The notes below the pieces were generated by a model. The model made no database searches, was not told the DNA's origin, and saw only the letters and a program-made list of their open reading frames with translations. From Maribacter sp. BPC-D8 (GTDB lineage Bacteria > Bacteroidota > Bacteroidia > Flavobacteriales > Flavobacteriaceae), in NCBI RefSeq assembly GCF_035207705.1, contig NZ_CP128187.1, forward strand, positions 3,720,001-3,784,000: 64,000 nt of DNA, read 5' to 3'. The position numbers were made by a program, and so were the translations under genes. Of this stretch, positions 1 through 64,000 are shown one piece after another; position 1 is the first letter of the stretch; every line of letters starts with the position of its first letter.

Positions 1-1178
1 CAAAACCATTAGCACATCAACGTGATTGTTACATGACACATACAAGTGCTTTGGTTCACGATTTATTACGTGAAGGTTTTGACAGATCACCAATGTTCAA
101 CGGTAGAATAAAAAGTATTGGTCCAAGATACTGCCCATCTATTGAAGATAAAATAAACAGATTCGCTGATAAGGATAGTCACCAAATGTTTATTGAACCT
201 GAAGGTTGGGAAACTGTAGAAGTTTATGTAAACGGATTTTCAACTTCTTTACCAGAAGATGTTCAGTTTAAAGCTTTGCGTTCTGTAGTAGGTTTTGAAA
301 AAGTAAAATTCTTTAGACCAGGTTATGCGATAGAGTACGATTACTTTCCGCCAACACAATTGAAGCATACACTCGAAACAAAGCTAGTTGAAAATTTATA
401 TTTTGCCGGACAAATAAACGGAACTACTGGATATGAAGAAGCAGCATCGCAAGGATTAATGGCAGGTATAAATGCGCACTTAAAACTTAAACAAGAAAAT
501 CCGTTAATTTTAAAAAGAGACGAAGCATATATTGGTGTATTGATCGACGACCTAATTACAAAAGGTACAGAAGAACCATATCGAATGTTTACTTCTCGTG
601 CAGAATATAGAACCTTACTTAGACAAGATAATGCTGATTTAAGATTAACACCTTTAAGCCATGCTATAGGTTTTGCAACAGATTCGAGAATGAAAAGGAT
701 GGAGCAAAAACTAGAACAATCTGAAGCACTTGTTAACTTCTTTAGAGAAACTAGTGTACTGCCAAAAGACATTAATCCAATTTTTGAAAGCGTTGATTCA
801 TCTCTAGTAAAACAATCTGATAAAATGTACAAAGCATTTTCAAGACCTAATGTTACTATGGAGCATATGCTTCAATTAGAGGATGTTTCTAATTTTGTAA
901 AAGAAAATAAATTCGATAGTGAGGTACTTGAGCAAGCAGAAGTACAAATAAAATATTCTGGCTATATAGCAAAAGAAAAGTTGAATGCTGATAAACTTCA
1001 TAGATTAGAAGCGGTTAAGATTCCTGCAAACTTTGATTACTCAAAATTAAAATCTTTATCTTTTGAAGCAAGAGAAAAAATGACAAAAATTCAACCAGTT
1101 ACCATTTCTCAAGCATCAAGAATTAGCGGAGTTACTCCGAGTGACATCAGTGTACTTTTGGTTTTTCTTGGAAGGTAG
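1..1178 (+). CDS. mnmG: tRNA uridine-5-carboxymethylaminomethyl(34) synthesis enzyme MnmG, C-terminal part (5' cut by window edge)
   Basis: MnmG (GidA) is the FAD-dependent partner of MnmE; together they install the cmnm5 group on U34 of certain tRNAs in the cytoplasm. The reading frame is open from base 3 and enters with RDCYMTHT, a conserved MnmG stretch, so the window cuts the gene and the ATG at 33 is internal. About 391 codons are visible of a protein usually near 620 residues. Diagnostic stretches are GPRYCPSIEDK, the segment GTEEPYRMFTSRAEYRTLL, and the C-terminal helical domain ending in ASRISGVTPSDISVLLVFLGR, which binds MnmE and tRNA in the family. A parS-like palindrome begins six bases after the stop codon and a methyltransferase gene follows on the same strand. 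Identity is essentially certain; only the N-terminal FAD-binding part is missing. Confidence 0.97.
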   Translation, partial: KPLAHQRDCYMTHTSALVHDLLREGFDRSPMFNGRIKSIGPRYCPSIEDKINRFADKDSHQMFIEPEGWETVEVYVNGFSTSLPEDVQFKALRSVVGFEKVKFFRPGYAIEYDYFPPTQLKHTLETKLVENLYFAGQINGTTGYEEAASQGLMAGINAHLKLKQENPLILKRDEAYIGVLIDDLITKGTEEPYRMFTSRAEYRTLLRQDNADLRLTPLSHAIGFATDSRMKRMEQKLEQSEALVNFFRETSVLPKDINPIFESVDSSLVKQSDKMYKAFSRPNVTMEHMLQLEDVSNFVKENKFDSEVLEQAEVQIKYSGYIAKEKLNADKLHRLEAVKIPANFDYSKLKSLSFEAREKMTKIQPVTISQASRISGVTPSDISVLLVFLGR

Positions 1179-1183
1179 GGCAA

Positions 1184-1203
1184 ATTGTTCCACGTGGAAC
1201 AAT
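1184..1203. other. parS-type ParB binding site (perfect 20-bp palindrome)
   Basis: ATTGTTCCACGTGGAACAAT reads identically on both strands. Its 16-bp core TGTTCCACGTGGAACA (1186-1201) fits the widely conserved chromosomal parS consensus (TGTTNCACGTGNAACA), the centromere-like site bound by ParB in ParABS chromosome segregation. It lies between mnmG and the next gene. No parA or parB gene is in this window. I saw no second copy of the core here. Confidence 0.88.
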
Positions 1204-1243
1204 GAAAATTTATAACAACAATTTCAATATTTATAATTAAGAC

Positions 1244-2080
1244 ATGCCTAATCCCATTTCAAAAATCTCGACAAAGGATTTTCTAGTAACTCAAGAATCA
1301 TTTGAATTAGAATATGATCCTAAATATGATATGCTAGTTACAAAACCTATACCTGAAGATTTAGAAAAATACTACGACCCAAATAATTATATTTCACATT
1401 CGGATAGTGGAAATGGTTTACTTGAAAAAATTTATCAAACTGTAAAAAAGTACACGTTAAATAAAAAAGTAAAGTTGATAAATGAGTATACAATTGATGA
1501 TAAAAAATTACTTGATATAGGATGTGGAACTGGAGAATTTCTAATTAGTGGAAAAAACAAAAATTGGAAAACAGTAGGAGTAGAGTTAAATGACAGTGCG
1601 AGAAAGAAAGCAGTAGATAAAGAACTAGAAGTTTATAAATCTTTAGAAGATTTAAATGATAGAAAATTTAATGTCATAACACTATGGCATGTACTAGAAC
1701 ATCTACCAGATTTAGACAAGCAGATAAATAAAATAACATCTCTGTTAGAAAAAAACGGGACACTCATAATTGCTGTTCCAAATTACAAATCATATGACGC
1801 TCAATACTACAAAGAGTTTTGGGCAGCTTATGATACACCAAGACATCTTTGGCACTTTTCACAAAATGCAATAAAAAATATTTTTACAAATAAAAAAATA
1901 GAAGTAGTTAAAACGCTACCAATGTATTTTGATTCTTACTATGTTTCACTATTATCAGAAAAATATAAATCTGGTTCTTCAAATTACTTAAAAGCATTTT
2001 ACAGAGGTTTTATATCAAATATGAAGGCAAAGACATCTACTGAGTATTCTTCTCTAATATATGTGCTAAAAAAAGAGTAA
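1244..2080 (+). CDS. class I SAM-dependent methyltransferase
   Basis: A 278-residue protein with a Rossmann-type methyltransferase core. Motif I is LLDIGCGTGEFL around residues 89-100, and the post-motif acidic strand and helix ending in LWHVLEHLPD (about 147-156) is typical of the UbiG/Methyltransf_23-like group. The N-terminal 80 residues (with several Tyr and Pro) probably form a substrate cap. No signal peptide or membrane segment is visible, so it is cytoplasmic. It sits 65 bp after mnmG on the same strand with the parS-like site between, so it may be read from the mnmG transcript. Substrate is unknown; a small molecule, lipid or quinone precursor is as likely as RNA. Confidence 0.85.
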   Translation: MPNPISKISTKDFLVTQESFELEYDPKYDMLVTKPIPEDLEKYYDPNNYISHSDSGNGLLEKIYQTVKKYTLNKKVKLINEYTIDDKKLLDIGCGTGEFLISGKNKNWKTVGVELNDSARKKAVDKELEVYKSLEDLNDRKFNVITLWHVLEHLPDLDKQINKITSLLEKNGTLIIAVPNYKSYDAQYYKEFWAAYDTPRHLWHFSQNAIKNIFTNKKIEVVKTLPMYFDSYYVSLLSEKYKSGSSNYLKAFYRGFISNMKAKTSTEYSSLIYVLKKE

Positions 2081-2290
2081 AAAGCTATTTAAAGCCATTT
2101 TAATACATTATTTAATATAATCTATATACTATATCAAATAAAATTAAATAATCCTTTAAATAACCTTTAAAATCAGTAGTAAAAATAAGGAAAACTGATA
2201 TTGTAAATATTTACAATAAGAAATATCTATTTTTACTTAAATCTCATCATTTATCTCGATTTTAAAATATTTTCATTCTAAAAGCTTTAT

Positions 2291-2298
2291 TACTTTTG
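2291..2298 (+). promoter_or_regulatory. Bacteroidota -7 promoter box upstream of the OmpH-like gene
   Basis: TACTTTTG exactly matches the TAnnTTTG -7 element of Bacteroidota promoters and is followed by CA, placing transcription start near 2304 and giving a leader of about 15 bases to the ATG at 2319. The -33 element is weak: only a T-run (2270-2273) lies upstream. Confidence 0.55.
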
Positions 2299-2318
2299 CA
2301 CGACATAAAAATGAAAAA

Positions 2319-2825
2319 ATGAAAAACCTAATTTTAATTTTCGCTATCGCATTATTAGCATCTTGCCAACAAGAAAAAATCGGATACGTAGATAACGTAA
2401 AATTGATGGATGAGTACCAACAAAAAATTGATGTTGAATCTAAATTCAAAGTTAAGGCAGATGCTTTAGCAAAAACTAGAGATAGTATTTCTCAAGCTTT
2501 TCAATTTGAAGCACAAGCTTTTCAAACTAAAGCTCAAAAAATGTCTCAATCAAAAGCTCAAGAAGAATATGCAGCAATGCAACAAAGAGGTCAAATTATT
2601 GGTCAACAACTTCAACAGCAAGATCAACAATTGCAAATGGAAGGTCAAACTGAAATGGATAGCATAGTTTCTAAAGTAAAAGAAGAAATTAAAGCTTACG
2701 GTCAGACCAACAATTACACTTATATTTTAGGTGGTGGAGATGGTGGTAGTGTTCTTTACGGTAAAGAGGCTAACGATCTTACGGATGACATAGTAAAGTT
2801 ACTAAACGATAAGTACAAGAAATAA
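2319..2825 (+). CDS. OmpH/Skp-family outer membrane protein chaperone, lipoprotein
   Basis: A 168-residue protein beginning with a lipoprotein signal peptide (lipobox LLASC, Cys16), so it is probably lipid-anchored facing the periplasm. The mature part has the OmpH/Skp pattern: a short beta segment (KIGYVDNVKLMDEY), a long Gln/Lys/Ala-rich helical hairpin (about 40-115), then a C-terminal strand region (YTYILGGGDGG). Skp family members form trimers that hold unfolded outer-membrane proteins. Family members are often near bamA; here the gene stands alone, with its own promoter box and a strong terminator, so it is a single-gene transcription unit and probably one of several paralogs. Confidence 0.88.
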   Translation: MKNLILIFAIALLASCQQEKIGYVDNVKLMDEYQQKIDVESKFKVKADALAKTRDSISQAFQFEAQAFQTKAQKMSQSKAQEEYAAMQQRGQIIGQQLQQQDQQLQMEGQTEMDSIVSKVKEEIKAYGQTNNYTYILGGGDGGSVLYGKEANDLTDDIVKLLNDKYKK

Positions 2826-2845
2826 AACTATTATTTACTTCAATT

Positions 2846-2875
2846 AAAAAGCCGGTCAATGACCGGCTTTTTTTA
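2846..2875. terminator. bidirectional intrinsic terminator
   Basis: Perfect 7-bp stem GCCGGTC (2851-2857) / GACCGGC (2861-2867) with an AAT loop, preceded by five A and followed by a run of T. It can end the OmpH-like gene on the plus strand and the LysE operon on the minus strand; it touches the last codons of the LysE gene. Confidence 0.9.
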
Positions 2876-3553
2876 TTCTATAGAATTAGTTTCAAATCGT
2901 TCTAATTCATGTTCTATATTAAATTGATCCTTAGGTAGAAAACCTTTTACTATTAGAACAATACCACAAATCACCAATATAATTCCGATTATCTTTTTTA
3001 CATAAACAATTCTACTAGGTGTTAGCTTACGCTTTAATTGCTTAGCTAAAAGAATTTTAAAAATATCGGTAACAAAATAGGAGAGTAGTACAGTTGCAAA
3101 AAAAGTAAAGAAACGATTAGGTTGATTATCTAAAGTAGGACCAATGATTATAATAATACCTAACCAGAAAACAAGTACACCAATATTAATAAAATTGAGT
3201 AAAAATCCTTTTACAAAAAGACCAAAGTAATCTGACTTCCGAATCTTTTTAGAATCTACAGGTATTGCTTTTTTGTCAACTTTGAAGAAAGTTACAAGAC
3301 CGTAAACCAAAAGTATGACTCCGCCAAAAACATAAAGACCTGGTTGATTACTCAAATTTTCAAGAAGCTGAAAACTACTAAAATACGCTACAAGTATAAA
3401 CAGAACATCTGCAAGTAAAACACCAATATCGAAGGTTATAGCAGCTCTAAAACCCTTTACTGCACTAGTTTGTAACAAGACAAAGAAAACTGGCCCAACC
3501 ATAAAGCTTAGGAAAAAGCCTAAAGGAATTGCTGCCTGTATATCTTCTAACAT
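2873..3553 (-). CDS. LysE-family translocator (amino acid/metabolite exporter)
   Basis: A 226-residue polytopic inner-membrane protein with about six hydrophobic segments. The N-terminal PLGFFLSFMVGPVFFVLLQ corresponds to the conserved Gly/Pro-rich first segment of LysE/RhtB exporters, and GFRAAITFDIGVLLADVLF matches the second segment. The central basic loop (residues about 90-105) is cytoplasmic. LysE-type proteins export amino acids or similar small solutes by proton antiport; the substrate here is not predictable. It follows the DUF2807 gene by three bases, so the two are probably co-transcribed, ending at the hairpin at 2851-2867. Confidence 0.85.
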   Translation of the reverse strand: MLEDIQAAIPLGFFLSFMVGPVFFVLLQTSAVKGFRAAITFDIGVLLADVLFILVAYFSSFQLLENLSNQPGLYVFGGVILLVYGLVTFFKVDKKAIPVDSKKIRKSDYFGLFVKGFLLNFINIGVLVFWLGIIIIIGPTLDNQPNRFFTFFATVLLSYFVTDIFKILLAKQLKRKLTPSRIVYVKKIIGIILVICGIVLIVKGFLPKDQFNIEHELERFETNSIE

Positions 3554-3556
3554 GTA

Positions 3557-4237
3557 CTATTGCATTCTTTTAATGGTACCGCCAAATACCGTTTTCTCTT
3601 CTAGTTTCTTTGGATTACCAAATACCAGAACTTCTCCACCAGCTTTAACAGTTGCCTTTACATAATCTTTTGCATTAATCTCTGCCCTTGAACCGGCATT
3701 TACATTGATAGTAGAAAAATTGGTAACAAAGCCTTTACCTTCATAAACACCACCGGTATTAATTTGAACGTCTTGCAGATTTGAAGAACCTGCCGTTCTT
3801 ATAACTCCGCCAGAGACTGACTTAATTAACATTTGTTCTACTTCTGCACTAACAATTAATTCTCCGCCTTCTTGAGCTTTTAGTTCCAGAATTTCTTGTT
3901 TAATAATATCTTCTGTAACTATTCTTGCATCTTCATTAACATCAATAACTAAAATATCTGCAGCATAATATAAATCTATAAAAGTTTTATATCCACTGAA
4001 TATCTTACCGATTTGCATCCGTATTTTTAAAACACCTTCGTTATTAACAACAGCTACCTTACTAGTATTTTCACCAGTAATAATAACCTTGTTTTCTGTA
4101 GATTTAATAAGATTAATAGATAATCCATCAAAACCTTTCAACTCTTTAAAAGGTTCTAACTTTTGGGTAACCTCATTATCTTGGCCAGTAACCAAAAGAC
4201 ATCCTAAGAGAAACATTATAAGTAAAACTTGTTTCAT
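3557..4237 (-). CDS. secreted DUF2807 (GIN-domain) protein
   Basis: A 226-residue exported protein: signal peptide about 1-18 (MKQVLLIMFLLGCLLVTG), then a beta-helical pattern of short repeating strands typical of the DUF2807 / putative auto-transporter adhesin head domain (FDGLSINLIKSTENKVIITGE, then repeated V-x-V-x and G-G turns to the C-terminus). The family is abundant in Bacteroidota and its molecular role is unknown; surface or periplasmic location is expected. It is first in a two-gene unit with the LysE exporter (3 bp spacing). The cysteine in the signal peptide (Cys13) is not in a lipobox context. Confidence 0.8.
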   Translation of the reverse strand: MKQVLLIMFLLGCLLVTGQDNEVTQKLEPFKELKGFDGLSINLIKSTENKVIITGENTSKVAVVNNEGVLKIRMQIGKIFSGYKTFIDLYYAADILVIDVNEDARIVTEDIIKQEILELKAQEGGELIVSAEVEQMLIKSVSGGVIRTAGSSNLQDVQINTGGVYEGKGFVTNFSTINVNAGSRAEINAKDYVKATVKAGGEVLVFGNPKKLEEKTVFGGTIKRMQ

Positions 4238-4324
4238 TCTTTTCTGTGTAATTTTTCAAAGAATACATTTCAAAAATGAAATGTATTCTTAATTCAGTCT
4301 TCTTATACCAAAATCTATTCCAAA

Positions 4325-6517
4325 TTATTTAATATTATCTGGAATCAAAGCAAAATCTAAATGTCTTTTGACTAAATCGGTGCTTTTTACCATGACAGTA
4401 ATCTCATCACCTAAAGTATAAGTCTTCTTGGTACGTTCACCAACGATGGCATATTGCTTCTCGTCAAAGATATAATAATCTCCTTTGATGTCTCTAATAC
4501 GAATCATGCCTTCACATTTATTATCAATGATTTCAACATAGATACCCCACTCGGTAACACCACTAATAACACCGCGGAATTCTTCATCTTTATGATCCTG
4601 CATAAATTTAATCTGCATGTACTTAATAGAATCACGTTCAGCACTTGATGCTAGATACTCCATATCTGAAGAATGCTTACATTTCTTCTCATATTCTTCA
4701 GCATTTGCAGAACTACCACCATCTAAATAATGCTGTAATAATCTATGCACCATTACATCTGGGTATCTTCTAATTGGAGAAGTAAAATGAGTATAATAAT
4801 CAAAAGCTAACCCATAATGCCCAATATTATCAATAGTATAAATCGCTTTGCTCATACTACGTATCGTAAGCGTATCTACCATATTTTGTTCTTTTTTACC
4901 TTTTACATCTTGTAGTAATTGGTTTAAAGAAGAACTAATAGATTTCTTGTCCTTGAAATCTAATTTATGTCCGAATTTAGAAACGATACCATTCAAAGCC
5001 ATTAACTTATCTGGATCTGGATCATCATGTATTCTATAAATGAATGTCTTTTTAGGTTTTTGCTTACCAATAAACTCAGCCACTTTTCTATTAGCCAATA
5101 ACATAAACTCTTCTATCAGTTTATTGGCATCTTTAGATTCTTTAAAGTATACACCGATCGGTTCGCTATTCTCATCAAGATTAAAACGAACTTCAACTTT
5201 ATCAAAAGAAAGCGCACCTTGATCCATACGCTTAGCGCGCATAATTTTAGCAAGCCTATCCATTTCTAATGTAGCTTCTACAACATCGTTAGAAACGCTA
5301 TAAGCAGCTTCTCTTATCGATATATCTTCTGGTATATTGCCATTACCGTTCTCAATGATATATTGAGCCTCTTCATATGCAAAACGTTCGTTAGAATCGA
5401 TTACAGTTCGTCCAAACCATTGATTTCTTATAATCGCATCGCTATCTAGTTCGAAAATTGCAGAAAAAGTATATTTTTCTTCATTAGGTCTTAATGAACA
5501 TGCATTATTAGAAAGTACTTCTGGTAACATAGGTACCACACGATCCACTAAATAAACAGATGTTGCTCTTTCATAAGCTTCATCATCTAAAATGGTATCT
5601 TTTTGTAAATAATGAGAAACATCGGCAATGTGTATACCTATTTCATAATTACCATTTTCTAATTTTTGAAATGATAAGGCATCATCAAAATCTTTAGCAT
5701 CTTTTGGATCAATAGTAAACGTAAGAACATCTCTTATATCTCTACGTTTTTTAATTTCTTCTTCTTTAATACTAGTATCTATACCATCTGCAAAATTCTG
5801 AACATCTGCAGGAAAAGAATATGGTAAACCATACTCCGCTAAAATGGAATGAATTTCAGTATCATGTTCACCAGGTATACCTAAAACTTCAGTAACTCTA
5901 CCAAAAGGAGAATCAACATCTTCGGGCCAATCGGTTATTTCTACTAAAACCTTTTCACCATCATTTGCTCCATTTAATTTATCTTTTGAAACAAAAATAT
6001 CGGTATACATTCTAAAATCTGTAGGTCTTACAAATGCAAAAGTCTTCTGCATGTCAACAATACCAACAAAAGTTGTTTTATATCTTTCAAGTACTTTAAC
6101 TATTTCACCTTCAAGCTTTTTACTCTTACTTCTAGGATAGATATAAACTTCAACTTTATCTTTATGAAAAGCTTTATTTAATTTATTGGCAGGTATAAAG
6201 ATATCATCGTCCATACCATCGACTACAATATAGGCATTACCCTTACCGGTAACATCTACAGTACCTTCATGATAAGACTTTGTATCTTCTAAAACTTTAT
6301 ACTGACCTCTATCAATTTCTTGAATTCTTTTTTTCTCTTTGAGCTCAGTTAACCTTTTAATAAGGATATTTCTATCTTGAGCATCTGTAATATCAATTTT
6401 AGCAGCAATCTGCTTATAGTTGAAACTTTTATTTGGCTCCTTTTCAAGAACGGTAAAAATTCCTCTTGTAATTTCGTTCTTTCTATGGTTCTTCGCCTTC
6501 TTATTCTTCTTCGACAT
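4325..6517 (-). CDS. rnr: ribonuclease R (3'-5' exoribonuclease)
   Basis: A 730-residue RNase II-superfamily protein. The order is an N-terminal winged-helix region (about 1-75, Lys-rich), two cold-shock/OB domains (about 75-235), the RNB catalytic domain (about 255-590) with the acidic motif DPKDAKDFDDALS that binds the two metal ions, then a C-terminal S1 domain (about 640-725). FTSPIRRYPDVMVHRLLQ is a family signature. RNase R degrades structured RNA and takes part in rRNA and mRNA turnover. Length and architecture are normal. It is transcribed away from the long AT-rich gap and divergently from rpiB; TAATTTTC shortly upstream could be a weak -7 element. Confidence 0.96.
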   Translation of the reverse strand: MSKKNKKAKNHRKNEITRGIFTVLEKEPNKSFNYKQIAAKIDITDAQDRNILIKRLTELKEKKRIQEIDRGQYKVLEDTKSYHEGTVDVTGKGNAYIVVDGMDDDIFIPANKLNKAFHKDKVEVYIYPRSKSKKLEGEIVKVLERYKTTFVGIVDMQKTFAFVRPTDFRMYTDIFVSKDKLNGANDGEKVLVEITDWPEDVDSPFGRVTEVLGIPGEHDTEIHSILAEYGLPYSFPADVQNFADGIDTSIKEEEIKKRRDIRDVLTFTIDPKDAKDFDDALSFQKLENGNYEIGIHIADVSHYLQKDTILDDEAYERATSVYLVDRVVPMLPEVLSNNACSLRPNEEKYTFSAIFELDSDAIIRNQWFGRTVIDSNERFAYEEAQYIIENGNGNIPEDISIREAAYSVSNDVVEATLEMDRLAKIMRAKRMDQGALSFDKVEVRFNLDENSEPIGVYFKESKDANKLIEEFMLLANRKVAEFIGKQKPKKTFIYRIHDDPDPDKLMALNGIVSKFGHKLDFKDKKSISSSLNQLLQDVKGKKEQNMVDTLTIRSMSKAIYTIDNIGHYGLAFDYYTHFTSPIRRYPDVMVHRLLQHYLDGGSSANAEEYEKKCKHSSDMEYLASSAERDSIKYMQIKFMQDHKDEEFRGVISGVTEWGIYVEIIDNKCEGMIRIRDIKGDYYIFDEKQYAIVGERTKKTYTLGDEITVMVKSTDLVKRHLDFALIPDNIK

Positions 6518-7165
6518 TTAAACTTTTAATTTATTGGAAAATTACGAATTATAATCCACTACCTGTTATTCTACTTCTTATTGAAAAGTTAAGTAAATGA
6601 GTTGTTATTAACATATATATCATATTAGACATTTTTTCTTTTAAATTAAATTAAATATTAATGGTTATTATAGCTTGTTAATATCTAGAATAACTTATTT
6701 CAATATTACTTGTCTTTATGAGATACTAATACTTGTTGACAACCTATTATATTAAACTACAATTGAAAATCAGTATTTTGAGAAGTTATTAAACGTGGTT
6801 TATAAGTGCTATTAACATGAATTTATTAATAACTAAATGTAATTTTAATGTTAACTAGGGTTGTTAATTTGATGAAAATCCTCTTATAGTTTCTAATATT
6901 TAAATTCGTCTTAAGAAGATTAAAAGTGTAAGCAGATGTTAACTTTAATAACCAAATTTTTAAGCAACTTTTTCTAAACAACTTATGCATTAAGTATTCT
7001 TGCTTATAACATACTAATTAACAATTTTAATTTCTAGTCTAACAAGAATTGTTGTGAACCCCTCGTTTTTTGTTGTGAATGGCTGATTATTGTACCTTTA
7101 GCATAGTTTTGTTCTACCCCCACTAGATATAAACCTTGAACTAATAACCTTTAAATATAAAGTAT
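6518..7165. other. 648-bp AT-rich intergenic region between divergent rnr and rpiB
   Basis: No convincing ORF or RNA gene. The stretch is very AT-rich and carries about eight GTTAA/TTAAC cores in both orientations (for example GTTATTAAC at 6604-6612, and others near 6676, 6811, 6849, 6862, 6939, 7019), more than I would expect from composition alone by a rough estimate. The last 100 bp hold the rpiB promoter. Function is unknown; possibilities are a regulator-binding region, a replication-related AT-rich tract or plain divergent promoter DNA. Confidence 0.4.
7069..7100 (+). promoter_or_regulatory. candidate promoter of rpiB
   Basis: TTTG (7069-7072), a 20-bp spacer, then TACCTTTA (7093-7100; seven of eight positions of TAnnTTTG) match the Bacteroidota sigma-A promoter layout, giving a leader of about 60 bases. 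TAGTTTTG (7104-7111) is an alternative -7 box without a -33 partner at normal spacing. Confidence 0.45.
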
Positions 7166-7597
7166 ATGAAAATAGCTATTGGTAACGACCATGCCGGTAC
7201 AGAATACAAGTTAGCTATTATAGGTTTACTTAAATATATACACGTTGAAGTTATTAACTATGGTACAGATGGTACTGATAGTGTTGATTATCCTGACTTT
7301 GCACACCCTGTGGCACTAGATGTTGAAAATGGAATTGCCGATTATGGAATTTTAATCTGTGGCAGTGGTAATGGGGCTAGTATGACCGCCAATAAGCAAC
7401 AAAATGTAAGAGCTGCCTTATGTTGGACAAAAGAAATAACGAAATTAGCTAGAGAACATAACGATGCAAATATTCTAAGTTTACCAGCAAGGTATATTTC
7501 TTTACCTCAAGCACTTGAAATGGTTTCTACGTTTTTAAACACTTCTTTCGAAGGTGGTAGACATGAACGAAGAATTGAAAAGATTCCACTTCAATAG
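7166..7597 (+). CDS. rpiB: ribose 5-phosphate isomerase B
   Basis: A 143-residue RpiB/LacAB-family sugar-phosphate isomerase that interconverts ribulose 5-phosphate and ribose 5-phosphate in the pentose phosphate pathway. The N-terminus MKIAIGNDHAG is the phosphate-binding start of the family, YPDFAHPVA follows, and GILICGSGNGASMTANK contains the active-site cysteine (Cys65) and the anion-binding loop. Full length for the family. It is followed by an acetyltransferase gene on the same strand after 109 bp that contains a direct repeat. Confidence 0.95.
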   Translation: MKIAIGNDHAGTEYKLAIIGLLKYIHVEVINYGTDGTDSVDYPDFAHPVALDVENGIADYGILICGSGNGASMTANKQQNVRAALCWTKEITKLAREHNDANILSLPARYISLPQALEMVSTFLNTSFEGGRHERRIEKIPLQ

Positions 7598-7644
7598 ATA
7601 GTTATTACAACTATGTTGATAACCCAAAATAGTTATTACAACTA
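7598..7644. repeat. 16-bp direct repeat between rpiB and the acetyltransferase gene
   Basis: ATAGTTATTACAACTA occurs at 7598-7613 and again at 7629-7644, a 31-bp period (about three helical turns). The second half of each unit is partly self-complementary (TAGTT/AACTA). It may be a paired protein-binding site or a slippage product. Confidence 0.7.
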
Positions 7645-7706
7645 CTTAATAATCAAATATTTATTAGGTTATAGATATGAACATATCTAGTTAATTAAGC
7701 AAACTC

Positions 7707-8150
7707 ATGTTAGATATTAAAGTAATTAGTTTTAAAGAATTCGATATTGAAGAACTGTACAATGTACTACAATTACGAAGCGATATTTTTGTAGTAGAAC
7801 AAGATTGCGTTTATTTAGATATAGACGGTAAAGATGATAAAGCTATTCATGTAATAGGATCTAAAGACAACACGGTAGTAGCGTATACAAGAATTTTTAA
7901 ACCTGGCGATTATTTTGATTTGGCGAGTATTGGCAGAGTAGCAGTACATAAAGATTTTAGAAAATTTGGCTATGGTAAAGTAATTATGGAAGCTTCTATT
8001 AAAGCAGTTAATGAACGTTTTAGTGAAAGTGAAATAAAAATTTCAGCTCAAAAATACCTTACCAAATTTTATACTGATTTAGGATTTAATGCAACAGGAG
8101 AAGAGTATTTAGAAGACGGTATACCGCATTTAGAAATGATCAAAAAATAA
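7707..8150 (+). CDS. ElaA-like GNAT-family N-acetyltransferase
   Basis: A 147-residue GNAT-fold protein of the ElaA type. LRSDIFVVEQDCVYLDIDGKD is the conserved ElaA N-terminal signature, ASIGRVAVHKDFRKFGYGKVIM is the acetyl-CoA pyrophosphate-binding segment (R/Q-x-x-G-x-G/A form), and KFYTDLGFNATGEEYLEDGIPH is the family C-terminus. The acceptor substrate is unknown. No signal peptide; cytoplasmic. It ends at a strong bidirectional terminator shared with the convergent gene. Confidence 0.9.
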   Translation: MLDIKVISFKEFDIEELYNVLQLRSDIFVVEQDCVYLDIDGKDDKAIHVIGSKDNTVVAYTRIFKPGDYFDLASIGRVAVHKDFRKFGYGKVIMEASIKAVNERFSESEIKISAQKYLTKFYTDLGFNATGEEYLEDGIPHLEMIKK

Positions 8151-8179
8151 AAAAGTCCGCAATTAGCGGACTTTTTTTT
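8151..8179. terminator. bidirectional intrinsic terminator
   Basis: AAAAGTCCGC (8151-8160), AATTA loop, GCGGACTTTT (8166-8175) continuing as a T-run to 8179. Ten-bp perfect stem between convergent genes. Confidence 0.92.
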
Positions 8180-8198
8180 ATTCGTTATATTGAAATCT

Positions 8199-8573
8199 TT
8201 AAATTTTGATAGGTGTTTTATTACTTAGATTAATATCCTCAAGCATATTATCTGTAAACTTATAATGACCTTTAGTAGTTATTATTCTAAATCTGTTAGA
8301 GTTCATTCTACTTAAAGTATCTAAAAACAACCATTTCGATTTCAATAATCTGGTTTTTGATGATTTTAAACTTATATCAAAATAATATTTTCTACCATTT
8401 TTAATAGCTACTATGTCTGGCGTTATGTTGTCTTCCATACCTTTTCTCGAATATGATTTCGGCGTTTCGTAACCCTCCATATCAGCCTTAATATTCTCGA
8501 AGCCGGTAGCTTCTAAATGTTGAATTGACTTTTCTAAAAATTCTACGTTTTCTGACTTTTCTACTTTTACCAT
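8199..8573 (-). CDS. hypothetical protein, possible PD-(D/E)xK nuclease-fold protein
   Basis: A 124-residue soluble protein of unknown function. After an N-terminal helix region comes ITPDIVAIKNGRKYYFDIS, then LKSSK. This resembles the beta-hairpin core of PD-(D/E)xK nucleases (PD, then hydrophobic strand with D/E-x-K), but the second motif reads D-I-S, with a Ser where the catalytic Lys is expected and a Lys two positions later. It may therefore be an inactive or atypical member; this is inference from pattern only. It lies 150 bp downstream of a cytosine methyltransferase gene on the same strand, which could hint at a restriction or repair partner, but the gap and the small size leave this open. 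Confidence 0.6.
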   Translation of the reverse strand: MVKVEKSENVEFLEKSIQHLEATGFENIKADMEGYETPKSYSRKGMEDNITPDIVAIKNGRKYYFDISLKSSKTRLLKSKWLFLDTLSRMNSNRFRIITTKGHYKFTDNMLEDINLSNKTPIKI

Positions 8574-8723
8574 ACCTAATAAGATAACAAAAAAAAAGAG
8601 AATTCCTAATTTTAAACGTTGATTAACAATATGTTGTGTTTAAAAACAGAATTTATAAACCTATTCTTTTTTTGATAACTAAAGTGGTTAATGTACTCTA
8701 AAACTCTAGAAGATAAAAATGTA

Positions 8724-9953
8724 TTAATTTGATTTTATTTTTTCTGAAAGTACTTCTCCTATTTTTCTAACCACACCTACAACCAAAGCATTACCCATAA
8801 AAAATGCTCTTTTAGTATTTGAAATACCCTCAAGTGATGTATGATTATCTGGGAACATATTCAAGCGTTCCAATTCTACGGGAGTTAATCTACGAAGCCC
8901 TTTTTTGGTGTTAATAACATGTTTAAATCGCGATGCACTTTTACCGCCTTCACCAGTTATGATTGTTCTTGACGCATTGTCTAACGCATCAGGAAAAATC
9001 ATACTACCCTCATTGTAATGGTAAGCAAAACCAGATTTAGAAGTCCGGGTTTCTTTCTTTGAACCTTTTAAATAATACCATTTATCATGTTCCTCTTCAG
9101 GAATATAAAATTCTTCGGGTATTTCTTCTTGTTGTAAAACATCGGCTAAGACTGTTCTTTTACCAATATAACTAGCCGTAGTTTTAGTGGTATACACTTT
9201 TCCTTTAATGAATACTCCGGTATTTTGAAATGGAGATAATTTTTCACCCAAATTAAAATTTTCAGATAGCGATACAAGGTTATCGGTGATATCGAACGAA
9301 ATCATTTTTGAAGAAGTGCTTGATATCGGAAAAGCCGTTGCTATAGTTCCCTTTTCAAAGATCCATTCTTCGGTTGTAGCTTTTTTAAATTGTTTATAAA
9401 GTGGTGTAGACTTATGGTATCCTAAGAAAAAAATACGTCTTCTTCTTTGTGGCATTCCGTAATCTGCAGCGTTAATAACCCGCCATTCTATGGCATAACC
9501 TAAGTCATCTAAACTTTTAAGCATTATGGCAAAATCTCTACCTCTTTGATTTGACGGAGATTTTAATAACCGATCTACATTTTCAAGAAATAAGTATTTC
9601 GGCGGATTTTTCTTTTCCGATAAAATTCTATGAATGCTCCACCATAAAACCCCTTTTTTACCAATAAGACCTTTAGAGTTATTTAAGGTAGCTGCTACAG
9701 AATAATCTTGGCAAGGAAAACCACCCACTAAAATATCGGCATCGGGTATATCTTTAGTGGGTACCTCAGAAATATCTTCATTTCTGTGATTCTCATGACC
9801 GAATCTAGCTTCATAAACTGTAGAGGCGTGCTGCGCTTTCGTACTAGGCTCAAATTGGTTACTCCAAACTACCTCGTAGTTCCCGGTATCCTCTAATCCT
9901 AAGCGAAATCCGCCAACACCCGCAAAAAGTTCTATGACCTTTAGTTTCTTCAT
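8724..9953 (-). CDS. DNA (cytosine-5-)-methyltransferase
   Basis: A 409-residue C5 cytosine methyltransferase that transfers a methyl group from SAM to cytosine in a specific DNA sequence. All key motifs are present in order: motif I ELFAGVGGFRLGLE (8-21, SAM binding), motif IV GGFPCQDYS with catalytic Cys81, motif VI ENVDRLL (124-130), motif VIII YGMPQRRRRIFFLG (165-178), a target-recognition region (about 180-350), then motifs IX/X RRLTPVELERLNMFP and RAFFMGNALVVGVV. It looks complete and active. No obvious endonuclease gene adjoins it except the small nuclease-fold-like gene downstream, so it is either an orphan methylase or part of an unusual pair. Specificity cannot be read from the sequence. 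Confidence 0.94.
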   Translation of the reverse strand: MKKLKVIELFAGVGGFRLGLEDTGNYEVVWSNQFEPSTKAQHASTVYEARFGHENHRNEDISEVPTKDIPDADILVGGFPCQDYSVAATLNNSKGLIGKKGVLWWSIHRILSEKKNPPKYLFLENVDRLLKSPSNQRGRDFAIMLKSLDDLGYAIEWRVINAADYGMPQRRRRIFFLGYHKSTPLYKQFKKATTEEWIFEKGTIATAFPISSTSSKMISFDITDNLVSLSENFNLGEKLSPFQNTGVFIKGKVYTTKTTASYIGKRTVLADVLQQEEIPEEFYIPEEEHDKWYYLKGSKKETRTSKSGFAYHYNEGSMIFPDALDNASRTIITGEGGKSASRFKHVINTKKGLRRLTPVELERLNMFPDNHTSLEGISNTKRAFFMGNALVVGVVRKIGEVLSEKIKSN

Positions 9954-10009
9954 TTGCGATAAAATTACATAATTTCACAAGGCTAATACTATTAGAAATT
10001 ATTTTACAG

Positions 10010-11203
10010 ATGAAGAGAATAATCTTAAAGAGGTCTTTTGTATTGATTTTGATTGCTTTAAATACAGCATGCAGTGTACATATTGACGAAAAGAAATTAT
10101 TGGTCAAAGAAATTGAAATCATAAAAAGCACTTTTGCACCCGATAAGCGTACTGCATTTTTCAATTTAGAAGTATTAGATGGACCATCGGGTTTTACTTT
10201 AACTGGTGAAACTAATTTACCATTAGCTGTAGATTCTTTAAATAGTCTTTTAAAAGAAAAGGGGATTAATGCCACTAACGATATTAAAATTTTACCTGGT
10301 GCCGAGCTAGAGGGTATAACCAAAGCAGTTATTAATATTTCTGCAGCCAATCTTAGAAGTAACCCTAAACATTCTGCAGAACTGGCCACACAAGCAACTT
10401 TAGGTACTGTTATTAATGTACTAAAAAAAGAAGGAGACTGGTACTTAATACAAACACCAGATATGTATTTAGCATGGGTAGATCCAGGCGGAATAGAATT
10501 AATGAATGCAGATGCTATTAAGGGGTGGACAACCGCGGATAAAATCATTTACACAAATACTTATGGGCATGCATTTAGTTCTGAAGAGGCTAAAAACAGA
10601 ATATCTGATGTAGTTGCCGGAAGCTTATTAAAACTATTAAGTAGTGATGATGAGTATTATAAAATTGAATTTCCAGATGGTAGACTGGGGTATATTTCAA
10701 AAACCGAAGCAGAAGAATACGATACTTGGTTATTAAATCTGAGTTACAATGCGGATTCACTTATAGCTACTTCGAAAACCTTAATGGGTGTGCCGTATTT
10801 ATGGGGTGGTACTTCTACAAAAGGTGTTGATTGTAGTGGTTACACAAAGACTATTTATTATTTAAATGGAATGGTAATTCCGCGCGATGCATCTCAGCAA
10901 GTGCACGCAGGTAAGCCTATAGATTCTATTGCAGATTTTAGCAAATTACAGAAGGGAGATTTATTGTTCTTCGGAAGAAAAGCAACAGAAACAAGCTCAG
11001 AAAAAGTAGTTCATGTAGGTATGTGGATTGGTGATAACCAATTTATACATTCATCTGAAATGGTACGTATAAGCAGTGTTGATAAAGATTCGCCAAATTA
11101 TGATGCGTTTAATGTAGGTAGGTATTTAAGAACCCAACGCCTGCTAAATGAAGAGGACCCTTTGCTTCAAAACCTAAATATTACAAAACCGTTAAAAGAT
11201 TAA
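10010..11203 (+). CDS. secreted SH3/NlpC-P60 cell-wall peptidase (C40 family)
   Basis: A 397-residue exported protein with N-terminal signal segment (about 1-20; Cys21 in NTAC is a weak lipobox, so lipidation is uncertain). Bacterial SH3 segments lie at about 105-160 (INISAANLRSNP start) and 170-235, followed by an NlpC/P60 domain (about 245-375). Catalytic Cys275 is in the VDCSGYTK motif and His335 is in VVHVGMW; His347 in FIHSS is further on. Such proteins cleave D-Glu-mDAP type bonds of peptidoglycan stem peptides. It is divergent from the cytosine methyltransferase with 56 bp between starts. Confidence 0.9.
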   Translation: MKRIILKRSFVLILIALNTACSVHIDEKKLLVKEIEIIKSTFAPDKRTAFFNLEVLDGPSGFTLTGETNLPLAVDSLNSLLKEKGINATNDIKILPGAELEGITKAVINISAANLRSNPKHSAELATQATLGTVINVLKKEGDWYLIQTPDMYLAWVDPGGIELMNADAIKGWTTADKIIYTNTYGHAFSSEEAKNRISDVVAGSLLKLLSSDDEYYKIEFPDGRLGYISKTEAEEYDTWLLNLSYNADSLIATSKTLMGVPYLWGGTSTKGVDCSGYTKTIYYLNGMVIPRDASQQVHAGKPIDSIADFSKLQKGDLLFFGRKATETSSEKVVHVGMWIGDNQFIHSSEMVRISSVDKDSPNYDAFNVGRYLRTQRLLNEEDPLLQNLNITKPLKD

Positions 11204-11303
11204 AGGTTTCGTTTTTAAAAGAGGTGTTTCATCGATTTTAAGATAAATATTATAACATAGTAATAATGAGCTCGTTTTAATATAGAACGATCATTTACGT
11301 ACT

Positions 11304-11933
11304 ATGAAAAAAACAATTCTTCTAGTTTTAATCTGCTGTTTTGTAGGATCATCTTTTGCCATCGCTCAAAACGATGCCGCTACTATTTATTTTAAGGACG
11401 GAACTAAACTTCAAGGTTTAGCTAAGCTTGTAAATGGAGACCAAGTAAAATTCAAAAAGTTTAAAGGAGATAAGGCACAAAAATATCATTTCGATAATCT
11501 TGAACAGGTAGTTATCAATGATAGAGAAGAAGCTTCTACCTATATTTATTTAGAAACTCGAGAAGGCTACTTCAATGTAGTAAGAGAATTAGAAATAGGT
11601 GCTGTAAATTTGTATGTTCTTGAACAAACCGGATATTCTGCACCCATGTTTATTGGCGGTGTACACGGTCAAATGAACATGGCGCATGGTAATTACTATG
11701 ATATTAAAAACCTTTATGTTAGAAGAGGTGTAAGTGGAGAAATTACACACTTAGGGTCTAACCAACTTTTTAGTAAGAATTTTAAAAATGCAGCTTCAGC
11801 TTATTTCTCAGATTGTCCGATTTTAGTGGAGAAAATTATAAATAAAGAATACAAGAAAAAGCACATTAGAGACATTGTAAATTTTTATAATTTAAAATGT
11901 AATGAGCAGCATGTGCTTATTCTTAAAAAATAG
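11304..11933 (+). CDS. hypothetical secreted protein
   Basis: A 209-residue protein with a clear signal peptide (about 1-21, ending FAIAQ). The mature part begins with ATIYFKDGTKLQGLAKL, a short beta-rich segment reminiscent of small beta-barrel (SPOR-unlike, SH3-like) pieces common in Bacteroidota secreted proteins, and has an Lys-rich C-terminus with two cysteines (DCPIL and KCNEQ). I do not recognise a family. Convergent with the S10 peptidase gene, 14 bp apart. Confidence 0.7.
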   Translation: MKKTILLVLICCFVGSSFAIAQNDAATIYFKDGTKLQGLAKLVNGDQVKFKKFKGDKAQKYHFDNLEQVVINDREEASTYIYLETREGYFNVVRELEIGAVNLYVLEQTGYSAPMFIGGVHGQMNMAHGNYYDIKNLYVRRGVSGEITHLGSNQLFSKNFKNAASAYFSDCPILVEKIINKEYKKKHIRDIVNFYNLKCNEQHVLILKK

Positions 11934-11947
11934 TTCTACTGCTTTTA

Positions 11948-13453
11948 TTAATCTGCAGTAATAAACTCGCGTATATCTTTACTTAAATTAATAAAATCTG
12001 GTTCATGTGTATACATCATATGTCCCGCTTCATAATACTTCATTTCAACACGTTCTTTTACGATTCCGTTTCTATCAAATGTATATTCAGCATCAAAAAA
12101 CGGAGTAATTAAATCATAATATCCACTCGCTACCATTACTTTCATAGCAGTATTTCTACGCATGGTTTCACCTAAATCTGGTGCAGTATTTACAGGCATT
12201 GGTTCCCAATATTTTCCATCGGGTACTGTTCTCCATCTCCAATTAGATCCACCACCAGAAGTAATATAGGGTCTATCCATTTTTACCTTTAATTCTGAAG
12301 CGAAATAATGATTTAAGCTTGCAGTATAGGCAGCACTTATTTGATAACTTGCCGCATCGCCCAAATGCGGATTTTCAGAAACTTTATCTTCCTCATCACC
12401 CATAAAGCGACCGTCTAATCTACCAATAGCAAACCCTTTATCTTCTAATAGTTTTTTCTGAAAACGACCCATCAGTATTCTCAAATTAGATTGTAGAACA
12501 TATGTTTTATCCAATCCTGTGAAATAAGAAAGCTTTTCAGCTATGGTGTTCTTTTCAGCTTCACTTAACGAATTACCTTTGTATAAAGAAGGTATATAGG
12601 TGTTGTATGTAAAATCTCTACATTCTTGTGTAAAACTTTCTAGAGATTTACCCTGACCTGCTTTTTTATGATACCAAGCAGTAGCAGCCATACTGGGTAA
12701 ATAAGTAATGAACGAAGTAATATTATTCTTTACAGAAGTAGAACCGGCATAATCTAATGCTTGCGATATTAGTATCATTCCGTTAAGCGCCATATTTTGA
12801 CCAGAACCTTCCAAGGCTTTCCCTAATGCAGCAGCACGAGTAGTACCATAACTTTCACCAGCTAAATATTTAGGTGAAAACCAACGTTCGTTTTCTGTTA
12901 CCCATTTTCTAATAAATTGAGCAAAAGAATTCACATCTTCTTTTAATCCGTAGAAATCTTTCCCTTCTCCTTTACCAACCAAACGACTATAACCGGTACC
13001 AACGGGATCAATAAAAACTAGATCGGTAACATCAAGTAAACCATGGTCGTTGTTTACTAAATTATAAGGTGCTGCGCCATCATCAGATTTTGCATCAGAA
13101 TCTACTTTTACAATTTTTGGTCCGAAGAACCCCATGTGTAACCACATCGAAGCAGATCCTGGTCCGCCATTAAAAACAAAGGTTACCGGTCTTTTGGTAA
13201 CATCTCCCATATTTGTTTTTGTGTACGCAACAGACCAAAATGTAGCAATAGAATCTCCATCTTTATTAGTTAAAAAAGTTTCTTTAGCTGTTGTGGTGTA
13301 ATCTATAGCTGTACCGCCAAAAACCCCTTTGTGCTTGGTTATAAAAGATTTTGCTTCTGGTGTGGGTTTCGTTTTAGTTTCCTTTTTTGGGTCTTGAGCT
13401 TGCAAAAATTGAAGAAAAAATAGACTGGTTGCTAGTAATAGAAGATTTCTCAT
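11948..13453 (-). CDS. S10-family serine carboxypeptidase-like peptidase, secreted
   Basis: A 501-residue exported alpha/beta-hydrolase of peptidase family S10. Signal peptide about 1-19. FVFNGGPGSASMWLHMGFFGP (93-113) is the oxyanion-hole signature of serine carboxypeptidases, LAGESYGTTR carries the nucleophile Ser201, an Asp is in VASGYYDLITPF, and the catalytic His is in YEAGHMMY near the C-terminus. S10 enzymes remove C-terminal residues from peptides; bacterial members act in the periplasm or outside. It stands alone on the minus strand. Length is typical. Confidence 0.93.
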   Translation of the reverse strand: MRNLLLLATSLFFLQFLQAQDPKKETKTKPTPEAKSFITKHKGVFGGTAIDYTTTAKETFLTNKDGDSIATFWSVAYTKTNMGDVTKRPVTFVFNGGPGSASMWLHMGFFGPKIVKVDSDAKSDDGAAPYNLVNNDHGLLDVTDLVFIDPVGTGYSRLVGKGEGKDFYGLKEDVNSFAQFIRKWVTENERWFSPKYLAGESYGTTRAAALGKALEGSGQNMALNGMILISQALDYAGSTSVKNNITSFITYLPSMAATAWYHKKAGQGKSLESFTQECRDFTYNTYIPSLYKGNSLSEAEKNTIAEKLSYFTGLDKTYVLQSNLRILMGRFQKKLLEDKGFAIGRLDGRFMGDEEDKVSENPHLGDAASYQISAAYTASLNHYFASELKVKMDRPYITSGGGSNWRWRTVPDGKYWEPMPVNTAPDLGETMRRNTAMKVMVASGYYDLITPFFDAEYTFDRNGIVKERVEMKYYEAGHMMYTHEPDFINLSKDIREFITAD

Positions 13454-13634
13454 TTTGAGTAAAAGTATTGATGGTGTCGTTAGTTTGTACTTTTAAAAGT
13501 AACAATAATAAATGAACAGATGTACTGGTATTGATTGGAATATCTCTCAATAATCGCATCGCCTAAGGTATCAGAACATTGAGTATATTTATATCAGTTC
13601 CCTTTTTTTGATAATTCAACCAAACACCATCAAC

Positions 13635-14510
13635 ATGAAAACACAACAACTTAAATTTCAAGTACTCGGAACTTCACTTTTATTTTTATTAGGATGCGGA
13701 CTCATTATCTCGCAAGAAACCAACGATGGTTGGGAAACCATGTACAACGGTAATGATTTAAACGGATGGACCACCAAAGTACACCATTATGAAGTGGGCG
13801 ATAACTATGCAGATACCTTTAGGGCAGAAGATGATATGGTGAAGGTGAGGTATGATAAATATGAAGGGGAATTTAACAATAGGTATTCTCATTTATATTA
13901 TGACAAACCTTTTTCAGATTTTCATTTTACGGTACAGTATAGATTTCTAGGTGAATTATACAGAGGTGCACCAGATTATACGATTTTGAATAGCGGAGTA
14001 ATGTTTCATTCTCAAGACCCACAAACCATACTAAAAGAACAAGATTGGCCCATAAGTGTTGAAATACAATTTTTAGCGGGAGTAGAAGAAGGTGTAGAAC
14101 GCCCAACAGGGAATATGTGTTCACCAGGTACCGATGTAGTTTTTGAAGGTAAAATTGACCCAAGACATTGTATTAATTCAACATCCGACACGTATTATGG
14201 TGATCAATGGGTAACGGCAGAATTAGTAGTTTATCACGATTCATTGGTTAAGCATATCATTAACGGAAAAACGGTATTAGAATACACAAAACCACAAATT
14301 GGTGGTGGTGTAGCCAAAGGTTATGATCCAAAAATGAAACTAGATGGTAAGCTTTTGAAAGAAGGTTTTATTGCTTTACAAAGCGAAGGGCAACCAATTG
14401 ATTTCAAGAATATAAAAATTAGAAATTTAAAAGGATGCACAGACCCAAAAGCAACGAACTACAAAGAGTATTACGAGGTTTCAGATACAAAAGCATGTAT
14501 CTATAATTAG
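13635..14510 (+). CDS. secreted DUF1080 (3-keto-disaccharide hydrolase-like) protein with CTDPxATNY tail
   Basis: A concanavalin-like DUF1080 protein; start chosen at the ATG at 13635, which begins a signal peptide (MKTQQLKFQ..., cleavage near SQE), rather than the TTG at 13608. WETMYNGNDLNGWTTKV is the standard DUF1080 opening and FIALQSEGQPIDFKNIKIRNL its end. DUF1080 covers 3-keto-disaccharide hydrolases and related carbohydrate-acting enzymes. The last about 25 residues read GCTDPKATNY...ACIYN, matching the short Cys-bounded GCTDPxAxNY motif found at the ends of many marine Bacteroidota extracellular proteins. Substrate unknown. Convergent with the S41 peptidase gene. Confidence 0.87.
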   Translation: MKTQQLKFQVLGTSLLFLLGCGLIISQETNDGWETMYNGNDLNGWTTKVHHYEVGDNYADTFRAEDDMVKVRYDKYEGEFNNRYSHLYYDKPFSDFHFTVQYRFLGELYRGAPDYTILNSGVMFHSQDPQTILKEQDWPISVEIQFLAGVEEGVERPTGNMCSPGTDVVFEGKIDPRHCINSTSDTYYGDQWVTAELVVYHDSLVKHIINGKTVLEYTKPQIGGGVAKGYDPKMKLDGKLLKEGFIALQSEGQPIDFKNIKIRNLKGCTDPKATNYKEYYEVSDTKACIYN

Positions 14511-14540
14511 AAAGGCCACTTAAGAGTTAAGTAAAGAATA

Positions 14541-16172
14541 CTATTTTAAGATAGCGTTGTATTTAGAATTATTGCTTAATAATTCGGTAGCTGCTAAAAT
14601 AGCATCATCATTATTTAAGTAATATTGGTACAAACCATCTCGGTAGAAATAACGCTTTACAATTTCATCTTCAAGATTCTTTTGAATCTCCCTTTGGTAT
14701 TTATCTAAAGCATTGATTTTACCTTTTTCAATGTTCGCTAATAAGGTTTTATAGCTGTCTTGAACATCTGAGCCTAAAAAGTCGTTTTCATCGCCAGATA
14801 GCGCCTTTTTAATGGCTTGTTCTGCTTTGGTCTCAAAAGAGAAACTACTCTGTTTTACATAGCTCTTAAACGCATTAAAATCGGCATCTGTAAATTTAAA
14901 GTCGGCAACAGCATTATACTTATGTGCATAATGGTAGTTAGTAGCATAATCGAAAATGACGTTATTCTGTAGCAATGCCAATGTTAAGTCATTGGTTTTA
15001 GAAGTAGCTACTTCAATATCTGGTAAAATACCACCACCATCTTGAACTTTTCTACCATTACGGGTCGTAAAATCATTGAAGGTAGTATTACGTACTGCAT
15101 TACCACTTTCATCTCTGTTCCAATAATCTAACGATTGTATACAACGACCAGAAGAAGTGTAATATCTAGAAATGGTCACCTTTAGTTGTGTACCATAAGT
15201 CAATTTAAGTGGGCGTTGCACCAAGCCTTTACCAAAGCTTCTGGCGCCCATTATTACCGCTCTGTCTAAATCTTGTAAACTACCAGAAACAATTTCACTC
15301 GCAGAAGCACTACTACCGTTAACCAAAACTACTAACGGAATTTCTTCATCTACAGGTTGATTGTTGGTATGATATTCTCGGTTGAATTTTTTAACCTTAG
15401 ATTTTGTTGTCACTACCAATTCTCCTTTTGGTACGAATAAGTTAGTCACGTTAATAGCTTCAGATAACAATCCGCCAGGGTTGCCTCTTAAGTCTAAGAT
15501 GATTTTTTCTGCACCTTTTCCTTTCAAATCTAATAGGGCAGATTTGGTCTGTTCTGTTGCTTTGGCGTTGAACTTAGCTAGAACAATGTATCCGGTTTTA
15601 TTATCGATCATTTTAAAGAAAGGCACGGCATCTACTTCGATACCTTCACGGGTAATAGCTGTAGTGTTTAATTTACCTTGTCTTTTGTAAGTAACATTTA
15701 TTGTTGAGCCGTTAGCTCCTTTTAGAAGCTCACTCGCATTATCTTCAAAATCTGCTACTTTGATATCGCCAATCTGTATTATTTCATCACCGGCCTTCAA
15801 TCCTGCTTTATCTGCGGGGTATCCTTGGTGTGGTTCTATAATTAGTAATTTATCATCAAAAGAACGTACCATGGCACCAATACCAGAATATTCACCAGCA
15901 TTGTTTATGCGATAGGTTTCAACATCTTGTTCGTTTAAGAATTTGGTATAGGGATCCAATTCGTTCAGCATATTTTTAATGGCGGTATCCATTAATTCTG
16001 CTGGGTTGGTTTCGTCCACATAGTTCATGTTCAATTCTTTGAACAAGGTGGTAAAGATTTCAATCTGTTTGGCTATTTCAAAAAAATCACTCTTATAACT
16101 ACTTCCTACAAATAGAAAAGCGATGGCAATTATGGGTACAAGTACTTTTTTACTTATTATTTTTTTCATCAA
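14541..16172 (-). CDS. S41-family C-terminal processing peptidase with PDZ domain
   Basis: A 543-residue CtpA/Prc-type serine protease, inner-membrane-anchored or exported by the N-terminal hydrophobic segment (about 8-25). Helical N-terminal part, PDZ domain about 88-170 (GIGAMVRSFDDKLLIIEP..., GYPADKAGLKAGDEI), and S41 catalytic core with the Ser motif SASASE at 288-293 and Lys315 in RSFGKG. Such proteases trim or degrade periplasmic proteins from the C-terminus. The start overlaps the 3' end of rnpA by 23 bases, so the two are translationally coupled or at least co-transcribed. Last gene of the minus-strand protease block. Confidence 0.93.
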   Translation of the reverse strand: MMKKIISKKVLVPIIAIAFLFVGSSYKSDFFEIAKQIEIFTTLFKELNMNYVDETNPAELMDTAIKNMLNELDPYTKFLNEQDVETYRINNAGEYSGIGAMVRSFDDKLLIIEPHQGYPADKAGLKAGDEIIQIGDIKVADFEDNASELLKGANGSTINVTYKRQGKLNTTAITREGIEVDAVPFFKMIDNKTGYIVLAKFNAKATEQTKSALLDLKGKGAEKIILDLRGNPGGLLSEAINVTNLFVPKGELVVTTKSKVKKFNREYHTNNQPVDEEIPLVVLVNGSSASASEIVSGSLQDLDRAVIMGARSFGKGLVQRPLKLTYGTQLKVTISRYYTSSGRCIQSLDYWNRDESGNAVRNTTFNDFTTRNGRKVQDGGGILPDIEVATSKTNDLTLALLQNNVIFDYATNYHYAHKYNAVADFKFTDADFNAFKSYVKQSSFSFETKAEQAIKKALSGDENDFLGSDVQDSYKTLLANIEKGKINALDKYQREIQKNLEDEIVKRYFYRDGLYQYYLNNDDAILAATELLSNNSKYNAILK

Positions 16173-16533
16173 TCTGTAGCTTAAACTTGTTTAAAACGAG
16201 CTTCATTTTATGATCTAACTGCTCAAAGGTGGGCATATCCTTACCAAGGTATAAAAATAGAAACGCAAAGTTTGCATCAGTATTGTTAAAAACCAGCGCT
16301 TTATTAAGTCTGTAAGACTCTCTAAGTAGCCGTTTAATCTTATTTCTATCGACTGCACTTTTAAAATTTCGTTTAGATACGGTAACCCCTGTTTTAATAG
16401 GCACTTCTTTTTGTTCTACGGATAGATAAATTAATTTCAACGGATAAACAGAAATACCCCTACCCTCTTCAAACAACTGGGTAATGAGTACTTTACTTTT
16501 TAGTTTTTCCTTTTTTCCGAAGGATGCATCCAT
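16150..16533 (-). CDS. rnpA: ribonuclease P protein component
   Basis: A 127-residue basic protein, the RnpA cofactor of the RNase P ribozyme in tRNA 5' processing. The RNR signature is VDRNKIKRLLRESYRL (about residues 75-90), preceded by TGVTVSKRNFKSA. Length is normal. In many bacteria rnpA follows rpmH near dnaA; here it instead precedes and overlaps the S41 peptidase gene, an arrangement I believe recurs in Bacteroidota. A GC-rich hairpin lies 27-43 bases upstream of its start. Confidence 0.94.
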   Translation of the reverse strand: MDASFGKKEKLKSKVLITQLFEEGRGISVYPLKLIYLSVEQKEVPIKTGVTVSKRNFKSAVDRNKIKRLLRESYRLNKALVFNNTDANFAFLFLYLGKDMPTFEQLDHKMKLVLNKFKLQIDEKNNK

Positions 16534-16559
16534 TATAAAAGAAGTATTAAAAAGAATTA

Positions 16560-16576
16560 GCCCCCAATGTGGGGGC
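16560..16576 (-). terminator. GC-rich hairpin between M1 peptidase and rnpA
   Basis: GCCCCC (16560-16565) / GGGGGC (16571-16576) with a five-base loop, striking in this AT-rich DNA. On the minus strand it is followed by TAATTCTTTTTAAT, so it may act as a partial terminator or processing site separating the protease genes from rnpA. Confidence 0.5.
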
Positions 16577-16605
16577 GTAAATATCTTAAAGTTTAGAAGA
16601 AGAAA

Positions 16606-18459
16606 CTACTCTGCTTGCCAAACATTATTCTCTAAATTGACATCTGCCATTAATTGCGAAGGATCAATAACAATTGCTTTTATTGAAGACATTGGTTTAT
16701 TAATAGTAAAATTATAGGTTGGGTAAGCCCAAGGCCAGTCTTCTATAACAGTTCTTTCAATACCCTCAAAAGGGTTTGTTTTCTCACCACGCATCATACG
16801 TAACGGAGCATAAAAGGTTTCTCTTGAATCATCATTATATACCACCAAAATATCTAAAGGCATTGGCATTAAACCAATACGCTCTAGGGTAACATTAGTG
16901 TTGTTTTCTGATGCAGCAACCTCTTTAATTGCATAGTCAATAGTATTTGTTGTTTGTGTCCAATCGGTTAAATACCAATCTAGTTCAAAACCAGATACTT
17001 TTTCAGCAACACGTTTAATATCGTTAGGCACCGGGTGTTTAAACTTGAACTCATCGTAGTATTGACGAATAGTTTCCATCAATTTATCTTGACCGATAAC
17101 ATAACCAAGTTGAGATAAAAATATAGAACCTTTACTGTAAGCAGAAATACCATAGGCAAAGTTAAGAGCATAACGATCCGCATACGTACCTTGTGGTTGT
17201 TCTTTACCTGAAAGCGCTAAGTTTCTATACCCTTTGTAAGTACCCTCAAAAGGATTCTCTGTTTCGTAGTCCATTATTTCACTCATACAAAGCTTAGAAA
17301 TAAAAGAAGTAAACCCTTCATCCATCCACTCATGTTTAGCTTCGTTTGTTGCTAGTATATGTTGAAACCAAGAGTGCGCCATTTCATGCGCCATAACACC
17401 AACAAGGCTACCAAATTTGCGGTTACCTGTTATTAAGGTAGACATTGCATACTCCATACCACCATCGCCACCTTGAATAACTGAATATTGGTCATATGGG
17501 TATTTACCAATGTTCTTGCTAAAAAACTGCATAGCCTCAATAGTTTTAGGCTGAAGGTTTTTCCAGTTCTCTAAAATTTCAGGATTGTCTTTGTAAAGAA
17601 AATGAAGCACAGGTCCGTCAGGTACTTGTTGAATATCATGAATATATTCTGGATCTGCAGCCCACATAAAATCATGAACCATAGGCGCTTTAAAATGCCA
17701 GGTTAATGTCTTGCCTTTTTGTTTTTTGATTTTAGTACCAGGTGCTTCATAACCATGACCTATTTCGTTAGGGTTTTGTAAATAACCTGTTCCACCAACA
17801 GTGTACTCTTTATCAATGGTCAATTTTACATCAAAATCTCCCCACACACCCTGAAACTCACGAGCTATATATGGATCTGCATGCCAACCTTCAAAATCAT
17901 ATTCCGCTAATTTTGGGTACCATTGGCTCATAGATAAGGCAACACCTTCTTCACTATTTCTACCCGAACGTCTAATTTGTAAAGGTACTTGACCTTTAAA
18001 CTCCATATTAAAAGTAGACTTGGCACCAGCTGCTATCGGCTTAGCTAAATCAACAACTAACACGGTTCCTTCTTCTGAAAAAGTAACCTTACTTCCATCT
18101 TGTGTTAAAGAAGTGGCGTGTAAATATCCTATTTCAGTATCGGTAAGCGATGCAATTCTACTTTTCTTTTCTGGCGTAGTCATTCTATCATCTGGATCTG
18201 CGATACTTTGCAGGCGAATATCCATTTCACTACCAGGTTGAAAAGCGTTGAAATACAAATGAAAATATACACGTTTTAACTCATCGGGTGAGTTATTCGT
18301 GTATACCAAGGTTTGAGTACCGGTATATTGAAAATTGTCAACATTCATATCTACCGCCATGGTATAATCAACATGTTGTTGCCAATAATCTGTCTTGTTT
18401 TGTGCCAGCAATCCTATTGAAAAAATAGCTGTTAGAAACGTAAAAAATGATTTAGTCAT
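16606..18459 (-). CDS. M1-family zinc metalloaminopeptidase, secreted
   Basis: A 617-residue exported M1 peptidase. Signal peptide about 1-19. N-terminal beta-sandwich (20-260), then a thermolysin-like catalytic domain with GGMEYA (333-338, a variant of the family GxMEN exopeptidase motif), HEMAH (His358, Glu359, His362) and the third zinc ligand Glu381 in WMDEGF. The C-terminal part is shorter than in PepN (about 870 residues), as usual for secreted Bacteroidota members. It removes N-terminal residues from peptides. It lies 18 bp after the S8 protease gene, consistent with one transcript. Confidence 0.93.
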   Translation of the reverse strand: MTKSFFTFLTAIFSIGLLAQNKTDYWQQHVDYTMAVDMNVDNFQYTGTQTLVYTNNSPDELKRVYFHLYFNAFQPGSEMDIRLQSIADPDDRMTTPEKKSRIASLTDTEIGYLHATSLTQDGSKVTFSEEGTVLVVDLAKPIAAGAKSTFNMEFKGQVPLQIRRSGRNSEEGVALSMSQWYPKLAEYDFEGWHADPYIAREFQGVWGDFDVKLTIDKEYTVGGTGYLQNPNEIGHGYEAPGTKIKKQKGKTLTWHFKAPMVHDFMWAADPEYIHDIQQVPDGPVLHFLYKDNPEILENWKNLQPKTIEAMQFFSKNIGKYPYDQYSVIQGGDGGMEYAMSTLITGNRKFGSLVGVMAHEMAHSWFQHILATNEAKHEWMDEGFTSFISKLCMSEIMDYETENPFEGTYKGYRNLALSGKEQPQGTYADRYALNFAYGISAYSKGSIFLSQLGYVIGQDKLMETIRQYYDEFKFKHPVPNDIKRVAEKVSGFELDWYLTDWTQTTNTIDYAIKEVAASENNTNVTLERIGLMPMPLDILVVYNDDSRETFYAPLRMMRGEKTNPFEGIERTVIEDWPWAYPTYNFTINKPMSSIKAIVIDPSQLMADVNLENNVWQAE

Positions 18460-18477
18460 ATGAGTTGTGTGTTAGTA

Positions 18478-20127
18478 TTATAATTTAACCTGTCCTGCAG
18501 CTACTTTACTAGCTAAAACTAGTGCGTTGTATGCATTTGCAATTTTACCAGAAGTAGAAATTTCATCTAAAGAACCACTTTTACCTGTGTTTTTGCCTAA
18601 CACTACTTTCGTTTTAATAGGTAAACCAGATTGTAATATTATTTTTTTCACTTGAGCGGCCGTTAAACTTGGGTATTGAGACATTACCAAAGCAGCAACA
18701 CCCGCAACACCAGGCGAAGCCATAGAAGTACCCGGAGAATATTCGTATTCGTTATTAGGGTATGAAGAATAGATATCTGTACCTGGGGCAAAAATATCAA
18801 CATTTATCTTACCATAATTAGAGTAGCTAGCAACTAATTCAGAACCGTATTTAGGATTCAAAGCACCAACTGTAATTACATTGTCAGCAATTTCTGGTCC
18901 GTTATTTATTTGATCATTAGGGAAGTTTGCGTTAATAGGGTTGTCTAAGTCAGCACCATCGTTACCCGCTGCGTGTACAAAAAGCACATTGTTGTCAGCA
19001 GCATATTTTATAGCATCATTCACCCAGTTAGCATTCGGAGAAAAAGACTTACCGAAACTACCATTGATTACACGTGCACCATTATCAACAGCGTAACGAA
19101 TACCTCTTGCAATATCTTTATCGTACTCATCACCATTAGGCACGGCTCTAATACTCATAATGGCTACATTATTGGCAACACCGTTTACACCTTTACCATT
19201 ATTACGTTCAGCAGCGATAATACCCGCTACGTGAGTACCATGACTTTCGTCATCAACTCTATTGTTAGGGTTTCCATTACCGTAATCAACATCGGTAAAA
19301 TCATAGGCATCATCACCAACAGATTCTCTACCGTTAAAATCTTTATTAAGATTGTAATTAAGTTGTTCAGTGTAATATTTAAGTCCGTTGGTTAAATCTT
19401 CAAGAACACCAGGTATCGTTTCATTAATACCGAACATTTGATTTAGTATAGCAACATTGCGCTGCATAGCTTCGTCTGTTGTTTTGATGGTCGATAAATC
19501 TTGTTTGGTATAAGTATCTTTTTTTAAATACTTCTTTACATCTGCATCTGCATTTTTTACAGCCTGGTATATAGATTCATACTGCTCTTTACCCTGTAAA
19601 GCCTCATTGTATTTAGCATCTAATTTAGTTTTAGCTTTTGATAAGGTAGCGGCGTCACCAATGTTTAAACGAAGCATACGAACGTATTCTAACTGCTCAT
19701 TATAAGACTCGCCTAAGAAATTATAACCATGAATGTCATCTATGAATCCGTTACCGTCATCATCAATACCGTTACCGGCTTTCTCTTTAGTATTTGTCCA
19801 TAATACATTAACAAGGTCTTCGTGGTTTAGATCAATACCAGAATCAAGAACGGCAACAATTGTTTTTGTTCCTTTTCTGTTTTTTATGATTTCGCTGTAC
19901 GCTTTATCGACACTCATACCAGGTATAGTATCGGTAACTAAATCTAAATGGCCCCAGTTATTCTTTTCACTGGTAGTAAGATCAGAAATTTTTAAAGGTG
20001 TAGCATCTATGTTTTCAACGGGAGTAAGAACTAGTCCGCTTCCTCCAACTGATTTTGTGCTTCCACACCCGGTTAATACCGCAGCTATTGATAGTGCGAA
20101 AATTGATTTTAAATATGTATTTGTCAT
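18478..20127 (-). CDS. S8-family subtilisin-like serine peptidase, lipoprotein
   Basis: A 549-residue subtilase with a lipoprotein signal (lipobox VLTGC, Cys21). Catalytic Asp95 (AVLDSGIDLNHEDL), His296 (ESHGTHVAG), oxyanion Asn389 (HAAGNDG) and Ser468 (PGTSMASP) are all present. Odd feature: about 200 residues separate Asp and His, against about 35-40 in classical subtilisins; the insert (about 140-275) is Lys/Glu/Ala-rich, looks mostly helical and begins after an acidic IDDDGNGFIDD loop that resembles a calcium-binding DxDxDG site. No propeptide of the I9 type is obvious. Co-directional with the M1 peptidase. Confidence 0.92.
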   Translation of the reverse strand: MTNTYLKSIFALSIAAVLTGCGSTKSVGGSGLVLTPVENIDATPLKISDLTTSEKNNWGHLDLVTDTIPGMSVDKAYSEIIKNRKGTKTIVAVLDSGIDLNHEDLVNVLWTNTKEKAGNGIDDDGNGFIDDIHGYNFLGESYNEQLEYVRMLRLNIGDAATLSKAKTKLDAKYNEALQGKEQYESIYQAVKNADADVKKYLKKDTYTKQDLSTIKTTDEAMQRNVAILNQMFGINETIPGVLEDLTNGLKYYTEQLNYNLNKDFNGRESVGDDAYDFTDVDYGNGNPNNRVDDESHGTHVAGIIAAERNNGKGVNGVANNVAIMSIRAVPNGDEYDKDIARGIRYAVDNGARVINGSFGKSFSPNANWVNDAIKYAADNNVLFVHAAGNDGADLDNPINANFPNDQINNGPEIADNVITVGALNPKYGSELVASYSNYGKINVDIFAPGTDIYSSYPNNEYEYSPGTSMASPGVAGVAALVMSQYPSLTAAQVKKIILQSGLPIKTKVVLGKNTGKSGSLDEISTSGKIANAYNALVLASKVAAGQVKL

Positions 20128-20178
20128 ACGTGGGTAACTTTTTATAATTTAATTATAGTTAAATATGATTGTGTATAG

Positions 20179-21039
20179 TTAATTGAAGAGTTCATTGAAC
20201 GTATAAACCTGATTTAAACGAACACCTTTTTCGGTATGCTTTAGTGTACATAATTGATTATGTGCATCATGCTCAAAAAACAGATAGTAATTGTTATCTG
20301 CAGCTTCGTTCAAGAATATCGCTTTTTCTGCCATTGTCATTAGTGGTCTAGTATCATAGCCCATAACATAAGGCAATGAAATATGACCTACGGTAGGTAT
20401 AAGGTCTGCCATGTAGACAATAGTTTTACCTTGATATGAAAATTGCGGTAGCATTTGCTTTTCGGTATGCCCGTCTACAAAACGAATATCAAAACCTAGC
20501 GGACTATTTTTTAAAAACTCGCCGTCTGTATGATTAATAAAAGTCATGTGACCACTTTCTTGCATTGGTATTAAGTTCTCTGTTAAGAAAGAAGCTTTTT
20601 CTCTTGGGTTGGGTTCTGTTGCCCATTTCCAATGTTTTTCATTGGTCCAAAACTTAGCGTTTTTAAAGGCGGGTTCATATCCGGTTTTATCTTTATTCCA
20701 CTGAATGGCACCACCAACATGATCAAAATGAAGATGGGTTAAAAATACATCGGTGATATCATCTCTATGAAAACCATGTTTTTTTAAAGAAGAATCTATC
20801 GTAAAATCGCCCCATTGATAGTAATAGCCAAAAAACTGATCAGACTGTTTATTACCCATGCCTGTATCAACTAAAATTAATCTATCACCATCTTCAATTA
20901 AAAGACTTCTTGCCGCAATATCAATTAAATTGTTATTGTCTGCGGGATTTGTTCTTTGCCAAATTACTTTCGGCACTACGCCGAACATAGCACCACCGTC
21001 CAATTTAAAATTACCGGTTTCAACAGGATAAATTTTCAT
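20179..21039 (-). CDS. MBL-fold metallo-hydrolase
   Basis: A 286-residue metallo-beta-lactamase-fold hydrolase, start chosen at the ATG at 21039 (MKIYPVETGNFKLDGG) instead of the upstream TTG at 21048. The metal-binding motif is THLHFDHVGG, with further ligands His in DGHTEKQ, Asp in YMADLIP and His in FFEHDAHNQ. It lacks a signal peptide. The family includes lactonases and general hydrolases; GAIQW and the overall form resemble N-acyl-homoserine-lactonase-like proteins, but function is unproven. It precedes the S8 protease gene by 51 bp. Confidence 0.9.
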   Translation of the reverse strand: MKIYPVETGNFKLDGGAMFGVVPKVIWQRTNPADNNNLIDIAARSLLIEDGDRLILVDTGMGNKQSDQFFGYYYQWGDFTIDSSLKKHGFHRDDITDVFLTHLHFDHVGGAIQWNKDKTGYEPAFKNAKFWTNEKHWKWATEPNPREKASFLTENLIPMQESGHMTFINHTDGEFLKNSPLGFDIRFVDGHTEKQMLPQFSYQGKTIVYMADLIPTVGHISLPYVMGYDTRPLMTMAEKAIFLNEAADNNYYLFFEHDAHNQLCTLKHTEKGVRLNQVYTFNELFN

Positions 21040-21199
21040 AAGGAGCAAAATAATAAAAGTGTATGAGTTCTTACAATTATTAAGAAAGTATTATCATTTA
21101 ACCCTTAGATTAAAAGACTTATTGAAGGTGTAGTGGTATTAAAATGAAAATAAGTTGATATGTTGGTAAAGCAAATATGGTATGTAAACATGCAAAAAA

Positions 21200-21598
21200 C
21201 TAATCTTCGCTCAATAAATCACCAATAATATGATGTGCCAAAGGTTTGATTAAGTGTTTGTTAACAACAGGGTAGTCTTTTGCCTTATTAGAGTCTAAAG
21301 TATCGATCGATGAACTTAATATATATATTTTGCAGTGATCAGTAAGTGTGTCTGGTAATTTAATGTATTCATTTAAAAACTCGAAACCATTCATTCTTGG
21401 CATTTTAATATCCAAGAAAATAACATCAGGGTATGCTTCGGTATTGTCTACAATGCTGTTTAAGTGGTCTAGAGCTTCATGCCCAGAGGTCATAGTAGTA
21501 ATTTGTGAAATATTGTCCTCTTTCGAAATAATGGCTTTATTTATGAAATTATCCACATCCGAATCGTCAATCAATAAAATATTTATATCCTTAGCCAT
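21200..21598 (-). CDS. single-domain response regulator
   Basis: A 132-residue receiver domain with no output domain. Acidic pair DDSD near residue 9, phosphoacceptor Asp in VIFLDIKMPRMNGFEFL, Ser/Thr in ILSSSID, and Lys in NKHLIKPL. Start taken at MAKDINILLIDDSD (21598), four bases after the kinase stop; an upstream in-frame ATG would overlap the kinase by 17 bases. It belongs to the Rcp1/CheY-like regulators that accompany multi-PAS hybrid or soluble kinases and is the obvious partner of the upstream kinase. Output is through protein contact or a phosphorelay. Confidence 0.92.
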   Translation of the reverse strand: MAKDINILLIDDSDVDNFINKAIISKEDNISQITTMTSGHEALDHLNSIVDNTEAYPDVIFLDIKMPRMNGFEFLNEYIKLPDTLTDHCKIYILSSSIDTLDSNKAKDYPVVNKHLIKPLAHHIIGDLLSED

Positions 21599-21602
21599 AT
21601 TA

Positions 21603-24600
21603 TTATTTACCTGATTCATTTGGTATTTTTAAAGTAAAAGTTGATCCTTCACCTATTTTCGATTTTACATCTATTGTTCCATTCAATTTAGACAGCACTT
21701 CTTTTACAATAAACAGCCCAATACCAGATCCCATTACTTTAGAAGAGACTCTGTAAAACATTTCAAAAATCTTTTCTAGTTGATCATCTTCCATACCAAC
21801 ACCGTTGTCTTTTATAATTAAAACCGCTTCTTTTTTGTTAGTTTTTACATTGATCCAAATAGCGGCATCATTATTAGAAACATCATGATATTTAATTGCA
21901 TTAGATATAAAATTATTCAATATAATTGAAATTCTTTTACTATCTGATACAAATTTTACATTATCACTAACACTGACTTTTATGTTTATTTTATTGGTGT
22001 TTTCTAAATACCATAAACTTTCAAGGGAATGTTCGATTAAAGTACTAAAATTTATAGAATCTAACTTAAGTGCTAGATGTTTATTTCTAGAGTATTCGAT
22101 AATGTCTTTGATGAAGTCATCTAATCTTTCAATAGATTTTTCCATCATATTTAAATGTTGAAATAACTTTGGGTCAATATCTTCAGTTTGTATAAGTTGA
22201 ATTAACCCTAATACAGAAGATAAAGGAGCTCTTAATTCATGAGAAGCACTGTAAACAAAACTGTCTAATTCAGAATTTGTCTTTTGTAGTTCGTGGAATT
22301 GGGTCTCTAGATTACCTTCGGCCTCTTTTCTTTTTGAGTCATCAAAAATATTGACCAAATAACTATTTTGATCTTTTAAACGTAGCGGGGCAATAGACAT
22401 TATAAGGGTTTTCTTTACTCCGCTTTTAAGTTCAATTTTATATTCTTCGTTAATAATTTCACCTTCATCTAAAAGTTTTTCCCAAAGTCTTTCTCGCTCC
22501 TTTAAATTGGTGGTAACCTCTTTAGATTCTAAAATTGTTTTACCAATTAATCTTTTCTTGGTAGATTCTAGAATGGTATATGCAGTTTCATTAGCATCAA
22601 TTACTTTTCTTTGCTCATCTAATATAAGCATACCCATAAGGTTTGTTTGAAAGGCTTTAGAGAATTTCTCTTGGCTTTCTTTTAAGGCTTCTTCTGCCAA
22701 TACGTTTTTGGTAATATCCATCGAAGTACCGCGATAGATAATAGGTTCGCCCTTATCGTTATATTCTACTTCAGAATAAGCTAAAAAGTATTTAAACGAT
22801 TTGTCTTTTAATTGAATTCTATAGAAATTTGGTTTTGATGTTGAATTGTTCTCAATATTATTATTTGAAAGTTTAGTATCTACAATATTTAAATCTTCAT
22901 GATAAATAATTTCTCTTAATAACGTTGGGGTCATTACAGTGTTTGGGTCAACTTCATGTATGGCATACATTTCTTTTGACCACTCAATAACATCGCCACT
23001 CATGTCCCAATACCAGTAACCAAATTTACCAATACGTATCGCAGAATCCATTTTAGACTGTAGCGAGAGTATTTCGTTATCAGCTTCTTTTTGTTTTGTT
23101 ATATCAATGATAGTGCCCCTAAATTTAATAGGTTCGCCATCGTTGTTACGTTCTGTTTCAATTTCTCCCAGTAAATATTTAGTACTATCATCTTTTAGAA
23201 TTATTCGGTAAGAGAAAGAGTTGTTATCAAATTCTAGTGCTAAATTTTCAAGAAGATTTCTATGGGGCACAATATCATCTGGGTGAATTATTGTTTCAAG
23301 AAAAGCTAAGTTTATTTCAGTTCTTGGTTTAACATCATAAATTTCAAACATTCTAGGTGACCAATTGAGAACTCTTGTATTAAAATCAAAATCCCAATAC
23401 CCAATTTTACCAATTCTCATGGCGGCATCCATTCTGTTCTTTAGTTCTAAAATTTTAGAATCTGCCTTTTTTTGTTCTGTTATATCTATTACGGTACCTC
23501 TAAAATCTACCGCCATATTATTAGAGTCTCGAACCACCTCTACCTCTACCATTAAATATTTAATAGAGGAATCTCTAACAATTATTCGATAAGAAAAAGT
23601 AAGCGATTTTTTATGAAGAATTAGTTCTTTAATATGATTTCTGTGTAATTCAACATCTTCTGGATGAATTATATTTTCAAGAAATGGCAAGGATAGAACC
23701 GAATCTATATCAACATCAAATATGGAATACATTAAAGGGGAACAATTGAAGATTCTTGTTACCGGACTAAAATCCCAATACCCAATTTTACCAATTCGAA
23801 TAGCAGAATCCATCTGGTTTTTAAGGGTCAAAATCTCTTGTTGTGTTTTTTTACTTTCTGTTAAATCGAAACCAATTGAACCTATCGCAATTGGTTGTTT
23901 TGTTGTTTTGTCTTTAATTAAGAACCCCGAAAATTCTAAGGGAATTGATTTTTTGGTTTTAAAGTTCTTAAGCGGAACCTCTCCTGTCCAAACACCTTTT
24001 TTCATTATGGTTGGCAAGTGGGTGTTTTCTATAACGTCTTTATAGTCGTCTTCAAAATAATCAAATATTGTAGTGTTTTTAAAATTGACATTACTTGGTA
24101 AATTAACCATTTTTTTACCTGCATCATTCATAAACAAAGGCTCGCCGGTTAAAGTAGCTAAGCCAATAAAACCGGGACTATTTTCTATTATAGAAACTAA
24201 TTTTTGTTTTTCTTGGTCAGCTTTTTTACTGTTGGTAATGTCTCTAAAGTATATAGAAAGTCCGTTGGGCGAAGGGTAAAGGTGATTTTCAATCCACAGA
24301 TTAGATTTCTCGTGGTATTGTTCAAAATGGGTATAAACTTGCTTAGCCATTACATCTTTAAAAATAGTATGGCCTTCAGAATTTTTAAAATCGGGGAATT
24401 CATCCCATACATTTTTGCCCAGCATTTCTTCAATGTTAATACCGACTATTTCAGCAGCTTTTGCGTTAATATCTATAAAGCGCCATTCACTATCAAAAGC
24501 GACAAAGGCATCTGAAATACGCTCTGTAAATTGTTTATATTTTTTCTCACTTTCAATAATTTCTAGGCTTGCCTTTTTGGCTTGAGTTTGGTCAACATAA

Positions 24601-26174
24601 GTACTTAATGTAAATGTGTTGCTTAAATATTCATAGGGTTCTACAGATGTAATTAAGTGCAGTACCGCTCCATTTTTAGTTATGAATTCAATCTCAATTT
24701 TATCTATTCTCTCAGAACTAGCAAGTACATTTATTGCCGGGTTTGATTTTGAAGCTTCATTTGTATTAATCAATCCTAATTCTGCGATAGTTTTACCTTT
24801 AATTTCCTCGAGGGAGTATCCTATTAAATTTAAAAAATAGGGGTTGGCATCTACAAAGCGGTTCATATGGTCTCTTATAACCATACCTACAAATCTATTG
24901 TTATAGGCTTTTTCGAATCTTACCAAGTTTTCTTCAGCAACTATTTCAAGCTCTTTTCTTTCAGAAACATCTCTTACAATACCTAAAATAGTCTTGTTGT
25001 TAAGCTTTTTGGCACTTACTTCTCCATAAAACAGACTTCCATCTTTTTTAACTAATCTTCTTTCAGACCTTACTGTTTGCCCTTCACGCATTTCTTTATA
25101 ACGCGGAGGTCTTTTTTCAGTATCTTCTTTGATGGTTATATCTAATAAATGCTTCGTTAACAAATCTTCTTTAGTATAACCAAACATCTGCAAACCATAA
25201 GGATTCGCATCTACTATATTTCCGTCAAAATCAACTAAAAATATACCATCTGAAGCCCCTTCAATTAATAATTTGTAGCGTTCTCTGCTATCTTTTAATA
25301 GAGCTGTTTTCTCATCTACCAATGTATTCAACTTTGCAGGTTGTCGCATTAGAAACCACGAAAGTAGGCCACATACTAAAGAAAGAATAATGCCTAAAAT
25401 AGAAAACAATAAGGTAATTGAATAGGCTTCGTAGTTGTTCAAATAAACATATAATTTCCACTCTCCTTGGCTGGTTGTAAGTGGTAAAGTTGTGGCACCT
25501 TCTTTAGGAATATTCTTTGACGAATAGAAAATTTCTTCAGTTTTATCAGAATTGATTTTCACCAATTGATACGAAAATTGTTTGTTATTAATAGCGTCTA
25601 ATTGAACAGCATTAATAACTGTTTTTAAGCGTACTACTGCCGCTACAAAGCCATTAAACTCACCATTTTTATAGAATGGCCTGCGACCAATTATTCCCGA
25701 ACCCCCTTGGTGTAAGTATATAGGGCCGGCGGTGTAGTAATCTTTTTTTTCAATGGTAGTTATAGCACCAAATTTATTGTCAGGATCTTTTAAAATGTTC
25801 AGTCCTAAAACTTCATTTCCCTTTAAGGGGTATACGTGTGTTATTACACCTTCTTTATTTACTAGCTCTAATGCATCAATACTATTGTTACTATTTAATA
25901 ATAGTTGAGCTACACTATCAAAATTATCGGGTATGCCATAGTGTTCAACTATAAAAGTTAAAGTTTGAGTAGCATTATAGCTTTGACCCAATATATTTTG
26001 TAGGTCTATTTTTAATTTAGAAACACGTTGCTCAATTTCTTGTTGTTCTGTTTTTTGATGAAGCTGGTGTTTTTGAAAGGCAACGAATTGAGTTATGATT
26101 AAGACAATTAAAAATGCAAAAAACCCGTAAAATAGCGGGTTTTTAAAGATAGACCGGGTGTTGGTATCAGACAT
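21603..26174 (-). CDS. large multi-PAS sensor histidine kinase
   Basis: A 1523-residue membrane kinase. Segment about 15-33 is a first transmembrane helix, 34-255 a periplasmic CHASE-like sensor, 256-278 a second helix. About eight PAS/PAC units follow (roughly 298-415, 418-540, 545-655, 657-780, 790-905, 905-1025, 1025-1150, 1155-1275). Then a HisKA domain (SASHELRAPLSSVLGLIQ with the phospho-His) and a HATPase_c domain with N box FISNAIKYHD and G boxes DNGVGM and GSGIGLFIVKE. PAS units five to seven share an almost repeated opening (AIRIGKIGYWDF, AMRIGKIGYWDF, AIRIGKFGYWYW), a sign of tandem duplication. The gene carries a terminator-like hairpin within its first 60 bases and is followed by its response regulator. 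Confidence 0.93.
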   Translation of the reverse strand: MSDTNTRSIFKNPLFYGFFAFLIVLIITQFVAFQKHQLHQKTEQQEIEQRVSKLKIDLQNILGQSYNATQTLTFIVEHYGIPDNFDSVAQLLLNSNNSIDALELVNKEGVITHVYPLKGNEVLGLNILKDPDNKFGAITTIEKKDYYTAGPIYLHQGGSGIIGRRPFYKNGEFNGFVAAVVRLKTVINAVQLDAINNKQFSYQLVKINSDKTEEIFYSSKNIPKEGATTLPLTTSQGEWKLYVYLNNYEAYSITLLFSILGIILSLVCGLLSWFLMRQPAKLNTLVDEKTALLKDSRERYKLLIEGASDGIFLVDFDGNIVDANPYGLQMFGYTKEDLLTKHLLDITIKEDTEKRPPRYKEMREGQTVRSERRLVKKDGSLFYGEVSAKKLNNKTILGIVRDVSERKELEIVAEENLVRFEKAYNNRFVGMVIRDHMNRFVDANPYFLNLIGYSLEEIKGKTIAELGLINTNEASKSNPAINVLASSERIDKIEIEFITKNGAVLHLITSVEPYEYLSNTFTLSTYVDQTQAKKASLEIIESEKKYKQFTERISDAFVAFDSEWRFIDINAKAAEIVGINIEEMLGKNVWDEFPDFKNSEGHTIFKDVMAKQVYTHFEQYHEKSNLWIENHLYPSPNGLSIYFRDITNSKKADQEKQKLVSIIENSPGFIGLATLTGEPLFMNDAGKKMVNLPSNVNFKNTTIFDYFEDDYKDVIENTHLPTIMKKGVWTGEVPLKNFKTKKSIPLEFSGFLIKDKTTKQPIAIGSIGFDLTESKKTQQEILTLKNQMDSAIRIGKIGYWDFSPVTRIFNCSPLMYSIFDVDIDSVLSLPFLENIIHPEDVELHRNHIKELILHKKSLTFSYRIIVRDSSIKYLMVEVEVVRDSNNMAVDFRGTVIDITEQKKADSKILELKNRMDAAMRIGKIGYWDFDFNTRVLNWSPRMFEIYDVKPRTEINLAFLETIIHPDDIVPHRNLLENLALEFDNNSFSYRIILKDDSTKYLLGEIETERNNDGEPIKFRGTIIDITKQKEADNEILSLQSKMDSAIRIGKFGYWYWDMSGDVIEWSKEMYAIHEVDPNTVMTPTLLREIIYHEDLNIVDTKLSNNNIENNSTSKPNFYRIQLKDKSFKYFLAYSEVEYNDKGEPIIYRGTSMDITKNVLAEEALKESQEKFSKAFQTNLMGMLILDEQRKVIDANETAYTILESTKKRLIGKTILESKEVTTNLKERERLWEKLLDEGEIINEEYKIELKSGVKKTLIMSIAPLRLKDQNSYLVNIFDDSKRKEAEGNLETQFHELQKTNSELDSFVYSASHELRAPLSSVLGLIQLIQTEDIDPKLFQHLNMMEKSIERLDDFIKDIIEYSRNKHLALKLDSINFSTLIEHSLESLWYLENTNKINIKVSVSDNVKFVSDSKRISIILNNFISNAIKYHDVSNNDAAIWINVKTNKKEAVLIIKDNGVGMEDDQLEKIFEMFYRVSSKVMGSGIGLFIVKEVLSKLNGTIDVKSKIGEGSTFTLKIPNESGK
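26118..26144 (-). terminator. terminator-like hairpin inside the 5' end of the kinase gene
   Basis: On the minus (coding) strand AAAAACCCG, an eight-base loop, CGGGTTTTT then one more T. The stem lies 31-56 bases after the start codon, within the codons of the first transmembrane helix. A nine-bp stem with a T-run is the form of an intrinsic terminator; three of the pairs are G-C plus one C-G, so strength is moderate. Confidence 0.4.
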
Positions 26175-26254
26175 TTTTATTAATATAAATTATATAATAT
26201 CGCTTAAAACTATGTTGCTTGCAATAACAGCTTAAATCCTCGAGGTATACGAAG

Positions 26255-26286
26255 TTAAAAAAGTCACCCTTATAAAGGTGTTTTTT
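26255..26286. terminator. candidate terminator downstream of the SulP operon
   Basis: CACC[C]TT-ATA-AAGGTG hairpin (26265-26280) flanked by A6 on the left and T6 on the right, so it is terminator-like on either strand. On the minus strand it would end the usp-sulP transcript about 190 bases after its stop, before the kinase gene. Confidence 0.45.
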
Positions 26287-26463
26287 CTTCATTTTTTGTA
26301 AGATTTATTTTAGTGTAGCAATCACATTTATTAGCTATAGGCTAGATAGTTATGTCGATAGAAATTAAACCTTTTAAAAGAGGTGATTAAAACTGTTTAA
26401 CTAATTATGGGTAAAAATAGCTAAATAGGGTGATTGTGGTTATTACCATAAAACAAAAGTGCG

Positions 26464-28686
26464 TTAAACAGAGACACTTTCACAAAGAAGTTGATTCAGT
26501 TGTTTACCAAAGTAAAGCATCGCTTTAATCTCTTTAACACTTAATAAGCGTTCTTTTTTAAGAATAAGTATAGAATTACCGTTAGTTTCTATGTGATAAT
26601 AGGGGTTGCTTTCTAAGAATAGAATAAGCTCATTGGTAAATAAATCTTGAATGTCTTTTGTATGTTCACCGCTTAAGAAAAAACGTTTGTTGAAATCTTG
26701 ATGGTTTTCTAATTCTATATCCTTAAAACCCGCCATACCGTATACAAAATCTAAAAGACCTTCTTTGTCTAAAGAAAACACGGGTATTTTATGTTTCAGT
26801 TTAATATGTAAAATAGTAGTTTTCACTACTTCTTTAGCAATAAACTCTCCTTCGTTAAATTCTACATCAAACAAATGAAAGGTTTTGGTATTATCGTAAA
26901 AACTGTTGTAGTAGTATGGAACTCTTCTATTTTTAAAGAAAATAAATTTGTTTAAAAACTTAGTTTTATCAGACCTTTTTGGCTCATAAGACCATTGATA
27001 TTCTTTTGCCATGGTCTTTAAAAGGCGCTGTCTTTTGGTAAAGTATTTTTCAATAGTACCTAGTTTGTTGAGCGGTAATATTTTTCTAATAGCAAACGGA
27101 TGTTTAGAGTCGGCTCCATGCTTGTCTAACCCTATAATCTCAATACTTCCCTCTTTTTTTGTAAATGTATCTACATAGTTCTCTAAGCCTTCCATAACCG
27201 TATGATCCACAAAGCTACAGTGTGAAAAATCTAAGATTACATTTTCATTTTCTGGGATGATATCTAATTTATTCTTTAGTTTATAGAAATTAAGAAAAGT
27301 GGCAAAATATTTAACGCTGATATAATAATTACCGGCATCTTTCTCTTTAAACATTAAAATATTTGGCTTGGTCAAATGATTTATAAAAAGAGATAAACTT
27401 CTGTTTAATACTACATGTATGATGAAAGTAACCAATATACCCATCGCAATACCAGATATTAGGTTGGTAAACAGCGTGGTCAAAAGGGTAGCTAAAAATA
27501 TAATAATCTGTTCTTTACCGATACGAGCAACTTTTTGTAGGTTTTTCGGAGTCGCAAGTTTATAACCGGTAAACACCAGTATCGCCGCCAAGGCAGCTAA
27601 AGGAATTCTTCTTAATTGGTCTTGAAAAAGTAAAACAAAAATGACTAAAAATAAGGCATGAAAAATATTTGCAGATCTATTGGTAGCGCCATTATTAACA
27701 TTGACCGAACTTCTAGCAATAACGGTTACAACATTTAACCCACCGACCAGACCACTAAGAGAAGTGGCAAGACCAAGAGCTTTAAGATCCTTATTTACAT
27801 TAGATCTTCTTCGTTCTGGATCAAGCTTGTCAACAGCCTTAATACTTAAAAGAGATTCTATACTTGCTATAAGGGTAATGGCAAAAACGGTAGTTATGAA
27901 ATCAAGGTCTAAGGCTTTTGAAAAATCAGGAAAAGCCAAGTTCGACAAAACGTTGTCTGGTATATTGACCAAAAACTCTTCTTGTAAAGGATAAGGAAGT
28001 CCTAATGAAACAAATATGTAACTAAACCCTACAGACAAAATCAGAATCCACATGGGTGCCGGAATAAGGTGTAAATATTTATTTCTGATTTTAGAGTAAT
28101 TCGCCATAATTAATAGGGCAATTACACCAATAGCTGCAGCGATAAGTTCTTCGATATGATAGTTTTGATAAAGACCCATTATTCCCTCTGGGATCTGCAA
28201 TAACAGATGAATAATGCTACCATTTTCATTATTATGCCCGATCATAATATGAAATTGTTTGGCTAAAATGCCTAAACCAATAGCGGCCAACATACCTTCA
28301 ATAGCAGATGCCGGAAAGAAATCTGCAAGTCGCCCCATTTTTAGAAACCCGAGAAGTAACATTAGTATGCCAGAGAAAACAATAGCTGCAAGTGTAAATA
28401 AATACCCAGCATAAAGATCACCCCCACCAAGGGTCGTAATCGCGCCTAAAAGAACAATGACCAAACCATTTCCAGGTCCTGTAATGGTTACATTCGAGCC
28501 TCCAAGAATCGACACAACAATACCACCTACAACTGCAGCGATAATACCTGATATAGGCGGTGCCTCGCTCGCAAGAGCAAGTCCCAACCCAAGAGGTAAG
28601 GCTATTAATGAAACAACGAAACCAGAAAATAAATTCTTTGGAAGCGTGGCTATAAAGTTTGAATTATTCTGCTTTTTAGCTGTCAA
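26464..28686 (-). CDS. SulP-family anion transporter with STAS domain and extra C-terminal domain
   Basis: A 740-residue SulP protein, an inner-membrane transporter of sulfate, bicarbonate or related anions. The N-terminal 430 residues form the 14-segment membrane domain (GFVVSLIALPLGLGLALASE..., GPGNGLVIVLL, and the conserved ITLIASIESLLSIKAVDKL). A STAS domain follows (about 465-545; NVILDFSHCSFVDHTVMEGL). Unusually, about 190 more residues come after STAS, a soluble region I cannot assign (starts near AKEYQWSYEPK, ends FGKQLNQLLCESVSV). The gene begins two bases after the universal stress protein gene, so the two form an operon. Substrate is not decided by sequence; bicarbonate or sulfate are likely. 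Confidence 0.9.
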   Translation of the reverse strand: MTAKKQNNSNFIATLPKNLFSGFVVSLIALPLGLGLALASEAPPISGIIAAVVGGIVVSILGGSNVTITGPGNGLVIVLLGAITTLGGGDLYAGYLFTLAAIVFSGILMLLLGFLKMGRLADFFPASAIEGMLAAIGLGILAKQFHIMIGHNNENGSIIHLLLQIPEGIMGLYQNYHIEELIAAAIGVIALLIMANYSKIRNKYLHLIPAPMWILILSVGFSYIFVSLGLPYPLQEEFLVNIPDNVLSNLAFPDFSKALDLDFITTVFAITLIASIESLLSIKAVDKLDPERRRSNVNKDLKALGLATSLSGLVGGLNVVTVIARSSVNVNNGATNRSANIFHALFLVIFVLLFQDQLRRIPLAALAAILVFTGYKLATPKNLQKVARIGKEQIIIFLATLLTTLFTNLISGIAMGILVTFIIHVVLNRSLSLFINHLTKPNILMFKEKDAGNYYISVKYFATFLNFYKLKNKLDIIPENENVILDFSHCSFVDHTVMEGLENYVDTFTKKEGSIEIIGLDKHGADSKHPFAIRKILPLNKLGTIEKYFTKRQRLLKTMAKEYQWSYEPKRSDKTKFLNKFIFFKNRRVPYYYNSFYDNTKTFHLFDVEFNEGEFIAKEVVKTTILHIKLKHKIPVFSLDKEGLLDFVYGMAGFKDIELENHQDFNKRFFLSGEHTKDIQDLFTNELILFLESNPYYHIETNGNSILILKKERLLSVKEIKAMLYFGKQLNQLLCESVSV

Positions 28687-28688
28687 AT

Positions 28689-29534
28689 CTATTTTCTAAC
28701 TATTAATAAATCGGTTGGTAAATCAGATAGGATATATTCAATATCATGTGGAAATATTCGATCCCAAATACTAGTTTTTATAGGTGCGTTCATAACTAAC
28801 AAGTCAGCTCTTACCACCTCGGCATAATGCCCAATAGAATATCCTCTTTTGCCGAAAATACTTTGTGTTTTCACCTTAATGCCTTTTGTAATGTTCTCTG
28901 GTAGAGAACTTAAGATGGTGTTGACCCTAGAATCTTCTCTATGTCTAATTCGTTGTTTAATAATATTTGCCTTTTTTAACGAACGGTCATCTTCAACGTT
29001 TACCTGAATTTCTTTTGGCAAAATTTCTTCAACAATGGTAATTTGTTGCGCACCCAAAAGGCTCGATACATAAAAAGCATGTTCAATGGCCATTGGTGTT
29101 TCGGGGGCATCTAGACCGTTTACGACAATATGTTTACAAGGCACTCTTTTTTCTGTTGGCTTAATTAATAGCAGAACAGAGCAATGAACTTTACGTGTTA
29201 GTTTTCTGGCAATAGAACCCACATAAAATTGAAACTTATTTTCATGTTGCAAAGCACCTAAAATCAATAAATCGATTTTTAAATCGATACAAGCTTTAGT
29301 TATAATTTGCTCAGGGTCACCTTCTTTCCAAACCACTTCAATGGCCTCGTCAGCCTGTTCAGTTTCAGAAATAATTTGATTAATCTTCGCAGATTTTTCA
29401 GCGGTCTTTTCTCCTACATGTAGAAGAATAAGTTTGCAGTTTAAGTAATATGCAATGCGGCTAGATTCTAGTATATTTACTTTGAGTGAAGGCGAAAATG
29501 CAAATCCGAATAAAATGGAATTATATAACTTGAT
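28689..29534 (-). CDS. universal stress protein, two Usp domains, start codon unclear
   Basis: The C-terminal Usp domain lies downstream of about residue 155 and the N-terminal domain has the nucleotide-loop form ILGALQ...YVGSIARKLTRKVHCSVLL. The first standard start in frame is a GTG at 29336, which would cut off the first half of the N-terminal domain. The frame stays open upstream to 29546 and encodes typical Usp sequence (YNSILFGFAFSPSLK..., then LNCKLILLHVGEKT). That extension has no ATG, GTG or TTG; only ATC (29534) or ATT (29516) are available before a TAG at 29549. I place the start at the ATC as the best guess (281 residues, normal for two-domain Usp). A lost or rare start codon, or a sequencing error, are the alternatives. 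Confidence 0.7.
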   Translation of the reverse strand: MKLYNSILFGFAFSPSLKVNILESSRIAYYLNCKLILLHVGEKTAEKSAKINQIISETEQADEAIEVVWKEGDPEQIITKACIDLKIDLLILGALQHENKFQFYVGSIARKLTRKVHCSVLLLIKPTEKRVPCKHIVVNGLDAPETPMAIEHAFYVSSLLGAQQITIVEEILPKEIQVNVEDDRSLKKANIIKQRIRHREDSRVNTILSSLPENITKGIKVKTQSIFGKRGYSIGHYAEVVRADLLVMNAPIKTSIWDRIFPHDIEYILSDLPTDLLIVRK

Positions 29535-29689
29535 AAGTCGTTGGTTCTAATGTTGTGCTCAACAAGATAGGGCTAAATAATTACAAGTGAATTGGTACTG
29601 TCGAACCTAGTACTCAAAAATGCACTGTTTACGACGTTCTTTATGTTAATAGTGACGTTTAATTGTTATTTTTATACAAAATAAAATGT

Positions 29690-31549
29690 ATGCTAGAGCT
29701 TGCAGGAATTATCATTTTAGGAATACTTGCTCAATGGGTAGCATGGCGCTTAAAACTACCCGCAATTTTACCATTAATTCTTATAGGTTTAATTGTAGGT
29801 CCATTATCAACATTATACACCGAAGATCATTCTAAAATTATCGAGCCAATTTGGAACGGAACCAAGGGTCTTTTTCCTGGGGATAGTTTGTATTACTTTG
29901 TGTCATTGGCGATAAGCATTATTTTATTCGAAGGCGGACTAACACTTAAGCGTTCTGAGATTAAAAATATTGGTCCGGTAATAACCAAGTTAATTACTCT
30001 TGGTAGCTTAACGACCTTTTTTGGAGCAGCATTGGCAGCCTACTTTTTATTCGGACTTTCATGGCAGCTTTGTTTCTTGTTTTCAGCCTTAATAATTGTG
30101 ACGGGCCCGACAGTAATTACCCCTATTCTAAGGAATATTCCACTTAAAAAAGACGTTTCTGCCATATTAAAATGGGAAGGAATTCTAATTGATCCTATTG
30201 GTGCATTGGCAGCGGTATTAGTCTATGAATTTATAAGTGTTGGCGAAGGTCAAGCGTATACTATGACTGCATTAATCGAGTTCGGTAAAATTCTGTTATT
30301 CGGTTTTACCTTTGGTTTCACATTTGCACATGCACTAACATTTTTAATCAAAAAAAGTCTTATTCCACATTATTTATTGAATGTGGTATCGCTATCTGTA
30401 GTATTGGGCGTTTTCGTCATGTCAGATGTTTTTGCACATGAATCTGGCTTATTGGCGGTGGTTGTTATGGGTATGGTAATGGGTAATACCAATTTACCGA
30501 ATATTAAAGAATTACTCTATTTTAAAGAATCGTTGAGCATTCTTTTAATCTCTATACTATTCATTTTATTAGCTGCGAATATTGATATTTCAGATTTAGA
30601 ATTAATTTATACTTGGAAAACCATAGTACTGTTTTTAGCTATAGTGTTAATCATTAGACCACTCGGTGTTTTCTTAAGTTCTATTGGCTCTAGTTTAAAG
30701 TTGAATGAAAAGCTTTTTATCAGTTGGGTAGGTCCAAGAGGTATAGTTGCAGCTGGTATTGCCTCTTTATTTGGTTCTAAATTAATAGCTAAGGGAGAGC
30801 CAGGGGCAGACTATATTACTCCGCTAGTGTTCATGATTGTTTTAGGTACCGTTTTATTAAATGCTACCACAGCTAGAATTTTTGCAAAACTAATAGGTGT
30901 CTTTCTTAATAAGTCTGAAGGAATTTTAATTCTAGGCGCCTCAAAAGTATCTCGCTTAATTGGAGAGTATTTACACAAAAACGACAGGCATGTAGTGCTT
31001 ATAGACAATAATCAGTCTAATATTGAAAAGGCAAATAAATTAGGATTAGAAGCTATTTCAGCAAACATTTATTCTGATAATTTAACCGATAATATCGAAC
31101 TTAACGATATTGGTTATTTAATGGCATTGACCGCAAACTCAGATATAAACAGGTATGCTATAGATAAATTTCAAGATGCATTTGGGGAGAATGGCTCTTT
31201 TAGATTGGTAGATGCAGATGAAATGTCAGATCCAGAGAACAACCCAAAAGAAGGATTGTTTTCGCACACCGACGACTTTATTAAATTGACCGAAGCGGCA
31301 CGAAAATATCCTGCGATACATGAAATCGAACTTCACGATACAGAGCATTACGAAGGTTTGATAGAAATAACTAAGGCCGATGCAGATATTGTTCCTTTAT
31401 TTCTGATAGATCCAGAAGGAGAAATACATATTATTACTGCATTTAGTAAAGAATTCACAGACATTCAAAAAGGATACAAATTGGCATACTTGGGTAAAAT
31501 GTTCCCCCTTGAAGACCCAGATAAGGAAGAAGCCAAAGAGAATCCATAA
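29690..31549 (+). CDS. cation:proton antiporter (CPA1/NhaP type) with C-terminal TrkA-N domain
   Basis: A 619-residue membrane protein; start set at the second ATG (29690, MLELAGIIILGILAQW) since the nine residues from 29663 add nothing conserved. About twelve transmembrane segments span residues 1-395, with motifs typical of NhaP-like antiporters (FEGGLTLKRSE, TGPTVITPILR, WEGILIDPIGALAAVL, SWVGPRGIVAAGIASLFG). A Rossmann-type TrkA-N domain follows (GILILGASKVSRLIGEYL..., about 407-520), then a TrkA-C-like tail. Such proteins exchange Na+ or K+ for protons under NAD(H) or nucleotide control. Divergent from the usp-sulP operon; together they suggest an ion, pH or bicarbonate homeostasis locus (inference). 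Confidence 0.9.
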   Translation: MLELAGIIILGILAQWVAWRLKLPAILPLILIGLIVGPLSTLYTEDHSKIIEPIWNGTKGLFPGDSLYYFVSLAISIILFEGGLTLKRSEIKNIGPVITKLITLGSLTTFFGAALAAYFLFGLSWQLCFLFSALIIVTGPTVITPILRNIPLKKDVSAILKWEGILIDPIGALAAVLVYEFISVGEGQAYTMTALIEFGKILLFGFTFGFTFAHALTFLIKKSLIPHYLLNVVSLSVVLGVFVMSDVFAHESGLLAVVVMGMVMGNTNLPNIKELLYFKESLSILLISILFILLAANIDISDLELIYTWKTIVLFLAIVLIIRPLGVFLSSIGSSLKLNEKLFISWVGPRGIVAAGIASLFGSKLIAKGEPGADYITPLVFMIVLGTVLLNATTARIFAKLIGVFLNKSEGILILGASKVSRLIGEYLHKNDRHVVLIDNNQSNIEKANKLGLEAISANIYSDNLTDNIELNDIGYLMALTANSDINRYAIDKFQDAFGENGSFRLVDADEMSDPENNPKEGLFSHTDDFIKLTEAARKYPAIHEIELHDTEHYEGLIEITKADADIVPLFLIDPEGEIHIITAFSKEFTDIQKGYKLAYLGKMFPLEDPDKEEAKENP

Positions 31550-31736
31550 TAGAGCATTTTATCCCTATTAAGTACTTTGGAATATTTTTTTTCTGTCTAA
31601 ACCTATCTTTTATATGATTGCTGTTTACGATAGATACACCCGCTTTACCTCTTTTTTATCCCAATTGGGCAGAATCTACTTTATAGAATAAGAGGTTGAC
31701 TATAGTTTTACGGCATCAATCAATAAACGACCAGTC

Positions 31737-34103
31737 ATGAAACTAAAATCAACAATTCTATTAGTTACCCTACTAATCACAGCGGTTACTATCGCTCAAA
31801 ACACTATTTCGGGTACTATAAGTGACCCATTAAAAACACCGTTACCTTATGCTAATATTATTCTTTATCAGGTAGGTGAAGAAAAAGCTATAACCGGTGT
31901 AATCAGTAATGAAATTGGTGCTTATTTATTTGAGAATATTGCAAATGGCACTTATGTGATAGAGGCATCTGTTCTCGGGTTTGAAACCAAAAGATCTGAT
32001 GAATTTCAAATACCTCAATCAGAATTAATAGTAGATTTTACGCTGAACGAAGAAACTCAAAATTTAGATGAAGTCGTTGTAAAAAGTAGACGCCCACAAA
32101 TTAAACAAACTGCAGAAAAGCTAATTGTCGATCTTGAAAATTCAGATATGGTGAACACCAATCTTCAAGATGTAGTAAAAAAAGTGCCGGGTATAATAAT
32201 GACCAACGGTAATGTAAGTTATGCGGGTCAAGGCAATATTAGAATACTCATTAACGGTAAAACTACCGACTATATGGACACCGCAAGTTTGTTAAGAGAT
32301 TTGCCGGCAGACAATATTTCTAAGGTAGAGTTAATACAACAACCAGGTTCAGAATACGACGCCGAAGGCTCTGGACCAATTCTAAACATCATTTTAAAGA
32401 ATAATGTAAAACTAGGCACGCACGGCAATGTAAAGCAAATGGTGGGCTATGAGAATAGATTTGAGTATGCGACCAGTGCTTCTATAGCGAGCTATAAAAA
32501 CAAACTTAATTGGCAATTAAGCGCAGGATATAGAAAATCTACCTCAAGAGATGATTTAACATTGTCACGTAAGGTCTTAGATGAAACCTATGAACAAACT
32601 TCAAAATCTGCTTTTGACCCCATTATTGCGAATATTGGTGCAGGTGTTGATTATTACTTAACAGACAAACATTCAATCGGGGTGAACGGTAGAATGGTAA
32701 ATAGTGATTCTGACCGTATATCAAATAACAACACAACTATATCAAGTACCTCATCTGATATTACATTACTTACCGATAATAGTTTTGATAGAAATAGAAG
32801 TATCTATTCTGTTAATCCGTACTACGAGTTTAAAGATGATAAGAATAAACTAGTGCTAGATTATAATTTTGTGGACTATAGCTATGACAATGAAAACAAT
32901 TTATATCAAGTAGGTGCATCAGAATTGCCATATAATAATAGACGTTATTTTCAAGATGCATCTTATAAGATTAATACCTATAAAATCGATTATAAACGAA
33001 CAGTAAATGAGAATTTTTCATGGAATGCGGGTGCTAAGTTTTCTGATGTGAAATCAGATAGTGACTTACAATCTTTAACGGAAGATAATGAGGGAGTTTT
33101 TCAGTTTCGACCAGCCGAAAGCAATCGGTTCTTGGTAGATGAAACGATTCTTGCTTTTTACTCTAAAATGAACTTAAAGGTTGATAAATGGACCTTCTCT
33201 GGCGGATTGCGTTGGGAAGAAAGTGATACCGAAGGTACCGCCACAACTACAGGTGAGACAAGAACTAGAAAAATATCAAAGCTATTTCCGAGTGCAAGTA
33301 TCAGTAGAAAAATTACAGAAGAAATTAGTGCAAATTTGGCGTATAGTTATCGTATTCAACGACCTTCTTACAGCTCACTTAATTCTTTTGTGTATTTCTA
33401 TGACCCGTTTACTTTTGAAGAAGGAAATCCTAATTTAAAACCTGCATTTACAAATAGCTATCAGTTTAATTTGACGTATGAAAACCAACCATTCTTTAAT
33501 ATAAGTTATAGAGAAACTTCAGATCAGTTATTTGAAATTATTACCCAGAACGATGCATCTGCACAGACCTCTAGAACTATGATTAACTTGGCTGAAAACA
33601 AAAACTGGAGTTTTAGCTTTTATGCACCATTAGATTTTATAGAGAATATAGATGGTTATGTTGGCGTTCAAGCGAATCATAATGAATATACCTCTGAAAA
33701 TTTAGAACCGACATTAGACTTGTCTAAATGGAGCTTTACAGGTTTTGCAGGAGCTGAATATGAGTTACCCTGGGAAATTAATTCAGAAATATCTGGATAT
33801 TACACCTCTGGCGGATTAGAAGGAATCATTGAATATGACTGGATGGCCGGTATGGATATTGCTATTAGCAAAAGCTTTCTTGATGATAAATTAAAGGTTA
33901 GTTTAGAGTATGAAGAATTGATACAAAGACCTTTTACCGGTAGTGTAAGCTATGATAATGTAGATGCAACTGTGGTTTCTAATTGGGCAAGAAACAATGT
34001 ATTTTTACAATTGAACTATAGCTTTGGTTCAAAATTCGGAAAAAACAATAAGCGAGAGAACTCTTCAAAAGACGAACAAAACCGTATTAAACAAGATAAT
34101 TAA
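31737..34103 (+). CDS. outer membrane beta-barrel (TonB-receptor-like) protein, paralog 1
   Basis: A 788-residue outer-membrane protein with signal peptide 1-20. A carboxypeptidase-regulatory-like Ig domain is at about 21-105 (ISGTISDPLKTPLPYANIILY), a plug-like domain at about 115-225 (ILINGKTTDYMDTASLLRDLPADNISKVELI, QPGSEYDAEGSG), and a long barrel of the OMP_b-brl_3 type to the C-terminus (family phrase RIQRPSYSSLNSF...EEGNPNLKP). It resembles TonB-dependent receptors without a clear TonB box. The C-terminus is a hydrophilic Lys/Asn-rich tail. It is followed after 13 bases by a LytS-type kinase and LytTR regulator, so the three may be one operon. Confidence 0.9.
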   Translation: MKLKSTILLVTLLITAVTIAQNTISGTISDPLKTPLPYANIILYQVGEEKAITGVISNEIGAYLFENIANGTYVIEASVLGFETKRSDEFQIPQSELIVDFTLNEETQNLDEVVVKSRRPQIKQTAEKLIVDLENSDMVNTNLQDVVKKVPGIIMTNGNVSYAGQGNIRILINGKTTDYMDTASLLRDLPADNISKVELIQQPGSEYDAEGSGPILNIILKNNVKLGTHGNVKQMVGYENRFEYATSASIASYKNKLNWQLSAGYRKSTSRDDLTLSRKVLDETYEQTSKSAFDPIIANIGAGVDYYLTDKHSIGVNGRMVNSDSDRISNNNTTISSTSSDITLLTDNSFDRNRSIYSVNPYYEFKDDKNKLVLDYNFVDYSYDNENNLYQVGASELPYNNRRYFQDASYKINTYKIDYKRTVNENFSWNAGAKFSDVKSDSDLQSLTEDNEGVFQFRPAESNRFLVDETILAFYSKMNLKVDKWTFSGGLRWEESDTEGTATTTGETRTRKISKLFPSASISRKITEEISANLAYSYRIQRPSYSSLNSFVYFYDPFTFEEGNPNLKPAFTNSYQFNLTYENQPFFNISYRETSDQLFEIITQNDASAQTSRTMINLAENKNWSFSFYAPLDFIENIDGYVGVQANHNEYTSENLEPTLDLSKWSFTGFAGAEYELPWEINSEISGYYTSGGLEGIIEYDWMAGMDIAISKSFLDDKLKVSLEYEELIQRPFTGSVSYDNVDATVVSNWARNNVFLQLNYSFGSKFGKNNKRENSSKDEQNRIKQDN

Positions 34104-34116
34104 TACAGCGCAGTAC

Positions 34117-35124
34117 ATGAACACGAAACTTAATAAGTCAGATTATATTTTACTGAGTATAATTTTAGGAGTAACATCACTTTTTAATGTATGGCAATAT
34201 TATACTTATGGTAATGATTTGTTAGAGTACCTAATCGATATTCCTGCTTATATTTTGATGACCATTGTTGCAATTGTGTTGTTCTTGTATTGGTTAATGC
34301 CAAACTATTTATTAGGTAAGCCAAACTATTTTGCATTAATCAGTTTAGCAATCGTGATATTAACCGCAACAGGATTTATTGAACTTCTTGCTGGTTATTG
34401 GTCATGTGAAAATGATTGTAATGAATTTCCAGTCTGGCATAGAGCTATTCTTAACGGGCTTTTTGTAGGGGCAGACAATGTTGGCATTCCCTTGGGGATT
34501 TTGTTGACTAAGAAGTTTTATGAAAGCCAAACGCAGGTTGTAAAAATTCAAAAACAGCAGAAAGAGAATGAACTAAAACTTTTACGTTCGCAATTAGATC
34601 CACATTTTCTTTTTAATAACCTCAACACATTAGATGCCTTAATAGACAGTGATACTGTAAAGGCAAAAGAATATATTAATCGCTTGTCATTAATCTATAG
34701 ATATTTAATTCAAACAAAAGATGCTGAGGTTATGGAGTTGTCTAAAGAAATGAATTTGGCAGAGAATTATATCTTCTTAATTCAAACAAGGTTCGGCGAT
34801 GATTATGATTTTCATGTGAATAAGAATATTGATTTTTCGAACAAATTTTTACCAACTGGTGCCGTACAGGCGTTGCTAGAAAATGTGGTAAAACACAATA
34901 AGGTAAATGGTGAGAACAAAATACATGTTGTCATAGATATTGATGAAGATTGGTTAACTGTAGAGAATAAAAAATCAAATTTTACGAAAACTAAAGACAG
35001 TTTAGGCACAGGGCTTTTAAACCTAAAATCGAGATACCAATTACTTTCAAAAGAGTTACCTCAAATAGAGGAAAGTGAAACGGAATATAAAATTTCAATT
35101 CCGATAATTAAATTAAGCAACTAA
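34117..35124 (+). CDS. LytS/YehU-type sensor histidine kinase
   Basis: A 335-residue membrane kinase; start set at ATG 34117 (MNTKLNKSDYILLS), since the longer frame from 34024 overlaps the upstream gene. Four hydrophobic segments span about 10-155, then a His_kinase domain with LRSQLDPHFLFNNLNTLDAL (phospho-His in PHFLFN) and a degenerate HATPase_c (LENVVKHNK, GTGLLNLKSRY). This class phosphorylates LytTR regulators; the partner gene follows after ten bases. The signal is unknown. Confidence 0.92.
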   Translation: MNTKLNKSDYILLSIILGVTSLFNVWQYYTYGNDLLEYLIDIPAYILMTIVAIVLFLYWLMPNYLLGKPNYFALISLAIVILTATGFIELLAGYWSCENDCNEFPVWHRAILNGLFVGADNVGIPLGILLTKKFYESQTQVVKIQKQQKENELKLLRSQLDPHFLFNNLNTLDALIDSDTVKAKEYINRLSLIYRYLIQTKDAEVMELSKEMNLAENYIFLIQTRFGDDYDFHVNKNIDFSNKFLPTGAVQALLENVVKHNKVNGENKIHVVIDIDEDWLTVENKKSNFTKTKDSLGTGLLNLKSRYQLLSKELPQIEESETEYKISIPIIKLSN

Positions 35125-35134
35125 TTAGAAGCAT

Positions 35135-35899
35135 ATGACACTTTTAATATTAGAAGATGAAATTCCTGCTTATCAGAAATTGTTAAGTCACATTAAAACA
35201 TTTTTTGATGATGAAATAACGAATCACTGGGCACGATCTATAGCTGAGGGCAAAACACTTTTAGCGGCAAATTCATACGATCTTATTTTGTCTGATATTA
35301 AGTTGTTAGACGGAATTTCTTTTGACTTGTTTAATGAGGTTGAGGTGAGTTGTCCAATAATATTTTGCTCGGCGTATGATGATTATTTGTTCCAGGCATT
35401 TAACACCAACGGTATTGCCTACATTTTAAAACCATATACAAATGCTGATTTTATAAAAGCACTAGAAAAATATCAATCACTTTTTAAACAAGGGGAATAC
35501 GATAGTAAATTAAATAGCGACACTTTTAATGCTTTAAAATTGGCATTAAAAGAGGATCAGAATAATTATAAAAAACGGTTTGTTATAAAACGTTCTAATG
35601 GTATTCAGTTATTAAATACGTCAGATATAAGTATGATTGAAGCCTCAGGCGATTTTTGTATTGCCACAGACCAAGAAGGCAAAAGACACCCGATATCTCA
35701 AACTATTGGCAGTTTAGTACAGCAATTACCACCACAGAAATTCTTTCGAATTAACCGTAGCGAAATAGTACATATTGAGTTTATTGAACAGATAGAGAGC
35801 CACTTTAAAAACCGATTACTTATTACGGTAAAGGGGTGTAAAGAAAAAGCAATGACAAGTACTTCTACCACTTCCGACTTTAGAAAGTGGTTAGAGTAA
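35135..35899 (+). CDS. LytTR-family response regulator
   Basis: A 254-residue regulator: receiver domain 1-118 (DLILSDIKLLDGISFDL phosphoacceptor, Lys in YILKPYTN) and a LytTR DNA-binding domain about 145-250 (KRFVIKRSNGIQLLNTSDISMIEASGDF..., FFRINRSEIVH). It is the cognate regulator of the upstream LytS-like kinase and may control the adjoining outer-membrane gene(s), which is inference from position. Its stop lies one base from the stop of lepA on the opposite strand. Confidence 0.93.
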   Translation: MTLLILEDEIPAYQKLLSHIKTFFDDEITNHWARSIAEGKTLLAANSYDLILSDIKLLDGISFDLFNEVEVSCPIIFCSAYDDYLFQAFNTNGIAYILKPYTNADFIKALEKYQSLFKQGEYDSKLNSDTFNALKLALKEDQNNYKKRFVIKRSNGIQLLNTSDISMIEASGDFCIATDQEGKRHPISQTIGSLVQQLPPQKFFRINRSEIVHIEFIEQIESHFKNRLLITVKGCKEKAMTSTSTTSDFRKWLE

Positions 35900-35900
35900 C

Positions 35901-37697
35901 TTAATCGTTTAGCTTCAATACCGCCATAAATGCCTCTTGAGGCACTTCTACGTTACCAACTTGACGCATACGTTTTTTACCTTTCTTTTGTTTTTCAAGA
36001 AGTTTACGTTTACGAGAAATATCACCACCATAACATTTAGCAGTTACATCTTTACGTAAGGCTTTTGTAGTTTCTCTAGAAATGATTTTTGCACCAATAG
36101 CAGCTTGAATTGGAATATCAAACTGTTGTCTTGGTATCAGTTCTTTTAGCTTGGCACAAATCTTCTTACCAATATTTACAGCATTATCAGCATGTAGTAA
36201 TGCAGATAGCGCATCTACCGGCTGTGCGTTTAGTAAAATATCTACACGAACCAGTTTAGAAGGTCTCATACCTATAGGCGTGTAATCGAAAGAGGCATAT
36301 CCCTTAGAGACGGTTTTTAAACGGTCATAAAAATCAAAAACGATTTCTGCCAAAGGCATGTCAAAATTAAGTTCAACACGCTCGGTGGTCAAATACGTTT
36401 GATTGGTAATTACACCACGCTTTTCAATACATAATGACATAACGTTACCTACGAAATCAGCTTTCGTAATAATGGTAGCTTTAATATAAGGTTCTTCAAC
36501 ATGATCAATACTTGATGGGTCAGGTAAATCTGTTGGGTTATTTACAACAATTGGGGTATCAGGATTTTTACGGGTAAATGCATGGTAACTAACATTGGGT
36601 ACCGTAGTAATTACCGTCATATTGAACTCGCGCTCTAGACGCTCTTGAATAATTTCCATATGTAGCATTCCTAAGAAACCACATCTAAATCCGAATCCAA
36701 GTGCTGCACTACTTTCTGGTGCAAATACAAGAGAGGCATCATTTAATTGTAGTTTTTCCATCGAAGCACGTAACTCTTCAAACTCATCGGTATCAACAGG
36801 GTAAATACCTGCAAAAACCATTGGCTTTACATCTTCAAATCCGCTAATTGCGTTTTTGGTTGGGTTAGCAGCATCAGTTATCGTATCACCTACTTTAACT
36901 TCACGAGCATCTTTGATTCCGGTAATTAAATAACCAACATCACCAGCCTTAACGCTCTTTTTAATTTCTTGTGTCAACTTTAAAGTACCTACCTCATCGG
37001 CATAATAGTCTTTGTCGGTTGCTACAAATTTTATCTTTTGTCCCTTTTTAATTTCGCCATTTATAACCCTAAAATAAGTTTCAACACCTCTAAACGGGTT
37101 GTAAACAGAATCAAACACAAGTGCTTGTAATGGTTCGTCTAGGTTACCTTTTGGTGCTGGAATACGCTCAATAATAGCACTTAATATTTCTTCAATACCA
37201 ATACCGGTTTTTGCAGATGCAGGTATTACTTCCTCTGCCTTACAACCTAAAAGATCAACAATATCATCGGTAACCTCTTCTGGGTTGGCACTTGGTAAAT
37301 CAACCTTATTTAAAACAGGTATGATCTCAAGGTCGTTTTCTAAAGCTAAATATAAATTAGAAATCGTCTGTGCTTGAATACTCTGTGCAGCATCTACCAC
37401 CAATAATGCACCTTCACAGGCAGCAATTGATCTAGAAACTTCGTATGAGAAATCTACGTGACCAGGAGTGTCAATTAGATTTAAAATATATTCTTCACCC
37501 TTGTAGGTGTACTCCATTTGTATGGCATGACTTTTTATAGTGATACCACGCTCTCTTTCAAGATCCATACTATCAAGCAACTGTTCCTTTTTCTCTCGAT
37601 CGGTAACAGAACCGGTAAACTCTAACAGTCTGTCTGCCAGGGTACTTTTACCATGGTCAATATGTGCAATAATGCAGAAATTTCTAATGTTTTTCAT
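35901..37697 (-). CDS. lepA: elongation factor 4 (LepA), back-translocating GTPase
   Basis: A 598-residue translational GTPase. G1 [15 protein letters not shown]2/G3 [14 protein letters not shown]4 LNKVDLPSA, then domains II, III, V and the LepA-specific C-terminal domain ([29 protein letters not shown] region, ending with the Lys-rich [20 protein letters not shown]). EF4 acts on stalled or mistranslocated ribosomes. Full length, all motifs intact. It lies convergently against the LytTR gene and divergently from the second beta-barrel gene. Confidence 0.97.
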
Positions 37698-37901
37698 AGC
37701 GGTAACAGTAATAATAAAGCCAATTTATACCAGGATTATTGCCCCGGCATTAAAGAGCAATTGCAAATATAATCTAATTTATAGCGCTAAGCTTGAGTGT
37801 AGTTACCTATTTATAGTTGCGTAGATTGATTTGGATTACATATATTGTAAAGGATTACAACGTTTTTTTAACTAGATTTGATTACCAACCCCGAGTCAAC
37901 T

Positions 37902-40304
37902 TTGAAACAACTAACGGCTATTTTATTCTTCTGCATAGGTATGTCCCATTTTGGGTATAGTCAAACCTTTGAATTAAAAGGTGAGGTTAAAGATCAATAC
38001 CAAGAACCCGTTGCATTTGCGTCTGTATTTCTACTGACCGTTACAGATTCTGTATTGGTTAAAGGAAGTTCTGCCGACGAAAATGGAGCGTTTTTATTCT
38101 CTGATATTGCAGAGGGACTCTATTTTTTAAAAGCGTCTTATGTAGGTCAAACATCAGAAAACTTAGCGATAGAGATTTTAAAGGACACCAAAATCGGAGC
38201 AGTAATAATTGAGCAGCAAGCAGAACAACTTAATGAAGTTACGGTTGTAAGCAATAAACCTGTAGTAAAAAGAGAAGTTGATCGCATTGTTTTCAATGTG
38301 GAAAATACTGTCATTTCTCAGAACAGTTCTTGGGATATTCTTCGTCAAACACCAGGAGTCATTATGATGAATGATGAGTTGAAAGTAAGAAATCAAGAAA
38401 CAACGGTTTATATCAATAATCGAAAAGTGCAACTGTCTGCAGAAGAGGTTAGAAGTCTGTTAGAAAACTACCAAGGCGAGAATATAAAATCAGTTGAGGT
38501 TATTCATAATCCGCCAGCAAGTTATGATGCTGAGGGTGGGTCAATTTTAAATATTGTTACCAGTAAAAATGTATCTGTGGGCTATAAAGGCAATGTAAAT
38601 GCTGGGTATACACAAGGAGTTTTTCCGAAGTACAATTTTGGAACATCGCATTTTTATAAAACCAAAAAACTAAATGTAAATGCAAGCTATAATTACACAC
38701 CCAAAAAGGAATTTAAGAATACTTTGAGCAGTACCAATTTTATGGATAATACTGGTATTACTTCTATTTGGGATACAGATTTTGATCAAGTAATACGTAC
38801 TAATACCCATAGCGCAGGGGTATCGGTAGATTATCAATTTAACGAAAAGAACTCCCTAAGCTTAACAAGCAACGCACAATATCAACCAAAAAAGGATGCT
38901 GATTTTTTTCAGGAAACTACCATTAAAAACAGCGCAGGGGTATTAGATTCTATATTCAGAACCAACAGTTTTTTAAGCGAAAAGAAGCATAATGTTTCGG
39001 GCGATCTTACTTTTAAACATCAGTTTAAAGACCAAGGAAATTTAACTGTAAATGCACACTATACAAATTTTGGTTTAGACCGAAATCAAGATGTAAACTC
39101 AGATTATTTTCAGCCTAGTGGCTCATTTCTGCGCGATTTTAATTTCTCGACTATTGCCGATCAACAGATAGAAATAAAGACCGCTCAAATAGATTACACT
39201 GATTATTTTGGCAGTGTATTTTTTGAAACAGGGGCAAAAGGTTCTTTTATTGATTCTGAAAGTAGATTAGATTATTTTTTACAGAATAACGGTACGCAGT
39301 TTATACCTAATTTATCTGATGACTATACCTATGACGAAAGCGTGTATGCGGGTTACTTTAGCCTTTCGAAAGACTGGGATAAATGGAGTATAAAAACTGG
39401 GTTACGTGCAGAACAAACAGAAAGTTCAGGAGTGTCTGTAAATGTATCAAGTATGAATAAGCTTAGTTATTTTGAACTATTCCCATCATTATACATTCTG
39501 CACAATATCAATGACCACCATAGTTTGGCATTTGATTATGCTAGAAAAGTGCAACGCCCTCGTTATGAAGATTTGAATCCGTTTAGAACCTATATTAATG
39601 AACGTACCTTTCAAGAGGGTAACCCTAATTTAACACCTAGTTTTAGCCATAATTTCAACTTGAATTATACCCTTAATCAAGAATTCTTTTTTGACTTCTA
39701 TTACCGTGATAACGGTATGTATATTTCTACACTTACTTTTCAAGATAATGATAATCTCGTTTTAAGAGATGTTACTCAAAACGTATTAGAAAGTACCTCT
39801 TACGGTTTTGATTTTTCATACGGCAAGTCAATCACTAATAATTGGTATTTGTACAGCTATATTTCTCTTTTTCATGAAGAGGAATCTTTTATTGCATTAC
39901 AAAGTGATGAGTATTCTTTTACCAATGATTTTGACGGTGCGTATATAGACCTTACAAATTATATAACGCTGTCTAAAGACGGCAGTTTTAAAGGAGAACT
40001 AGGCTTTACATACTTGTCAGGCTGGTTGCAGGGATCTTATATACAAGAAGAAACTACAAATTTAACCGTAGGTTTAAGAAAATCATTTTTAAATAATAGA
40101 GCTGTACTAAGCGTAGGTGCAAACGACTTATTAGGTAAATATAATGGGTATGTATCTTCTAAATATTTAAACCAAGACAACGGTTATTTAACGGTTCCCG
40201 AAACCCAATTTGTAAAGTTTGGCTTCACGTACAACTTTGGTAATTTCCGCTTAGAAGACAACCAACGTGATATAGATAAAATAGAGCGCGAACGTCTAGA
40301 GTAA
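37902..40304 (+). CDS. outer membrane beta-barrel (TonB-receptor-like) protein, paralog 2
   Basis: About 800 residues with the same architecture as the 31737 gene: Ig-like regulatory domain (ELKGEVKDQYQEPVAFASVFL), plug-like domain (VYINNRKVQLSAEEVRSLLE, NPPASYDAEGGSIL) and OMP_b-brl_3 barrel (RKVQRPRYEDLNPF..., EGNPNLTPS). There is no ATG start; I choose TTG at 37902, which opens a good signal peptide (KQLTAILFFCIGMSHFGYSQ); another TTG at 37878 is possible. The C-terminus is acidic/basic (IDKIERERLE). Function unknown; probably nutrient uptake or sensing at the outer membrane. Confidence 0.88.
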   Translation: MKQLTAILFFCIGMSHFGYSQTFELKGEVKDQYQEPVAFASVFLLTVTDSVLVKGSSADENGAFLFSDIAEGLYFLKASYVGQTSENLAIEILKDTKIGAVIIEQQAEQLNEVTVVSNKPVVKREVDRIVFNVENTVISQNSSWDILRQTPGVIMMNDELKVRNQETTVYINNRKVQLSAEEVRSLLENYQGENIKSVEVIHNPPASYDAEGGSILNIVTSKNVSVGYKGNVNAGYTQGVFPKYNFGTSHFYKTKKLNVNASYNYTPKKEFKNTLSSTNFMDNTGITSIWDTDFDQVIRTNTHSAGVSVDYQFNEKNSLSLTSNAQYQPKKDADFFQETTIKNSAGVLDSIFRTNSFLSEKKHNVSGDLTFKHQFKDQGNLTVNAHYTNFGLDRNQDVNSDYFQPSGSFLRDFNFSTIADQQIEIKTAQIDYTDYFGSVFFETGAKGSFIDSESRLDYFLQNNGTQFIPNLSDDYTYDESVYAGYFSLSKDWDKWSIKTGLRAEQTESSGVSVNVSSMNKLSYFELFPSLYILHNINDHHSLAFDYARKVQRPRYEDLNPFRTYINERTFQEGNPNLTPSFSHNFNLNYTLNQEFFFDFYYRDNGMYISTLTFQDNDNLVLRDVTQNVLESTSYGFDFSYGKSITNNWYLYSYISLFHEEESFIALQSDEYSFTNDFDGAYIDLTNYITLSKDGSFKGELGFTYLSGWLQGSYIQEETTNLTVGLRKSFLNNRAVLSVGANDLLGKYNGYVSSKYLNQDNGYLTVPETQFVKFGFTYNFGNFRLEDNQRDIDKIERERLE

Positions 40305-40389
40305 AGTTAACTATTTAACTATCAGAACCTTTATTTTTTATTAAGAAAAAATTAAGATTTACGTAAGATAATTCAATATTACTTTCCTA

Positions 40390-40416
40390 CATTTAGTGTT
40401 ATACGCACACTAAATG
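40390..40416. repeat. 10-bp perfect inverted repeat over the start codon of paralog 3
   Basis: CATTTAGTGT (40390-40399) and ACACTAAATG (40407-40416) separated by seven bases. The right arm contains the ATG at 40414. The left arm overlaps TACATTTA (40388-40395), a seven-of-eight match to the TAnnTTTG -7 box. It could be a repressor operator or, if transcription starts further upstream, an RNA hairpin hiding the start codon. Confidence 0.6.
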
Positions 40417-42813
40417 ACTAAGAATTTCTATATAACACTACTATTTTGTCTTTCGTTTTCTCTAGCGTTTTCTCAAGATTTTATTATTAATGGTGTAGTA
40501 ATAGATGATAATCAAAACCCTGTTGTTTTAGCGAATGTAATTTTGTTAACCAGCGAAGGTGAATTCATTAAAGGCACGGTAACAAATGATCAAGGTTTTT
40601 ACGAGTTTAAAGCCGTTACCTCTGGCACTTATAATATTGTCGCCAGCTACATAGCAAATACTGTGGAGAGCTCTAATATTTCAATTTCAGAAAATATTGA
40701 AATGAAACCCTTAGTTCTTCAAAGCGCTCAAGAGTTAGATGAGGTTGTAGTCACTCAAAAAAAGCCAGTATTAGAACAACTAGCAGATCGCCATATTTTT
40801 AGTATTGAAAACACCGCATTATCTGATGGTGATATTTGGGATGTTTTAAAACGTACCCCTGGTGTTATGGTAATGAATAATCGTTTATACATCAATGGTA
40901 GCCCCAATGTTAATGTGATGATTAATGGTAAACTAGTAAACTTACCAGAAAGCGATATTGTGAACCTTCTTACCGGCAGCTCAGCCAGCAATGTAGAAGC
41001 TATTGAAGTAATTACGAGTCCGCCTGCTAAATACAGTGCAGAAGGCGGATTACTGATTAATATTAAAATGAAGAAAAACTTGGTTGCGGGTTATAATGGT
41101 GCCGTATTCAATAGATATACACAAGGGGTATTACCAAAGCACACACTAGGTACTGACCATTTTTTTAAAGGAAAAAAGATAGATTTCTCTACCAACTATA
41201 GTTTTAGCCACAATAGAAACTTGACGAGATATACCGACATTACTACCTATTTGGAAAACGGACAAGAAAGTGAAGTTTGGACAGCTGAACAAAAAATAAT
41301 AGGCAAGAAGAAAAGTCACAATATCAACCTCTTTTTAGATGTACAATTAAATGAAAAGAATACATTAAGCATAACCTCCACCTCTAATTTATCACCAAAC
41401 GGAAATACAGATTATTTCTCAATTACAGATATTAATACTATCGATGGCGACTTAACTGCTAGGTTAGATGGTTTAAACGTACAAAAAGATGATTCGTACA
41501 ACACATCTAACTATCTAGATTGGGTATATAAATTAAATGATAAAGGAGCAGAACTAACTACTAATGCCCATTTTACTTACTATGATTCTAAACAGAACCA
41601 GGTATTGAACAATAACATAGTACAGGGCTTTACAGAGAATACATCAGAAAACACATTGAATATAGGCTCAGATCAAATAATAAACCTTTTTAGTGCACAA
41701 ACAGACCTTACACTACCGCTAACAGAGCAATCTGTAATGGAAACAGGCTTGAGAGTGGCAACTATCAATTCTGAAGCGAGTATTATGCAATCTGGTTTTG
41801 ATGATTCGGTAAACGGAATAAGCCCTACAGAATCTGGTTTGTTTGATTATGACGAACAAATTTATGCAGGCTATGTCAGCTTAAATAACAATTGGGAAAG
41901 TTGGAAATTAAATGTTGGACTTAGAGCAGAGTATACAGATACCGAAGGTAATTTAGACATGTCGGCTTCTTTAAATACAACTTCTTATTTTAAACTTTTT
42001 CCTAATATGGCGCTTTCATATAAGAAAGAAAAGAATGCCTTTTATTTAAAATATTATAGAAGAATTACTAGACCGAGATATAGTAGCATAAATCCTTTTC
42101 AGTTCTATTTAACGGCAAATTCTCTTTATGAAGGTAACCCTAATTTAAAGCCGGCATATAGTGATTATGTGCAGTTCGATTATGTGTATGACCGCGATTA
42201 TAAAGTGGTATTCTTTGTCAATAGAAAATCCAATGAACAAGCGCAACAAATTATCCAAGACAACGAAACCAATACATTAAGAACTCAATATATAAATTTA
42301 GAACCCAATTATTTTTACGGTATCGATGCAAGTGTGTCGAAAGAGCTTACATCATATTGGTATCTATATGCTCTTGTTAGCCATTATCATGATAAAAAGA
42401 GCTTTACAGACCTAAACACAAATACCATAGTAGAGAATTCTATTTGGACCACCTTTATTCGCGCCAACAATTACTTCACACTTCTTAAAGATGAATCGCT
42501 CTTTGCCGATGTTACCTATACGTATTTTTCACCATACATTAGTGGTAATGCAATCTCGGAGTCATTTAGCAAATTAGGGGTATCGTTTAGAAAAACCTTT
42601 TGGAATAAAGACGCAAGTATTTCTTTGGGTGTTGAAGATATTTTTAATAACGGTAATACACTTTCAACTAGAAATTATCTTGATCAACGAAACACAGTTA
42701 GCGGTAGGGTCGAGAATAGATTATTTGTTTTAGGCTTTAGATATAAATTCGGAAACTCTAAAATACGAGATAACTCGAAAAGAAAGAATACAGAAGAGGG
42801 TAAGCGTTTATAG
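40414..42813 (+). CDS. outer membrane beta-barrel (TonB-receptor-like) protein, paralog 3
   Basis: A 799-residue outer-membrane protein, signal peptide 1-20 (ends LAFSQ), Ig-like regulatory domain (IINGVVIDDNQNPVVLANVIL), plug-like region (VMINGKLVNLPESDIVNLL, SPPAKYSAEGG) and OMP_b-brl_3 barrel (RRITRPRYSSINPFQFYL, YEGNPNLKPAYSD). It is closest in layout to the 37878/37902 gene, which ends 109 bp upstream, suggesting tandem duplication. Its start codon lies inside a perfect inverted repeat. Ends four bases before the convergent small membrane protein gene. Confidence 0.9.
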   Translation: MTKNFYITLLFCLSFSLAFSQDFIINGVVIDDNQNPVVLANVILLTSEGEFIKGTVTNDQGFYEFKAVTSGTYNIVASYIANTVESSNISISENIEMKPLVLQSAQELDEVVVTQKKPVLEQLADRHIFSIENTALSDGDIWDVLKRTPGVMVMNNRLYINGSPNVNVMINGKLVNLPESDIVNLLTGSSASNVEAIEVITSPPAKYSAEGGLLINIKMKKNLVAGYNGAVFNRYTQGVLPKHTLGTDHFFKGKKIDFSTNYSFSHNRNLTRYTDITTYLENGQESEVWTAEQKIIGKKKSHNINLFLDVQLNEKNTLSITSTSNLSPNGNTDYFSITDINTIDGDLTARLDGLNVQKDDSYNTSNYLDWVYKLNDKGAELTTNAHFTYYDSKQNQVLNNNIVQGFTENTSENTLNIGSDQIINLFSAQTDLTLPLTEQSVMETGLRVATINSEASIMQSGFDDSVNGISPTESGLFDYDEQIYAGYVSLNNNWESWKLNVGLRAEYTDTEGNLDMSASLNTTSYFKLFPNMALSYKKEKNAFYLKYYRRITRPRYSSINPFQFYLTANSLYEGNPNLKPAYSDYVQFDYVYDRDYKVVFFVNRKSNEQAQQIIQDNETNTLRTQYINLEPNYFYGIDASVSKELTSYWYLYALVSHYHDKKSFTDLNTNTIVENSIWTTFIRANNYFTLLKDESLFADVTYTYFSPYISGNAISESFSKLGVSFRKTFWNKDASISLGVEDIFNNGNTLSTRNYLDQRNTVSGRVENRLFVLGFRYKFGNSKIRDNSKRKNTEEGKRL

Positions 42814-42816
42814 ATA

Positions 42817-43011
42817 CTATGACAGCATAGCACCGCAGATTCCAAGGCTTATTAAACAATACACTCCAGCTAAAATCATAAATACTTTACCCGCTTTTTT
42901 CTTCTCATAATAAAATAAAACGGCACCTATAAGAATGAACAAAATTGCAGGACCGAACATTATTAGAAATAAGAAGGTCGCTAGACCATCTAAATTGCCT
43001 TCTAAAATCAT
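42817..43011 (-). CDS. small two-helix membrane protein downstream of radical SAM gene
   Basis: A 64-residue protein with two hydrophobic helices (about 10-33 and 42-62) joined by a basic loop YYEKKKAGK, so a helical hairpin in the inner membrane. Its start codon overlaps the stop of the radical SAM gene by four bases (ATGA type), strong evidence of translational coupling. I do not recognise a family. The tight coupling suggests it belongs to the same lipid-related pathway. Confidence 0.7.
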   Translation of the reverse strand: MILEGNLDGLATFLFLIMFGPAILFILIGAVLFYYEKKKAGKVFMILAGVYCLISLGICGAMLS

Positions 43012-44402
43012 ATCATTTCGTTTTGTAGTTCCTTTAGTCGTTCAATCTTATCATCCCTATAAAAGAGGTTCATAGTTTCAAACGGAATAATTTTATAGTC
43101 TTTATTTACGATGTGCACACATGATTTTTTTATAGCACGTACATCAAAGTTATGGGCATCTATAAACTGCATTATAATGATGCGAAACAAGTTATCATAC
43201 CCAAGCTCGGGCGCATCTATTTCTGGTAGGCAGCACATAATGCTCTTCAAGTTTTCCGAAGCTTTCTCTACAGAATTACCTGTGCTAAAAAGCTCAATCA
43301 TTTTACCATGTAGCTGTTCATCTTGCTCGTAAATAATGGTATTTTTTCCTTCGTTTAATAAGTCATCCGGATTTATAAAACGTGTAAGCGGATTCACTTC
43401 ATCGCCTAATTTCAAAGCATAGGCCATTACCAATGCATCAGGATTGCAAGGAACGGGTATTAAATCGTCCGACTCAAAAATTGGGGATTGTTCTAATATC
43501 TTTCTACGTACTTCTGTTAAGGTGATGCGGTTTTCATCCACTTCAAAATTCTCTAAACGACCTGCTATTTGGGTGGGCTGAAAAGTAACTCCGCGAACAC
43601 ATTTTTGCTTCAAGGCAAAATCTATGGTGCTTCCCATTTCGTGGTCGTTCAATCCTTTTTGTAGCACAACTACTAGTGTGGTAGAAAGGTTTAAAGTATT
43701 GAGATGCTCTAAAGCTTTTAAACGAACATCGGCTAAATCTCCACCACGCAAAGTTTGTAGCACTTTATTCTCCAACGAATCGAATTGTAAATACACTTCA
43801 AAATCTGGAGCATAAGTAGCCAATCGTTTAGCAAATTCAAAATCCTTCGCAATTTTAATTCCGTTGGTATTTAACATTAAATGCCGAATAGGTAGGGACT
43901 TGGCGTAATCTAGTATTTCAAAGAAATCGGGGTGAATAGTGGGCTCGCCACCACTAAGCTGCACCACATCTGGTTCGCCCTCGTTTTTTACGATAACGTC
44001 GAGCATTTTCTTTATTTCTTCAAGCGTTCTATGCCTACCATAAGTTGGCGAAGAACCAGCATAACAGGTAGGGCAGGTAAGGTTGCAACGATCGGTCAGT
44101 TCTATAACCGTAAGGCAAGAATGCTGCTCATGGTCAGGGCAAAGTCCGCAATCATAAGGGCAGCCATAATGAGTTTCAGTATTAAATATTTTCGGGTATT
44201 CAGAAGCCTTATTATAATTTCTTATGTTCTTATAATACTCGATGTCATCAGCAATAAGCACCTTAGATCTACCATGCTCTTTACAATTTTTAAGCATGTA
44301 CACCTTTTCGTTTTCAAAAACGATTTTAGCATCTACCCTTCTAAGACATTCTGGGCAAAGACTTAAAGTAAAATCATAATACGTATAGTTTTTTTCGGAC
44401 AT
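43008..44402 (-). CDS. radical SAM protein of the Tes (MJ0619)-like group
   Basis: A 464-residue iron-sulfur enzyme. The radical SAM motif is ELTDRCNLTCPTCYA (Cys106, Cys110, Cys113), followed by LSGGEPTIHPDFFEIL (SAM-binding). Before it are CPEC (16, 19), Cys40 and a second C-x3-C-x2-C set (Cys81, 85, 88, then 96), and the C-terminal end has CVHIVNKDYKIIPFETMNLFYR. This layout (N-terminal cysteine module, auxiliary cluster cysteines, C-terminal IPF...N..YR) is what I recall of the archaeal tetraether lipid synthase family and its bacterial relatives. Radical chemistry on a lipid is therefore a reasonable inference, not shown. It overlaps the Lgt-like gene by 29 bases and the small membrane gene by four. 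Confidence 0.85.
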   Translation of the reverse strand: MSEKNYTYYDFTLSLCPECLRRVDAKIVFENEKVYMLKNCKEHGRSKVLIADDIEYYKNIRNYNKASEYPKIFNTETHYGCPYDCGLCPDHEQHSCLTVIELTDRCNLTCPTCYAGSSPTYGRHRTLEEIKKMLDVIVKNEGEPDVVQLSGGEPTIHPDFFEILDYAKSLPIRHLMLNTNGIKIAKDFEFAKRLATYAPDFEVYLQFDSLENKVLQTLRGGDLADVRLKALEHLNTLNLSTTLVVVLQKGLNDHEMGSTIDFALKQKCVRGVTFQPTQIAGRLENFEVDENRITLTEVRRKILEQSPIFESDDLIPVPCNPDALVMAYALKLGDEVNPLTRFINPDDLLNEGKNTIIYEQDEQLHGKMIELFSTGNSVEKASENLKSIMCCLPEIDAPELGYDNLFRIIIMQFIDAHNFDVRAIKKSCVHIVNKDYKIIPFETMNLFYRDDKIERLKELQNEMI

Positions 44403-45156
44403 ATGTTATTCCCTGTAGGATGAATTTATAGTAGTAAACCAAACAAATTAAACATAATATTTGAATGCTGCTTAGACCTAGGGTATAAAAACTGTTGGGT
44501 TTTAGAAATTCGATACAGAAACGAAGGGAGAAATAACTGACCATAAAGAGCTTAAAAAGAGCTCCGTTCTTAAAAGTAAGATTTGATTTTTGAAGTCTAC
44601 GGATGATAATAAAAAGCACCGTTAAAAACACCACTTCATACAACGCAATAGGATGCCTGTGAATTCCATCACCTAAGTCCATACCTGTAAATAATGTTGT
44701 TTCTTTCCCATAGGTAAACTCTTTAATACCCGCTAAAAAGCAGCCAATTCTGCCAATGATAATCCCTAAGATAATAGGTAATGTAAACAGGTCTCCAGAA
44801 GAATGTTTTTCGCCAATAATCTTCTTGGCAAGCTCTACACCTAAAAGTCCGCCAAACAGTCCGCCCATTATGGTTTTGTTATTCAGATTGTATAGCCAAT
44901 CTTCTTGAATATGTGCCACGGGGTTCTCAAAAAATGCGATTAATCTAGAGAGAAACAAAGCTCCAAAAATGGCACCAATAATTATAGATAATCGGTTGTT
45001 AGATGAAATGACATCAGTACTTCTTTTCCGTAGAAAAACATAATATCTGAATGCGAGAAAGAACGCCAAGTATTCAAGAATAAGATGCATGTTTAATTTT
45101 ACACCAAATACAACAGGCTCATAAGGTATTGAGAAAATAAGGAGCGAATTAATCAT
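44374..45156 (-). CDS. divergent Lgt (prolipoprotein diacylglyceryl transferase) paralog
   Basis: A 260-residue inner-membrane protein with about seven transmembrane helices. The signature region reads GRIGCFLAGIKEFTYGKE...GDGIHRHPIALYEV. In housekeeping Lgt this region is GRxGNFxNxE; the Asn is Cys here, the next Asn is Ala and the Glu is Ile, so residues needed for diacylglyceryl transfer in E. coli Lgt (Asn146, Glu151 numbering) are replaced. It keeps the Arg of the signature, the HP and LYE elements. It is thus a paralog with another acyl or glycerolipid role, and the true lgt should be elsewhere. First of the three-gene overlapping cluster. Confidence 0.8.
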   Translation of the reverse strand: MINSLLIFSIPYEPVVFGVKLNMHLILEYLAFFLAFRYYVFLRKRSTDVISSNNRLSIIIGAIFGALFLSRLIAFFENPVAHIQEDWLYNLNNKTIMGGLFGGLLGVELAKKIIGEKHSSGDLFTLPIILGIIIGRIGCFLAGIKEFTYGKETTLFTGMDLGDGIHRHPIALYEVVFLTVLFIIIRRLQKSNLTFKNGALFKLFMVSYFSLRFCIEFLKPNSFYTLGLSSIQILCLICLVYYYKFILQGITYVRKKLYVL

Positions 45157-45310
45157 GAATTTATTGGTGGTAGATTTAGTAGTTTAAAAGACCAATTTCG
45201 TCACTAATTTACGCTCTTTCTATAAACAAGAATTAGAGCATGTGATTACTGCCTTCAAGACCATACAATTTATACAAAAGTCTAAGTAATGCCCTTGTCG
45301 TATTTTTATA

Positions 45311-45318
45311 TAACTTTG
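45311..45318 (+). promoter_or_regulatory. -7 promoter box of dusB
   Basis: TAACTTTG is an exact TAnnTTTG match followed by CA. It implies transcription start near 45323, which rules out the ATG at 45289 and supports the GTG at 45340 as start of dusB. Confidence 0.6.
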
Positions 45319-45339
45319 CAACCCAAAAATATTACGCCA

Positions 45340-46338
45340 GTGCCCAAAATAGGAGACATACAACTGCCTGATTTCCCGTTGCTTTTAGCACCGATGGAAG
45401 ATGTGAGCGACCCACCATTTCGTGCCCTTTGTAAAGAGCAAGGTGCCGATGTCGTGTATACAGAATTTATTTCGTCGGAAGGATTAATTCGTGATGCCGC
45501 AAAGAGTGTCATGAAATTAGATATTTATGAAAAGGAACGCCCAGTAGGTATTCAGATATTTGGCGCAAATTTAGAGAGTATGCTGCAGTCGGTTGAGATT
45601 GTAGAGAAATCTAAACCAGATATTATAGATATTAATTTCGGTTGCCCTGTAAAGAAAGTAGTCTCTAAAGGAGCGGGAGCCGGTATATTAAAAGATATCG
45701 ATTTAATGGTCTCTTTGACTAAGGCAATGGTCGAACATAGCAGCTTGCCTATTACCGTAAAAACAAGACTAGGTTGGGACGATGATTCTATAAGAATTGT
45801 TGAGGTTGCAGAGCGGTTACAAGATGTAGGTTGTGCGGCAATTTCAATTCATGGTAGAACCCGTGCTCAAATGTATAAGGGTAATGCTGATTGGAACCCA
45901 ATTAGAGAGGTCAAGAACAACCCTAGAATGCATATACCTGTATTTGGTAATGGAGATGTAGATTCGTCAGAAGCAGCTTTAAAAATGCGTGATGAATACG
46001 GCTTGGACGGTGCAATGATCGGTCGTGCTAGTATTGGGTACCCTTGGATTTTTAGAGAAATAAAACACTTTTTTGAAACGGGAACACATTTAGCCCCACC
46101 AACGATGGAAGAACGTGTAGATGCCGCTCGTCGTCATTTGCAAATGTCTATAGATTGGAAAGGTGAAATATTAGGTGTTTTTGAAACCCGTAGACATTAT
46201 ACCAACTATTTTAAGGGAATTCCTAATTTTAAGGAGTATCGAATGAAAATGGTAACTAGTGATGATTCTGCATCGGTATTTGCAGCCTTTGATGAGGTGA
46301 TGCAAAAGTTTGGAGATCACGAATTTACTACCGTTTAA
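45340..46338 (+). CDS. dusB: tRNA-dihydrouridine synthase (DusB-like)
   Basis: A 332-residue FMN-dependent enzyme reducing uridine to dihydrouridine in tRNA D-loops. Start set at GTG 45340 (encoding MPKIGDIQLPDFPLLLAPMEDVSDPPF); the longer frame would begin inside its promoter. Family motifs: APMEDVSDPPFRAL (FMN-binding), DINFGCPVKKVVSKGAGA with catalytic Cys, SIHGRTRAQMYKG, FGNGDVDSSE and GAMIGRASIGYPWIF. Length and motifs are normal. Its stop overlaps the stop of the convergent permease gene by four bases. Confidence 0.95.
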   Translation: MPKIGDIQLPDFPLLLAPMEDVSDPPFRALCKEQGADVVYTEFISSEGLIRDAAKSVMKLDIYEKERPVGIQIFGANLESMLQSVEIVEKSKPDIIDINFGCPVKKVVSKGAGAGILKDIDLMVSLTKAMVEHSSLPITVKTRLGWDDDSIRIVEVAERLQDVGCAAISIHGRTRAQMYKGNADWNPIREVKNNPRMHIPVFGNGDVDSSEAALKMRDEYGLDGAMIGRASIGYPWIFREIKHFFETGTHLAPPTMEERVDAARRHLQMSIDWKGEILGVFETRRHYTNYFKGIPNFKEYRMKMVTSDDSASVFAAFDEVMQKFGDHEFTTV

Positions 46339-47540
46339 AGGTCAACCAATTTTTTATTGATTCGGCTACTTGCAATTTTAGATGCAATGACACCTAGTAC
46401 AATAATAGTAGCAAGAACAATGGCAATATTGATGAATTCAAATTTTACTGGGTAAGCTAATGACGGAGTAATTTTCAACCAGCTAAAAGCAAGTTGAGAC
46501 CAAACGATAAGTACACCTATTAAGACTCCAATAAATCCGCCAAAACCTGTAACTAGAATACCCTGTACAAAGTAAATTCTACGTAATTCTTTTATCGTTG
46601 TACCAAGGCTGTACAGTGTTTTTGAATTCTGCTGCTTATCTAATATCATCATAATAATAGCGCCGACTACATTAAAAAGTGCGATGATAAGTACCAAGGT
46701 AAAGATGAGGTATGTAGCAACGTTTTCGGTATTCAACATTTTATAAAGGGTACTATTCAGTTGTTGTCTGTTTTTTAATTGTACACCAGCACCAAGAATA
46801 GATTGAATCTCTGAACGTAAAGCACTTGGTTCAACGCCTTCATCCATTTTAAAATTAATTCCAGAAATAGATAAAGAGTCTTTTTCAAGTAAAGCTTGAG
46901 TCAATCTTAAATCGGCAAACACATATTTATTATCCAAATCAGCCTCTACAGCATACACACCGCCAATAACCATAGGTAGTTGATTGTAGAGTGATGAAAT
47001 ACTTTGTTGCGAAATAGAGCCTTTACCGGGTTTAAAAGCATAGATCTGCATTGGGCTACGAAATTGGTTGATGGTAACACCAAGAATATTGGCTATACCT
47101 AAACCAGAAACAACTTGAGTATCATTAATAGTCCAGTCGCCAATATAGAGTGTGCTATCAACGCCAGTTACTTTGGTGTAATTACTATCAACACCTTTTA
47201 TGTAGGCAATATGGTTTTTACCTCGGTGCTCAAGAGATACTTTTTCTTCTAATTCTTTAGAGTAAAATGCTAGTCCGTCTACAGAATGTAAACGTTGTTC
47301 TTGTTCAGGAGAAAGTGTAAAAATCTTTCCGGTTACGGGAGATGCTTTCAAATCTGGGTCAAAAGATTCAGTAAAAGAAAGGCTAAAGGTTTTTAATCCG
47401 GCGAAAGCCGAAAGCACAATAAAAAGTGCTGCAGAGCCAATAACTATAACTAAAAAGGTGATAAAATTAATAATGTTGACCGCGTTCTGGGTGCTTTTAG
47501 AACGCACATACCTTTTAGCGATATAGAGAGGAAAATTCAA
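46335..47540 (-). CDS. LolE/LolC-type ABC transporter permease
   Basis: A 401-residue inner-membrane permease of the lipoprotein-releasing (LolCE) and FtsX-like group: one N-terminal helix (about 22-48), a large periplasmic MacB-like domain (50-265), then three helices (about 275-395) with an FtsX domain (FTLVLIIALFNVVGAIIMMILDKQQNSKTLYSLGTTIKELRRIYFVQGI). In the family these proteins extract lipoproteins from the inner membrane for transfer to LolA. The ATPase partner is not adjacent. It follows rbfA by four bases, an arrangement common in Flavobacteriia. Confidence 0.88.
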   Translation of the reverse strand: MNFPLYIAKRYVRSKSTQNAVNIINFITFLVIVIGSAALFIVLSAFAGLKTFSLSFTESFDPDLKASPVTGKIFTLSPEQEQRLHSVDGLAFYSKELEEKVSLEHRGKNHIAYIKGVDSNYTKVTGVDSTLYIGDWTINDTQVVSGLGIANILGVTINQFRSPMQIYAFKPGKGSISQQSISSLYNQLPMVIGGVYAVEADLDNKYVFADLRLTQALLEKDSLSISGINFKMDEGVEPSALRSEIQSILGAGVQLKNRQQLNSTLYKMLNTENVATYLIFTLVLIIALFNVVGAIIMMILDKQQNSKTLYSLGTTIKELRRIYFVQGILVTGFGGFIGVLIGVLIVWSQLAFSWLKITPSLAYPVKFEFINIAIVLATIIVLGVIASKIASSRINKKLVDL

Positions 47541-47544
47541 CCGA

Positions 47545-47937
47545 TCAGGACTTTTTACGTTTAGGTAACAAATCTCTGTTTTCTATTGGATTTTCTTCAC
47601 GTTTTAATGACTTTTCAATATTCTCAATGTAATCTAAAGAATCATCAAGGTAAAAAAGCAACTCAGGCACTCTACGTAATTGGTTACGCGTACGTTGAGA
47701 TAGCTCATGTTTAATAAGTGGTTGGTTAGACTTAATACCTTCCATTAATTCGCCCGCTTTGTCATTAGGGAAAATGCTCAAGTATATTTTAGCGATAGAT
47801 AAATCTGTGGTTACTGCAACTTTAGACACAGATATTAGGGTATTACGAAGTCCGCCATGAATGGCAGCTTTTTGTAGAATGTCTACAATATCTTTTTGAA
47901 TGACCCCAGCTATTTTACGTTGTCTTTGCGTTTCCAT
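47545..47937 (-). CDS. rbfA: 30S ribosome-binding factor A
   Basis: A 130-residue RbfA, a KH-like RNA-binding factor needed for 16S rRNA 5' processing and 30S maturation. Start chosen at ATG 47937 (METQRQRKIAGVIQKDIVDIL); an upstream in-frame ATG at 47952 would overlap the -7 box. KVAVTTDLSIAKIYLSIFP and HELSQRTRNQLRRVPELLFYLDDSLDYIENIE are family signatures. Short basic C-terminal tail. First gene of an rbfA-permease pair. Confidence 0.93.
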   Translation of the reverse strand: METQRQRKIAGVIQKDIVDILQKAAIHGGLRNTLISVSKVAVTTDLSIAKIYLSIFPNDKAGELMEGIKSNQPLIKHELSQRTRNQLRRVPELLFYLDDSLDYIENIEKSLKREENPIENRDLLPKRKKS

Positions 47938-47941
47938 ACTG

Positions 47942-47949
47942 CAAAAATA
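47942..47949 (-). promoter_or_regulatory. -7 promoter box of rbfA, implying a leaderless mRNA
   Basis: On the minus strand TATTTTTG exactly matches TAnnTTTG and lies only four bases (CAGT) before the rbfA ATG. Transcription would start at or within a few bases of the start codon, so the mRNA may be leaderless. No good TTTG -33 element is visible at 19-21 bp. Confidence 0.45.
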
Positions 47950-48001
47950 CATAGAAATTGTATCTTAACCCCTATATAAGTTACACTGAAGCTAATAAGG
48001 C

Positions 48002-48406
48002 ATGAAAAAGATTGAACATTTAGGTATAGCGGTAAAGAACATGGAAGATTCTAATGCGCTTTTCGAGAAATTATTGGGCATAGCACCCTATAAACAAGAA
48101 GAAGTAGCGTCAGAAGGCGTAATGACATCTTTCTTTAAAAACGGACCTAATAAAATAGAGCTTTTGGCCGCCACAGAACCAAACGGACCTATTGCCAAAT
48201 TCTTAGAAAAAAAGGGAGAAGGCATACATCATGTGGCTTTTGAAGTAGAAGATATCGTTGCAGAAATGGAACGGTTAAAAAAGGAGGGGTTCACGTTATT
48301 GAATGAAAAACCTAAAAAAGGGGCTGATAATAAGCTAGTAGCCTTCGTTCACCCAAAGACCGCGAATGGGGTGTTGGTAGAGTTGTGTCAAGAAATTAGA
48401 GACTAA
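48002..48406 (+). CDS. mce: methylmalonyl-CoA epimerase
   Basis: A 134-residue vicinal-oxygen-chelate metalloenzyme converting (R)- to (S)-methylmalonyl-CoA or the reverse, feeding propionate and succinyl-CoA metabolism. KIEHLGIAVKNMEDSNALFEKLLG contains the first metal-binding His, GIHHVAFEVEDI further His, and VLVELCQE the closing Glu. Full length. It is divergent from rbfA with 64 bp between starts. Confidence 0.93.
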   Translation: MKKIEHLGIAVKNMEDSNALFEKLLGIAPYKQEEVASEGVMTSFFKNGPNKIELLAATEPNGPIAKFLEKKGEGIHHVAFEVEDIVAEMERLKKEGFTLLNEKPKKGADNKLVAFVHPKTANGVLVELCQEIRD

Positions 48407-48417
48407 GCATTATTTTG

Positions 48418-48449
48418 TTTGTGTCGATTAAAAATAAGTAGTAATATTG
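48418..48449 (+). promoter_or_regulatory. candidate promoter of the CAT tRNA
   Basis: TTTG (48418-48421), 20-bp spacer and TAATATTG (48442-48449, seven of eight to TAnnTTTG) match the Bacteroidota promoter form; it would give a 5' leader of about 90 bases before the tRNA. Confidence 0.4.
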
Positions 48450-48547
48450 CAACCGCAATTCGCGAGTTCTGAAATTGCTGGTTTGAGCACCAGTCTTTAT
48501 CGATTTTAATTGAAAAAGTTTTACAGAGCAATTTTAGAATTGTTACC

Positions 48548-48621
48548 GGTCCTATAGCTCAGCTGGTTAGAGCACCTGACTCATAATCAGGTGGTCCCTG
48601 GTTCGAGTCCAGGTGGGACCA
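48548..48621 (+). tRNA. tRNA with CAT anticodon (probably Ile2, else elongator Met)
   Basis: A full cloverleaf of 74 bases: acceptor GGTCCTA/TGGGACC, D arm GCTC...GAGC, anticodon stem CCTGA/TCAGG with loop CTCATAA (anticodon CAT), T arm with GTTCGAGTC, discriminator A73, no encoded CCA. C4-G69 and C5-G68 pairs match the determinants used by TilS to convert CAU to lysidine-AU in E. coli tRNA-Ile2, favouring Ile2; elongator Met cannot be excluded from sequence alone. It stands alone, closed by a terminator. Confidence 0.9.
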
Positions 48622-48623
48622 CT

Positions 48624-48651
48624 AAGAGAAGCCAAAAGGCTTCTCTTTTTT
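48624..48651 (+). terminator. intrinsic terminator after the tRNA
   Basis: AAGAGAAGCC (48624-48633), AAAA loop, GGCTTCTCTT (48638-48647) then T to 48651. Confidence 0.92.
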
Positions 48652-48937
48652 GTTTTAGATAAGTCTACATTCAAGTAGGTGCTATACATCTACCTCTTCA
48701 ATAACGATATTTCTTAAAGCTGAGCTTTCTTATTAAGGCTAGAAACTTGTTTTCTTATAAACTACTCTAATTAATTGATTTCAACTTCGGTCGACCCCAA
48801 TCTATTGTTCGTCGAATTTGTTTATGCCTTTGTTATTTTTAAAGTTCTTTAGTATTATCAATCACATTTGTAATTTCATATTTAAATTAATGGAGTATTC
48901 GCAATGATGTTATTATAATGTTGCTAAAAGAACGATC

Positions 48938-49984
48938 ATGGAGGTTTTAGATACAATTTACAATGAAGTAATAGGATTCTTAGGGATATCTCAAGCTTGG
49001 GAAATTCTACAGACAGGAGATTATAGTAAGTTCAGAACATTCGACGGTGTGGTTTCCCTTATTTACCCAATTATACCGTTGTTGTTAATCTTAGAATTGA
49101 TATTAGGTTTCGTCTATAAAAAGCCAGACACCAAGGTTTATAAAGTCAATTTTCTTATTTATGTGTTCAATAGGTTTATTGGTCGTTTTATTGCCATAGC
49201 CATGGTTACTATAATTATTGGTTTATTTCAGCAGTATGCTCCTTTTCAAACTAGCATGACTTGGTATTGGTTTATATATGGTTATATCATTTGGGAATTC
49301 GCCCATTTTCTATATCATTATTGGGGACATAAAGTGCGATTATTTTGGTGTCTTCATTCAACGCATCATGCGCCTGAAAACATGAATCTTTCGGTAACAC
49401 ATGCACACTTTTTTTTAGAAGCTCCATATGCAGATACTATACGTACTACTGTTTGTATATTACTAGGGATTCAGCCAGAGCTTTTATTTTTGATAATGTT
49501 TATTGATGGCACTTACGGAGCATTTATTCATGTGGGTGAGAATGTAATTAAAGATGCACGTTTAGGACCATTGAATAAAATTATCTTGACACCATCACAT
49601 CATCGTGTTCATCATGCTAAAAATCCACTTTATATGGATACTAATTTCTGTAATTTGTTAAATATATGGGATCATGTATTTGGTACGTATCAAGAGGAGA
49701 AAAAAGAAATGAAAATAGAGTATGGTATAACTAGAGAAATAGACTCTGGTAGTTTTATGGACGTCTATTTCGGAGAATTCGTAGGTCTTTTCAAAGATGT
49801 AGCTAAGGCGCCAGGGATAAAGAATAAATTCTTATATATTTTTATGCCTCCAGGTTGGAGCCATACAGGAGATCATAAAACATCTAAAGTTACAAGGGCG
49901 GAGTTTTTTCAAAATAACCCCACCTATGCTCGCCTTATTAAAGTAGAACGACCAAATTCAATAAATAATAACCCAGTAAAGTAA
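48938..49984 (+). CDS. sterol desaturase / fatty acid hydroxylase superfamily protein
   Basis: A 348-residue integral membrane di-iron enzyme. Transmembrane helices are about 40-65, 85-105 and 115-135, with a further pair around 170-200. Histidine boxes: HFLYHYWGH, HSTHHAPENMN and HRVHHAKNP, the H-x3-4-H / H-x2-3-HH pattern that binds the di-iron centre of the superfamily. Members hydroxylate or desaturate fatty acids, sterols or carotenoids; substrate is unknown. It is a single gene after a 287-bp gap following the tRNA terminator, in which I see nothing else. Confidence 0.9.
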   Translation: MEVLDTIYNEVIGFLGISQAWEILQTGDYSKFRTFDGVVSLIYPIIPLLLILELILGFVYKKPDTKVYKVNFLIYVFNRFIGRFIAIAMVTIIIGLFQQYAPFQTSMTWYWFIYGYIIWEFAHFLYHYWGHKVRLFWCLHSTHHAPENMNLSVTHAHFFLEAPYADTIRTTVCILLGIQPELLFLIMFIDGTYGAFIHVGENVIKDARLGPLNKIILTPSHHRVHHAKNPLYMDTNFCNLLNIWDHVFGTYQEEKKEMKIEYGITREIDSGSFMDVYFGEFVGLFKDVAKAPGIKNKFLYIFMPPGWSHTGDHKTSKVTRAEFFQNNPTYARLIKVERPNSINNNPVK

Positions 49985-50202
49985 AATTTATACATTTTTC
50001 TTCTTAAGTTACCAAGAATTTGCTTGTTCGTACCTCATAGATTACTGATAGAATGTAGCATAACATACAATTCAATAAAATCAACCCCATTAGATTACCG
50101 ACTCAGAAATTAACATTTCTTTTAACACAATCTTTCTAAGCTATATTTACCTAGCTCTCTACTATTTCTTAATTTACTAGTTCAAACAAACTAATTCGAA
50201 AA

Positions 50203-52818
50203 ATGACTACAAAAAACTCTTGGTACAAGGCGGCATTGCTGACCTTTGTACTTGCCATTTCGTGCATATCTGTGACGGTGGCGCAAACTGTACCTTCTCC
50301 AGAAGATGTTTTTGGCTTTAAGGTAGGTGCCGACTACAAACTGGCAGACTACAGCCAAATAGAAGACTACCTTTCTAAACTAGACGCTTCTTCTGAACGC
50401 GTTAAAAAAGTGGAAATTGGGACTACTGTATTGGGTAGAAAAATGTACATCTTGTTTATTTCTAGCGAAGAGAACCTTAAAGATTTAGACAAGTGGAAAG
50501 ACATTAGTACTAAACTAGCTCGTGTTCAGGTTTCAGATGATGAGGCTATGAAACTATCTGAAGAAGGTAAAGCTGTAGTTTGGATCGATGGCGGTATGCA
50601 CTCTACCGAATTGGCGCATGGGCAAATGACATCTGAACTGGCGTATACTTTGACCACATCAGAAACTACAGAAATGAAAAAAATCAGGGAGAATGTCATT
50701 ACGATATTGATGCCTGTAATGAATCCAGATGGGTTAGATATTGTTGTTGATTGGTACAAAAAGAACTTAGGTACCGCTTATGAAACATCGCGACCTCCAA
50801 TTTTGTATCACTATTACATGGGTCATGATAACAATAGAGACTGGTTCATGAATACCATGCCAGAGACCTATAATGTTACCAAGATATTGTACAATGAGTG
50901 GTATCCGCAGATAGTGTATAACCATCACCAATCTTCTCCATCTTGGACAAAAATATCATTGCCACCATATGCAGATCCAGTAAACCCAAGAATTCACCCA
51001 GCGATTACTGCAGGTGTAAGTGAGTTAGGTTCTGCAATGACCAAAAGGTTTTCATTAGAGAATATGCCAGGTGCAATTGCCGATAATTTCTATACCATGT
51101 TCTGGAACGGTGGTGGGCGAACTGTGCCTTACTACCATAACATGATCGGAATTTTAACTGAAGTTGGTCATACAAGTCCGACTCCAAGATTCTATGATCC
51201 AGAGAAATTACCAAAAACCGTTGCTGGCGGTACACCAACCGATGGTACAGATATTATGTACCCAGATCCATGGAAAGGTGGCGAGTCTCATTTTCGCGAT
51301 GCGGTAGATTATATGTTGACTGCGACGTGGGCAACCTTAGATTTGGCGGCTGACCGTAAGAGCAACTACCTATATAATATCTATAAAATGGGTGCGTCGG
51401 CAATTGCAGATTCCAAAGAAGAAGGACCGTTTGCATATGTAATCGGTAAGGATCAATGGGATGCTTTTGAATCTGTGAACTTGGTAAATGTGTTACTTAA
51501 AGGTGGAATCGAAATTGAGAAAACAACCAAAAGTTTTGAGGTCAACGGAAAGAAATATGAAAAAGGTGCTTATGTAATTTATACGGCACAAGCGTTTAGA
51601 CCATATTTGATGGATTTGTTAGAGAAGCAAAATTACCCAACACGTTTTCAATACCCAGGCGGCCCTCCAGATACTCCGTATGACTTAGCAGGTTGGACAT
51701 TGCCAATGCAAATGGGAATTACGGTTGATAAAATTGCAGAGCCTTTTGAAGTGGCTACAGAGAAAGTATCAGATGAAGCATCGTATTATGAAGGTGATGT
51801 AAAAGGAAATGCTTCTTTCGGATATTTGCTTAGTGCCAACAGTAATGCATCGGTAATTGTAGCTAACAAAGTATTAAAAGCAGGCGGTACGGCGTATAAA
51901 ACAAAGGCATCCTTCAAATCAGGAAAAACAACATATCCGGCAGGTGCCTATATCGTCTCTGGCGGTAGTGCTTCTGTAGAAGATTTGGCTGCTGAATATG
52001 GTTTAGAAGTAATAGGATTATCCGCAGAACCAAAAGTAGAACTAACGAAAGTACATGCACCCAAAGTAGGGTTGTATAAGTCTTGGGTGCCAAATATGGA
52101 TGAAGGATGGACTCGTTTTATAATGGATGAATATTCGTTCGAGACCGATACCCTTCATGATAAAGACATTCAAACAAAAGATTTATCTCAGTATGATGTT
52201 TTGATACTACCGTCGCAACGACCAAAATCAATTTTACATGGTAATTCTCCATTAAAAATGCCAGAGAAATTTACTGGTGGTATTGGTTTAGAAGGGTCGG
52301 TAGCACTAAGCAATTATGTAAAAAATGGCGGAACATTAATAGCATTCGACGAAGCAAGTAACTATGTAATAGAGCAATTTGGTTTACCATTAAAAGATGC
52401 TACAGCAGGTACAGAAAGTACAGAGTTCTTTATACCTGGTTCATTGATTAAAGCAGGAATAGATACAACACATCCATTAGCATTTGGTATGCAAGACACG
52501 GTGGCAGTTTCGTTTAATAAGAGCCGTGCTTTTGTAATTGATAAGCAAACTAAAAAAGGAGAAGGCGGTACAGAAGATATTAAAGATGCTCCGGCACCAG
52601 AAGTTGAGGTTATTGCTAACTATGCAGAAAAAGATTTGTTGATGAGCGGCTGGGCAATGGGCGAGAAAAAGTATATCGCTAAAAAGCCAGCAATGGTAAA
52701 AGCGAAATATGGAAAAGGCGCTGTAGTGTTATTTGCATTTAGACCACAGTTTAGAGCACAACCAAGAGGAACGTACAAGCTTATTTTTAATTCTATTTTT
52801 GAAGGAGCTGCAGAGTAA
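50203..52818 (+). CDS. M14-family zinc carboxypeptidase, secreted
   Basis: An 871-residue exported metallopeptidase. Signal peptide about 1-28. Zinc ligands His133 and Glu136 in GGMHSTE, third ligand at HH241-242 in YNHHQS, and proposed catalytic Glu320 in GILTEVGHTS. The about 500-residue C-terminal region after the peptidase domain looks beta-rich with a glutamine-amidotransferase-like part near 610-870 (YDVLILPSQRP, NGGTLIAFDEAS, KYGKGAVVLFAFRPQFRAQ). This two-part layout is common in large Bacteroidota M14 proteins. TATATTTA (50142-50149) may be its -7 box. Confidence 0.9.
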   Translation: MTTKNSWYKAALLTFVLAISCISVTVAQTVPSPEDVFGFKVGADYKLADYSQIEDYLSKLDASSERVKKVEIGTTVLGRKMYILFISSEENLKDLDKWKDISTKLARVQVSDDEAMKLSEEGKAVVWIDGGMHSTELAHGQMTSELAYTLTTSETTEMKKIRENVITILMPVMNPDGLDIVVDWYKKNLGTAYETSRPPILYHYYMGHDNNRDWFMNTMPETYNVTKILYNEWYPQIVYNHHQSSPSWTKISLPPYADPVNPRIHPAITAGVSELGSAMTKRFSLENMPGAIADNFYTMFWNGGGRTVPYYHNMIGILTEVGHTSPTPRFYDPEKLPKTVAGGTPTDGTDIMYPDPWKGGESHFRDAVDYMLTATWATLDLAADRKSNYLYNIYKMGASAIADSKEEGPFAYVIGKDQWDAFESVNLVNVLLKGGIEIEKTTKSFEVNGKKYEKGAYVIYTAQAFRPYLMDLLEKQNYPTRFQYPGGPPDTPYDLAGWTLPMQMGITVDKIAEPFEVATEKVSDEASYYEGDVKGNASFGYLLSANSNASVIVANKVLKAGGTAYKTKASFKSGKTTYPAGAYIVSGGSASVEDLAAEYGLEVIGLSAEPKVELTKVHAPKVGLYKSWVPNMDEGWTRFIMDEYSFETDTLHDKDIQTKDLSQYDVLILPSQRPKSILHGNSPLKMPEKFTGGIGLEGSVALSNYVKNGGTLIAFDEASNYVIEQFGLPLKDATAGTESTEFFIPGSLIKAGIDTTHPLAFGMQDTVAVSFNKSRAFVIDKQTKKGEGGTEDIKDAPAPEVEVIANYAEKDLLMSGWAMGEKKYIAKKPAMVKAKYGKGAVVLFAFRPQFRAQPRGTYKLIFNSIFEGAAE

Positions 52819-52930
52819 GTCTAAAGATATGGTGAGTTAGTGGAATGAATTTAGAGGTTGTAACATTGAGCGCAGTCGAAATGCAAAGCTGTAAACAAGC
52901 CTAATGTGATAATTAATTACCTAAATAACA

Positions 52931-52964
52931 AAAATGCCCATCAGGTTATGATGGGCATTTTTTA
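52931..52964. terminator. bidirectional intrinsic terminator
   Basis: AAAATGCCCATCA (52931-52943), GGTTA loop, TGATGGGCATTTT (52949-52961) then T. Ends both the M14 gene and the convergent DUF3500 gene. Confidence 0.92.
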
Positions 52965-52985
52965 TTGAAATATTTTAAGAAATCA

Positions 52986-53990
52986 TCAATGATGATGCTT
53001 ACTTTTTTTATAGTGTTCTTTTAATAAATCTCTACCAAAATCACCATCAAAATCGCGCCAGACAGAATGAATGTGATTGGCATTGTCTTGGCTATTGTCA
53101 AATTCAATCATAAATGATTTTGCTTGAATACGGTAATAATGAGCCTTACCAAGAACTGTCGCCCCTGCCCATGCAAATCGCATATCATTTAATTCTTCAT
53201 TTCTAATGGCATCCATTTTCTCCTTAGCTTGATCTGTTGGTATGGTAGAAACATATTCGTAAATAATACTCATTACCTGTTTTTTCTGATTGGCATTTAA
53301 ATCGCTTACCAATATACCTTCAGAGGGTAGTTTTTCTGCTACTGAATTATTCCAGCTTTGAATATCGTTATATGCTTTTTCATTAAAAATGGCTATTTTT
53401 TGCTGGCTATCGCTTAGCATATTAATGAGTTCTAACCCTAAGTCTTCTTCATTTACTAGCGGACTAAACCCTTTATGTTCCCCTTCCATAATTCTACCAG
53501 GGTTAGAGCCAAAGAACCTTGGTGAATATGAAACTTTATCAGCAACGGTAGTAAAATGCAAAGAAACGTGGTGTCCCTCAAAAGACCACATCCAAGCATC
53601 TTCATTTGCTGGATCACCGTAAATGGAAACGTAATATTTTTGGGGATCTCTATAGACGGTGTTTCCAGAAATAGCAGCCAGTACTTTTTCTAAACCAATT
53701 ATTTCGGTGGTCTGCTTGTAGCCTGTATCACTTAATGAGGATTGCAGCAGTTTGTGAACCAATCCCTTTTGATCAGGGGTTAGCTCTTTTAACGGCAGTC
53801 CTTTTCGCTCATATAAACTCCAAGGCAGAAAGTGCCAATCGTCTCGCGTAACTTCTTTGAATTCATGTACGATTTTTGACTTTTGTTGCGTAGTCAATGA
53901 GCTGATAAATTGATTAACAATTGTAACATCTTGCGAGAATCCCCACAAAGGAAAAATTGTTGCAACAATTAGAATAAAATACTTTTTCAT
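52986..53990 (-). CDS. DUF3500 protein, secreted
   Basis: A 334-residue exported protein, signal peptide about 1-19 (ends WGFSQ). DUF3500 pattern: QKSKIVHEFKEVTRDDWHFLP, DPANEDAWMWSFEGHHVSLHF, MRFAWAG and YRIQAKSFMIEFDN, ending HIHSVWRDFDGDFG. The many His, Asp and Trp residues suggest a metal- or sugar-binding site. Function of the family is not established. The C-terminus carries HHH. Single gene between terminator and the decayed fragment at 54.1 kb. Confidence 0.88.
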   Translation of the reverse strand: MKKYFILIVATIFPLWGFSQDVTIVNQFISSLTTQQKSKIVHEFKEVTRDDWHFLPWSLYERKGLPLKELTPDQKGLVHKLLQSSLSDTGYKQTTEIIGLEKVLAAISGNTVYRDPQKYYVSIYGDPANEDAWMWSFEGHHVSLHFTTVADKVSYSPRFFGSNPGRIMEGEHKGFSPLVNEEDLGLELINMLSDSQQKIAIFNEKAYNDIQSWNNSVAEKLPSEGILVSDLNANQKKQVMSIIYEYVSTIPTDQAKEKMDAIRNEELNDMRFAWAGATVLGKAHYYRIQAKSFMIEFDNSQDNANHIHSVWRDFDGDFGRDLLKEHYKKSKHHH

Positions 53991-54098
53991 ATGTAAAAAT
54001 TAAATTAATAGGTAATCTTAAATATCCTTCTAACAAACACAAAGCGCTCCACCTGTTTCTTGTGCTAATCTGCATAGGCGATGTTTCAATGTACTTTA

Positions 54099-54248
54099 TT
54101 AGGGGTTGTCTAAATCGAATTCGCCAAAGTTGTCCGAGAATATCTCCCAGTCTCCATTTGGTTTTCCGTCTTTAAAAAGAACAAAGGTTATAAAATCCTC
54201 TCTTCGCTCCTTGTCCGATGGAATCTTGTTTGTAAGGCGGTTAGCTAC
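54099..54248 (-). pseudogene. remnant of a sugar/sorbosone dehydrogenase-type gene (C-terminal fragment)
   Basis: An open stretch of about 49 codons on the minus strand, closed by TAA at both ends and lacking a start, reads NRLTNKIPSDKERREDF, then ITFVLFKDGKPNGDWEIFSDNFG. The phrase FKDGKPxGDWExF resembles the C-terminal beta-propeller blades of PQQ-type sugar dehydrogenase family proteins (GdhB/sorbosone dehydrogenase group). No flanking sequence continues it. It lies directly downstream of a DUF1080 gene on the same strand, a known neighbour type. The rest of 53991-54351 is empty apart from a hairpin. Assignment is tentative. Confidence 0.45.
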
Positions 54249-54302
54249 TTATGTTCGTTGGTTCATACTAAATATGTGTACTATGTTTAAGGTATATAAA
54301 TA

Positions 54303-54332
54303 ATTGACACCACTTAATTAGGTGGTGTCAAT
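54303..54332. terminator. 11-bp hairpin downstream of the DUF1080 gene
   Basis: ATTGACACCAC (54303-54313) / GTGGTGTCAAT (54322-54332), 8-base loop, 20 bases after the stop of the minus-strand DUF1080 gene. The following minus-strand sequence (TATTTATAT) has no proper T-run, so it is a weak terminator or an RNA-stability hairpin. Confidence 0.5.
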
Positions 54333-54351
54333 CAGTACTTGTTTTTCAGAA

Positions 54352-55377
54352 TTATTTTATAAAGGGAGTAAGCACAATATTCCTGTAGGCAACATTACCG
54401 TGATCACCTTGTAAGTAAATAGGGCCTGGTGCAAAAACGTCAGAGCTTATTGCTCCTCCGGTTGGTCCTTCAGCTGCTGCATTTTCTATAATTTTCTTTC
54501 CATTTAAAATCACCGTAACATGGCGGTTTACTAAAGTTATATCCATTGTTTGCCATTCGCCAGCAGGTTTCTCGGCATTTTCACTTGGTGTAACACGGCT
54601 GTAAAGAGCACCCATATTATGACTGTCCAATTCTAGACCGTATGAGTCGACCACTTGTATTTCGTAAAGCCCCCGAAGATAAACGCCACTGTTATTTCCT
54701 TCAGGTACATTAACCTCTAATTTTAAATTGAAATCTTCAAACTCTTGATCGGTACGTAGGTTGCCATAATAAATATGCTCACCATTTTCTGGTTGTACAG
54801 GGTCATTTTGCATAGTGCCGTTTACGACCTTAAATCCGTTCGGACTTTTAGGGTCAATCGTTCTCCAGCCATCCATATTTTTACCGTTAAAAAGTTTGAT
54901 CGGCTTACCGTATTTTAAAGTGCTAAAGTCTGATGCAGGTCCTGCGGCAGGCATGCGAGAACCAGTAAAATAACTAATATTTTCACCTGTATTTCCCCAA
55001 GCAGGTCCTGTCATGGTACCAGCAATGGCATCATTTATTTTGGTAATGCGCATCGTCCAAGTTCTGATGTGAGTACGTGCTTTGCCTGAGGTGGTTTTTA
55101 GTTCCTCTTCAGAAGTACGGGTAACAATTAAGGTGTTTTCATCAACTAAGTACACATCAGATACAGGTAAAATACTACCGCCGATCCATAATAATTCGCC
55201 GTCTAAAACACCTTGTTGCTCGTGTACTTTTAGCCAAGCTACGCCGCCACCTACTACATCGATAGTCCAAGTGCCAATAAAGGTGTTTTCAGGTTCAGGT
55301 AAATTGTTTGTGGTAATTGCAAAAGATGAGGTTATGGCACATAAAAATGCCATGAAGAAAACTGGTAATTTTTTCAT
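54352..55377 (-). CDS. secreted DUF1080 (3-keto-disaccharide hydrolase-like) protein
   Basis: A 341-residue protein with signal peptide 1-20. An N-terminal beta domain (about 33-135, FIGTWTIDVVGGGVAWLKV...) precedes a DUF1080 domain (about 155-340: KPIKLFNGKNMDGWRTIDP, NNSGVYLRGLYEIQVVDSYG, GPIYLQGDHGNVAYRNIVL). The concanavalin-like DUF1080 covers hydrolases acting on 3-keto disaccharides and related sugars. The extra N-terminal domain distinguishes it from the 13.6-kb paralog. Adjacent remnant sequence suggests it once had a dehydrogenase partner, which would fit an oxidised-sugar pathway. Confidence 0.87.
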   Translation of the reverse strand: MKKLPVFFMAFLCAITSSFAITTNNLPEPENTFIGTWTIDVVGGGVAWLKVHEQQGVLDGELLWIGGSILPVSDVYLVDENTLIVTRTSEEELKTTSGKARTHIRTWTMRITKINDAIAGTMTGPAWGNTGENISYFTGSRMPAAGPASDFSTLKYGKPIKLFNGKNMDGWRTIDPKSPNGFKVVNGTMQNDPVQPENGEHIYYGNLRTDQEFEDFNLKLEVNVPEGNNSGVYLRGLYEIQVVDSYGLELDSHNMGALYSRVTPSENAEKPAGEWQTMDITLVNRHVTVILNGKKIIENAAAEGPTGGAISSDVFAPGPIYLQGDHGNVAYRNIVLTPFIK

Positions 55378-55711
55378 GATTTAGTTTGTGTTAGGTTTTG
55401 GTTTGATTGTACAAAGACGAAGTACAATACCTAAAAGTAAGAATTAATATAAAGCGTGATCCCTGTTGTTTTAAAGTTTAACAGCAAATTAGGGTACGTA
55501 GAAATGTGTTGTTTTATTTAGGTAATTAATGTTAAGAAATAGTAAGCATTTAAATTTTTCAAAAAAGTTTTATAAGTAAATATTCCTACAAATACCATGG
55601 TTATTGACGTAGCGTAAATATTACGGAAAACCGTAATAAATGGGCGTGCAATATTTTTAAAATCGGTTTGTTAAGTATAGACCTAACAAATAAATTAAAA
55701 CCAAAATCACC
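55378..55711. other. intergenic region with a palindromic element
   Basis: 334 bp between divergent genes, no ORF. It contains TATTACGG-AAAA-CCGTAATA (55619-55638), an 8-bp perfect inverted repeat about 75-93 bp before the lipoprotein start, which looks like a regulator operator. A smaller TTGTAC/GTACAA repeat (55407-55427) lies at the DUF1080 side. Confidence 0.5.
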
Positions 55712-56473
55712 ATGAAAACATTTAATCAATTACTATTATTATCCTCTATTGCAGTGATTAATTTTAGCTGTGAAAAGTCAACCTCAGAGGAGTTTGAAGA
55801 AGTTAACGGAAACGTAGAGACAAAGCTTATCAGCTCAATAAATGTTACGTCTGCCGAAGATTCAGAAGATAGCGGCAACATTTTATTTTCGTACAATAAT
55901 GATTTACAATTAACGTCTATTTTCGACGGAACAGAATCGACCAACTTCGTTTATGATGGAGATAATTTAAGTAATGTAACCGGTAACGTAGATAACGGAA
56001 ATGTAGAAGAATTATATGAATCGCCGTACGATGCTTTTGAAACCGGACAAATAGAAGAATATGATGACAATGGTAACCCATCTGTAATCAAATTTATAGA
56101 GTACGATTATGATTATATGACTGACGAAGAAGAGGTCGTGTATTACACAGCAGAAATCTCTTATGACGATAAGCCAAACCCATTTTACAAAACGGCAGAA
56201 GCAGCAGGAATGATTGATGTTTTAGATCAAATTAAATTGAATTTTGCAGAAGCTCCACAGGCAGAAGAAATTGCAAGGGCAAAAGCATTGTTCCCTAATA
56301 ACAATCCGTCGCAAGTAGTGTATAAAAATGAGGAAGGTGAAATAGAATACACCATAAACTTGTCTTACACTTACGATGGTGATTACCCAACTGCAGCAAC
56401 CGTTTCTACGGTTTCTATGCACTCAGACGAGAATGAAACATACGTAACGACTTTCACTTATGTAGGTGACTAA
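55712..56473 (+). CDS. hypothetical acidic lipoprotein with YD-like beta repeats
   Basis: A 253-residue lipoprotein (lipobox INFSC, Cys20). The mature part is very acidic and shows short beta-repeat phrases (LQLTSIFDG, TNFVYDGDNLSNVTG, IEYTINLSYTYDGDYPTAATV), like the DUF4595-type surface lipoproteins of Bacteroidota. Function unknown. It is a single transcription unit closed by a terminator; a palindromic element upstream suggests regulation. Confidence 0.75.
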   Translation: MKTFNQLLLLSSIAVINFSCEKSTSEEFEEVNGNVETKLISSINVTSAEDSEDSGNILFSYNNDLQLTSIFDGTESTNFVYDGDNLSNVTGNVDNGNVEELYESPYDAFETGQIEEYDDNGNPSVIKFIEYDYDYMTDEEEVVYYTAEISYDDKPNPFYKTAEAAGMIDVLDQIKLNFAEAPQAEEIARAKALFPNNNPSQVVYKNEEGEIEYTINLSYTYDGDYPTAATVSTVSMHSDENETYVTTFTYVGD

Positions 56474-56500
56474 GTAAATTGAAGATATTTTAGATAATAG

Positions 56501-56525
56501 AAAGCAGCCTAAAAGGCTGCTTTCT
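56501..56525 (+). terminator. intrinsic terminator
   Basis: AAAGCAGCCT (56501-56510), AAA loop, AGGCTGCTTT (56514-56523), short T-rich tail. Confidence 0.85.
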
Positions 56526-56910
56526 TGGTTTTTAAGAAGTTTCTATACATTGATATTAAATTTAATTCAAAAACTGATTTCTGTATTTCCTAATAAAATG
56601 TTAAATTGAGGCAGCCCTTAATATTGGTATACTAAAGTTCCCCCAGAATAAATTAGTGTTGCTCTTTATTATTGGGCTTTTTTATTGATGTCCGTCCGAG
56701 ACAAGACTTCTTACTCTCCAATTACCTCATTCAAGTAAAAACCAAAAACTCATTTTCAACAAAATCTATTATATAGACAGTGTAGCAGCGAAAATTCTAA
56801 AAATTCAATTAACTTTAAAAGGTATATGCCTTGGCGGCAAATTTTACCGCACAGAATTCAAAGAATAATCTTAAATTAGGCAAACACTTAATAAAATGTA
56901 TTTGTAAATA
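56526..56910. other. non-coding stretch before the small-gene run
   Basis: About 385 bp with no supportable gene on either strand. Part of it near 56640-56680 (GTTCCCCCAG..., TTATTGGGCTTTTTTATTG) looks GC-poor with a weak terminator-like end. I see no known RNA family. Confidence 0.4.
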
Positions 56911-57087
56911 ATGGCAAAAATTGAAATTAAAGGTTCCCCCGAAGAGCTTGAAAGAGTAGCCACTTTCTTGGCAAACAACAATATAAAGTTCAATGTTGTT
57001 AATGATTACGGTAATCATTCTCTAGAAGATTTAGATAAGTATGCTGGTCTTATTACTAAGTTCTCAGCTGCTGTGCCTGAAAAATAA
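56911..57087 (+). CDS. 58-residue small protein
   Basis: ATG to TAA, 58 codons, reading MAKIEIKGSPEELERVATFLA at the start and ending KFSAAVPEK. The pattern (beta, helix with E/R pairs, beta KFNVVND, helix LEDLDKYAGLI) is protein-like, with no membrane segment. Start sits eight bases before the next gene's start region ends its stop: its TAA (57085-57087) is followed after eight bases by the ATG of the 57096 gene, so they look like an operon. Homology unknown to me. Confidence 0.6.
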   Translation: MAKIEIKGSPEELERVATFLANNNIKFNVVNDYGNHSLEDLDKYAGLITKFSAAVPEK

Positions 57088-57095
57088 GCAACAAT

Positions 57096-57365
57096 ATGAA
57101 AGGCTTACAAGAAATAAAATCTGAAATTGAACAGTTGGTTAGCACTAACGGCAAAACAGAACTAGAGGTAGTAGAGGCGCTTCACAAATATTACTTCAAC
57201 AAAGCTGTAACGGCAGAGATAAAACTGTATAAGAAGAAAAAGAAAAAGGTAGCTCAAATAACGAAAGACCTTAAAATTAGCCACCGTAGGTTCTACAAAA
57301 TTTTGGAAGACAAAAAGGTAGAATTCACCAAATACAATAAGTCCAAAGAAGAAGCAGTAGAGTAA
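57096..57365 (+). CDS. 89-residue basic small protein with helix-turn-helix-like C-terminus
   Basis: Soluble, helical, Lys-rich (KLYKKKKKKV), followed by VAQITKDLKISHRRFYKILED, which has the spacing of a helix-turn-helix recognition unit. It could be a DNA- or RNA-binding small protein. It follows the 58-residue gene by eight bases. I do not recognise the family. Confidence 0.6.
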   Translation: MKGLQEIKSEIEQLVSTNGKTELEVVEALHKYYFNKAVTAEIKLYKKKKKKVAQITKDLKISHRRFYKILEDKKVEFTKYNKSKEEAVE

Positions 57366-57398
57366 TTTTCATTAGCGATTTGGTATAATTTAAAAGAA

Positions 57399-57956
57399 AT
57401 GGCGATTACAAAACACATGTTGGTAATGCTTATTTCTATTTTGTTATGCCATAATATCAATGCCCAAAAGGTGGCGGTGAAAACCCAAGTACAAACTACT
57501 GTTAATATCGAATGCAACAACGAAGGTTGTTTTGGTAGTTATTATGGTAAAGAATTTATCGATGGCTCAGATGTCGGCCATCAATTCTCGAATACCATGT
57601 CAGCTAAGGTTGGGCATAAATTAAAGGAACTCTATGCTCAAGATAAATACGTAAAAGTAGATTTTGAAAACATATACATGTCTACCAATGGTATGGGTTC
57701 TGGCGTGGTAACGTATGAGTTGAAGATTCCGTTTGTTACTGTTGTTACAAAATGCTATGCCTATACTTCTTTTGATCATGTAGGCGGATGGAATCATGAA
57801 CCCTCATTATCTCGTAGAAAGAAAGAATTAAGTCCGCTTTTAATGCCTGGCGAATCTTTAGATATTAGTAACTTGAAAACAACCAACGAAGGATTGCAAG
57901 AATATTGGATTCAATGGAAGAACAAGACTACACAACATAACTGTAACCAAAACTAA
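57399..57956 (+). CDS. hypothetical secreted protein
   Basis: A 185-residue protein with signal peptide (about 1-22, ends NINAQ). Mature part has Cys pair NIECNNEGCFGSYYGKEF, and later Cys in TKCYAYTSFDHVGGWNHEP and HNCNQN. The FDHVGGWNHEPSL segment and the paired cysteines suggest a folded extracellular domain, not recognised. It is the third member of the run of small genes and precedes the CPBP protease by 11 bp. Confidence 0.65.
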   Translation: MAITKHMLVMLISILLCHNINAQKVAVKTQVQTTVNIECNNEGCFGSYYGKEFIDGSDVGHQFSNTMSAKVGHKLKELYAQDKYVKVDFENIYMSTNGMGSGVVTYELKIPFVTVVTKCYAYTSFDHVGGWNHEPSLSRRKKELSPLLMPGESLDISNLKTTNEGLQEYWIQWKNKTTQHNCNQN

Positions 57957-57967
57957 AAATATATGCT

Positions 57968-58606
57968 ATGGCATTTCAGAAAAGAGAGCTAGTTATCGCA
58001 TCCCCTTTTTTGATCATTGCCGTAAATTTTGCGGTTGCTTTTGGTTTCGGTGAATTCATGGGGAAATGGGCATTTATACCCATGATTCTTATTGGTTGGG
58101 CACTTTGGATTTTCTTTATTTTTAAATACGGAGGAAAAGAGTCCGTTGCCAATTGGTTAAAGAAAGCTAAAGGAGCTTTTGGTTGGAAATTATTTGCGGT
58201 AATTGTCGGATTGATTCCGTTGCCTCTTTTTCTAATGCACTATCAATTGTTAGACCATTGGACCATTTGGTTACCTTGGATTCTACTTGCGGTATTTAAT
58301 CCCTTTATTGAAGAGTTTTACTGGCGCGGACTATTGTTAGACTATACCAAAACGTGGTCTAATTGGGCTTCAGTATTGTTCACAGGAATACTGTTTGCAA
58401 TTAATCATGCAGCATTCGGGGTTAACTCCGCCGTCAATAGTGGATTTGAGTTGGTCATTTCTACCTTAATCATGGGTGTCGTTTGGGCATGGGTTTATAA
58501 GAAGACGAATAGCCTACGTTGGACTATCTTCTCTCATTTTTTAGTGGATTTTCTTGGTGTTTCAGCAGCAGCTTTCTTAGATTTATACGAGAAAGGAAAC
58601 TGGTGA
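57968..58606 (+). CDS. CPBP-family intramembrane glutamic endopeptidase-like protein
   Basis: A 212-residue polytopic membrane protein of the CPBP (Abi/CAAX protease-like) family. Motif 1 EEFYWR (EExxxR, in NPFIEEFYWRGLLLDY), motif 2 FAINHAAFG (FxxxH) and motif 3 HFLVDFLG (HxxxD) are all present, so the active site is intact. Members are intramembrane proteases or bacteriocin-immunity-like proteins. Two small membrane-protein genes follow it. Confidence 0.9.
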   Translation: MAFQKRELVIASPFLIIAVNFAVAFGFGEFMGKWAFIPMILIGWALWIFFIFKYGGKESVANWLKKAKGAFGWKLFAVIVGLIPLPLFLMHYQLLDHWTIWLPWILLAVFNPFIEEFYWRGLLLDYTKTWSNWASVLFTGILFAINHAAFGVNSAVNSGFELVISTLIMGVVWAWVYKKTNSLRWTIFSHFLVDFLGVSAAAFLDLYEKGNW

Positions 58607-58627
58607 TAAAATTTTAATGATTAGAGT

Positions 58628-58870
58628 ATGAATAAAGAATCGCTCTCTAAATTAAGTACAGAAGAACTGCTTAAAAGGCATACAGCAGTAAAAACTATGG
58701 TGTGGGTTTTGACAATAGGTTTAACTGGAGTTTTACTCTTTTTTATCTATGTTTCTATTCAAGATGGATTCACGCCGTTATTGGCAGTTCCGTTAGCGTT
58801 ATCAGCAATTATACCCTTAAATGTAAAGAATATGAATGCGCTGAAAAAGGAGTTAGATTCCAGAAAATAA
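58628..58870 (+). CDS. 80-residue membrane protein
   Basis: N-terminal helix LSKLSTEELLKRHTAVKTM, then two hydrophobic segments (about 26-45 and 50-67), ending in a charged tail. A redox or binding motif is not visible. It follows the CPBP gene by 21 bp and is likely co-transcribed. Confidence 0.65.
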   Translation: MNKESLSKLSTEELLKRHTAVKTMVWVLTIGLTGVLLFFIYVSIQDGFTPLLAVPLALSAIIPLNVKNMNALKKELDSRK

Positions 58871-58915
58871 GCGTTAAGTTTTCGGCCAATTAATTAGGGA
58901 TACAAAATTAGAATT

Positions 58916-59107
58916 ATGAGAAAAATATTATCAATTGTTGGAATGGTCATAGCGATAATTGAAATAGCATATAGTTTTGTTGGAGACAGCGATACAGGTC
59001 AATTTTTTGGAATTGATATGAATATTTGGGTTTTCCGTTTACTTTGGCTTGCTTTATTTGGGGTAGTATTTAACGGATTCCTTAAAGAAAGTAAAAAGCC
59101 ACAATAA
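58916..59107 (+). CDS. 63-residue membrane protein
   Basis: Two hydrophobic segments (about 4-20 and 36-54) with the turn GDSDTGQFFGID between, ending KESKKPQ. The gene follows the 80-residue one by 45 bp. Unknown family. Confidence 0.6.
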   Translation: MRKILSIVGMVIAIIEIAYSFVGDSDTGQFFGIDMNIWVFRLLWLALFGVVFNGFLKESKKPQ

Positions 59108-59235
59108 CAATATAATTTGAACAATAATACTGTTTTGGGTCTATCTATAATGTTTGGGAGGTAAAATAGTATTGTTTTGTTTGTTAAATTAAAGTTTCCG
59201 TAAACAATTACCAAGTATTTCGACTCACACATCAC

Positions 59236-59802
59236 ATGAAAAAGCGAAAATTTAAAATCAGTGATATCATATTTGTGGTGTTTATCTTGTTGTTGATAAT
59301 TCCGCAGACAAGAACGCCAATTCAGGTTGCCGTCAATAAACTGAAAGTAGCAATTTGGTCACCCAGTATTGAAGATGAAGAAGACCAAAATGAGGTTAAT
59401 CCGTTTCAATATGCCGTTGTTGATTTACAAGGTGAAACTGAAAGCATATCGGTAGGTAAAGGTAAGGTTACTTTTATCAGTTATTGGGCAACTTGGTGTC
59501 CGCCATGTATTGCAGAATTACCAGGAATTCAAGATTTGTATAAAGACTACGGAGACAAGGTCAATTTTATATTATTGACTCAAGAAGAGCCAGAAAGAGT
59601 ACATCGGTTTATTGAAAAGAGAGGTTATGAACTACCTATCTATTTTCCACAAATGCAAACTCCCGAAATATTGCAAGAAAATAGCATCCCCACTAATTAT
59701 GTAATTGATGCTAAAGGAAAAATCATCATAAAAGAAACCGGTGCCGCAGATTGGAACAGTAAAAAAATACGTAATCTGTTAGATGAACTTATAGAGAAGT
59801 AA
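59236..59802 (+). CDS. TlpA-family thioredoxin-like disulfide reductase
   Basis: A 188-residue thioredoxin-fold protein anchored by an N-terminal helix (about 9-24), domain facing the periplasm. The active site YWATWCPPCIAELPG has Cys88 and Cys91 and is followed by FILLTQEEPERVHRF and the cis-Pro segment SIPTNYVIDAKG. Reduces disulfides in exported proteins, for example in cytochrome c or sulfur pathways. Terminator hairpin follows the gene. Confidence 0.92.
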   Translation: MKKRKFKISDIIFVVFILLLIIPQTRTPIQVAVNKLKVAIWSPSIEDEEDQNEVNPFQYAVVDLQGETESISVGKGKVTFISYWATWCPPCIAELPGIQDLYKDYGDKVNFILLTQEEPERVHRFIEKRGYELPIYFPQMQTPEILQENSIPTNYVIDAKGKIIIKETGAADWNSKKIRNLLDELIEK

Positions 59803-59831
59803 TGTAGTTTTCTTCGAGGTAGCTAACGAAC

Positions 59832-59859
59832 AAAAAAAAGCCGGAATCAAAATTCCGGC
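59832..59859 (-). terminator. intrinsic terminator for the PepSY-like gene
   Basis: GCCGGAAT (59840-59847) / ATTCCGGC (59852-59859), CAAA loop; on the minus strand it is followed by eight T. Weaker on the plus strand, where only CCTTTCC follows. Confidence 0.85.
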
Positions 59860-59888
59860 CCTTTCCACATCTCCCAATCAAAGAAACA

Positions 59889-60335
59889 TTAATCAATCAT
59901 TTCACTCAATACTTTTCCGCTTTCGTTGAAAACCACATCTCTTTCATCATTCCATCCTTTTTCTAGCTCAACATCATAAGTAGTAGAACCGTCCATAGTA
60001 GTTTTTTCGACAGAATCTACTTTGTATCCGGCATAGTTACTGGCAATTACAGCGGTAATGGCTTGTGGTAAATCTGCTGCGGTAATTTCATGTTCCGCTT
60101 TAGTCGCTATTCCATCCGTAGTATACCAAATTTCATGTTCCAGTCTATTATTATCAAATTCAACCTTATATGACTGTCCTTCTAATTCCCACTCCACATT
60201 ACTTGCCTGAGGGTAATTTTGCTCAAAACTCTGTCTTAAATTTGCGGGCACAGAATTAGGGTTAATATCTTGTGCAAATACGGTACATACACCCAATATG
60301 GTTAAAGCTATTGTTGCTAAATTCTTATTTTTCAT
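59889..60335 (-). CDS. PepSY-like domain protein, secreted
   Basis: A 148-residue exported protein, signal peptide about 1-20 (ends VFAQ). Two copies of a PepSY-like unit: VPANLRQSFEQNYPQASNVEWELEG... and LPQAITAVIASNYAGYKVDSVEK..., with typical KVEFDN/YDVELEKG strands and end VFNESGKVLSEMID. PepSY-like proteins are small periplasmic proteins often found with two-component systems; here the adjacent divergent OmpR/kinase pair fits that habit, suggesting it could be regulated by it. Confidence 0.85.
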   Translation of the reverse strand: MKNKNLATIALTILGVCTVFAQDINPNSVPANLRQSFEQNYPQASNVEWELEGQSYKVEFDNNRLEHEIWYTTDGIATKAEHEITAADLPQAITAVIASNYAGYKVDSVEKTTMDGSTTYDVELEKGWNDERDVVFNESGKVLSEMID

Positions 60336-60373
60336 TATCAGTAAATTTTTAAATTCCCTTCAAAGAAAAGAGC

Positions 60374-60381
60374 CAAATCTA
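60374..60381 (-). promoter_or_regulatory. -7 promoter box of the PepSY-like gene
   Basis: On the minus strand TAGATTTG exactly matches TAnnTTTG, about 38 bases before the ATG. No TTTG -33 element at normal spacing. Confidence 0.45.
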
Positions 60382-60494
60382 GAAGAAATTGGGAATGCTG
60401 GTAATTTTACTTTTTTTAGCGCTTAAATGCTTAGGGTTATAATTCCCATATCTTTCTAGAATTCTTTTATATTGTTGTTGCAAACAACAGTGCC

Positions 60495-61172
60495 ATGAAA
60501 ATTCTAATTATAGAAGACGAACCCCAAATGCTAGAGAATATGCGCCTAACTTTAGAGCGCGAGCAGTATATGGTAGAAACTGCTGCAGATTTTGCAACCG
60601 CCAGCACTAAAATTGGGGTGTATGATTATGATTGTATTCTGTTAGATATAACGTTGCCAGACGGTAATGGTTTAGAACTTTTAAAACAATTGAAACAATT
60701 GGGTAAAGATGACGGGGTAATTATTGTTTCGGCAAAAGACTCTTTAGACGACCGTATAAAAGGACTTAATTTAGGTGCAGATGATTACTTGCCCAAACCT
60801 TTTCATATGGCAGAATTACATGCACGGGTAAAAGCAATAGTTCGTCGTAGAACCTTTGATGGTAATAAGCTCATAGAAATTGGAAACATAAGCATCGACC
60901 CAGAAAGTAGAAGCATTCATATTAATAAAAAAGAGGTAGTTCTTAACCGTAAAGAATACGACGTACTCTTATATATGATATCTAATAAAACACGTTTGGT
61001 GACCAAAACTGCTTTAGCAGAACATGTGTGGGGAGACCATATTGACCAAGCAGATAGTTTTGACTTCATCTATTCTCAATTCAAAAACCTACGTAAAAAA
61101 CTTTCAGATGCTGTGGCAAGTATAGAGATAGAAGCCGTTTATGGTGTTGGGTATAAATTACAGGTTATATAA
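60495..61172 (+). CDS. OmpR-family response regulator
   Basis: A 225-residue regulator: receiver domain 1-118 (IIEDEP, CILLDITLPDGNG phosphoacceptor, LPKPF) and winged-helix output domain about 130-222 (LNRKEYDVLLYMI..., HVWGDHIDQADSFDFIYSQFKNLRKKL, GVGYKLQVI). The adjacent kinase is broken by an IS element, so this regulator is probably without its main phosphodonor now. Confidence 0.95.
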   Translation: MKILIIEDEPQMLENMRLTLEREQYMVETAADFATASTKIGVYDYDCILLDITLPDGNGLELLKQLKQLGKDDGVIIVSAKDSLDDRIKGLNLGADDYLPKPFHMAELHARVKAIVRRRTFDGNKLIEIGNISIDPESRSIHINKKEVVLNRKEYDVLLYMISNKTRLVTKTALAEHVWGDHIDQADSFDFIYSQFKNLRKKLSDAVASIEIEAVYGVGYKLQVI

Positions 61173-61184
61173 TTTGTAGCAACT

Positions 61185-62134
61185 ATGAAACTTCTAAATC
61201 ACACTACAAAATACTTTGCCATACTGCTCATTGTACTTATATCTATATGGGCGGTGATCTTTTATTTTGCCATGTTAGATGAGGTTTATGATAGTTTAGA
61301 TGACGGATTGGAGAATCAAAAAGAATTAATAATAAGAGCGGTAAACGATGATCCAGATTTGCTGCAAGACACAGAATTCGGAGTCAATAATTACACCATT
61401 AAAAACACCGAGGTTGGTGATCATACCAAGTTTAAAGATAGTTATCGCGATACGTTAATGTATATGCAGAACGAAGATGAATATGAGCCTATTCGTATGC
61501 TTGAAAGCACGTTTCAACAAGACGGTAATTATTACAAAATAAAGCTCATTACTTCTATGGTCGAAGAAGATGACCAAATAGAAAACTTATTTAAGTATTT
61601 GGTGGGACTTTACCTAGTATTGATTCTGAGCATTGTGGTGCTTAACAACCTGGTCATGAAAAAAGTGTGGAAACCTTTTTACACCCTCATTGATAGGTTA
61701 AAAGGCTTTCGTATAGAAAAGGACGACCCCATAAAATCAGAACCTACAACAATAGACGAGTTTAATTTATTGAACCAAAGTGTAGAGCGTTTAACAGAGA
61801 AATCGCGCGATAGTTATGTAGCCCAAAAAGAGTTTATAGAAAATGCAGCACATGAATTACAGACGCCGCTTGCCATTGCTATTAACAAGTTAGAGTTGTT
61901 GTTAGAGCAAAATGAACTGTCAGGTTTACAATCGCAAGAAGTTGGTGGTGTTTTAGATAATCTTACACGATTAACGCGATTAAACAAGTCATTGTTATTG
62001 CTTTCTAAAATTGATAACAAACAGTATTTAGAAGAAGAGACTATTGATTTTAATGAACTGACAAAAAATGTATCTACAGATTTCTCAGATTTTGCTACAC
62101 ATAAAAATATGCGTTTAAACGTTGTAGCAAATGC
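61185..62134 (+). pseudogene. sensor histidine kinase, 5' fragment (split by IS3 element)
   Basis: The kinase starts 12 bases after the regulator stop. Visible part: two transmembrane helices (about 9-28 and 135-157) with a periplasmic loop between, HAMP-like linker, then HisKA with AAHELQTPLAIAINKLELLL. The coding frame meets the IS at 62135, 317 codons in; past the junction it adds only ADPS and a stop within the element. The HATPase domain is separated (63446-63770). Joining 61185-62134 to 63446-63770 gives 1275 bases, exactly 425 codons including the stop, so the split is recent and clean. Confidence 0.93.
62132..62134 (+). repeat. target-site duplication, left copy (TGC)
   Basis: TGC immediately left of the IS, repeated at 63443-63445. 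IS3-family elements usually duplicate 3-4 bp. Confidence 0.85.
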
Positions 62135-62150
62135 TGACCCGTCCTGAAAT

Positions 62151-62546
62151 ATGTATACAAAACACTTCAAGTATATGTATAAAAATGATGGATATGTAAA
62201 ACGCTATAGTGAGAGCTTTAAGCTCAAGGTATTGGCAGAACTAACCAAAGGAAACCATTCCAAAAGACAAATTGCATTAACTTACGGTATACAATCCAGT
62301 ACTATAAACGTATGGATAAAAAAGTACGATCGTAAAGATCTAATGAACACCCGTGTAACCGTGCAAACAGACGATGAACTTTCCCGTATCAAAGCCCTGC
62401 AAAAAGAGCTAAAGCAACTTAAGGACCTTCTTATTAAAAAAGACCTGGACAAATTGGTGACCGATAGCTATCTCGAGGTAGCTGCTGAGAATCTAGGTTA
62501 TAGAGATGTTGAGGAATTAAAAAAAAACTTAAACATAAAGCCTTAA
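62151..62546 (+). CDS. IS3-family transposase OrfA (helix-turn-helix protein)
   Basis: 131 residues: KRYSESFKLKVLAELTKGNHSKRQIALTYGIQSSTINVWIKKY is an HTH of the IS3 OrfA type (split here for length: helix-turn-helix about residues 18-60), followed by a leucine-zipper-like helix (LSRIKALQKELKQLKDLL). The ATG lies within the left inverted repeat. Near the 3' end is an A_AAA_AAC heptamer for -1 frameshifting, and the stop (TAATG) overlaps the orfB start. Confidence 0.93.
   Translation: MYTKHFKYMYKNDGYVKRYSESFKLKVLAELTKGNHSKRQIALTYGIQSSTINVWIKKYDRKDLMNTRVTVQTDDELSRIKALQKELKQLKDLLIKKDLDKLVTDSYLEVAAENLGYRDVEELKKNLNIKP
62522..62528 (+). promoter_or_regulatory. A_AAA_AAC slippery heptamer for OrfAB frameshifting
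   Basis: The zero frame reads AAA AAC at 62523-62528 after an A. Slipping back one base puts the ribosome into a frame open through 62546 and on into orfB (CTT AAA CAT AAA GCC TTA ATG), producing the fused transposase typical of IS3 elements. TAATG re-initiation is the alternative. Confidence 0.65.
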
Positions 62547-63403
62547 TGAAAGTAGCACCGATAAACCGTAATGAAAGACTGTTATCCATTGGTACTATCT
62601 GCAATGCTTTTGATTTGAAAAGAGATGCCTATTACAAATACCAAAAAAGGTTTTTAATCAAAAAACAGATAGAACAGGATATAATCGAACTTGTTCGGCA
62701 AAGTAGAAGAACACTGCCCAGAGAAGGCACCAGAAAACTCATGAGGTCATTAAAAGATGAGTTTCACAAGTATGACATCAAAGTAGGCAGAGACCGGCTA
62801 TTCCGTATCTTAAGAGAAAACAATTTGCTCATAAGAAGAAAGAGATACTCCTGTAGAACTACCAATTCATATCACAGATTCTACAAGTATAATAACATTA
62901 TAAAAGACTTGAAGATCAATAGGCCTAATCAGGTTTGGGCATCCGATATTACCTATATCAGAACTATAAAAGGATTCTGTTACCTGGCATTGATTACGGA
63001 CATGTACTCCCGTAAAATCGTTGGATACGACCTGAGTGATAGCCTTGAACTAAAAGGTTGTGTCAGAGCTTTAAATAAGGCTATTTACAATGCTAAGAAC
63101 ATTGACAGCCTTATTCATCACTCCGACAGAGGTATTCAATATTGTAGTAACGTCTATACCCAAATACTAAAAAGAAAGAAAATAGAAATTAGTATGACAG
63201 AAGAAAACCATTGCTATGAAAACGCCCTAGCCGAAAGGGTCAACGGTATTCTAAAAGATGAATTCTATCTTGACCAGACTTTTACAAGCGTTGTACATGC
63301 TAAAAAAGCAGCCAAAAATGCAATCAAATTATACAACTCTAAAAGATTGCATTTATCTTTAGATTATAAAACACCAAATTACGTGCATCAATATGCCGCT
63401 TAA
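62546..63403 (+). CDS. IS3-family transposase OrfB (DDE integrase core)
   Basis: 285 residues with the retroviral-type DDE catalytic core: VWASDITYIRT (first Asp), HHSDRGIQYCS (second Asp), and ENHCYENALAERVNGILK (catalytic Glu, about 35 residues later). N-terminal HTH_21-like segment with RRTLPREGTRKLM. In frame -1 relative to OrfA; it starts one base into the OrfA stop. Complete, so the element is likely active. Confidence 0.95.
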   Translation: MKVAPINRNERLLSIGTICNAFDLKRDAYYKYQKRFLIKKQIEQDIIELVRQSRRTLPREGTRKLMRSLKDEFHKYDIKVGRDRLFRILRENNLLIRRKRYSCRTTNSYHRFYKYNNIIKDLKINRPNQVWASDITYIRTIKGFCYLALITDMYSRKIVGYDLSDSLELKGCVRALNKAIYNAKNIDSLIHHSDRGIQYCSNVYTQILKRKKIEISMTEENHCYENALAERVNGILKDEFYLDQTFTSVVHAKKAAKNAIKLYNSKRLHLSLDYKTPNYVHQYAA

Positions 63404-63442
63404 AAATAATATTAATCTGTAGCCGTATTTTAGGACGTGACA

Positions 63443-63445
63443 TGC
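63443..63445 (+). repeat. target-site duplication, right copy (TGC)
   Basis: Matches TGC at 62132-62134; removing the IS and one copy rejoins the kinase frame (codon AAT GCT AAT). Confidence 0.85.
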
Positions 63446-63770
63446 TAATGTGCAGTATACCATGAATACCGACTTAGCTATTGTTATGATGACGAACTTA
63501 ATTAAAAACGCAATAATACATGGGCAGGCTGATAAAGAAATAGACATTGTTATTGATGCAGATAAAATAACTGTCAGAAATTATGGTGCTGCACCAGCAT
63601 TAGATACCAACAGTCTTTTCAAGCGTTTTAAAAAGACTTCTGCAGATAGTCGCTCTACCGGATTAGGACTTGCTATTAGTAAGGCTATTGCAGATAAATA
63701 TCAACTACAGTTGCTATATACATATTCTGAGAAGCATAATTTTACGCTAATTTTTCCTCAGCTGCGTTAA
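63446..63770 (+). pseudogene. sensor histidine kinase, 3' fragment (HATPase domain)
   Basis: Continues the kinase after the IS: AIVMMTNLIKNAIIHG (N box), then DADKITVRNYGAAP, TGLGLAISKAIADKYQL (G box) and stop. Internal GTG at 63450 or ATG at 63462 could start a short piece, but without HisKA it would not be a functional kinase. See the 5' fragment for the reconstruction. Confidence 0.93.
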
Positions 63771-63862
63771 GCTTTTTATAAAAAAGTGCTTCAATAATTC
63801 CATTCCTATTTCTTTACAGATTTGAAGGCTAGTTTTGTCTAAACAGTTTTAAATAAAAGAAT

Positions 63863-64000
63863 TATGACAACTAAGAATAACACGTTGAGTATGGCAAAAG
63901 TAAAATTCTGGACAATTGCTGCCATCGTTTTAGGTATGAGTTTTCTTTTTATGAACTTTAGAGATTGGATGCCTTATGATAGTGCTGATAAGGTAGCCTA
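63863..64000 (+). CDS. hypothetical membrane protein, partial (3' end off window)
   Basis: ATG at 63863 opens a frame to the right edge (46 codons): a basic start MTTKNNTLSMAKVKFW, then a hydrophobic segment (TIAAIVLGMSFLFM), then NFRDWMPYDSADKV. One or more transmembrane helices likely; identity cannot be judged from so little. An internal ATG at codon 10 is an alternative start. Confidence 0.6.

Follow-up and report, generated by a model that had tools for sequence, protein, structure and literature searches.

A conserved cassette of an Lgt paralog, a tetraether-synthase-like radical SAM enzyme and small membrane proteins with a C-terminal cysteine

What might an Lgt paralog, a radical SAM enzyme resembling the archaeal tetraether synthase Tes and a small membrane protein do together? 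The question is raised by three overlapping genes in a window of 64,000 nucleotides, the whole stretch of DNA analysed here (Maribacter sp. BPC-D8, contig NZ_CP128187.1, positions 3,720,001 to 3,784,000). Overlaps of 29 and 4 bases had been claimed in an earlier note on this DNA and were borne out by the open reading frame (ORF) coordinates: the genes of the Lgt paralog and the radical SAM enzyme (rSAM) shared 29 nt (44374–44402, minus strand), and those of rSAM and the small protein shared 4 nt (43008–43011). The features of the locus were as follows.

44374..45156, minus strand: Lgt paralog, 260 aa (ORF and PF01790 LGT)
43008..44402, minus strand: Tes/TrsS-type radical SAM enzyme, 464 aa (ORF and family profiles)
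44064..44087, minus strand: codons of the CxxxCxxC radical SAM motif (C106, C110, C113), present in 25/25 aligned proteins
42817..43011, minus strand: small two-helix membrane protein, 64 aa, the proposed substrate (ORF)
42835..42906, minus strand: residues 36–59 of the small protein, with the K-rich loop, the last helix and G57-I58-C59 (conservation)

The closest named contigs for rSAM were from Maribacter (97–98% identity). Upstream of the Lgt paralog, no exact match to the TTTG/TAnnTTTG promoter was found; the window as a whole had three, a number within chance.

The distribution of rSAM was patchy, with matches at E ≤ 1e-40 in 20 of 149 drawn genomes of the family. Of 395 genomes drawn from the phylum, 34 had an rSAM match (E ≤ 1e-30) and 37 an Lgt-paralog profile match (E ≤ 1e-35). 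All 31 genomes with rSAM at E ≤ 1e-100 also had the Lgt paralog at E ≤ 1e-80 (Fisher p = 5e-44 for these strong classes, with co-occurrence counted without correction for shared ancestry). Both genes were present at weaker scores in G242, and only rSAM was matched in G212 and G444. Four genomes held weaker Lgt paralogs (103–110 bits) without rSAM, and G165 had a strong Lgt paralog without rSAM, which weakens the reading of these genes as a module.

Gene order was compared in 137 loci, a set that leaves out L001–L005 and 21 short loci replaced by longer ones and that includes related and repeated species. rSAM was present in 130, and in 125 of these the Lgt paralog lay on the same strand; the others were L019 (locus edge), L132, L138, L142 and L144. 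With rSAM start codons chosen by script, the distance from the Lgt stop to the rSAM start was −29 nt in 50 of the 125 loci and −11 nt in 36. Overall, the two genes overlapped in 93 loci; a gap of 0–400 nt separated them in 25 and a gap of more than 400 nt in four, and the Lgt paralog was downstream in three (L139, L140 and L141, rSAM 39% identical). Such an overlapping layout is not chance. The expectation that the three genes are arranged for joint production and remain linked was upheld by the 31/31 co-occurrence, by 124 of 125 loci with all three parts and by the enzyme genes being at most 400 nt apart in 76 of the 80 named loci, which were taken as the best of 170 relatives. The earlier note had named genes usually lying apart as the contrary outcome; mapped across genomes, they were usually together. 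The two enzyme genes were on different contigs in G180 and G414. A Cys-ended small protein still followed rSAM in G414, and no small Cys protein was found beside either enzyme in G180, an arrangement that also weakens the module reading.

Genes for dus, an FtsX-like permease and an outer-membrane barrel recurred around the cassette in named loci, as did a gene that is presumably lepA. With the dus, barrel and permease genes of the window as queries, tblastn gave no match in L034–L051, which are short distant loci with 1.5-kb flanks; these genes were therefore taken as ancestral neighbours and rejected as module partners. In the window, two tandem outer-membrane barrel genes (37878–40304 and 40414–42813, plus strand), both OMP_b-brl_3 with a carboxypeptidase-regulatory domain, run towards the cassette. 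A histidine kinase of 1523 aa that contains several PAS domains is also encoded in the window (21603–26174, minus strand).

No family profile exceeded its cut-off for the 64-aa small ORF. An HMM grown from it found 159 ORFs, with some genes counted in more than one locus, and 152 of them had GxC within the last 16 residues. Of the remaining seven, two were two-TM ORFs upstream of rSAM (L079, L087), one had the cysteine further back (L085), three lacked it (L099, L111, L126) and the one in L128 had SxC; each of these loci also held another copy with GxC. Conservation was assessed in 139 distinct sequences, drawn from the 151 of 159 matches that scored above 50 bits. The cysteine just before the C-terminus was the most informative column (138/139). 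Other conserved positions were the Gly two before the Cys (137/139), an Ile (136), a Tyr (134), the Gly after the Cys (131) and a Lys 17 columns before the Cys (130/139). The plan of the protein was a K-rich loop, a TM helix, GxCG and a short tail. On average, K+R residues numbered 4.89 in the loop before the last helix, 0.25 before the first helix and 0.12 in the tail (139 homologs), and the loop exceeded both ends together in 138/139. By the positive-inside rule, the cysteine is predicted to lie outside the cytoplasm. As judged from sequence, loop, helix and GxC follow one another as they do in a lipoprotein signal peptide, but at the C-terminus instead of the N-terminus; an N-terminal signal peptide with a lipobox was absent from the small protein, the conserved cysteine being at its C-terminal end. 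The residue before the cysteine was usually bulky (Ile, Val), so that the motif is not a normal lipobox, which weakens the case for C-terminal lipidation. Release of a lipopeptide at GxC by signal peptidase II was disfavoured by the same bulky residue. Further copies of the small protein in its own genome were not convincing (next match E 0.0035, with two stops).

A Cys-ended small TM protein (Cys in the last 16 residues) occurred in 124 of the 125 cassettes with both enzymes, and the lone exception, L147, stops at a contig end. There was one copy in 74 loci, two in 45, three in four and four in one, so that 50 of the 125 loci held tandem copies; multiple tandem copies are usual for substrates. 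All 80 named loci (the best 80 of 170 relatives) had such a protein. Since the cysteine had itself served as a criterion in the first count for loci without a recognised homolog, a separate check was made without it, covering all ORFs of 45–190 aa with at least two TM helices and at most 100 nt from either enzyme. In the 19 loci without a recognised homolog, 17 of 18 such ORFs carried Cys in the last 16 residues, versus 7 of 59 elsewhere in the long loci (p 1e-10), where [GSA]xC was found in 1/59. No ORF passed the check in L147 (contig end), L140 and L143, the last two of which have Cys-ended ORFs that the filter missed. The exact box varied, with GxC in the window's family and S-x-C or GYxC in others. 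The small protein had been viewed as an accessory, but with a C-terminal cysteine that is nearly invariant it is the likely substrate. We regard it as close to certain that the locus is a conserved module of three parts in which a terminal cysteine is conserved.

rSAM matched PF04055 Radical_SAM (97.1 bits) and the PF23545 HMPTM zinc ribbon (71.4 bits). The fold of GDGT-MAS/Tes (MJ0619) was recognisable, and the rubredoxin, N-terminal cluster and radical SAM ligands were present (C16-C19-C40-H43, C81-C85-C88-H91 and C106-C110-C113); in the alignment, the rSAM of L143 was without the N-terminal cluster cysteines. The differences from Tes lay in score, tree position and the C-terminal cluster. 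The Tes model NF045702 gave 293 bits against a cut-off of 450, and the TrsS model NF045646, although the best-scoring NCBIfam model, gave 330.5 bits against a cut-off of 490. In the tree, a branch (97/95) parted 28 rows including rSAM from 12 archaeal Tes rows and the outgroup. In the C-terminal cluster, with equivalences read by eye from the alignment, Cys-Cys of GDGT-MAS was replaced by Ser-Cys and HPxC by PxPC. The earlier description of a Tes-like enzyme thus stood as far as rSAM is a structural relative of the archaeal tetraether synthase, yet by score and by tree it is not Tes. According to the accessible part of the source, a solved relative of the Tes-type fold has a hydrophobic pocket that binds lipid chains (PMC9433317). 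Met439 and Tyr459 of GDGT-MAS were dropped as markers, given that published mutants of both are active and that the Tes-scoring L142 is without Met at the aligned position. Tes-like genes scoring over or close to the Tes cut-off were found in 2 of the 395 phylum genomes, G212 (L142, 493.8 bits) and G444 (L144, 441.9 bits; cut-off 450), and neither genome had an Lgt-paralog profile match. The gene at L142:8864-10321, over the Tes cut-off and without an Lgt paralog, is a possible bacterial tetraether candidate.

That the first gene encodes an Lgt relative was confirmed, as both the fold and core residues of Lgt were kept. The paralog scored 78.5–78.8 bits with PF01790 LGT, over the gathering cut-off, and retained the Lgt fold (compared with 5azb). 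Its score with TIGR00544, the model of canonical Lgt, was 40.7 bits (cut-off 118.9), and a separate canonical Lgt is encoded elsewhere in its own genome (PF01790, 182.6 bits). A second, weaker LGT-family match (75–81 bits) was found in 14 of 19 genomes of the genus, its own included. In the motif GR-GC of the paralog, R136 corresponds to E. coli R143 and C139 to N146; the protein also carries HP..LYE, Y208 (Y235) and R212 (R239), and has M97 at the position of H103. Among 128 rSAM-linked Lgt paralogs, R143, Y235 and R239 were kept in all, as was the change N146C. These paralogs differed from E. coli Lgt further in having H at the position of Y26 (125/128) and in the absence of H103, mostly replaced by Met. 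Since Y26, H103 and N146 are required in E. coli Lgt, their change weakens the case for lipidation by the paralog. It is weakened also by an Lgt homolog of M. smegmatis that carries Y26H and N146C and for which low activity is presumed in the accessible text of PMC13251419. The MSMEG_5408-type second Lgt of M. smegmatis shares these two changes with the paralog, and the same portion of that paper mentions no link to a radical SAM enzyme or a small protein. Lgt paralogs of the N146C type also occurred in genomes without an rSAM match (L185–L189, in G165, G471, G189, G311 and G491); no Cys-ended small TM ORF was found near them.

Ten plasmid records had an rSAM match by tblastn. Persicobacter (Bacteroidota) had the whole cassette with a C-terminal GxC. 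On a plasmid of Mycobacterium branderi (Actinomycetota), an LGT-family gene, two small proteins with the C-terminal ends ILSGGLCTGLNPADYAG and IITVGVCTGLNPAMYTGA, and rSAM stood in a row. In Nonomuraea (Actinomycetota), the Lgt paralog/rSAM pair followed a proline-rich protein with the C-terminal end ILSAGICTGINPSLYG. The module recurs in Actinomycetota, so that its range is wider than in the earlier idea of an envelope-lipid pathway of Bacteroidota. As to the product in that idea, the near-invariant cysteine of the small protein makes a membrane peptide carrying a lipid a better fit than a free lipid of the envelope. In four opened records of haloarchaea and Mycolicibacterium vanbaalenii, a methyltransferase adjoined rSAM, and no Lgt paralog was found in these stretches (HMM on three, annotation of all four). 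Such methyltransferase-linked relatives, seen without an Lgt paralog, and the sub-cut-off score set the rSAM of the cassette apart from TrsS. DsrE, thioredoxin, CcdA or DUF3179 genes lay near the methyltransferase-linked rSAM of L200, L201, L202 and L205 (haloarchaea, Mycolicibacterium).

We give even odds to the reading that the module makes a modified membrane peptide, the Lgt paralog lipidating the cysteine and rSAM modifying the anchor or the peptide. The small protein would be an inner-membrane protein whose K-rich loop faces inwards and whose two ends lie outside, as the positive-inside rule predicts. Its last helix and GxC would mimic a lipoprotein signal peptide and so bring the cysteine to the periplasmic end of the helix, on the side to which the Lgt active site opens. 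The paralog would place a diacylglyceryl or similar lipid group there, a step for which the chances seem balanced, and rSAM would then carry out C-H chemistry on an acyl chain of the anchor or on the peptide. We hold a little more tentatively that the substrate of rSAM is the lipidated product and not a free lipid. Genes of the ICMT family occurred in two cassettes, those of L139 and L141 (the two scanned), where they lie with DUF4395 genes between rSAM and the downstream Lgt paralog.

L139:9883-10951: ICMT-family gene (59.2 bits, cut-off 24) and DUF4395 gene (43.5 bits, cut-off 24.5)
L141:4784-5858: ICMT-family gene (49.9 bits, cut-off 24) and DUF4395 gene (32.3 bits, cut-off 24.5)

The name-giving members of ICMT methylate lipidated C-terminal cysteines, and the presence of these genes supports lipidation. 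Further support comes from the retention of R143, Y235 and R239 in every rSAM-linked paralog, from the terminal cysteine of otherwise unlike small proteins, from the occurrence of the Lgt paralog in all 31 strong rSAM genomes and from the tandem copies expected of substrates. The excess of K+R in the loop, the recurrence of the cassette with C-terminal GxC proteins in Persicobacter, Nonomuraea and M. branderi, and the lipid chains reported for the solved relative of the Tes-type fold argue in the same direction. The model is weakened by topology, because rSAM should be cytoplasmic while the cysteine is predicted outside, and by the absence of the N-terminal cluster cysteines from the rSAM of L143. 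An extension in which the paralog lipidates the peptide cysteine from the periplasm and rSAM joins the tail of the anchor to an inner-leaflet lipid or to a second, tandem-encoded peptide, giving a membrane-spanning proteolipid, seems improbable.

The product could instead be a free lipid, with the Lgt paralog shifting diacylglyceryl between small molecules, rSAM coupling or altering acyl chains and the small protein serving as a scaffold whose cysteine is structural or metal-binding. Both enzyme folds belong to lipid-acting relatives, and G180, with no small Cys protein beside either enzyme, would fit. We nevertheless consider this unlikely, at roughly one chance in several, since it leaves unexplained why the cysteine is the most conserved residue (138/139) and why unlike small proteins share it (17/18), and rSAM is not Tes by either measure. 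A free-lipid tetraether pathway was ranked second as a lead, because rSAM falls below the Tes cut-off and apart from archaeal Tes, and because G212 and G444, with Tes-like genes, have no Lgt-paralog match.

Two further readings were ranked lower. It is rather improbable that rSAM forms bonds to or near the cysteine, such as a thioether, before membrane insertion, in a RiPP-like maturation with the Lgt paralog as an export or recognition partner and not a lipid transferase. Very improbable is a role in redox or stress, in which the cysteine would engage in disulfide chemistry or thiol exchange at the membrane while a redox partner is matured by the enzymes. Thioredoxin, DsrE, CcdA or disulfide oxidoreductase genes near the methyltransferase-linked rSAM relatives of haloarchaea and Mycolicibacterium, and the DUF4395 genes of L139 and L141, are in keeping with such a role; those redox-linked loci, however, are without the Lgt paralog and the small protein, and the window's small protein family has one near-invariant cysteine.

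The nearest described concepts, as far as the accessible parts of the sources go, are lipoproteins, DAG-RiPPs and archaeosortase anchoring. DAG-RiPPs are likewise small ribosomal peptides with a diacylglyceryl cysteine and another enzymatic change, a combination that is proposed for the present module; they have an N-terminal signal peptide with a lipobox, the general Lgt and an MNIO enzyme (PMC12636315, in part), in contrast to the C-terminal helix, dedicated Lgt paralog and rSAM of the module. Archaeosortase anchoring gives prokaryotic proteins a C-terminal lipid anchor; the enzymes described in the accessible portion of PMC12186497, archaeosortase with PssA and PssD in Haloferax, are unrelated to those of the module. 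Bacterial Tes homologs have been catalogued and hypothetically tied to branched tetraethers, as stated in the available sections of PMC8941075 and PMC11868695. In the open-licence PMC literature, no description was found of a module with a dedicated Lgt paralog, a Tes-type rSAM and C-terminal-Cys membrane peptides, a weak negative result.

If the lipidation model is true, the cassette would encode a second bacterial route of protein lipidation, one that acts where a membrane helix ends on its C-terminal side rather than after a signal peptide at the N-terminus and that is coupled to radical chemistry like that of tetraether synthase. At least some of the Lgt paralogs with N146C and Y26H would thereby have a function. 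Some Tes-resembling bacterial rSAM genes need then not make tetraethers, which would matter for gene-based surveys of membrane-spanning lipids. A membrane-spanning proteolipid in mesophilic bacteria, if true, would be a categorically new membrane anchor.
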